33,893 bases of DNA. Source: Desulfobacterales bacterium S7086C20. Its GTDB lineage: Bacteria > Desulfobacterota > Desulfobacteria > Desulfobacterales > C00003060. Position 1 is the stretch's first letter, and the number at the start of each line of letters is the position of its first letter. The notes below the pieces were generated by a model that worked only from the letters and a program-made list of their open reading frames with translations, was not told the origin of the DNA and did no database searches. Both the position numbers and the translations under genes were made by a program. The stretch spans positions 1-33,893 of the forward strand of contig MAVP01000010.1 of assembly GCA_001751075.1 (NCBI GenBank). Direction: 5' to 3'. Below are positions 1-33,893 of the stretch, piece by piece.

Positions 1-4
1 AGAG

Positions 5-1297
5 ATGCCCACCCTTACACAAAAGATCTGTGGCGTTTGCCCGACAGCGCATCACACGGCAGCAAGCAAGGCATTAGATCACCTTTTTGGAGTAGAACCT
101 CCTCCTGCGGCAAGGAAGATAAGAGAGCTTTTGTACAACGCCTTCATCTTTGAAGACCATTTGTTGCACTTCTATTTCCTGGGAGGCCCCGATCTCATAG
201 TCGGGCCGGTTGCGCCCGGAGCCGAGAGAAACATTTTTGGGGTTATTAAGAAAGTCGGCGATGAAACCGGGAAAAAGGTTATCGACGTAAGAAACAGGGT
301 CCGAAAGGTGATGGCCACCTTAAGTGGCAGCCCTCTTTATCCCGTGTGCGGGCTTCCCGGCGGCGTATCAAAAAGTGTATCCGAGGAAGAAAGGACTGAG
401 ATACAGGCCGTAGCAAAAGATGCGGTGGAACTTGCAAAAGCATCACTTGAGATATTTCGTGATGTCGTCCTTAAAAACAAGGCATATACTAAACTGTTAT
501 ACGGCGATCTCTTTTCTCACAAGACATACTACATGGGATTGGTTGATGATAGGGACCGGCTGAACTTTTATGATGGAATGGTCCGTGTGGTCGATCCTGA
601 AGGCAAGGAATTTGCCAGATTCGAGGCAAAGGATTATTTTAAACACCTGGAAGAACGTGTAGATCCGCTGAGTTATCAGAAAATATTGTATCTAAAAAAT
701 GTCGGCTGGAAAGGATTTATCGATGGTAAAGAAAGCGGAATCTACAGGGTCGGCCCCCTTGCCAGGCTGAATGCCGCAGAGTGTATGGCTACAGATTCCG
801 CCCAGGTTGAGTTTGAAAAGATGTTTGATGCCTTCGGGAAAAAACCTGTTCACAATACATTTGCCTATCACTGGGCCAGACTTGTTGAGGCCTTGAATGC
901 AGCAGAAATGATGTATGAACTTTCATCCGATGAAGAACTTACGGATACCAAGATAAGGAATATCCCGACTCAGATCCCAAGAGAGGGTATGGGTGTGTGT
1001 GAGGCCCCCAGGGGGACCCTTTTCCACCACTACAAGACTAACAGTGATGCCATAGTAGAGGAGCTGAATTTATTAGTGGCCACACAAAATAGCGCGGCGG
1101 CTATTTCAATGTCTGTGGAACAGGCAGCTCGAATCCTCATCAAGGGTGGAAAGGTTTCCGATGGCAAACTGAATATTGTGGAAATGGCATTTCGTGCCTA
1201 TGATCCCTGTCTTGCTTGTGCCACTCATTGCCTTGATGGAAAAAGCTCCACAATTTCCAATTTGTGTGATATGGATGCTTTCGAAGCTTTACCTTAA
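5..1297 (+). CDS. mvhA: [NiFe] hydrogenase large subunit, group 3 (MvhA/F420-non-reducing-like), 5' end probably outside window
   Basis: L1 motif ICGVCPTAHH near the N-terminus and L2 motif DPCLACATH near the C-terminus. The ORF starts just before L1, so the true start lies upstream of the window. Confidence 0.85.
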   Translation: MPTLTQKICGVCPTAHHTAASKALDHLFGVEPPPAARKIRELLYNAFIFEDHLLHFYFLGGPDLIVGPVAPGAERNIFGVIKKVGDETGKKVIDVRNRVRKVMATLSGSPLYPVCGLPGGVSKSVSEEERTEIQAVAKDAVELAKASLEIFRDVVLKNKAYTKLLYGDLFSHKTYYMGLVDDRDRLNFYDGMVRVVDPEGKEFARFEAKDYFKHLEERVDPLSYQKILYLKNVGWKGFIDGKESGIYRVGPLARLNAAECMATDSAQVEFEKMFDAFGKKPVHNTFAYHWARLVEALNAAEMMYELSSDEELTDTKIRNIPTQIPREGMGVCEAPRGTLFHHYKTNSDAIVEELNLLVATQNSAAAISMSVEQAARILIKGGKVSDGKLNIVEMAFRAYDPCLACATHCLDGKSSTISNLCDMDAFEALP

Positions 1298-1403
1298 ACC
1301 GACGAGTCGAGCAAAAAGGCAATTCATTGCTTGAGGCGAAGCGATGCTGGATGTAGACAGCTAGTTTAAATTTCAAGTAGAATCAAGAAGGAGGAAAGCA
1401 GTT

Positions 1404-1628
1404 ATGGCCGTAGAAGTTCTAGATACATTGGGGTTGAAGTGCCCTCAACCGGTTCTCAAAATAGCCGTAAAGGCCCCTGACATGAACCCGGGCGACACCT
1501 TGGAGATAATTGGAGACTGTCCTACCTTTGAAAAAGATGTCCGAACATGGTGCGAGCGCTTGGGAAAGGTCTTTCTTTCCATCAAGGACGAAGGGCATAA
1601 TAAGAAAAGAGTCCAGATTCAGTTCTAA
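1404..1628 (+). CDS. TusA/SirA-like sulfur carrier family protein
   Basis: 74 aa; LDTLGLKCPQPVLK (CPxP motif) typical of the TusA family; GGAGG RBS upstream. Confidence 0.85.
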   Translation: MAVEVLDTLGLKCPQPVLKIAVKAPDMNPGDTLEIIGDCPTFEKDVRTWCERLGKVFLSIKDEGHNKKRVQIQF

Positions 1629-1639
1629 TAGCGGAAGGA

Positions 1640-2179
1640 CTATTTTGCGGGGAGAAAGATATTCCGCCGATAGAACTTTAGTTCTTCTATCGATTCCTTG
1701 ATATCACTTAGGGCGAGATGATCTTTACGTTTTTTTACTTTTACCAATGCAGGGTACCACCTTTTGACTAATTCCTTGACTGTGCTCACATCAACATTGC
1801 GATAGTGGAAAAAGGTGTCCAACGAAGGCATGTACCTTGACAGGAAGCGACGGTCCTGCCAAATGGAATTGCCGCATAGTGGAGACTCGCCTTTCTTGGA
1901 ATAGCGGTGGAGAAACTCCAATGTCTTCCCCTCAGCTTTACGACAGTTGTAGGGAGATCTCTTTACTTTGTCCAGAAGGCCCGATGACTCATGATGGGTC
2001 TTGCTCCACTCCTCAATAGTCGAAAGGGCTTGACTTGGGTGGTGTATTACTATATTAGGACCTTCGGCAATTATATCGAGATTGCTATTCGTAACAATTG
2101 AGGCTATTTCAAGGATTACATGTCTTTCGGGGTCTAACCCGGACATTTCCAGGTCGATCCAAATCAAGTTGTCAGCCAA
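1640..2179 (-). CDS. orn: Oligoribonuclease (DEDDh 3'-5' exonuclease)
   Basis: IWIDLEMSGLDPERHVILEIA start and SPLCGNSIWQDRRFL; Orn-like length. Confidence 0.9.
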   Translation of the reverse strand: MADNLIWIDLEMSGLDPERHVILEIASIVTNSNLDIIAEGPNIVIHHPSQALSTIEEWSKTHHESSGLLDKVKRSPYNCRKAEGKTLEFLHRYSKKGESPLCGNSIWQDRRFLSRYMPSLDTFFHYRNVDVSTVKELVKRWYPALVKVKKRKDHLALSDIKESIEELKFYRRNIFLPAK

Positions 2180-2189
2180 TTCAACCTCT

Positions 2190-3287
2190 TTATTGTACCA
2201 AGCCTGATGATGATTCTACATCAACAGTAAGGTTTAATGTATTATAGAGGTTTTCAAAAGAAAACCCCTTGTCTACGAGTTTGATTCCATGATTTATCTT
2301 CTGCTTGTCTTGCAAGCTGAGCTTTCCAACAACAGCCTCCACCCCTTTTGCTACTGTAAAGGTATCACTCTTGGCAACTAGAATGGGCACACCATTTGCT
2401 CTAGCCCTGGTTCTTATGATTTCATTAGGGTAAAGGTCTCCGGTGAGGATCAGGCACCTCGCCCCACTTTCTATGGCAACAAGCTGAATATCTGTCCGGT
2501 CGCCTCCTACGATAACTGCCGAGGACGGGTGTTTGATCATGTAGGTGATGAATTTGTCTACATGCATGCCGCCGACCAGAAAGCCTTCCACCAAAGCCCC
2601 AATGCCATCCTTGCAACAAACCACATCGGCGCCCAGAATATGAGCCAACTCGCTTACCTCTACGGCCTTCAACAAACTATCTGTCGGCAAACAGCCAAAA
2701 ACCTTCATCTCGTTACGTTCTAAAAAGAACGAAACAAACTCCTCAATCTCTTCAATGTGTGCGCCTTCTACCTTATTAAAGACTACACCCATCACGGGAT
2801 TACCTATGACTCTCTTTAATTCCAGAAGAAAGTCGATGCAAAAATCGCATGTATACCTTTCTACAAACAAGACGTGGGCATTTAGCAGATGAACAAGCAC
2901 CGAACCCGATATGCCAAAAGAACTCCCTTCACTGAAATTATAGTCACAGTGTACTATGACAACATCTTTTTGGTCAGATATTATCTCAAAAGCCTTTTCT
3001 ATTTTTTCCTGTAGCCCTGTTATTGGCTTTTTGTAGTTATGCTTTTTTAACTCCTGAGTTATAATAACAGGACAGACAGATTCAATGGGATCATCCAGCT
3101 CAAAGAGTCTGTGGATAAACCATGCCCCTTTGTCAGTAATTATGTCCCCTAGTTGATACGGAAAATGCCCAAAAGGCTTAAAATAACCGATCTTAAAACC
3201 ATCTCTTTTCAATCGGTCCATCAGTCCCATAGTGATAAGATCTTTGCCGGCGGATCTCTCAAAGGATGTGACATAGAGTGAAACCAT
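2190..3287 (-). CDS. BioD-like/phosphotransacetylase N-terminal-like protein with DRTGG domain
   Basis: P-loop-like SFERSAGKDLI followed by GYFKPFG; C-terminal VIVGGDRTDIQLVAIE region resembles DRTGG domains. Confidence 0.75.
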   Translation of the reverse strand: MVSLYVTSFERSAGKDLITMGLMDRLKRDGFKIGYFKPFGHFPYQLGDIITDKGAWFIHRLFELDDPIESVCPVIITQELKKHNYKKPITGLQEKIEKAFEIISDQKDVVIVHCDYNFSEGSSFGISGSVLVHLLNAHVLFVERYTCDFCIDFLLELKRVIGNPVMGVVFNKVEGAHIEEIEEFVSFFLERNEMKVFGCLPTDSLLKAVEVSELAHILGADVVCCKDGIGALVEGFLVGGMHVDKFITYMIKHPSSAVIVGGDRTDIQLVAIESGARCLILTGDLYPNEIIRTRARANGVPILVAKSDTFTVAKGVEAVVGKLSLQDKQKINHGIKLVDKGFSFENLYNTLNLTVDVESSSGLVQ

Positions 3288-3504
3288 GATAATACCCCTT
3301 CATCTCAGTCCGGGAAACCTGGTCATATACAACCAGATTTTCAATATATAGTAACTATACTGTAATTGCAAGTCCCTGAAATTGGATTGAGAAATGGTGC
3401 AGTTACAAACGACAGGAGACTACTTCATGTTTTGTCTTGATTTCCAGGGTGTTGTTATATTACGTTATTATATCTTTAAACTCCTCAACGGGGTAAATCT
3501 CTAA

Positions 3505-5727
3505 ATGGAAGAAAGATTGTTGCTACAAGGAATCTCTTCGGAAAAAATAAGAAAGCTGGTCAATTTTGAGCACCCTGACCCGCACAGCATCCTCGGTTTG
3601 CATCCCTATGTGTTAAAAGACAAGAAAGGTTTGCTTGTTCGTGCCTTTCACCCGGATGCCGTAAGCGCTGAGGTTATCTTAAAGGGGAGTAACCCTTGTG
3701 TCATGGAGAAGTGCCATCCGGGTGGGCTATTTGCTTTCTTTTTCCCTCGGCGGCGCCGCACCTTTTCTTATAGGATTCGTTTTACCTTTGCCAACGGAAA
3801 CCAATGGGAGTCGGATGCCCCTTATCGTTTCTTGCCTACGCTGGGCGACATAGACCTGCATCTGGCAGGAGAGGGGACTCATCACCGGCTATATGACAAG
3901 CTCGGCGCTCATCTGCGTTCAGTGGATGGTGTGTCGGGAGTATCTTTTGCAGTCTGGGCTCCCAGCGCAAAATGTGTGAGCGTGATCGGTGATTTTAATG
4001 GCTGGGATGGCAGGTTGTTACCCATGAGAGCTATGGGGGCTTCGGGAATATGGGAGCTTTTTGTGCCTGGTCTTGGGACAGGGACGTTGTACAAATATGA
4101 AATCAAGACTGCCGCCGGAAAACTTAGAACAAAGACAGACCCCTTTGCCTTTGCTATGGAGCTTCGGCCCGGCACAGCCTCCATCGTTTATGATCTGGAG
4201 GCCTATGAATGGCATGATTCCCAGTGGATTACTGATCGTGATAAACAAAACCTGCGCGAAGAACCAATGGCAATCTATGAGGTCCATTTAGGCTCTTGGA
4301 TGCGCAGCAACAAAGACTCAACAAAATGGCTTACCTATCGGGAGTTGGCGGAAAAGTTGGTGAAACACGTAAAGGACTTCGGTTTTACCCACATAGAACT
4401 CATGCCCGTAGCCGAGCATCCCCTTGATGCTTCCTGGGGTTATCAGGTTACAGGCTATTTCGCACCCACAAGCCGATTCGGGACCCCAGACGATTTCAAG
4501 TACTTCGTAGACACATGTCACCAGCACGGCATCGGGGTTATTATTGACTGGGTGCCCGCCCATTTTCCAAAAGACGACTGGAGTTTGCGGCTCTTTGATG
4601 GCACAGCCCTGTACGAGCATCAGGATCCCAGGGAGGGTGAACATGCAGAGTGGGGTACCCTAGTCTTTAACTTTGGCCGGCACGAAGTGCGCAATTTTCT
4701 CATTGCCAATGCCTTGTTCTGGCTGGACAAGTATCATATCGATGGACTCAGGGTTGATGCGGTGGCTTCCATGCTCTATCTTGACTATGGAAGAAAAGAG
4801 GGGGAATGGATCCCCAATCGCTACGGGGGAAACGAGAATCTCGCTGGTGTGGATTTTTTTAAGAAACTAAATGAAGCCCTCTATGGACTTTTCCCGGGTT
4901 GTTTTACCGTGGCAGAAGAATCGACCGCCTGGTCAGGGGTTACCTCGCCGGCTTACCTGGGCGGCCTTGGTTTTGGTTTTAAGTGGGATATGGGTTGGAT
5001 GCATGACACATTGCTATACTTCAACAAAGATTCGGTTCATCGGAAATATCATCACAACGACCTTACATTTTCAATGATGTATGCCTATAGCGAGAATTTT
5101 ATCCTACCTTTTTCCCACGATGAAGTTGTCTACGGCAAGGGTTCACTTCTCAGAAAAATGCCGGGTGACGAGTGGCAAAGATTTGCCAACTTAAGACTTC
5201 TCCTGACATACATGTATACTCATCCCGGCAAAAAGCTCCTATTTATGGGCGCAGAGCTCGCTTCTTGGGACGAATGGCATCACGATAATAGTCTTGATTG
5301 GGGACTTGCTTTAGATCCCAAACGTCAGAACTTCCAACGGTTTATGAGAGACCTTGGCAGATTCTATCTTGAACACCCACCCCTCTGGGAATTAGACCCC
5401 TACCCGAAGGGATTTTCATGGATCGATTGTAACGACACCGATACAGGCGTGATCTCCTATGTTCGTTTCGGAAAAAAGAACCACCTGGTATGTGTACTCA
5501 ATCTTACCCCGGTTGTGAGAAATGGATACCGAATCGGTGTACCCGAGAAAGGGGCATACGCCGAGGCAATGAACACCGACTCTACCTATTATGGGGGGAG
5601 CAATGTGGGTAACGGGGGTCTTACCAAGGCTGAAGAAATCCCTTTTCATGGTTTCAAACAATCGGTTTGCCTAAATCTGCCGCCGCTTGCCTGCTTGGTT
5701 CTCAAATCGCAAAACGTATGCCCTTAA
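3505..5727 (+). CDS. glgB: 1,4-alpha-glucan branching enzyme
   Basis: 740 aa; [89 protein letters not shown]. Confidence 0.97.
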
Positions 5728-5837
5728 GTTTGACGACTTCGTAAAAAGCTTTTGTGAGAGACATTGAGCATTTTTGAGAGGGTCATCTCCAAAAGAGTTG
5801 GTAGGATGATAAGATAAGGATTCGGGAGGTATTCCGC

Positions 5838-7274
5838 ATGATCAAGTTCAGCGAAAGACACCTCAAGATACCCAAATTATCACGGCCGGTTTATCTGGTA
5901 ACAGCAGGCCAGTCGAAATTTGGCCGTGCGATACCGGAAAAAAGGATAGAGGAACTAGTCGTTGATGCACTCACAATGGCCGCGAAGCTCATTGATAAGA
6001 CACCTGCCGAGTTGAAGAGCTACATACATACAGCGTATTACGGCCATTTCGCCGATCACTTTGGTGATCAGCTCCTTGGAGAAGCTGTAATTCATGACCG
6101 TTTAGGCCTTGACCCTTTAGGAAATATTGGGATCAAGACAGGTGGCGCTACCGGAGGATCCACACTGTGGGAAGCCGTCAAAACGGTTGCTTCAGGGTAT
6201 TCCGATTGTGTGCTGGCCATGGGTTGGGAACGCATGGATGAAGTCCCCACGGATGAGGGGAACCACCTGATCTCTTGTGCGGCCGATAAGGATTGGGAAA
6301 CTCCTCTTGGACATATCTACACAGGCTACTATGCAGTAATGGCGCAGAAGTACTGGCAAGTTTTTGGGAAAGAAGAAGACTCTTTTCGCCAAACAATGGC
6401 AGAAATATCAGTGAAGCATCATGGCTACGCCCGGTTCAATCCATTTGCTCACTCTCCGATGAAAATTACCACCGATGATGTTTTGAAATCACCTGTTGTA
6501 GCCTATCCTCTCCGTGCCCTTGATTGTTGTCTGATGAGTGTAGGCGCAGCCTGCGCGATCATCTGTGACGAAGATACGGCAATGGAACTGACAAAGAATA
6601 CCAAGAACAAACCCCTCAGAATTTGGGTGGCTGCCGGCTCACACACCCTAAGGCCTGCCTGCCGTCGAGATATGGAAATCCCGTTGCTTCCAAACGAAAC
6701 AGACGATCAATATGCTGATCTTGGTAAGCGGTTCCCCGGTGGGGATCGTTACCCCGGGTTCACCGGTTTTCTGGCCGCAAGAATGGCTGTCTGGTACGGT
6801 TACAGGATGGCGGGCATTGTAGATCCGATGGAAGATCTCGATGTCGTTGAACTGCACGATGCATTCACTATCAGCGACATACAGACTTACGAAGATATCG
6901 GACTCAGACCGTACGGCTACGGGAGAGACTATGTAGAGTCCGGTGATTGTTACCACACGAACCCGAATACCGGAAAACCGGGCAGATTGCCTTCCAACCT
7001 ATCCGGGGGACTCATTGGATGCATGCACGCCGTTGGCGCAACAGGGATTATGCAAACATTTGAAATTGCCAGCCATATTTGGAACCGATGGGGTGAAATC
7101 CACGAAGACTCAAGCCTGTGGGATGACTTCGGCCGCCAGAAGCCGGATGACTGGACTAACCTTCAGGTCAATGACGCAAAGAAGGCCATGGCTATTAGCC
7201 ATGCCGGGGTTGGCTCACATGTAACCGCCACCATATTGATGGATCCTGACCATCTTCTGAAAGAGGAGGATTAG
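5838..7274 (+). CDS. Thiolase-superfamily protein (SCP-x/archaeal-type, DUF35-partnered)
   Basis: VELHDAFT and HAVGATG motifs; followed 2 nt later by a DUF35 gene. Canonical nucleophilic Cys not evident (see findings). Confidence 0.8.
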   Translation: MIKFSERHLKIPKLSRPVYLVTAGQSKFGRAIPEKRIEELVVDALTMAAKLIDKTPAELKSYIHTAYYGHFADHFGDQLLGEAVIHDRLGLDPLGNIGIKTGGATGGSTLWEAVKTVASGYSDCVLAMGWERMDEVPTDEGNHLISCAADKDWETPLGHIYTGYYAVMAQKYWQVFGKEEDSFRQTMAEISVKHHGYARFNPFAHSPMKITTDDVLKSPVVAYPLRALDCCLMSVGAACAIICDEDTAMELTKNTKNKPLRIWVAAGSHTLRPACRRDMEIPLLPNETDDQYADLGKRFPGGDRYPGFTGFLAARMAVWYGYRMAGIVDPMEDLDVVELHDAFTISDIQTYEDIGLRPYGYGRDYVESGDCYHTNPNTGKPGRLPSNLSGGLIGCMHAVGATGIMQTFEIASHIWNRWGEIHEDSSLWDDFGRQKPDDWTNLQVNDAKKAMAISHAGVGSHVTATILMDPDHLLKEED

Positions 7275-7276
7275 AT

Positions 7277-7873
7277 ATGAGTATGTTTGGGACCGTGACA
7301 GTCAAAGATGGGAAATACCGAATTAAGGGGGATTTTCATCACATCTCAGCCAACATACCCATCCGCAACCAGGATAATGCATGGCAACTCATAGGGGTTA
7401 CAAATCCGAGGGATATGACCTATATCCACACGTACGGCGGCGAAGCCGTCTTTTTCGAAAACCTTTCCAAAGGAAAGATACATGGCACACGGTGCGACAA
7501 CCCTGATTGTGAGTTTAAGGGAACTGTTTACATTCCCTTCCGAATTCATTGCCCGGATTGTCTGGCAAAAAATACGGTGGTTGACCTGACAGACGTGTGT
7601 CGTAAGACAGCAATCATCCATACCTTTATGGTCTGCGAACGGTCAGGGGCATTTAATACCCTGGATAAACCAATCAGGTTTATCAATATTGAGTTTGAAG
7701 GGGTTACCACGATTCTGATGAGTTATCTTTCAGTGGGTGAGCCAAAGGTCGGAATGAGAGTCGTTCCCATATTTAGAATGCTTGATCCCACCTATACAAT
7801 TACAGACCTTTCATGGGTTGCTGAGGCAACACCCGAAAGCGCCTTGCCCAAAGGCTTTTCGTTTGGGCACTAG
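7277..7873 (+). CDS. Zn-ribbon/OB-fold (DUF35-like) acyl-CoA-associated protein
   Basis: CDNPDC...CPDC zinc-ribbon pattern; position directly after a thiolase gene is typical for this family. Confidence 0.8.
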   Translation: MSMFGTVTVKDGKYRIKGDFHHISANIPIRNQDNAWQLIGVTNPRDMTYIHTYGGEAVFFENLSKGKIHGTRCDNPDCEFKGTVYIPFRIHCPDCLAKNTVVDLTDVCRKTAIIHTFMVCERSGAFNTLDKPIRFINIEFEGVTTILMSYLSVGEPKVGMRVVPIFRMLDPTYTITDLSWVAEATPESALPKGFSFGH

Positions 7874-9801
7874 TTTCCATCCAAAACTTGGCGTATCGTA
7901 TGGGAAAGCTGTTTCACGGAAAAGGGTTTCTGAATAAATCCATTACAACCACGGGCCAATATTTCGCTGGCTTGCCCTTCGATACTATATCCACTTGAAA
8001 GAAGTACTTTGGCTTCTGGCCGGATCTCCTTTATTTTGTCGTAGGCCTCACCACCACCCATATCCGGCATGATCATATCAAGGATAACCATGTCAATTTC
8101 ATCTTTGTTCTTTTCATACACATCTACCGCTTCCTTGCCGTTTCTTGCCAGCAATACTCTATAACCCATTTCTTCCAGGATCTCTTGACCAACCTCAATG
8201 ATCATCTCCTCATCATCGACAAGGAGTACCGACTCTGTTCCTCGCATAAGGGTAGTTTGAGATTCCTGTCGCTGCGGAACCTTCTTTTCTGAGGCTGGGA
8301 TAAAAACACTAAGTGTGGCGCCTTCCCCCTTCTTGCTGGTGACGTCAATAAAACCTCCATGGTTCTTAACAATGCCATAAGCTGACGCGAGGCCAAGGCC
8401 GGTACCTCTACCCATTTCCTTGGTAGTAAAGAATGGTTCGAATATCCTGCGTTGTGTTTCTTCGTCCATACCCACGCCATTGTCTCTAACAGAAAACTTC
8501 ACGTATTTGCCGGGTTCCACACTAAATGGCCTGGTGTCATCATCTCGCAATTCCACATTCCTGGTTTGAATGTATAACTCTCCCACTTCAGGCATTGCAT
8601 GTCCGGCATTGACATACATATTTAACAAAACCTGTTCTATCTGGCCTCGGTCCACTTCCAATGTCCAGATGTCTTCTTCATAATCTGTGTGGATCTTTAT
8701 CTCTTTTTTGGTTCTTCCAAACATTTGGATGGTCTTGTGGACCAATTCATTCATGTCGGTCGCCTTAACCTCGTATTTGCCTCCTCTAGCGAAGCCAAGC
8801 AGTTGCTTGGTAAGGCCGGCCCCACTTTCGACAATACTCTCTATCCCCTTGAGGTGTTCATAATAAGGGTGGTCTGGGTCAATATTTAAGAACATCAAGG
8901 ATGTTCGCCCCTGGATACCCATAAGCAGGTTGTTAAAATCATGTGCAACGCCCCCAGCAAGTGTGCCTATGGCTTGCATCTTCTGGGCCTGCGTGAGCTG
9001 TGTCTGCAATTTCCGTTGCTCAGTGATATCTTTGAGGACACCTACAATCCCGACGATGTTTCCTTCCGAATCAAGGTTGGGAGCACCACTCATGCTAAAA
9101 AGCCTGAAAGTGTCATCCTTGTGCACCAATGTGCATGACGTGTCCGTAATTGTTTCGCCACCTTCTTTCACGCGCTTGAAAAGTTCTCGGTAACGGTCAG
9201 TCACACCGTCTCGAACAAAATCGGCAAACCCCGCGCCTATTATCTCATCTGATTTATGTCCCAAGATTTTTTCCCACGCAGGATTGACATAAGTGAACAT
9301 CCCGTCTAAGCTCAAAGTATAAATGATATCCGGAGAGCTATTGACCAAATCCTGATACCGCCTTTCAGAAAAGGCCAGTTTCTCGCTGATGATACTATAT
9401 TCTTTTTCCAATGTTTTCTGGTCAACAGCATTTCGCACCCTTTTTAGTAATTCCTCAAACTCAAACGGCTTCCTGATATAATCGTAGGCCCCTTTCCTCA
9501 GCGACGTTATGGCAGAATTTAAAGAGGCATGACCAGTTATAATAATAACTAGTGTGCCAAGGCCTTTCTGCTTGATATAATCCATAATCTCGAGGCCATT
9601 CATGTCAGGCATGATGATGTCCAAGAGAACAAGATCAATATTGTTTTGGGCCAGGTGTTCCAAGGCCCCTTGACCACTATGAACCGTTCGGGTTTCATAG
9701 CCCTCATTGCTGAGGAGAACCTTCAAGCTGTCACACATACGCACTTCGTCGTCCACTATCAGGATTTCAGGTGTGTAGGCCATACCTACCCCCTTATTCA
9801 A
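7870..9801 (-). CDS. Hybrid sensor histidine kinase: REC-PAS-HisKA-HATPase-REC
   Basis: [42 protein letters not shown]-box; NGVGMDEE and [21 protein letters not shown]-terminal [14 protein letters not shown]. More likely start is ATG at 9783 ([13 protein letters not shown]) with a G-rich RBS. Confidence 0.92.
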
Positions 9802-11963
9802 GATACTTGTTGCAAATTTACCGGCAAAACAATATCAAAGACTGTGCCGGATTCTTTGTCACTTTTGCAAGTAATTGTCCCGTTCAATTCCTTTACAATG
9901 TTATACACCACTGACAAACCCAAGCCGGCATGTTGCCCTTTCTTGGATGTGACAAAAGGTTCAAAAAGCTTGGCTTTTACGGCATCAGGAATTCCGGGGC
10001 CATCATCACTTATGGTGATCCTCACAGATTTACAAGCCTCTTGTAGCCCTTCATAGGACTTGTCTGTAAGCGCTTTTGGACAAGACTCCGTAGTAATGTA
10101 TAGGTTCCCACCGGAAGAGATGGATTCTGCCGCATTTTTTATAAGGTTGATAAAAACCTGCTTCAGACTGTTTTTTTCCGAAAAAATGGTCGGCAAGGAA
10201 GGCTCCAAATTAAGTTTGACATCTATCTTAGACTCCAGCATGACAGATTCCCGAATCAACTTGACAAGGTCAGACAATAGCGCATTCACATCAACCGGTT
10301 CAGTTTGTCTGGCTTCCGGTTCGGAAAAATCGGATAACTTGCGCACGATGAGTGCTACACGATCAAGCTCTTCACTGATAATTCGCAGTTGTTCTTGGAC
10401 CGGATCCTCATCGGGTAATTTCAAGCTAAGAACCTTAACATAGTTCTTGATGATCCCCAGGGGATTGTTTACCTCGTGGGCTACTTTACTAGCGACAGCC
10501 GAAGCTGCTTCCAAACGTTCAGATTGTACCAGTCTTGCTTGTGCTTGTCTTACGCCATCGGCATATAAGGCCAGGGCCGCTTGGCCGGCAAGCATGGACA
10601 ACAGGTTCATGGAATTATGTAGACTGGAGGCATGCGCTTGTTCCATTCCCAAGACTATGACGCCGACAGGTCGCCTATGGGCAATCATCGGCAAACACAA
10701 TATCCCATCCCCTCCCACCAGGCGAATGAGCTGACTGTCAATGATAGCAAGGTCAACTTCTTTGAAGTAACCCAAAGAGTCTAACGGCTTTTTTTGTTCA
10801 ATGCATTGAACTGGCAGGCAATTTGTGGTTTCTAAAGGAATCCTCAGTTCTTTTATGCGATCATCCCCAATTGCCCCCGAGCCTTCCTCTCCCACGAGAG
10901 CGTTTTTCTTTGTGTCATAAAGCAAGAACAAGACATTATTTGCATCCAACAAAATCTGAAACCCCTGTTTCACGACTGCCAAGATAGACCGCTTGCCATA
11001 GGCTTCCAAAAGGTTTTGTAGAGTGCCCTGGAGCAAGGCAAAATCCTTGACACTGCGTAGCAAGTCTACTTCTTCTTGATGTTCAACATCAGAACGACTT
11101 TCAGGGGACTCCTGGGACTTGATTTCCATGCCCAATGATTGTGCTATTTGTCCGGCCTGCTCATTGTTTTCCGATATAAGTTGTTCAACGTCTAAACGGG
11201 TAAATGCGAAAAGCTTGTCTGCGGCTTCGAATCTGACATTGTCTTCTCCAACCGAGTCTGTTGTCAAGACATTGGCCAGAAAAACGACCTTGACCAACGG
11301 TAGCGCATCCAAGATTTTCCCCGCCGATTCATGATGATAGAGAACGGCATCCGCCATAAAGGACTGCAGGTGCCATTTCCCGATCATCCATGCTCCAACC
11401 TCTGAATGCGTAATCCCGAGCTGATTCGTTTCAACCATAGGCAAATCGGTTTTGGCTTTTGAGGATTGCAGGACCTCGGCATATTCTCTTGGAAAGTTCA
11501 CCCAAAGGACCAATTTCCCAATATCGTGGAGAAGTCCAGACAAAAAGGCCTCCTCGGCAGAACTGTAGGAGGTCTTTTTTGCAATCAATTTGGCCATGCT
11601 GGCACATAGCAAACAGTGCCGCCAAAATGACTTCAGGTTAAAAATACCATTCCCTCTTGCCGCACCAAATACCTGGAACACCGCAGCGCTTACAGCAATG
11701 TTCTTGACGGCATCCGTGCCAAGTAAGAGCAAGGCCTGTTCAATGCTGGTTATTCTCGTAGGCAGGCCATAATGGACAGAGTTGATCATCTTCATGACCT
11801 TGGCACTTAAAGAGGAGTCTTTGTCAATTATCTTGGATATATCCTTTACAGTGACTCCTTGGTTGTTACAAGCATTGATGAGTTTGAGAAGAATATGCGG
11901 AAGTGTGGGTAAATTCTTGGATGTCTTAATCTTGTTAAGTACGGATTTGGTCTGTGGTTTCAT
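9798..11963 (-). CDS. HDOD domain - GAF - histidine kinase
   Basis: N-terminal LPTLPHILLKLINACN and LSGLLHDIGKLVLW (HDOD); H-box ASKVAHEVNNPLGIIKNYVK; GHAGLGLSVVYNIVKELNG. Confidence 0.88.
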   Translation of the reverse strand: MKPQTKSVLNKIKTSKNLPTLPHILLKLINACNNQGVTVKDISKIIDKDSSLSAKVMKMINSVHYGLPTRITSIEQALLLLGTDAVKNIAVSAAVFQVFGAARGNGIFNLKSFWRHCLLCASMAKLIAKKTSYSSAEEAFLSGLLHDIGKLVLWVNFPREYAEVLQSSKAKTDLPMVETNQLGITHSEVGAWMIGKWHLQSFMADAVLYHHESAGKILDALPLVKVVFLANVLTTDSVGEDNVRFEAADKLFAFTRLDVEQLISENNEQAGQIAQSLGMEIKSQESPESRSDVEHQEEVDLLRSVKDFALLQGTLQNLLEAYGKRSILAVVKQGFQILLDANNVLFLLYDTKKNALVGEEGSGAIGDDRIKELRIPLETTNCLPVQCIEQKKPLDSLGYFKEVDLAIIDSQLIRLVGGDGILCLPMIAHRRPVGVIVLGMEQAHASSLHNSMNLLSMLAGQAALALYADGVRQAQARLVQSERLEAASAVASKVAHEVNNPLGIIKNYVKVLSLKLPDEDPVQEQLRIISEELDRVALIVRKLSDFSEPEARQTEPVDVNALLSDLVKLIRESVMLESKIDVKLNLEPSLPTIFSEKNSLKQVFINLIKNAAESISSGGNLYITTESCPKALTDKSYEGLQEACKSVRITISDDGPGIPDAVKAKLFEPFVTSKKGQHAGLGLSVVYNIVKELNGTITCKSDKESGTVFDIVLPVNLQQVS

Positions 11964-12121
11964 TTCCCGGCACCGTAAATCAGACGGACCTTCAGTTTGT
12001 GAAATCCTATCCCTGTCAGGTATTATAATACTCTAATTGGTAGCTGTGTGTCAAACTTTTGAGATGAATGATTTTTCAAGAGTGGGGGTAAATAATGTTT
12101 CGAGGAGTTTGTGAATATAGG

Positions 12122-12156
12122 TCTCTGCTTGGAATCGAAGAGATTCCAAGCAGAGA
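12122..12156. other. Perfect 15-bp stem hairpin, 5-nt loop
   Basis: TCTCTGCTTGGAATC-GAAGA-GATTCCAAGCAGAGA; no flanking T tract. Confidence 0.9.
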
Positions 12157-12160
12157 TGCG

Positions 12161-12354
12161 AGTTAGTGTCCATCCACGAACCGTCAAAAACCGACGGACA
12201 CTGACGTAAGTTTCCAATTCAGAAATGAGCAGTTTTTTCTCTGAGCAAGGCCGCACAAGGGTTTACGCCGAGGCGTAATCCTCGTACGTCGCAGGCGAAA
12301 ACCCGCGGAGAACGCAGCTCAGAGGGAAAAAGGCCATTTCTGGATGGAAACTAG
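12161..12354. repeat. Palindromic element family B, copy 1 (downstream of adk)
   Basis: AGTTTCCAATTCAGAAATGAGCAGTTTTTTCTCTGAGC is imperfectly inverted as GCTCAGAGGGAAAAAGGCCATTTCTGGATGGAAACT; same architecture as 16988-17175 in reverse complement. Confidence 0.8.
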
Positions 12355-13035
12355 TTAATCCTTCAGCCTCGACATCAATTCTGCCGTTACTTCTTGTACG
12401 CCAGGAGCCCCGTCAAGGATAATATATTTGATTTTCCCCTCTTTCTCGGCCAGAGCCTTGAAATAATAAGCTGCGGCCATGGTTCCGGTTTCTGTGTCGT
12501 AGTAGATGCCATGACGCTTGTTTATGGCTTCTTCATCCTGATCGTCAGAACGAGTTGATAGCTCGCCCCCACATACCCGGCACTTATCACCATCCGGTTT
12601 AATAGCATCTATAAAGATATTATTCGGATGGTTATTGTCGTTTGCGCAAAGCCTACGTCCCATGATTCGATTCTTCGCAATTTCTCTGTCAAGAATTACC
12701 TCAACAACAATACTCAGATCTAGACCTGAGGCCTTAAGAGCCTCATCCAGTTTTGTGGCCTGCTCTTTGTTTCTAGGAAATCCATCCAAAAGCCAGCCGT
12801 TCTTGCAATCATCTTGCTGTAAACGTCCCAGAATCATTGGAATAGTAATCTCGTCAGGCACCAACTCACCACGATTAATATACTCCTTTGCCTTGAGACC
12901 GATCTCTGTTCCTTTCCCAATATTCTCCCGGAAGATCGCACCTGATTCAATGTGTGGAAGATTGTACTCTTTCTTCAAGATTGCTCCCTGCGTCCCTTTG
13001 CCGCTGCCGTTGGGTCCAAACATCAAGACATTCAT
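12355..13035 (-). CDS. adk: Adenylate kinase
   Basis: MNVLMFGPNGSGKGTQ, GWLLDGFPRNKEQA, GRRLCANDNNHPNN; conserved length. Confidence 0.95.
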   Translation of the reverse strand: MNVLMFGPNGSGKGTQGAILKKEYNLPHIESGAIFRENIGKGTEIGLKAKEYINRGELVPDEITIPMILGRLQQDDCKNGWLLDGFPRNKEQATKLDEALKASGLDLSIVVEVILDREIAKNRIMGRRLCANDNNHPNNIFIDAIKPDGDKCRVCGGELSTRSDDQDEEAINKRHGIYYDTETGTMAAAYYFKALAEKEGKIKYIILDGAPGVQEVTAELMSRLKD

Positions 13036-13165
13036 AAAACTCTCCTTTCTTTTTGTAGCAATTCACAAGCCAGAACTAAGGGCTTAACCATATGTACTAG
13101 AATGAGTCACCTATAAGAATTAAACCGATTTGTCAAGAAGATTGAGTGGTGTTGCAACTTTTCCC

Positions 13166-13194
13166 TTGACAGAATCTACCGTCCCGGCTACAAA
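13166..13194 (+). promoter_or_regulatory. Candidate sigma-70 promoter for rplM operon
   Basis: TTGACA (13166-13171), 17-nt spacer, TACAAA (13189-13194), about 50 nt before the rplM ATG. Confidence 0.5.
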
Positions 13195-13244
13195 TAACAG
13201 TTTAGTTGTTTCGTGAGGCTTACGAAATAGAGAGGGTCAAACAT

Positions 13245-13673
13245 ATGAGAACATATAGTGCAAAACCGCAGGAACTGCAAGAACAATGGTTCGTAATTGA
13301 TGCCAGGGAGCGTATTTTGGGAAGATTGGCCAGCTTCGTTGCTACTCGTTTACGTGGAAAGCATAAACCTATTTATACACCTCATGTGGATACAGGCGAC
13401 TATATCGTCGTAGTTAATGCCAACAAGGTTGCTCTTAGTGGCAGAAAATGGGATACAAAAATGTATCACCGTCACAGCGGCTATATGGGAGGCTTAAAAT
13501 CAAGGACCGCCAGCGAGCTTTTGGAAAAACGCCCTGAGGACTTGATCCTTCATGCGGTTCGCGGAATGCTTCCCAAAAATCGGCTGGGACGCAAGATGAT
13601 CAAGAAACTTAAAGTCTATGCCGGCTCTGATCACCCCCATTCGGCACAGCAACCTCAACCCTTGGAATTTTAG
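13245..13673 (+). CDS. rplM: 50S ribosomal protein L13
   Basis: [30 protein letters not shown]... and [51 protein letters not shown] track start 13206 is upstream of the likely ATG at 13245. Confidence 0.97.
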
Positions 13674-13689
13674 GATATAGGAGTGTCTC

Positions 13690-14079
13690 ATGCCAGAAGT
13701 CTATTATGGTACCGGAAAAAGGAAAACAGCCATAGCCAAGACATGGCTTAAGCCTGGAAACGGGAAAGTTACGATTAACAAGCGCGACATTGATGATTAC
13801 TTTGGCAGAGAAACTGCCAAGATGGTTGTAGAACAACCTATGGTGCTCACCGATACTCATGGAAGCTTTGACGTTACTGTAAGTGTGGCAGGTGGTGGTA
13901 TTTCCGGGCAAGCTGCAGCTATCCGGCATGGTATTACCAAGGCATTGCTCACTGTTAATCCGGAGTTTAGACCGATACTTAAGAAGGTTGGTTTTATAAC
14001 GCGTGATTCGAGGATTAAGGAAAGGAAAAAATACGGCCAAAAAGGTGCGCGTGCAAACTTTCAGTATTCAAAACGCTAA
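13690..14079 (+). CDS. rpsI: 30S ribosomal protein S9
   Basis: [29 protein letters not shown]-terminal [17 protein letters not shown]. Confidence 0.97.
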
Positions 14080-14126
14080 TTGATCAATATCTTTTCATAT
14101 GTCCCAAACAAGGAGGTGAATCGATT

Positions 14127-14351
14127 GTGGCCAAAGAAGAACCGATTGAAGTAAGTGGAAAGGTCATCCAAGATCTGTCACACGGCAATTACAAGGTCGA
14201 GCTTGAGAATAACCATCAAATACTTGCTCACCCTTGCGGGAAAATGCGGAAATACTCTATAAAGATCCTTCCTGGAGACAACGTAACTGTGGAACTTTCA
14301 CCATACGACCTGACGCGAGGGAGGATTACATACCGATATAGTGGCCAGTAG
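14127..14351 (+). CDS. infA: Translation initiation factor IF-1
   Basis: [12 protein letters not shown]...[37 protein letters not shown] start with AGGAGGTG RBS. Confidence 0.95.
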
Positions 14352-14476
14352 GACAAGAAAGATTTTTCGTCGAGATTTAAGTTTTCCCATGTTCTCTTGC
14401 CACTTCTGACAACCCGCCCATTTATCCCAGCTCACTCCAGTCAATTCATACCCAAGAAAGTTTGCGGAGGTCCAAG

Positions 14477-15520
14477 ATGGTTATTAAGGCAGCGGTTATT
14501 GGGGCAACAGGCTATGCAGGCGCAGAATTGGTCAGACTCCTGTCAGGCCATCCTCATGTAGAGATAACATTGCTTGCCTCTCGTCAATATGGGGGTATTC
14601 CTTTTTCGGATGTGTATCCTGCCATGAGTGGAATTGTAGACCTAAGATGTAGGAATCTCAGCAATGAAACAAGTCTTGAGGGAACAGATATAGTATTTAC
14701 CGCCCTTCCCCATAAAGCCTCCATGGGTATAGTGCCCGGTCTTATCGATCAAGGTCATAAGGTAATTGATCTCAGCGCAGATTTCAGATTTCAAGATCCT
14801 GCTAATTATGAGAAATGGTACGAAGTCCATCAAGCAAAGGATTTACTTCAGTCAGCCGTCTATGGGCTTCCCGAGATCTATGCTGCCGACATCCAAAAGG
14901 CTTCTCTCATAGGCAACCCTGGCTGTTATCCTACAAGCGTTCTCCTACCTTTGCTGCCTCTGGCAAAGGAGAGTTTTGTCGATCTAGACAATATCATTGC
15001 AGATTCAAAATCGGGCACAAGTGGCGCGGGACGATCGCCAAGCCTGGTAACTCATTTTTGCGAAGTCAATGAAGGCTTTATGGCATACAAGGTAGACGAA
15101 CACCGACATAACCCGGAAATGGATGAAGTCCTAAGCCTTTTTGCCAACCGAGACATTCACATAACCTTCACGCCCCACCTGGCGCCCATGACACGGGGAA
15201 TGCTTACCACACTCTATGTTGGACTAAAAAGTCCGGTTACCACCGAAAACGTTATTTCCTGTCTCGGCTCCTTTTATGCGAATAAGCCATTTGTTCGGAT
15301 ATGTCCCGCTGGTCGGGTCCCAAACACCATGCATGTAAAAGGTACAAACTATTGTGACATTGGTGTAAAGGTAACCCAACAGTCTCAACGACTTATCATG
15401 GTTTCTGTTATTGACAATCTAGTAAAGGGCGCTTCGGGGCAGGCAGTACAGAATATGAACATTATGTTTGGACTTCCGGAAACTGCGGGTTTGACCCAAG
15501 TTCCGTTTCCTGTTTGTTAG
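14477..15520 (+). CDS. argC: N-acetyl-gamma-glutamyl-phosphate reductase
   Basis: AAVIGATGYAGAELVRLLSGHP; GNPGCYPTSVLLPLLPL; APMTRGMLTTLYV. ATG at 14477 preceded by GGAGG. Confidence 0.95.
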   Translation: MVIKAAVIGATGYAGAELVRLLSGHPHVEITLLASRQYGGIPFSDVYPAMSGIVDLRCRNLSNETSLEGTDIVFTALPHKASMGIVPGLIDQGHKVIDLSADFRFQDPANYEKWYEVHQAKDLLQSAVYGLPEIYAADIQKASLIGNPGCYPTSVLLPLLPLAKESFVDLDNIIADSKSGTSGAGRSPSLVTHFCEVNEGFMAYKVDEHRHNPEMDEVLSLFANRDIHITFTPHLAPMTRGMLTTLYVGLKSPVTTENVISCLGSFYANKPFVRICPAGRVPNTMHVKGTNYCDIGVKVTQQSQRLIMVSVIDNLVKGASGQAVQNMNIMFGLPETAGLTQVPFPVC

Positions 15521-15524
15521 GAGG

Positions 15525-15560
15525 CAAGTAAAAATAAGTTGTATAAGTTATTTTTACTTG
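15525..15560. terminator. AT-rich perfect 13-bp hairpin between argC and truA
   Basis: CAAGTAAAAATAA - 10-nt loop - TTATTTTTACTTG, 5 nt after the argC stop; termination function not certain. Confidence 0.55.
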
Positions 15561-15576
15561 ACGACTTAGTCTTCGA

Positions 15577-16335
15577 ATGCGGCAAAACCTCAGACTTACC
15601 ATAGAATACGACGGCACGAATTATCACGGCTGGCAACGACAGAAGAATGCTTCAACAGTTCAGGGAACGATTGAGGCTGCTATAGAAAAGATGACGGAAC
15701 AATCCGTCACCGTCATAGGGTCCGGGCGTACCGATGCCGGAGTCCATGCCCAGAACCAGATAGCTCACTTCTCAATTGACTCAAAACTCACTTCCGAGAT
15801 CTTCAAAAAGGGGCTCAACAGCCTTGTTCCTGCAGATATAGTTATCAAGGATTGCCAGGCGGTCGATGACTCATTTCATGCACGATATGACGTTTCCAGC
15901 AAGGTCTACAACTATCATATCCTGAATCGCCCCTTTCCCACAGCCCTTTTTCGGCATTATGCCTGGCATATCAAAAAGGAACTTGATCTCAACACTATGA
16001 GGGAAGCCATGCTTCACCTTAAAGGCACACACGATTTTTCAGCCTTTGAGGCCACTGGCAGCCACAGGTCAAACCCCGTCCGTAACGTTATGAATGTTAG
16101 TTTACACACAAAAGGCTCAAGCGGGCATTTAGTTTTTAGCATCGAGGCAAACGGGTTTTTGCGGTGTATGGTTCGCAATATCGTGGGAACCCTGGTAGAC
16201 ATAGGGCTTGGAAAGACTTCGCCGACGGATTTTTGCGACATTCTCCATTCAAAGAATCGCACACAGGCTGGTGCAACAGCCCCTTCTCAAGGACTGTTTT
16301 TAAAAGAAGTTAAATACGAAGGTGGTAACATATAA
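15577..16335 (+). CDS. truA: tRNA pseudouridine(38-40) synthase
   Basis: LTIEYDGTNYHGWQRQ; IGSGRTDAGVHAQNQIAHF; FLRCMVRNIVGTLVDIG. Confidence 0.96.
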   Translation: MRQNLRLTIEYDGTNYHGWQRQKNASTVQGTIEAAIEKMTEQSVTVIGSGRTDAGVHAQNQIAHFSIDSKLTSEIFKKGLNSLVPADIVIKDCQAVDDSFHARYDVSSKVYNYHILNRPFPTALFRHYAWHIKKELDLNTMREAMLHLKGTHDFSAFEATGSHRSNPVRNVMNVSLHTKGSSGHLVFSIEANGFLRCMVRNIVGTLVDIGLGKTSPTDFCDILHSKNRTQAGATAPSQGLFLKEVKYEGGNI

Positions 16336-16417
16336 ATATCCGGGTCCAGAGGGCCCGGCTTTGGTCACCCCTGGAAGGGGATTGTTTGTGGGCATCCTTC
16401 TGTGTTGGGATGGTTGG

Positions 16418-16485
16418 ATTGGTTCAATTAGTTAAGTTGGTTCCATTGGTTAACCAATAAAACGAATCTAACAAATGTAACCAAT
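16418..16485. repeat. 68-bp imperfect palindrome in truA-archease spacer
   Basis: ATTGGTTCAATTAGTTAAGTTGGTTCCATTGGTT abuts AACCAATAAAACGAATCTAACAAATGTAACCAAT (roughly 26/34 complementary positions by eye). Confidence 0.8.
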
Positions 16486-16567
16486 ACAACAGTTTGCTAC
16501 GGAAAACGCCTCGGCAGAGCCGATTGTCTCTGGCCTGGCCCTCAAGGACCAGGTTTCTAAGAATATT

Positions 16568-16987
16568 ATGAACCGCAGGTACAAATACATAGAACATACC
16601 GCAGATTTGGGGTTTAAGGCTTATGGAATCACCGTTGAAGAATTGTTCGTCAATGCCGCCGAGGCTCTGTTTGAAGTACTAGTCGCACTCGACAGCGTCC
16701 GGGCAAGAGACAAACGTATCATTCATGTCGATTCCATAGACCTGGAAACCTTAATGGTTAGCTGGCTGAACGAACTCCTCTACCACTTTGAAATGGACGG
16801 CTTTCTTCTGCAAAGATCTCAAATTGACAAGATGGCCAGTTGTTCCCTTCAAGCAACAGTGTGCGGAGAAAGCATAGACCCGGCACGTCATGAAATAAGA
16901 ACGACCATCAAGGCGGCTACTTATCACCAACTTTATGTAAAGCGACTCAACGATCTCTGGGAAAGCCGGGTCTTTTTGGATCTATAA
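16568..16987 (+). CDS. Archease (RtcB cofactor)
   Basis: YKYIEHTADLGFKAYGITVEELFVNAAEALFE; SWLNELLYHFEMDGFL; AATYHQLYV. Confidence 0.93.
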   Translation: MNRRYKYIEHTADLGFKAYGITVEELFVNAAEALFEVLVALDSVRARDKRIIHVDSIDLETLMVSWLNELLYHFEMDGFLLQRSQIDKMASCSLQATVCGESIDPARHEIRTTIKAATYHQLYVKRLNDLWESRVFLDL

Positions 16988-17175
16988 GCTAGTGTCCATC
17001 CAGAAATGGCCCTTTTCCACAATCTCGGCGTCAAACGGCACGGTTGCTTGTGCGACGTACCACGGTACGTCTCCGCACAACCCCTTGTTTTCCTTGACCT
17101 TGTGGAAAATTGCTCATTTCTGGATTGGAAACTTTGCTAGTGCCCATTATTTTATAAGCTGTTCGTGGATGGACA
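16988..17175. repeat. Palindromic element family B, copy 2 (archease-rtcB spacer)
   Basis: AGTGTCCATCCAGAAATGGCCCTTTTCCACAA inverted as TTGTGGAAAATTGCTCATTTCTGGATTGGAAACT; reverse complement collinear with 12161-12354. Confidence 0.8.
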
Positions 17176-17215
17176 CAAGCTGGTATTTATCATTACTGCA
17201 GAAAAGGGACTCGTC

Positions 17216-18664
17216 ATGTCAACCAATGTGGCCATAAAAAAACTTGATGATTATCGCTGGATTATTCCAAGATCAGGCAAGATGAAAACAGAAGGGCTCG
17301 TCTACACGGATGAGGCCATGTTAGCCACGATCAAGAAAGACGCAAGCCTTCAGCAGGTGGCAAATGTGGCCTGTCTTCCCGGAATCGTGGGTCGCTCCAT
17401 GGCTATGCCGGATATACACTGGGGGTACGGCTTTCCTATTGGCGGCGTTGCTGCCTTTGACATGGAAGAGGGTATCATCTCACCTGGCGGTGTTGGCTAT
17501 GATATCAATTGTGGGGTAAGACTCATCCGCTCCGACCTGGATGCCGCAGAGATCAGGGGCCACATACCCAGGCTCCTAAAAGCCCTGTTCAAGAATATCC
17601 CAGCTGGTATTGGGTCCAGGCGCAAAGATCTTAAGGTTTCCGGCAAAAAAATGAACGAGCTTCTCATAAAGGGCGCTCAATGGACGGTTTCAAATGGCTA
17701 CGCCCATGCAGGGGACCTGGAGCATATCGAAGAGATGGGATGCATCCCCGGCGGAAACCCGGAGTATGTCTCTGAAAAGGCCCTTAACAGGGGTAAGAAC
17801 CAGCTGGGAACCTTGGGTTCTGGAAACCATTTTGTAGAGATTGGGTTTGTAGATGAAATCTATGATGAGGCTATTGCCGAAACGCTGGGGTTGCATAAGG
17901 GTCGGCTCACAGTTCTTGTCCATACCGGGTCGCGGGGCTTGGGACATCAGGTCTGTGATGATTATATTAAACTGCTGCTAAAGGCCTCGGGTAAATACGG
18001 GATAGACATTCCGGACAAACAACTCTGCTGCGCACCTATCAAGTCCACCGAGGGCAAACAGTATCTTGCAGCCATGGCTTGCGCAGCCAATTTTGCGTTT
18101 TGCAACCGCCAGATCATTACCTACTGGGTAGAAGAAACCTTCCAGGAAGTCCTTCAAATGGGACCCAAAGAACTCGCTTTTGATCTAGTATATGATATTT
18201 GTCACAATGTGGCGAAGATAGAAACACACGAAATAGATGGACATTTAAAGAAACTATGCGTTCACCGCAAAGGCGCCACCCGGGCCTTTCCACCCCATTC
18301 CGAGCTGATCCCACAGTGCTACAAAGAAGTCGGCCAGCCGGTGCTAATCCCAGGAGATATGGGTCGGTACTCCTACGTCCTTGTAGGCACTAAGACCGGT
18401 CTAATGGAGACATTCGGCAGTTGTTGCCACGGAGCAGGCAGAGTACTAAGCAGGCACAAGGCCAAAAAAGCGGCCAGGGGGCGGTCCATTATCAGGGAAC
18501 TGGAAGACCGCGGCATCTATGTACAAAGTGCCGGCAAAGGGACTGTAGCTGAGGAAATGTCTGAAGCATACAAGGACGTAAAAAACGTTGTGGATATAGT
18601 ACACAATGCAGGCATCGGCAAAAAAGTGGCCAAGCTTAAACCCATGGGCGTGATAAAAGGTTGA
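17216..18664 (+). CDS. rtcB: RNA-splicing ligase RtcB
   Basis: AMPDIHWGYGFPIGGVAAFD, GGVGYDINCGVRLI, GTLGSGNHFVEIG, HTGSRGLGHQVCDDY. ATG at 17216 more likely than the track start 17165. Confidence 0.96.
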   Translation: MSTNVAIKKLDDYRWIIPRSGKMKTEGLVYTDEAMLATIKKDASLQQVANVACLPGIVGRSMAMPDIHWGYGFPIGGVAAFDMEEGIISPGGVGYDINCGVRLIRSDLDAAEIRGHIPRLLKALFKNIPAGIGSRRKDLKVSGKKMNELLIKGAQWTVSNGYAHAGDLEHIEEMGCIPGGNPEYVSEKALNRGKNQLGTLGSGNHFVEIGFVDEIYDEAIAETLGLHKGRLTVLVHTGSRGLGHQVCDDYIKLLLKASGKYGIDIPDKQLCCAPIKSTEGKQYLAAMACAANFAFCNRQIITYWVEETFQEVLQMGPKELAFDLVYDICHNVAKIETHEIDGHLKKLCVHRKGATRAFPPHSELIPQCYKEVGQPVLIPGDMGRYSYVLVGTKTGLMETFGSCCHGAGRVLSRHKAKKAARGRSIIRELEDRGIYVQSAGKGTVAEEMSEAYKDVKNVVDIVHNAGIGKKVAKLKPMGVIKG

Positions 18665-18803
18665 ATTAGTTTCCATTCAGGTCTAAGAGTTCGTTGATGA
18701 GCACAAATTAAACGTCAACAATTCGGGTTTGACCGGACTTTAAAACCTTGTTATACGATAAACACGAAGAGATATAGTTGCACCATAAGAGGTTATCCCC
18801 TCC

Positions 18804-19661
18804 ATGAAGAGGATAGGCATTGTTGTCAAGGCCCAGGAAGAAGCCATCGAAAAGGCAAACCAACTGGAGTCTTGGCTGAAGGAAAAAGGTTTAGAGGTAC
18901 TTACACGTCAGAATATCCCTGCCCCTATCACTTCCAACCATTGCCTTATCAAGAACATCGACAAGGCCCCTTCAGACCTTTCTTGCATTATTGTCTTAGG
19001 AGGAGATGGAACTTTCATCAGTGCCATCAGGTGGATCCAAGATACCATGATCCCTGTTTTGGGAGTAAACCTTGGGGCTTTTGGTTTTCTTACCGAGGCC
19101 TCCGCAGAACGAATCTTTCCAATCATGGAGGAAATCATCAATGCCGACTATGTCACGGAAGAAAGGATCTTATTGTCGGCAGAAGTATTACGACAAGGCA
19201 AAACAGTGGCCTGCCAAACTGTACTTAACGACGTAGTAGTCAACAAAGAGGCCCTCGCACGAATCGCCCATATCCATGTCTACGTTGATGATGATTACCT
19301 AACGACCTTTAAGGCCGACGGTCTTATTGTAGCCACCCCAACAGGCTCCACCGCCTATTCCCTGTCAGCGGGTGGTCCTATTGTCCATCCTTGCCTAAAA
19401 ACCATAATACTTACACCAATTTGTCCATTTACCTTGATAAATCGTCCTCTGATGCTACCCGATACTGTAACTATAAAGATCAATGTGGAAAAGAGAGACT
19501 CAAATATCTTCCTAACCTTTGATGGCCAAGTAGGCCTCCACATAACCCATCAAGACACCATTATTGTTAAAAAAGCCCCCCATACCATCAATATGATCAA
19601 AATCCCTGAGCAAAATTACTATGAACTGCTCAAGTCGAAATTGAGCTGGAGCGGACGGTAG
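18804..19661 (+). CDS. nadK: NAD kinase
   Basis: IIVLGGDGTFISAIR; GAFGFLTE; TFKADGLIVATPTGSTAYSLSAGGPIVHP. Confidence 0.95.
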   Translation: MKRIGIVVKAQEEAIEKANQLESWLKEKGLEVLTRQNIPAPITSNHCLIKNIDKAPSDLSCIIVLGGDGTFISAIRWIQDTMIPVLGVNLGAFGFLTEASAERIFPIMEEIINADYVTEERILLSAEVLRQGKTVACQTVLNDVVVNKEALARIAHIHVYVDDDYLTTFKADGLIVATPTGSTAYSLSAGGPIVHPCLKTIILTPICPFTLINRPLMLPDTVTIKINVEKRDSNIFLTFDGQVGLHITHQDTIIVKKAPHTINMIKIPEQNYYELLKSKLSWSGR

Positions 19662-19750
19662 TACGCTTGGCAATGCCTCAAATACAGCCAAAAGATAGGT
19701 ATTCAACAAGGGATATTGCAATATGGTCATAAAGGCCTAGAAGGCACTAA

Positions 19751-20395
19751 ATGACAACAAGAATAGTCAAAGCAAAGATTGTGATCCTATCCCTTGTTGC
19801 CGTGCTGGTCGTTGAAGTATCAGTAGGGGTCATACTTGGTAAATCCGCCTTGCCTCCCATGCTAATCCTTGGTACGACCCGGCTTGTGGAAATAGTAGCC
19901 CTTTTTCTAATTCTTTCAATCTGGGGCAACGGGATATCCTGTATAGGGTTAGCACAAGGTCAAATCTTTTCCGGACTAAAAAAAGGGTTCATTTGGTCAG
20001 CAGCCTTCGGGCTATGCACTGTCGTGGGTTTTGCCGCTATATATATGGCTCAATTGAACCCTTTGCTGCTGGTCAAAACCAATCTGCCGCAAGAAACTAC
20101 TGCCTTGGTATTGTTCTTTATTACAGGGGGGCTTATAGCCCCTGTCGCAGAAGAGGTCTTCTTCCGAGGGATCGTCTATGGTTTCTTGAGGCAGTGGGGT
20201 ATACTTGCGGCCATTGCCGGCACCACTGTTATTTTTGTGGCGGTTCATTTAGTCGGCTCCGGCCTTCCTATTACACAGATAGTGGGAGGTGTTATCTTCT
20301 GTGTAGCCTACGAAGTAGAAGGAAAACTGATGACCCCCATTACTATCCATGTCTTGGGAAACACGGCCATATTTACACTTTCACTCATACCATGA
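19751..20395 (+). CDS. CPBP family intramembrane (CAAX-type) protease
   Basis: APVAEEVFFRGIVYGFLRQW and FVAVHLVG motifs in a hydrophobic protein. Confidence 0.85.
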   Translation: MTTRIVKAKIVILSLVAVLVVEVSVGVILGKSALPPMLILGTTRLVEIVALFLILSIWGNGISCIGLAQGQIFSGLKKGFIWSAAFGLCTVVGFAAIYMAQLNPLLLVKTNLPQETTALVLFFITGGLIAPVAEEVFFRGIVYGFLRQWGILAAIAGTTVIFVAVHLVGSGLPITQIVGGVIFCVAYEVEGKLMTPITIHVLGNTAIFTLSLIP

Positions 20396-20620
20396 GAGCT
20401 TTGCATAACTTCTTCGAGCGACAATTATGGACTTTTTGGGGTACCCATTTGGACGAAGTGAGCGGCCCACGGAAGTGGGTAAATTGTAAACTGTCTGAGG
20501 CCGTTAGGCCGAGTTTTGAGCGCTACGCTTCACTTTCGTGTCCAATTTTAGCGAACGAGTCCACAGGTGGGTCAAAAAGTCCATATCAAAGAGCGAGAAG
20601 AGGTTATGTAAAGGTCTCAT
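20392..20620. repeat. Palindromic element C (about 229 bp, ~60-bp imperfect terminal inverted repeats)
   Basis: ATGAGAGCTTTGCATAACTTCTTCGAGCGACAATTATGGACTTTTTGGGG... matched by the reverse complement of ...GTCAAAAAGTCCATATCAAAGAGCGAGAAGAGGTTATGTAAAGGTCTCAT. Confidence 0.85.
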
Positions 20621-20676
20621 TATAATGAATAGTAACAGTTTAGTGTTATGAAACACCAATCGCATAAGCTTCATGG

Positions 20677-20860
20677 GTAATCAGATTTCAATCCGGGTAA
20701 CTGTTTGAGGCCATTAGAGCCCCTTGGTTCCGTTGCTGCGCCATGTGGCATTGGTATTCCATGTCCGGGGAAAAGTCTCAGAGTTCTTTTAACAAAGATG
20801 GCCTCAACGGGACTTAGGGACTCTTGGGGCCGAGTTTTAGCCGGATTGAAACCTGACTAC
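20677..20860. repeat. Palindromic element D (about 184 bp core)
   Basis: GTAATCAGATTTCAATCCGGGTAACTGTTTGAGGCC vs reverse complement of GGCCGAGTTTTAGCCGGATTGAAACCTGACTAC. Confidence 0.8.
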
Positions 20861-20899
20861 CAATGGAGCGACACATTTTCAAAGGGCTAAAGTGTTATA

Positions 20900-22387
20900 A
20901 TGAATAGAATTCCTTACATAGCAAAAGCCATGGTTCTGGGCCTGTTAACGACGCAAATCCTGGCTACTGTGCATGTGTATCTGTCCAATATACACCTTCA
21001 CCAGACTGTCAGTGTCATAGCGGGAGCAGGGTATCTTACCATCCCCAACCAATACATCGCCCAAGGTCTCAAAGATTTCGGGCCTGCTTTTTTCGGAGGA
21101 ATCTTTTTCACATTAAGCATCGGTACAGGGCTGTCTGCGCTCTCAGCAGCCCTTGCCTGGTTTTGGAATCGTATCGTAAGTCGGAATCGGCTCTTTCTGA
21201 TATCCGTTGCAATCCTGTGGATTGCCTTGCTTGTTGTGATCAACACCCAGGGACTTTCTTGGATTGCCACATCTTATTTCCTGGTTGTGCCTCCTGTGGT
21301 CTTTGCTGCGACAATAAAGGGAATGCCTGATGAGCGCCTAGACCGGGTATGGCTCCATAGGTTGGTGCCGGTCATTCCTATTATTTTGCTTACAATCATA
21401 TGGGCAGCCCAGTCTGACCGGTATCTATTTTTGGATATCCGCGACTATCTCCTACTCTCCAATCCGGTTGGAAAGAAGGTCGATGATTTTTACTACCGCA
21501 ACACACTCTATCCGGCCCAGGTTTTTAAGTCGCTTGAGCAAAAAACTCTTAAAACGTGTTCCATTCAAGGCTTGAAAGACAAGGCCCTTTACAGCGGGGC
21601 AAAAAGAGTGCTGATAAACAGTGACTACCTGCTTGTAACACCAGACACTCAGGTAGATCTCAATATCATATCAGAACAAGACAGATTGGGGTTTTACCAC
21701 AACGGAAGAAGAATTCTGGAAAACAGCGTCCAGGATTTTCTTCTCCGCCCCCGCAAAGTGCTGCAGGATTTCTCCGCAGCCACAGACACTTACGGACCCT
21801 TTCGTCAGGCAACTTTCCTGTGCCTTTTGATAGGGTTTCCCGTCTTTTTGTATGTGATGGTCTTTTCTCTTGTCCACTTGCTTACAGCCCTTTTCGCCGA
21901 GCAAAAACATTGTTTGGTAATTACTTCGGCCTTGTGTTTCCTGATTGGCCTTGCCCTCCTCGCCCCACTTCATATTGGCCGGCCAAAGCCGGTTTCTTTA
22001 TCAAATGTAGCACAGGCCCTGAAGTCAGACTCCTGGCAGCAAAGAGTCTCAGCCCTTAGGTTAATAGTAAACAAAAGGCTGGAGATCGGCAAATATCCTG
22101 CCTATCGAACAAGCCTGACGAGTGACCATGTGCCCGAGCGCTATTGGCTGGCAAAGGCCTTTGGGCTGAGTCGCGTCACCAAGACCTACCCTCACTTGCT
22201 AACCCTCCTGGATGATCCCCATCCCAACATAGTTTCTATGGCCTTTTATTCCCTGGGACAAAGGGGAAACAGACAAGCAGTCCCGAAAATCATGAAAAAG
22301 ATAGAAACTTCCGACCACTGGTACAACCAGTGGTATGCCTACAGGGCTTTGAAGTCCTTGGGTTGGAGACAATCAGAGTACCAGTAA
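20900..22387 (+). CDS. Multi-pass membrane protein with C-terminal HEAT-like repeats, unknown function
   Basis: N-terminal hydrophobic segments; C-terminal PHLLTLLDDPHPNIVSMAFYSLGQRGNRQAVPKIMKKIE resembles HEAT repeats. Confidence 0.7.
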   Translation: MNRIPYIAKAMVLGLLTTQILATVHVYLSNIHLHQTVSVIAGAGYLTIPNQYIAQGLKDFGPAFFGGIFFTLSIGTGLSALSAALAWFWNRIVSRNRLFLISVAILWIALLVVINTQGLSWIATSYFLVVPPVVFAATIKGMPDERLDRVWLHRLVPVIPIILLTIIWAAQSDRYLFLDIRDYLLLSNPVGKKVDDFYYRNTLYPAQVFKSLEQKTLKTCSIQGLKDKALYSGAKRVLINSDYLLVTPDTQVDLNIISEQDRLGFYHNGRRILENSVQDFLLRPRKVLQDFSAATDTYGPFRQATFLCLLIGFPVFLYVMVFSLVHLLTALFAEQKHCLVITSALCFLIGLALLAPLHIGRPKPVSLSNVAQALKSDSWQQRVSALRLIVNKRLEIGKYPAYRTSLTSDHVPERYWLAKAFGLSRVTKTYPHLLTLLDDPHPNIVSMAFYSLGQRGNRQAVPKIMKKIETSDHWYNQWYAYRALKSLGWRQSEYQ

Positions 22388-22518
22388 GTATTTTCTTGAA
22401 ATCTTAAACCGTCAAGGTTATCGTCAATTCGAAAGAACCTCAAAAGGCTGATGTGGCTATTCTCTCCTGTTATGGGATTAGCGGAGACAAAGGTCTTAAG
22501 GAGACTCTGGGAAAGATA

Positions 22519-23004
22519 ATGTCCATTCCAGAAACAATTCAAGCTCGTGTCCAGCAGGATGGCAAGGTGCTGACGACTTGTCCTGGCTGTGGAAAAATAC
22601 AGCCGGTCGAATCGGACAAGATCGCCAACGGAGGGAGTTCTTCCTCGGCTACATGCAGCTGTGGCGAGACCTTTGCTGTCTTTTTTGAGCGCAGGAAGGC
22701 TTACCGCAGGGAGGTCAGTCTTCGTGGTACTTACCAGAGAACATCTCCAGGGGGTAAATTTGGTGAAATGTCCGTCGAGAACCTATCTATGACGGGTATT
22801 GGGTTTGTAACGCTGGATGCCAACAACCTTGAAGAGGGAGATAAAGTCACTCTGCGATGTGTACTAGCTGATGGCAAACATGCCGGGTTTGAACCTGTGG
22901 CAGTTGTCGTTTGTTGCCACGACAGGTACGTAGGATGTAGGTTCAAGGAGCTTTCTCGGGATGAAGAAGAATGGCTGGTTGAATATCTTATGGTAATACC
23001 CTAG
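22519..23004 (+). CDS. PilZ-domain protein with N-terminal Cys-rich (zinc-ribbon-like) segment
   Basis: CPGCGK...CSCGETF then RRKAYRREVSLRGTYQR...VENLSMTGIGFVT...VGCRFKEL. Start MSIPET at 22519 or the track start 22453. Confidence 0.78.
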   Translation: MSIPETIQARVQQDGKVLTTCPGCGKIQPVESDKIANGGSSSSATCSCGETFAVFFERRKAYRREVSLRGTYQRTSPGGKFGEMSVENLSMTGIGFVTLDANNLEEGDKVTLRCVLADGKHAGFEPVAVVVCCHDRYVGCRFKELSRDEEEWLVEYLMVIP

Positions 23005-23049
23005 CACTAATCCATTTGTAAGAAAACCCATATTTGCTGGAGCAAGAAG

Positions 23050-23328
23050 ATGGATCTAAAAGTAATGCTTACAACCTTTGGAATGATATTTCTTGCTGAA
23101 CTGGGCGATAAGACGCAATTGGCAACATTTTGCTTTGCCGCCGAGAATAAAGCAAAGTTTGCAGTCTTTATTGGTTCTGCAGGAGCACTCGTGATGACTT
23201 CTCTTCTGGCTGTAGTGTGCGGCTCATTTGTATGCAGGGTTATCCCACCGAATTATATCAGGTTGGGGGCAGGTGGGCTTTTTGTCATATTGGGCTTGTG
23301 GATGCTTCTGTTGCCGGCGGGCAACTGA
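23050..23328 (+). CDS. GDT1/TMEM165 (UPF0016) family transporter, single repeat unit
   Basis: 92 aa; FLAELGDKTQLATF signature (E-x-G-D-K-[TS]). Confidence 0.85.
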   Translation: MDLKVMLTTFGMIFLAELGDKTQLATFCFAAENKAKFAVFIGSAGALVMTSLLAVVCGSFVCRVIPPNYIRLGAGGLFVILGLWMLLLPAGN

Positions 23329-23443
23329 CTTGTGGAAAGTAAGATCTTCTAGCACTGTGCCCATCCATAAATGTCTTTGAGCCGAACGGGCACTAGAGCT
23401 AAAAGCAATTAAGGGCTCATCACTCAATGGCTTTTTTGTGATA

Positions 23444-24448
23444 TCACTTGTTCATCGAAAAGGCACAATGTGCTGCACCTAAAAGTGCTGCCTTATCGTT
23501 AAGAATAATTCGGACGGGAATTTTTTCGAGTAACGGCTTAAATCTACCTTTTCCAACAAAGGACTTCATAAATATTTCACCTTGAAGGTAGGGTATGATT
23601 TTTGGAGGAATACCGCCACCCAGATACATTCCTCCCGTGGTCGTTCCCGCCAAGGCGATATTACCTGCAACAGCTCCCAGAATGCTTGTAAATTTGTTCA
23701 TCGCTGCCACAGCAATGGGGGTTTTTTTGTTGAGTGCAGCTTCCGCAACAGCCCTTGGAGGATCTTTTTCCTCAATAGCCGCTTGCAACCACAGTGGTTC
23801 TTTGTAACGACCAGAATCCCGCAGCCATGAATAGATGTTGAACAGGCCAGGCCCTGATAAGATCCTTTCCGCGCTCACATGGCCAAAACGTCGGTGCAGA
23901 TAGTGCCAGAGAGCAATTTCTTCCTCACTATTTGGACCAAAGTCCATGTGTCCTCCTTCAGAAGGAACAGGAATGTATCTGTCGGCCGACCACACCAGTA
24001 ATGCCATCCCCAGTCCTGTCCCAGGTGCAACAAGTCCCACGTTTCCCTTCTTTGCCGTCCTTTTCTTGTTCAAAATCATGATCTCTCGCCCACTCAACAG
24101 GGGGATGGCTTGAGCCATCGCTGACAGGTCGTTGATTAAACGTGCTTGAGACCACTTGAAACACCTCTTAAGCCGAGCCTCTGAAACCCGCCACGGAAGG
24201 TTCGTAGTCTGTGAGTTGCCATCGCTGACAGGACCTGCAACACCAAAACAGGCGGTAGTGACGGTTGCGTGATGATTGTGAAGAAACTGCGAAACAATGC
24301 TTTCAAGATCAGAGGCTTGACGGCTGGGATAAGATGCTAATACCTTGGGAATAGGACGGCGTTTTCCCTTGGTAAAAAGTCCCAGATTGGTTTTGGTCCC
24401 GCCAATATCTCCAGCTAGTATCAAAATCTCATTGCTCGTGGTGCTCAC
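23444..24448 (-). CDS. glk: Glucokinase (ROK/Glk-like)
   Basis: LAGDIGGTKTNLGLF; ACFGVAGPVSDGNSQTTNLPW; LVAPGTGLGMALL; PSEGGHMDFGP. Confidence 0.93.
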   Translation of the reverse strand: MSTTSNEILILAGDIGGTKTNLGLFTKGKRRPIPKVLASYPSRQASDLESIVSQFLHNHHATVTTACFGVAGPVSDGNSQTTNLPWRVSEARLKRCFKWSQARLINDLSAMAQAIPLLSGREIMILNKKRTAKKGNVGLVAPGTGLGMALLVWSADRYIPVPSEGGHMDFGPNSEEEIALWHYLHRRFGHVSAERILSGPGLFNIYSWLRDSGRYKEPLWLQAAIEEKDPPRAVAEAALNKKTPIAVAAMNKFTSILGAVAGNIALAGTTTGGMYLGGGIPPKIIPYLQGEIFMKSFVGKGRFKPLLEKIPVRIILNDKAALLGAAHCAFSMNK

Positions 24449-24497
24449 GGACTGTCTCCTCTGATATAGTTTTGCCTGGCCTTTGACATCCTGAAGA

Positions 24498-24732
24498 TTG
24501 ACGACGTCGCAAAAAGTCCATCTGCAGCGTTGCGCTTCATCCCCGCCCTGTTAAATTCTCGCTACGCGAGACGGCGAAGCCGATTTAACAGGGTAAATCA
24601 CTGCGACGTACGATAAGTACGCCTCATTCCTCAAGACAGCGCCACTAAAGTGGCTTGAGAACAGTACGCGCGCCTTGCATCTGGAGTTTTTTACTGTGTC
24701 GTCTGTTTGTGGACTTTTTACAAGTCCATCAA
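24498..24732. repeat. Palindromic element A, copy 1 (235 bp)
   Basis: Near-identical to 29385-29619 (8 mismatches by eye); ends TTGACGACGTCGCAAAAAGTCCA / TGGACTTTTTACAAGTCCATCAA imperfectly inverted; nested internal hairpins. Confidence 0.93.
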
Positions 24733-25508
24733 GATTTACCATATAAATACTTCCGGCAAAAGGCTTCGGCAATCTCGCGCAAATCAGGAGTCAGGCACTC
24801 ATGGACTTTCGCTCGAATAGTGGTCGGAACATCTCCATAGAAAGCCTCGGCTATGCCACCGGCAATACAAGCGAGTGTATCGCTGTCACCTCCCAGCGAG
24901 ATGGCATTCCGGACTGCATCCTCATACGACCCGGAATCAAGGAAGGCAATTATCGCTTCCGGCACGCTCCCTTGACAGGAGACGTCAAACGAGTATGTTG
25001 GCCGAATATCATCCACGGTTCGTTTTAAATCGTATCCGAACCTCTGGCTGATTTCCTTTCGAATCTCCTCCTTCTCGCAGCCTGTCCGAGCGAGAAATAC
25101 CGAAAGAGCTGTCGCCTGGGCTCCTTTGATCCCTTCGAGATGATTGTGCGAAATCTCAGCGGTCTTCTTGGCTTCCTTAAGCACTTTATTTTCTGTATCA
25201 AACGCAAAACCGACTGGGCTGACACGCATGGCAGAGCCATTGCCCCAACTATTGTAAGGCTGCGGATGGTCCGAATGAAGCCAACCGATGAAAGATCTTC
25301 CGTATCCTGCTCCGGGATAACGCCTGCCGATCTCTCTGACCGATAGCTGATATGGACGGCCCGTGAGGATGGCATCGGCCACTGCAACGGTCAGCACTGT
25401 GTCGTCCGTGAAAACAGACCGGGGATGGAAAAGAGGAAAGTCCTTAGTCTTGATCTGAGAATGCTCATAAACCGACCCAATAATATCCCCAGCGATTGAC
25501 CCAATCAT
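24729..25508 (-). CDS. ADP-ribosylglycohydrolase (DraG/ARH-like) family protein
   Basis: GSIAGDIIGSVYE; FTDDTVLTVAVADAILTG; GGDSDTLACIAGGIAEAFYG. Confidence 0.9.
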   Translation of the reverse strand: MIGSIAGDIIGSVYEHSQIKTKDFPLFHPRSVFTDDTVLTVAVADAILTGRPYQLSVREIGRRYPGAGYGRSFIGWLHSDHPQPYNSWGNGSAMRVSPVGFAFDTENKVLKEAKKTAEISHNHLEGIKGAQATALSVFLARTGCEKEEIRKEISQRFGYDLKRTVDDIRPTYSFDVSCQGSVPEAIIAFLDSGSYEDAVRNAISLGGDSDTLACIAGGIAEAFYGDVPTTIRAKVHECLTPDLREIAEAFCRKYLYGKS

Positions 25509-25809
25509 ATGTCCCCCTTTCTGTGTCGGACCTTGAATTGAGCTGCGTGGAAATGTGTAAGCATTTACACATCATTCGCAAATTCTTGCCGGTATATACC
25601 CTGTGTCCATGATTTTACACTGTCCCGGACCTATATCCCAAGCCCGATAACACTCCATATCGGCAACCACTTACATTCCTTGTTGAACAATTCTTCAATC
25701 GCCGTTTTTTTGGGGGGTGGTGAGCAGGTGGGGATATAAATAAGCTGGGCTGAGGATGCGACTGTGGAAGATCCCCAGGGGTTGCACCCGCAGCCGAAAA
25801 CCCACCTCA

Positions 25810-26033
25810 TTATAAATATCGCTTGAACTCTTCTTCAGGAATCTCTACCTGTTTTAAGATAGTTTTCAATGTCCAACGATCAACTTCTTTGTGGTCTGGA
25901 ATTATTACCACACTCTCGGTCTCGTAATGCCTCATCTTGATATGGCTTCCTCTTTGAGAGACCTTTTCATACCCAAGTTTTTTGAAACCTTAACTAGCTT
26001 ACGCCCTGAGAGAAGGGGCGGCTTGGGGGTCAA
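25810..26033 (-). pseudogene. hicA: hicA-like toxin with probable frameshift
   Basis: Minus-strand: (TTG)TPKPPLLSGRKLVKV in one frame continues in another frame as FKKLGYEKVSQRGSHIKMRHYETESVVIIPDHKEVDRWTLKTILKQVEIPEEEFKRYL*; HicA motif QRGSHxxM...PDHKE. Confidence 0.75.
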
Positions 26034-26236
26034 AGGGCAACCTCGCACACTTTATATTGACCTGCTGGACGTTTAAGGTCTTGAGGCTCAGCCTCAAGAT
26101 AGAGTTCAATAGCCTCTTTGATATTTTCTATTGCTTCCTCCTCGGTGCGTCCTTGGGTAACACACCCCTTTAGGGCCGGACAATAGGCAACAATATAACC
26201 ATCCATTCCCTTTTCTAAAACGATTTTAAGCTTCAG
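26030..26236 (-). CDS. hicB: HicB-like antitoxin
   Basis: KLKIVLEKGMDGYIVAYCPALKGCVTQGRTEEEAIENIKEAIELYLE; overlaps hicA start by a few nt. Family-like N-terminus would need a CTG start; track ORF extends to 26335. Confidence 0.75.
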   Translation of the reverse strand: MKLKIVLEKGMDGYIVAYCPALKGCVTQGRTEEEAIENIKEAIELYLEAEPQDLKRPAGQYKVCEVAL

Positions 26237-26702
26237 GTTCTTTCCTCTTTTTTGAAGATTTGGCCCTCTCGTTGTTCTTAAAGGGTGGGGTTTTGTAACC
26301 CCTTCGCCCCATTTTTGACTACCTAAAAAGCGCACTTGCCAATAAACAAATAAAGGTTAGCATAATTAAAGAGATCCGACAATATTTTCACTTTTCCCAA
26401 ATCCACCGCCCAGTTTTGGCCAAAAGGAGCAATGGGGACGAGGGAACAACGGGCATAAATAACCAACTCACTCTTTATTGTCCTCAAAAATATTCCGGCG
26501 CTCAACACCTCGAATTAATAACGACATTATATGGTTAATATTTGCTTTGGCCCTTGAACTTGAGGGTCGGATTAAAAAAGAGTCAAACATCGACTTGATC
26601 CCTTGCAAATGGTGAATTCACCAACCGAATGAGGATAAAAGGCGGCGTCAGTCATTGCCTAGCAAATGGCTTCAAAACGTTGCCAGGAGTCCCTTCTTGC
26701 TC

Positions 26703-27965
26703 CTATGTTCCCAGGTCTTTTGAGATAGATACAAAAAATGTCGTCCCATTTTTCTGCCCTGCAAACCAGGCTTTTCCCTTATGGGCTTCCATGATTTCCC
26801 TTACAACGGTTAAACCCAAACCTGAGCCTTCTGTTTGCTCAGATGCGGGCAGCCTTCTGAACATCTGAAAGATCACCTCGGTATCCTTCTCCTTTACAGT
26901 TACCCCGTCGTTGCTGAACGAAAATATGTGGAAATTTTCGTCCTGCTCATAGCCTACGGAGATTTTGGTAAGGTTCTTTCCAGCGTGTTTCAGTGCGTTA
27001 TCGATTAAGTTTCTAAAAACACGTGTCAGGGCTAGTTCATCTGCCATGATCTCAGGAACCTCGTCGGGTGCCGACCATTTTATCTTGCGCTCCTTCAACA
27101 CGGGTGATACTTGATCTCTAATGTGTCTTATGATCTTTTTAACATTGGTCTTCTTGATATTAAAAAAGACTTTTTTGGACTTGATGTATTCATTGATATC
27201 TCTCGTAAATGTCTCGATGTCTTCGGCTGCTTTCTCGATTTGCCGGCAGTACATTGTGCCTTTTTCGTCAAGCCTATGTTCGTATTTTTCAGCCAGCAAT
27301 TTGGCAAACCCGGAGATACCGACAGCTGGATTCTTGAGGTCATGTGAGATCGTGTAAGCAAACAGTTCTAGTTCCTCCTTCTTCTTCCTGATTTCTTCTG
27401 ATTGTTTCCGAATACCCGCAGAAAGCTTGGCGACGTTTATTGCGACGGCAATTTGATGCCCAATGGCGACTAGCAGATCAATCTTTGCCTCATTGAGTGA
27501 TATCATACGTTTTGAGGCTAAATTCATAACGCCCAAGACCTTATCTTTGACCATGAGAGGCACGCATATGATGACCTTGAAACCCTTGGCACGCAGAAGA
27601 GTGCCCCTTGTCCTGTCTTCCAGGTCCGAAACCTTATGAGCAATAAAGCTCTTGGTTCGGGCTGCTTTGCCTGAGAAACCCTCACTTATCTTGATCTTAC
27701 GCAATCCCTCTACCTGTTCATTCGCAATCCCTTTATATGCAACCAGTTCAAGACTCTCCTCCTCTTCATCCATCAGGTAAATCCTGATAGCGTCTACCCT
27801 AAAATGCTCTCGGACTTTCAGTATGGCCCTGTCTAGAATCTCTGTTAGGCCGAGGGAACTTGTTAAATCGCTGCCAATGTCATAAAGTACCGCAAGCGCT
27901 TTTTGCCTCTTTTTCAGCTTAGCTTCACTGAATTTTACGGATATATGTTTTTTGTTGACTAACAT
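26703..27965 (-). CDS. GAF-domain sensor histidine kinase
   Basis: GAF-like N-terminal half (VMNLASKRMISLNEAKIDLLVAIGHQIAVAI); H-box AYTISHDLKNPAVGISGFAK; GSGLGLTVVREIMEAHKG. Confidence 0.88.
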   Translation of the reverse strand: MLVNKKHISVKFSEAKLKKRQKALAVLYDIGSDLTSSLGLTEILDRAILKVREHFRVDAIRIYLMDEEEESLELVAYKGIANEQVEGLRKIKISEGFSGKAARTKSFIAHKVSDLEDRTRGTLLRAKGFKVIICVPLMVKDKVLGVMNLASKRMISLNEAKIDLLVAIGHQIAVAINVAKLSAGIRKQSEEIRKKKEELELFAYTISHDLKNPAVGISGFAKLLAEKYEHRLDEKGTMYCRQIEKAAEDIETFTRDINEYIKSKKVFFNIKKTNVKKIIRHIRDQVSPVLKERKIKWSAPDEVPEIMADELALTRVFRNLIDNALKHAGKNLTKISVGYEQDENFHIFSFSNDGVTVKEKDTEVIFQMFRRLPASEQTEGSGLGLTVVREIMEAHKGKAWFAGQKNGTTFFVSISKDLGT

Positions 27966-28001
27966 TACTGCAAACCTCCCTCTCAGTTCGAAACTATGAA
28001 C

Positions 28002-28718
28002 TTACTGGCGGGGCACTCTAATGCGCCTTTTTTCAGCCTCCTCTGTCAAATCCCTGGACGAGTAAAGCACAATAAACTTATCTTCCAGATGTTTAACCAA
28101 TGCCCTTAACTTTTCTTGTGCCACGGAACCGATGCGTATGTAGACATTATGGCGCCCTTCTTCAGCTTGTTCCCGAGTGGATAGAATGCTCACTATGCGG
28201 ATACCGAAGGAACGGATCTCATCAGCGACTTCCTTTATCGAACCTGGGCGATCCTTTAAACTGAAAGCAAACTGCACGTCGCCGGCACAAATCCCAGTAA
28301 TATTGACAAGGACCCTAAAAATATCCGTTTGTGTAATAATGCCGATGAGAGCATCCTTACCATTAATGACGGGGAGTGAGGAAATTTTGTTTTCCAGCAT
28401 CAGAATTGCAGCAAATTCCACTGTCTCATCGGGTCTAATGAACACGAGGTCCGTGCTCATAATGTCCTTGATCTTGATAGTAGAAATCAGATAATTTAGT
28501 TCCTGTATGTCTAGACTCGTTGCCTTGGATGGTGAGGCAGTTCTTAAATCCCTGTCGGTAACAATCCCCACCAGTTTCCCCCTCTTATCCACCACTGGCA
28601 AAGAACGTATCTTCTCATCCTTCATGATGATCGAAGCCTTCATCATGGCGGTGTCTTCAGCGACTGTAATGACATCCGTATTCATCCAGCCTTTTACTAA
28701 CATAATATGCCTCCCCAT
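28002..28718 (-). CDS. Tandem CBS-domain protein with C-terminal ACT-like domain
   Basis: Paired CBS repeats (MKASIIMKDEKIRSLPVVDKRGKLVGIVTDRDLR; AAILMLENKISSLPVINGKDALIGIITQTDIFR); then FSLKDRPGSIKEVADEIRSFGIRIVSILS. Confidence 0.88.
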   Translation of the reverse strand: MGRHIMLVKGWMNTDVITVAEDTAMMKASIIMKDEKIRSLPVVDKRGKLVGIVTDRDLRTASPSKATSLDIQELNYLISTIKIKDIMSTDLVFIRPDETVEFAAILMLENKISSLPVINGKDALIGIITQTDIFRVLVNITGICAGDVQFAFSLKDRPGSIKEVADEIRSFGIRIVSILSTREQAEEGRHNVYIRIGSVAQEKLRALVKHLEDKFIVLYSSRDLTEEAEKRRIRVPRQ

Positions 28719-28812
28719 ATTTCAAGCTTGCACATATTGGGCATTGGGCCCAAAGATTTTATAGTCATGACCACAGCGGGGCCTCTTCCGTTTATCTCCA
28801 TATTCCGACAAA

Positions 28813-29322
28813 CTACCTTAGTTCACTATAGACGTCATAGACCTCAGCCTTATAGGTTTGCGTCTTAAAGATCTTGAAAAGGTTGGTGATTGCCCTCCTC
28901 GTATAATTGAAGCGGTTCAAATAGAGTTGAGCCAGTTCTGCCATCACTTCAAGTCCTGCGGCTGGTTCCCGCCTTATGATGTCTCGGAGCCCATCAGAGT
29001 CTAAGGCAAAAGCCTTAGTGCTTTTTGTGCATGTAGCAGTTACGTTATAGACGCGGGACTTGGTCAGGGCAGCCATACCAAAAACGCTGCCGGGTTTTTC
29101 CAACGCTTCAGCCATGATGTCGAGTTCTTCTGGACCGTCTATTGTCAGGGAAACCGCCCCACTCAAAAGCACATAGAGTGTTTTTGCTTGTTGCCCGTGT
29201 CTGTAGATTTCTACGTCTCGTGGGAAAACTATTTCATTGCCGAGCTGGATAACGGCTTTGAGCTGATCGTCCGATAGGATTTTGAACAAGCTAATCTTGT
29301 CCAGGATGTGTGCGATTGTCAT
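28813..29322 (-). CDS. Cyclic nucleotide-binding domain protein (Crp-like sensor without evident HTH)
   Basis: LFKILSDDQLKAVIQLGNEIVFPRDVEIYRHGQQAKTLYVLLSGAVSL; start MTIAHIL at 29322 preferred over 29361. Confidence 0.8.
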   Translation of the reverse strand: MTIAHILDKISLFKILSDDQLKAVIQLGNEIVFPRDVEIYRHGQQAKTLYVLLSGAVSLTIDGPEELDIMAEALEKPGSVFGMAALTKSRVYNVTATCTKSTKAFALDSDGLRDIIRREPAAGLEVMAELAQLYLNRFNYTRRAITNLFKIFKTQTYKAEVYDVYSELR

Positions 29323-29384
29323 AATACGCCTCCTTTCAATTTGGGCATCTAATTCCACCAATCTTCAATGTGCGATCATAAATG

Positions 29385-29619
29385 TTGACGACTTCGTAAA
29401 AAGTCCATCTGCGGCGTTGCGCTTCATCCCCGCCCTGTTAAATTCTCGCTACGCGAGACGGCGAAGCCGATTTAACAGGGTAAATCACTGCGACGTACGA
29501 TAAGTACGTCTCATTCCTCAATATAGCGCCACTGAAGTGGCTTGAGAACAGTACGCGCGCCTTGCATCCGGAGTTTTTTACTGTGTCGTCTGTTTGTGGA
29601 CTTTTTACAAGTCCATCAA
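29385..29619. repeat. Palindromic element A, copy 2 (235 bp)
   Basis: Near-identical to 24498-24732, same length. Confidence 0.93.
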
Positions 29620-29742
29620 CTTTACAATGTGTAAAAAAACCTGACAGGTGCCTGGCCTGCCTTTGGCTTAGACCGCAGATTATTCTTTGCGAATCATCAG
29701 TTATGTCAGCTAGTTGTCCTGATCGGCAGTAATCGTCAAACT

Positions 29743-29757
29743 TGGCACATCTATTGC
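29743..29757 (+). promoter_or_regulatory. Candidate sigma-54 (-24/-12) promoter
   Basis: TGGCACATCTATTGC matches TGGCAC-N5-TTGC, 64 nt before the ATG of the 71-aa ORF. Confidence 0.75.
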
Positions 29758-29821
29758 TCTCTTTGTGGTAAAAAGCTCGAAAGGTGCATCATAGCCTAAG
29801 CAGTTAAGAGCTGGAGAGAAT

Positions 29822-30037
29822 ATGATTGAAACAAAACCCCTAGTGTGGAGCCTACCCCAGTACCAAGAAACGTTGGTTTGCTTCATTCAGGATTGCCACG
29901 AACCGGCCAGGCATTTAGCCAAGATAAGGCGGAGTGACGTCATTATCCAGGTTTGCTTATGCGAAGAATGCCTCCGTAAATCAACCAGTTTCATCTTGCA
30001 GGGATTGGTCAAGAGGTCAAGGAAGACATTGAATTAG
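29822..30037 (+). CDS. Small Cys-rich hypothetical protein (71 aa)
   Basis: ATG preceded by CTGGAGAGAAT RBS; Cys pattern C-x4-C ... C-x-C-x2-C; downstream of a sigma-54-like site. Confidence 0.6.
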   Translation: MIETKPLVWSLPQYQETLVCFIQDCHEPARHLAKIRRSDVIIQVCLCEECLRKSTSFILQGLVKRSRKTLN

Positions 30038-30111
30038 TCTTGAGCCTAATTCGATTTTCGACGGTCATTTTGAGGATAAATAGAGGCCCCTTATTCATTG
30101 TGTAAGCTAGG

Positions 30112-30190
30112 GCCGGAGGAGTCCCCTTTCTTTCAAAGAACCAACAAGTAATTTCAGCCAGACTCCATGATAAGTCAGGGGACTTCCGGC
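30112..30190. other. Inverted repeat in unexplained spacer
   Basis: GCCGGAGGAGTCCCCT ... AGGGGACTTCCGGC, followed by TCTTTATT. Confidence 0.65.
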
Positions 30191-30638
30191 TCTTTATTAG
30201 TGGAGTACCGAGTGATAAGGTTAACTCTAGCCTACGGCCACGTTAGTCCTGCGCATCAAGGGCTCAGTGTTCCAGCCTAGTGGTTCAGCAAAATCTTTCC
30301 CCAAAGGCTTGACAACGATTATGAATTGACCCGCATGTTTTCGACAAAATCGCTCCTTGCCCAAACATAGCTCTGGGTCAGTGATTTTTGTCTTCAGATG
30401 TTACAAATGGACGCAATATTGTGTGGCTCTTGAACGTTGTCGTGACCAAGGAGGCCTCAGCTTGACAATTTGTTGCCCATCAATGTACAAAGCTTTTAGA
30501 TGATAACAAGTCACCTCAAAGCATGATTGACTTTAAGGGGAAATCTCCGCAGGATTAAACAAAGGCTTCACCTATTGTGCTAGAGATACATTTGTCCAGA
30601 ACCTTTTTTATGGGTGATTGAGGTATTGGGGAGTCCAA

Positions 30639-32213
30639 ATGGGGAAAAGACCCACATATGAAGAATTGGAGCAAAGGGTCAGGGAGTTAGAGAAAGAGTC
30701 GCTTAAAATCAGCCAGGTGGAAGAGGGGCTAGAGAAGAAGACACGAGACCTTGGCGAGCGGGTTAAGGAACTGAATTGCCTCTTAAGTATCTCAGAACTT
30801 TTGGAGAAACGTCGCATTTCCTTGGAGGAAATACTTCACGGAATTACTCATCTTATCCCGCCTTCTTTCCAGCATCCGGAACTCACCTGCGCGCGAATCA
30901 TCTTGGAAGGTCAAGAATTCTCAACAGACAATTTCAGTGAAACTAGCTGGAAACTAACCCGTGACATTGTTGTTCATGGTGAACGTATGGGGTTTGTGGA
31001 GGTTTCTTTATTGGAAGAGAAACCAGAGATTGATGAAGGGCCGTTCCTCAAGGAAGAAAGAAACCTAATCAATGCAGTTGCCGCGCGGTTGGGAAAAATC
31101 ATCGAGCGGAACCGGGCGGAAGAGGCAATCAAACATGCCTCGGCAGAACTCAATCAGATACTCAACTCTGCGGCAGACGGTATGCGCCTGGTTGACCAGG
31201 GCTTCAACGTGCTCAGGATGAACGAGACATTTTTGACTCTATCCGGCATGAAAAGGGATGAGACGCATGGGAAAAAGTGCTATGAAGTGCTTAAAAACTC
31301 CTTATGTCATACTCCCAACTGTCCACTTACCCGAATTCTCTGCGGTGAAGAGCGTGTTGAATGTGAGGTAGAAAAGGAACGCAACAACGGTACTAGAATC
31401 TCCTGCCTTGTGACGGCAACTCCTTTTCGGGGCCCTGATGGCGATCTCATTGGCATTGTAGAAGACATAAAGGACATATCCCAGATTAAGCAGGCAGAGC
31501 GTGCCATAAGAGAATCGGAAAAGTTGGCTGTAGTGGGTAGGCTAGCTGCAGGGGCGGCTCACAGCATTCGAAACCCCTTAACATCAGTGAAGATGAGGCT
31601 CTTCTCTCTGGCGCGCAGCCTGGAACTGTCTAAAACTCAAAAAGAGGACTTAGACGTGATTTCCGAAGAGATCCGCCACATTGATAGCATCGTTCAGAAT
31701 TTCTTGGAGTTTTCCCGGCCACCTAAGCTCAAGATGCAGAAAATAAATCCTTCCGATGTGGTAGACTCAGCTATTCAGCTTCTTCGCGACCGCCTTAAGG
31801 CGTATGGTACAGAAGTAAAGGTTAGCCGCCCACGGCGGATGCCTGAAATTCTGGGAGATAAGGAGCAATTGAAAGAACTCCTCGTCAACCTACTGGTCAA
31901 CGCATGCGAAGCCATGAACGGCGGGGGCGAGATTGTGATCTCGGAACAAGAGGAGAGCGTGGAATCTTGGGGCCGAGTGGTAGCCATCCGGGTGAACGAC
32001 AATGGCCCAGGCGTGCCTGAAGAAGTCCGGGAGAGACTATTTGACCCCTTTTTTACCACGAAAGAGGAAGGCACGGGCCTCGGCCTGAGCATTGCCGCAC
32101 GAATCGCAAAAGAACATGGTGGCTTGCTGAATCTTGTGTCTGAGGAGGACAAGGGGGCAACCTTTGCTGTTATACTCCCATATAAAGGGGGAATCAATTG
32201 GGAACGATCCTGA
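30639..32213 (+). CDS. PAS-domain sensor histidine kinase (NtrB-like)
   Basis: N-terminal coiled coil; PAS with GKKCYEVLKNSLCHTPNCPL; H-box AGAAHSIRNPLTSVKMR; GTGLGLSIAARIAKEHGG. ATG at 30639 preferred over the TTG at 30618. Confidence 0.9.
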   Translation: MGKRPTYEELEQRVRELEKESLKISQVEEGLEKKTRDLGERVKELNCLLSISELLEKRRISLEEILHGITHLIPPSFQHPELTCARIILEGQEFSTDNFSETSWKLTRDIVVHGERMGFVEVSLLEEKPEIDEGPFLKEERNLINAVAARLGKIIERNRAEEAIKHASAELNQILNSAADGMRLVDQGFNVLRMNETFLTLSGMKRDETHGKKCYEVLKNSLCHTPNCPLTRILCGEERVECEVEKERNNGTRISCLVTATPFRGPDGDLIGIVEDIKDISQIKQAERAIRESEKLAVVGRLAAGAAHSIRNPLTSVKMRLFSLARSLELSKTQKEDLDVISEEIRHIDSIVQNFLEFSRPPKLKMQKINPSDVVDSAIQLLRDRLKAYGTEVKVSRPRRMPEILGDKEQLKELLVNLLVNACEAMNGGGEIVISEQEESVESWGRVVAIRVNDNGPGVPEEVRERLFDPFFTTKEEGTGLGLSIAARIAKEHGGLLNLVSEEDKGATFAVILPYKGGINWERS

Positions 32214-33625
32214 TCATTGACGACGACTCTCAGTTGCGCCAAAGCTTCAAGAAACTTTTGACAGAAGAAGGCCATGCCGTAAAGGCCGCACCCACGGGTG
32301 AGACGGGCATCGCCATGGTTCGTGAATCCGTACCTGACCTCGTCGTCACTGATGTGCGTTTGCCTGGAATGAACGGACTTGAAACGTTCAAGACAATACG
32401 GGAAATCGACCCGAAGCTTCCAGTAATTGTGATGACCGCCTTCGGTACTACTGAGACAGCCATTGAAGCTACCAAGCTGGGAGCCTTTGACTATGTGCTA
32501 AAACCCTTCGAGATCCCCGACATCTTGGCCTTGATTGAGCAGGCCCTGGAAGCCGGTCGATTCATGCGCTCTAAGGTGGAAATGGATGTTGCCCCGGATA
32601 CAATCTCTGCCGAGGCCATTATTGGTCGAAGTAAGGCCATGCAGGAAGTATACAAGGCGATAGGCCGTGCAGCCCCTACTGACGCAACGGTGCTTATCCG
32701 AGGCGAGACGGGCACTGGAAAGGAATTAGTAGCTCGTGCAATATATCAGCACAGTCTTCGGGCTGATAAACCTTTCCTTGTGGTCAACTGTGTGGCCATC
32801 CCAGAAACCCTGCTTGAAAGCGAGCTGTTCGGATATGAAAAGGGCGCCTTCACTGGTGCACTCAGTCGTCGAGTGGGGAAGATCCAGCAAGCCCATGGCG
32901 GTACTGTATTCCTTGATGAAATTGGCGACATGCCTTTTGCCATCCAGGCCAAGCTCCTGCGCCTTCTCCAAGAAAAGAGCATTGAACGCCTCGGTAGCCG
33001 CGAGCCCATTCCTGTTGATGTACGAATCATTGCAGCCACAAATCGAGACCTCGAAACGGCCTTAACAGAAGGACGGTTTCGAGAGGATCTTTATTATCGT
33101 CTCAAGGTGGTCAGCCTGTGGCTTCCTTCCCTGCAAGACCGGACTAGCGACATCCCTCTTCTTGCCGATTACTTTCTTGCCAAGTATGCCACCGAAATGG
33201 GTGCCCGCAATCCGGGAATGAGTGAGGAGGCTAAGGTCTTTCTCAGCAATCATCCTTGGCCAGGGCATGTCCGCGAACTGGCTAATGCCATAAACAAGGC
33301 ATTAATCTTTAGCCGGGGGGGACCCGTAAGCATGGAGGATATTTTCCGGGCTGTCGGGCAGGAGCCTGCTTCGGTACAGGCAGACAAAAGCGCGGAGGAT
33401 GTAATCAGTCAATGGATTCGCCGAAGTCTGACCTCCAGTGCTTTTGACAATATGTTCAACGCCTTGGTGGATCAATTTGCCAGTGTGCTAATCACTGAAG
33501 CCCTCAAGCTCACCGGAGGCAACCGCGTCCGTGCAGCCAAGCTCCTCGGTCTTTCCCGGCCTACTCTCCTTTCCAAGATCAAAAAATACCGCCTCAAGAT
33601 AGGAGCCTCAGTCAAGAGCGACTGA
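32198..33625 (+). CDS. Sigma-54-dependent response regulator (REC-AAA+-Fis HTH, NtrC family)
   Basis: LIIDDDSQLRQ; RGETGTGKELVARAIYQHS; ELFGYEKGAFTGALSR (GAFTGA loop); C-terminal NRVRAAKLLGLSRPTLLSKIKKY. Overlaps the kinase by 16 nt. Confidence 0.95.
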   Translation: MGTILIIDDDSQLRQSFKKLLTEEGHAVKAAPTGETGIAMVRESVPDLVVTDVRLPGMNGLETFKTIREIDPKLPVIVMTAFGTTETAIEATKLGAFDYVLKPFEIPDILALIEQALEAGRFMRSKVEMDVAPDTISAEAIIGRSKAMQEVYKAIGRAAPTDATVLIRGETGTGKELVARAIYQHSLRADKPFLVVNCVAIPETLLESELFGYEKGAFTGALSRRVGKIQQAHGGTVFLDEIGDMPFAIQAKLLRLLQEKSIERLGSREPIPVDVRIIAATNRDLETALTEGRFREDLYYRLKVVSLWLPSLQDRTSDIPLLADYFLAKYATEMGARNPGMSEEAKVFLSNHPWPGHVRELANAINKALIFSRGGPVSMEDIFRAVGQEPASVQADKSAEDVISQWIRRSLTSSAFDNMFNALVDQFASVLITEALKLTGGNRVRAAKLLGLSRPTLLSKIKKYRLKIGASVKSD

Positions 33626-33744
33626 CCTGTACGCCGAATTGGCATGGAAACACCTACGATTTTCTCAACCGGATCTAGTTCTTTTGGATCTATTAGCTAT
33701 TCATATGCCGAACAGGTGGGGCTGATCAAGGTGTCAACCCTCCT

Positions 33745-33893
33745 TTATGATTGAATGACGCAGTTCAATTCTTCTTCCAACCACCGCACGTGTTGCATAA
33801 ATTCTTCACGCAAACGGTAAGTCCGCATGTCCGATTGTACATTCAAACGGGGCCAAACTTTACAACTCGTAAAGAATGCTGACAGGCAGCCGC
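33745..33893 (-). CDS. 3' end of an unidentified minus-strand ORF running off the window
   Basis: Open minus frame ending ...LNVQSDMRTYRLREEFMQHVRWLEEELNCVIQS*; family not recognised. Confidence 0.35.
   Translation of the reverse strand, partial: GCLSAFFTSCKVWPRLNVQSDMRTYRLREEFMQHVRWLEEELNCVIQS

Follow-up and report, generated by a model that had tools for sequence, protein, structure and literature searches.

The two palindromic elements that follow the adk and archease genes in the window, the whole of contig C10 (33,893 nucleotides), are, judging by their sequence, copies of a non-autonomous transposon (MITE) of uncultured relatives of sulfate reducers (Desulfobacterales), here called family B. 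An ISNCY-family DDE transposase very probably mobilises the MITE in trans, and the target of this enzyme, YTANNTAR, would explain the copies at gene ends. The window belongs to a genome of 2.65 Mb in 241 contigs with a completeness of 95.7%.

An earlier note on the window described two collinear elements of ~190 bp directly after the adk and archease stop codons. This description is correct. The two are composite palindromes of ~186 bp with exact limits at 12166–12351 (copy 1, 186 bp, minus strand) and 16992–17176 (copy 2, 185 bp, plus strand). The left end of copy 1 faces adk, the adenylate kinase gene (NF011102; 12355–13035, minus strand), and lies 3 bp past its stop codon TAA (12355–12357). 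The left end of copy 2 faces the archease gene (PF01951; 16568–16987, plus strand) and lies 4 bp past the stop. Downstream of copy 2 is rtcB, encoding an RNA ligase (RtcB, PF01139; 17216–18664, plus strand). Archease and rtcB are an RNA-repair pair, and both reading frames are intact with copy 2 between them (16568–18664). Both copies contain an imperfect palindrome of ~141 bp, which opens with GT(T/G)TCCATCCAGAAATGGCC and is closed by a degenerate inner copy of the end, GCTCATTTCTGAATTGGAAAC. A short spacer follows, and then a right arm of ~40 bp ending with TTCGTGGATGGACAC or TTTATGGATGGGCAC. The terminal inverted repeats of the MITE are GTKTCCATCCAGAAATGG at the left and GTGYCCATCCAYRAAY at the right. 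Its main length class is 176–188 bp, which is too short for a transposase gene.

In copy 1, the left terminal repeat is GTTTCCATCCAGAAATGG (12334–12351, minus strand), identical to the left end of the insertion sequence (IS) at locus L279 described below. The degenerate inner right copy of the terminal repeat, which closes the ~141-bp palindromic module, is CATTTCTGAATTGGAAAC (12210–12227, minus strand), the core hairpin tip, common to another repeat family (family A), is GAGGCGTAATCCTCGTACGTCGCAG (12270–12294, plus strand), and the right arm with its terminal TTCGTGGATGGACAC occupies 12166–12204 (minus strand). Copy 1 is flanked by the target-site duplication TAACTA at the left (12352–12357, minus strand), the first three bases of which are the adk stop codon, and TAACTC at the right (12160–12165, minus strand; 5/6 match). 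The corresponding parts of copy 2, all on the plus strand, are the left terminal repeat GTGTCCATCCAGAAATGG (16992–17009), the core GCGACGTACCACGGTACGTCTC (17052–17073) and the right terminal repeat GTTCGTGGATGGACAC (17161–17176). Its duplications are AAGCTA (16986–16991), which overlaps the archease stop TAA (16985–16987), and AAGCTG (17177–17182), again a 5/6 match. In the end CTAGTKTCC, which had been placed immediately after the stop codons, the flanking CTA belongs to the duplication and lies outside the element. Since their own duplications agree at only 5/6 positions, the window copies are not very recent. Just beyond the adk-side copy, at 12122–12156, there is a perfect 15-bp hairpin, TCTCTGCTTGGAATC-gaaga-GATTCCAAGCAGAGA. 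It may be an older adk 3' hairpin that was parted from its gene by the insertion.

Further copies, whose existence the earlier note had left to a genome-wide search, were gathered by pattern searches. A search of the 2.65-Mb genome gives 11 exact matches to TCCATCCAGAAATGGCC and 0 for a reversed-pattern control. When up to 3 mismatches are allowed, there are 51 left-end-like matches versus 1 in the control, and the inner right motif gives 30 versus 0. The MITE is present in dozens of copies in this genome and in more across Desulfobacterales. Of the 96 genomes searched, 16 carry exact left ends, and most of these belong to the window's genus. In named genomes, at least 117 stretches were detected, the matches listed being nearly all from Desulfobacteraceae, Desulfobacterales or unclassified Deltaproteobacteria. 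Other Desulfobacterales carry a simpler, symmetric form of ~141–143 bp without the right arm, in which exact duplications flank 7 of 24 copies (shuffled mean 0.9, maximum 4). The genome of the window also has a third subfamily, of the form GTGTCCATCCATAAATGGCATATTTTGG... (L222, L223, L225, L226, L230, L231 and L233), which keeps the plan of palindrome plus right arm with a different core; at L230 it is flanked by TAGGAG on both sides. In the relative G017 (L285–L293, L297 and L302), many contigs have a copy a few hundred bases or less from their end, and the element family probably breaks assemblies.

The footprint of mobility is clear. Only identical flanks were merged to obtain a set of 116 distinct complete composite copies, so that the set may include, from related species, some inherited copies besides the independent insertions. 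Of the 116, 66 show an exact 6-bp target-site duplication, while shuffled flanks give a mean of 4.6 and a maximum of 15. If at least 5/6 positions are required to match, the number rises to 93/116. Duplications of 5 bp and 7 bp are seen in 1 and 4 of these copies, respectively, and a smaller set of 88 copies gives an unchanged picture. The consensus of the duplicated site is TANNTA, preceded by Y and followed by R. The element is short, lacks a transposase gene, and has terminal inverted repeats and a duplication of fixed length; its dispersed copies are absent from orthologous loci and its ends are shared with an autonomous IS. Hairpins of the REP/BIME or IS200/IS605 type, moved by a Y1 transposase, are likewise palindromic, intergenic and multi-copy, but the 6-bp target duplications refute this origin and the partner is a DDE transposase, leaving it with practically no probability.

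Neither of the two loci in the window has an element in relatives. It is absent after adk in all 17 other same-genus genomes, and none of the 13 relatives with a readable archease–rtcB junction has it there. Among the 14 relatives in which rtcB was found, archease is adjacent in 13 and not nearby in one, and the gap between the two genes is only 27–70 bp in four relatives without the element. These loci have diverged, with 70–78% identity in genes, which is too far for base-exact empty sites. After adk, many relatives have another hairpin, GGTGCCTGYCCGGAA...CCGGACAGGCACC (L346–L361), which looks like another repeat or a terminator.

The earlier note considered a conserved structure for RNA processing or termination as well as a 3'-UTR-targeting element. 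Such a structure, whether a terminator, an attenuator or a processing hairpin, would have been selected in the 3'-UTR of particular genes. Both window copies follow stop codons, and they fold much more stably than shuffled sequences (z = −7.8 and −5.7), but folding of this kind is expected of any palindromic MITE. The orthologous genes without the element and the 6-bp duplications largely refute this idea. Besides, many copies face gene starts or are located between divergent genes, with a gene 5' end on both sides in 21 of 101 copies, and an Rfam search gave no match. A conserved RNA structure is thus very improbable.

A candidate transposase was traced by way of Desulfosarcina widdelii. This species contains 12 identical single ends, GTGTCGATCCATAAATGG, which point to an IS of 1676 bp. 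Five copies of this IS were read: three are flanked by exact 6-bp TANNTA-type duplications, one by TAGCTA and TAGGTA (5/6), and one by the 7-bp TAGTTTA. Its transposase (P0001, 452 aa) matches the ISNCY family model NF033593 with 460.2 bits (E = 6e-138), well above the curated cut-off of 325 bits, and also matches DDE_Tnp_1. With P0001 as the query across the window's genus, an IS of 1705 bp was found in contig C327 of the genome G014 (L279, 453–2157), flanked by TAGCTA on both sides. Its open transposase gene encodes P0002 (454 aa; NF033593, 451.8 bits, E = 2.2e-135), which is 60% identical to P0001. The left end of this IS, GTTTCCATCCAGAAATGGCC, is identical to that of the MITE over 20/20 bases; the right end, GTGTCCATCC, agrees with that of the MITE over about the first 10 bases only. 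IS and short elements coexist both in G014, where a short copy is present at L049, and in D. widdelii. From its sequence, the 1705-bp IS is the probable autonomous partner of the MITE, and the shared ends, the target and the co-residence suggest that a transposase of the L279 type moves the MITE.

No ISNCY transposase was detected in the fragmented genome of the window; the gene may be missing from the assembly, or it may have been lost. Intervals in L097, L166, L175, L143 and L168 were considered as complete IS copies and rejected, as they hold ordinary genes and no transposase. The ISNCY-like genes of G017 and G005 (39–41% identity) were also rejected as partners, having no matching ends. 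The absence of an ISNCY gene from the own genome and the short agreement of the right ends would fit a transposase of another family, with similar ends and a 6-bp target, as the mover of the MITE, the ISNCY IS being a relative that only shares its ends. However, the left ends agree at 20/20 bases, the type of target and the duplication length are the same in two ISNCY elements, and a search between paired ends in the loci examined gave neither a complete IS nor a transposase of another kind. We consider this second source of transposase improbable. Members of the ISDol1 subgroup of ISNCY generate 6–7 bp duplications. The open-access literature on ISDol1/ISNCY in connection with MITEs or Desulfo- hosts gave no description of this family; ISDol1 itself is mentioned briefly in one paper.

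It can be proposed that the ISNCY transposase recognises the left end GT(T/G)TCCATCCAGAAATGG and the right end GTGYCCATCCAYRAAY, and makes cuts staggered by 6 bp in the palindromic target Y-TANNTA-R, and that gap repair then doubles TANNTA. Copies would accumulate past stop codons for two reasons. TAA or TAG can be inside the target, and such an insertion would cost the gene nothing, as the stop codon is either kept in the duplication or rebuilt as TA-G from the TA of the target and the first G of the element. The gene-end bias would come from the target together with the purging of harmful insertions.

The positions of the copies are consistent with this proposal. Neighbouring ORFs were delimited heuristically, simply by giving precedence to the longest. 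On this basis, 39 of the 101 copies with enough flank have the stop codon of an adjacent ORF (≥100 aa) inside the 8-bp target, and only three of the 101 are inserted inside an ORF. The commonest arrangement is a stop composed of the TA of the duplication and the first G of the element. For all 17 such copies that have a duplication, the site as reconstructed without the element reads TAG (9) or TAA (8) at this position, which indicates that the protein was unchanged. That copies are found at gene ends is largely due to the stop codon that the target frequently holds and that still functions after the insertion. The adjacency to stop codons is real, and the enrichment, for which the earlier note proposed a test, is modest: with an odds ratio of 2.4 (p = 0.007), the stop is inside the target in 29/88 insertions versus 25/146 non-ORF YTANNTAR sites taken at random. 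Most of the adjacency to stop codons can be attributed to the target, which contains TAA or TAG, and to the loss of in-gene insertions; an excess over random target sites remains, but it is modest. What had been described as a 3'-UTR-targeting element is indeed mobile, with 6-bp duplications and a matching IS. Its targeting of 3'-UTRs is real only in the weak sense that TANNTA often holds a stop and that in-gene insertions are rare.

The conserved orientation relative to the upstream gene, also proposed before, is true of the two window copies and is not a genome-wide rule. The left end comes first in 27 versus 12 of the stop-overlapping copies (p = 0.024), in 21 versus 11 of those that also have a duplication (p = 0.11), and in 33 versus 27 of all tandem insertions (p = 0.52). 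An orientation bias is possible, and at best weak. In view of these counts, the common orientation of the pair in the window is no evidence of a rule. Copies at gene ends could have been kept later by the host as terminators or protectors of mRNA 3' ends, which could yield a bias for the left end first. The surplus of insertions at stops relative to random target sites, the 27 to 12 ratio and the strong hairpins are compatible with such use. But the orientation is not significant in the two other comparisons, harmless insertion alone yields an equal stop excess, and there is no cross-species conservation. Retention by the host is unlikely, though a side-effect of MITE copies as terminators is possible on the basis of their predicted folding.

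The core of family B is not restricted to it. The core hairpin tip GCGACGTAC-N(3–6)-GTACGYCTC occurs 60 times in the genome versus 0 in the control, and in the 30 loci read it is always inside family B or the palindromic family A. Family A (window 24488–24732 and 29375–29619; L379–L407), with the ends TGACGACTTCGYAAAAAGTCCA, is MITE-like, and has a 4-bp duplication in 11/20 copies. Like family B, it is palindromic and present in dozens of copies; the two have in common a 25-nt core hairpin tip, CTGCGACGTACGAWAAGTACGYCTC, and an 18-nt piece, GGCTTGAGAACAGTACGC. Unlike family B, its ends are TGACGACTTCGYAAAAAGTCC and its duplication is 4 bp. Based on the different ends and duplication lengths, family A is apparently served by another transposase. 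The common core would imply either exchange between the families or a function of the core. It is a speculative and rather doubtful idea that two MITE families with apparently different transposases, one generating 6-bp TANNTA and the other 4-bp duplications, share an interchangeable core hairpin. If so, the core would be a functional module that passes between transposon families and offers a site where a host or replication factor acts or where hairpin-mediated exchange takes place.

By its sequence features, family B is an ISNCY-type MITE. MITEAba12 of Acinetobacter, related to ISAba12, has target duplications in 36/90 copies, which are 9 bp long and without a sequence motif (PMC6382973). 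Both are short and non-autonomous, share ends with a co-resident IS and have duplications in a fraction of copies (66/116 here), whereas family B has a 6-bp duplication, the target YTANNTAR and an ISNCY-family partner. The Chunjie MITE of Geobacter uraniireducens is described as 178–235 bp long, with dozens of intergenic copies bearing duplications and an operon insertion that does not break the operon (PMC10969869). By comparison of descriptions only, the copy between archease and rtcB likewise spares its operon. The ISNCY insertion sequences (NF033593; L279 and L264–L268) provide the transposase family, and their ends and target match those of the MITE; the MITE differs in having no transposase, and matches the same-genus IS over no more than ~20 bp of the left end and ~10 bp of the right end.

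The guess of a conserved RNA element is replaced by a mobile element with a probable transposase, and an ISNCY-type MITE can now be given a defined target, YTANNTAR. The family, the copies of which also coincide with many contig breaks, can be masked when these genomes are annotated. By a simple rule, this transposon could insert at stop codons and leave the protein as it was: TAA or TAG forms part of the target, and the first base of the element rebuilds TAG.
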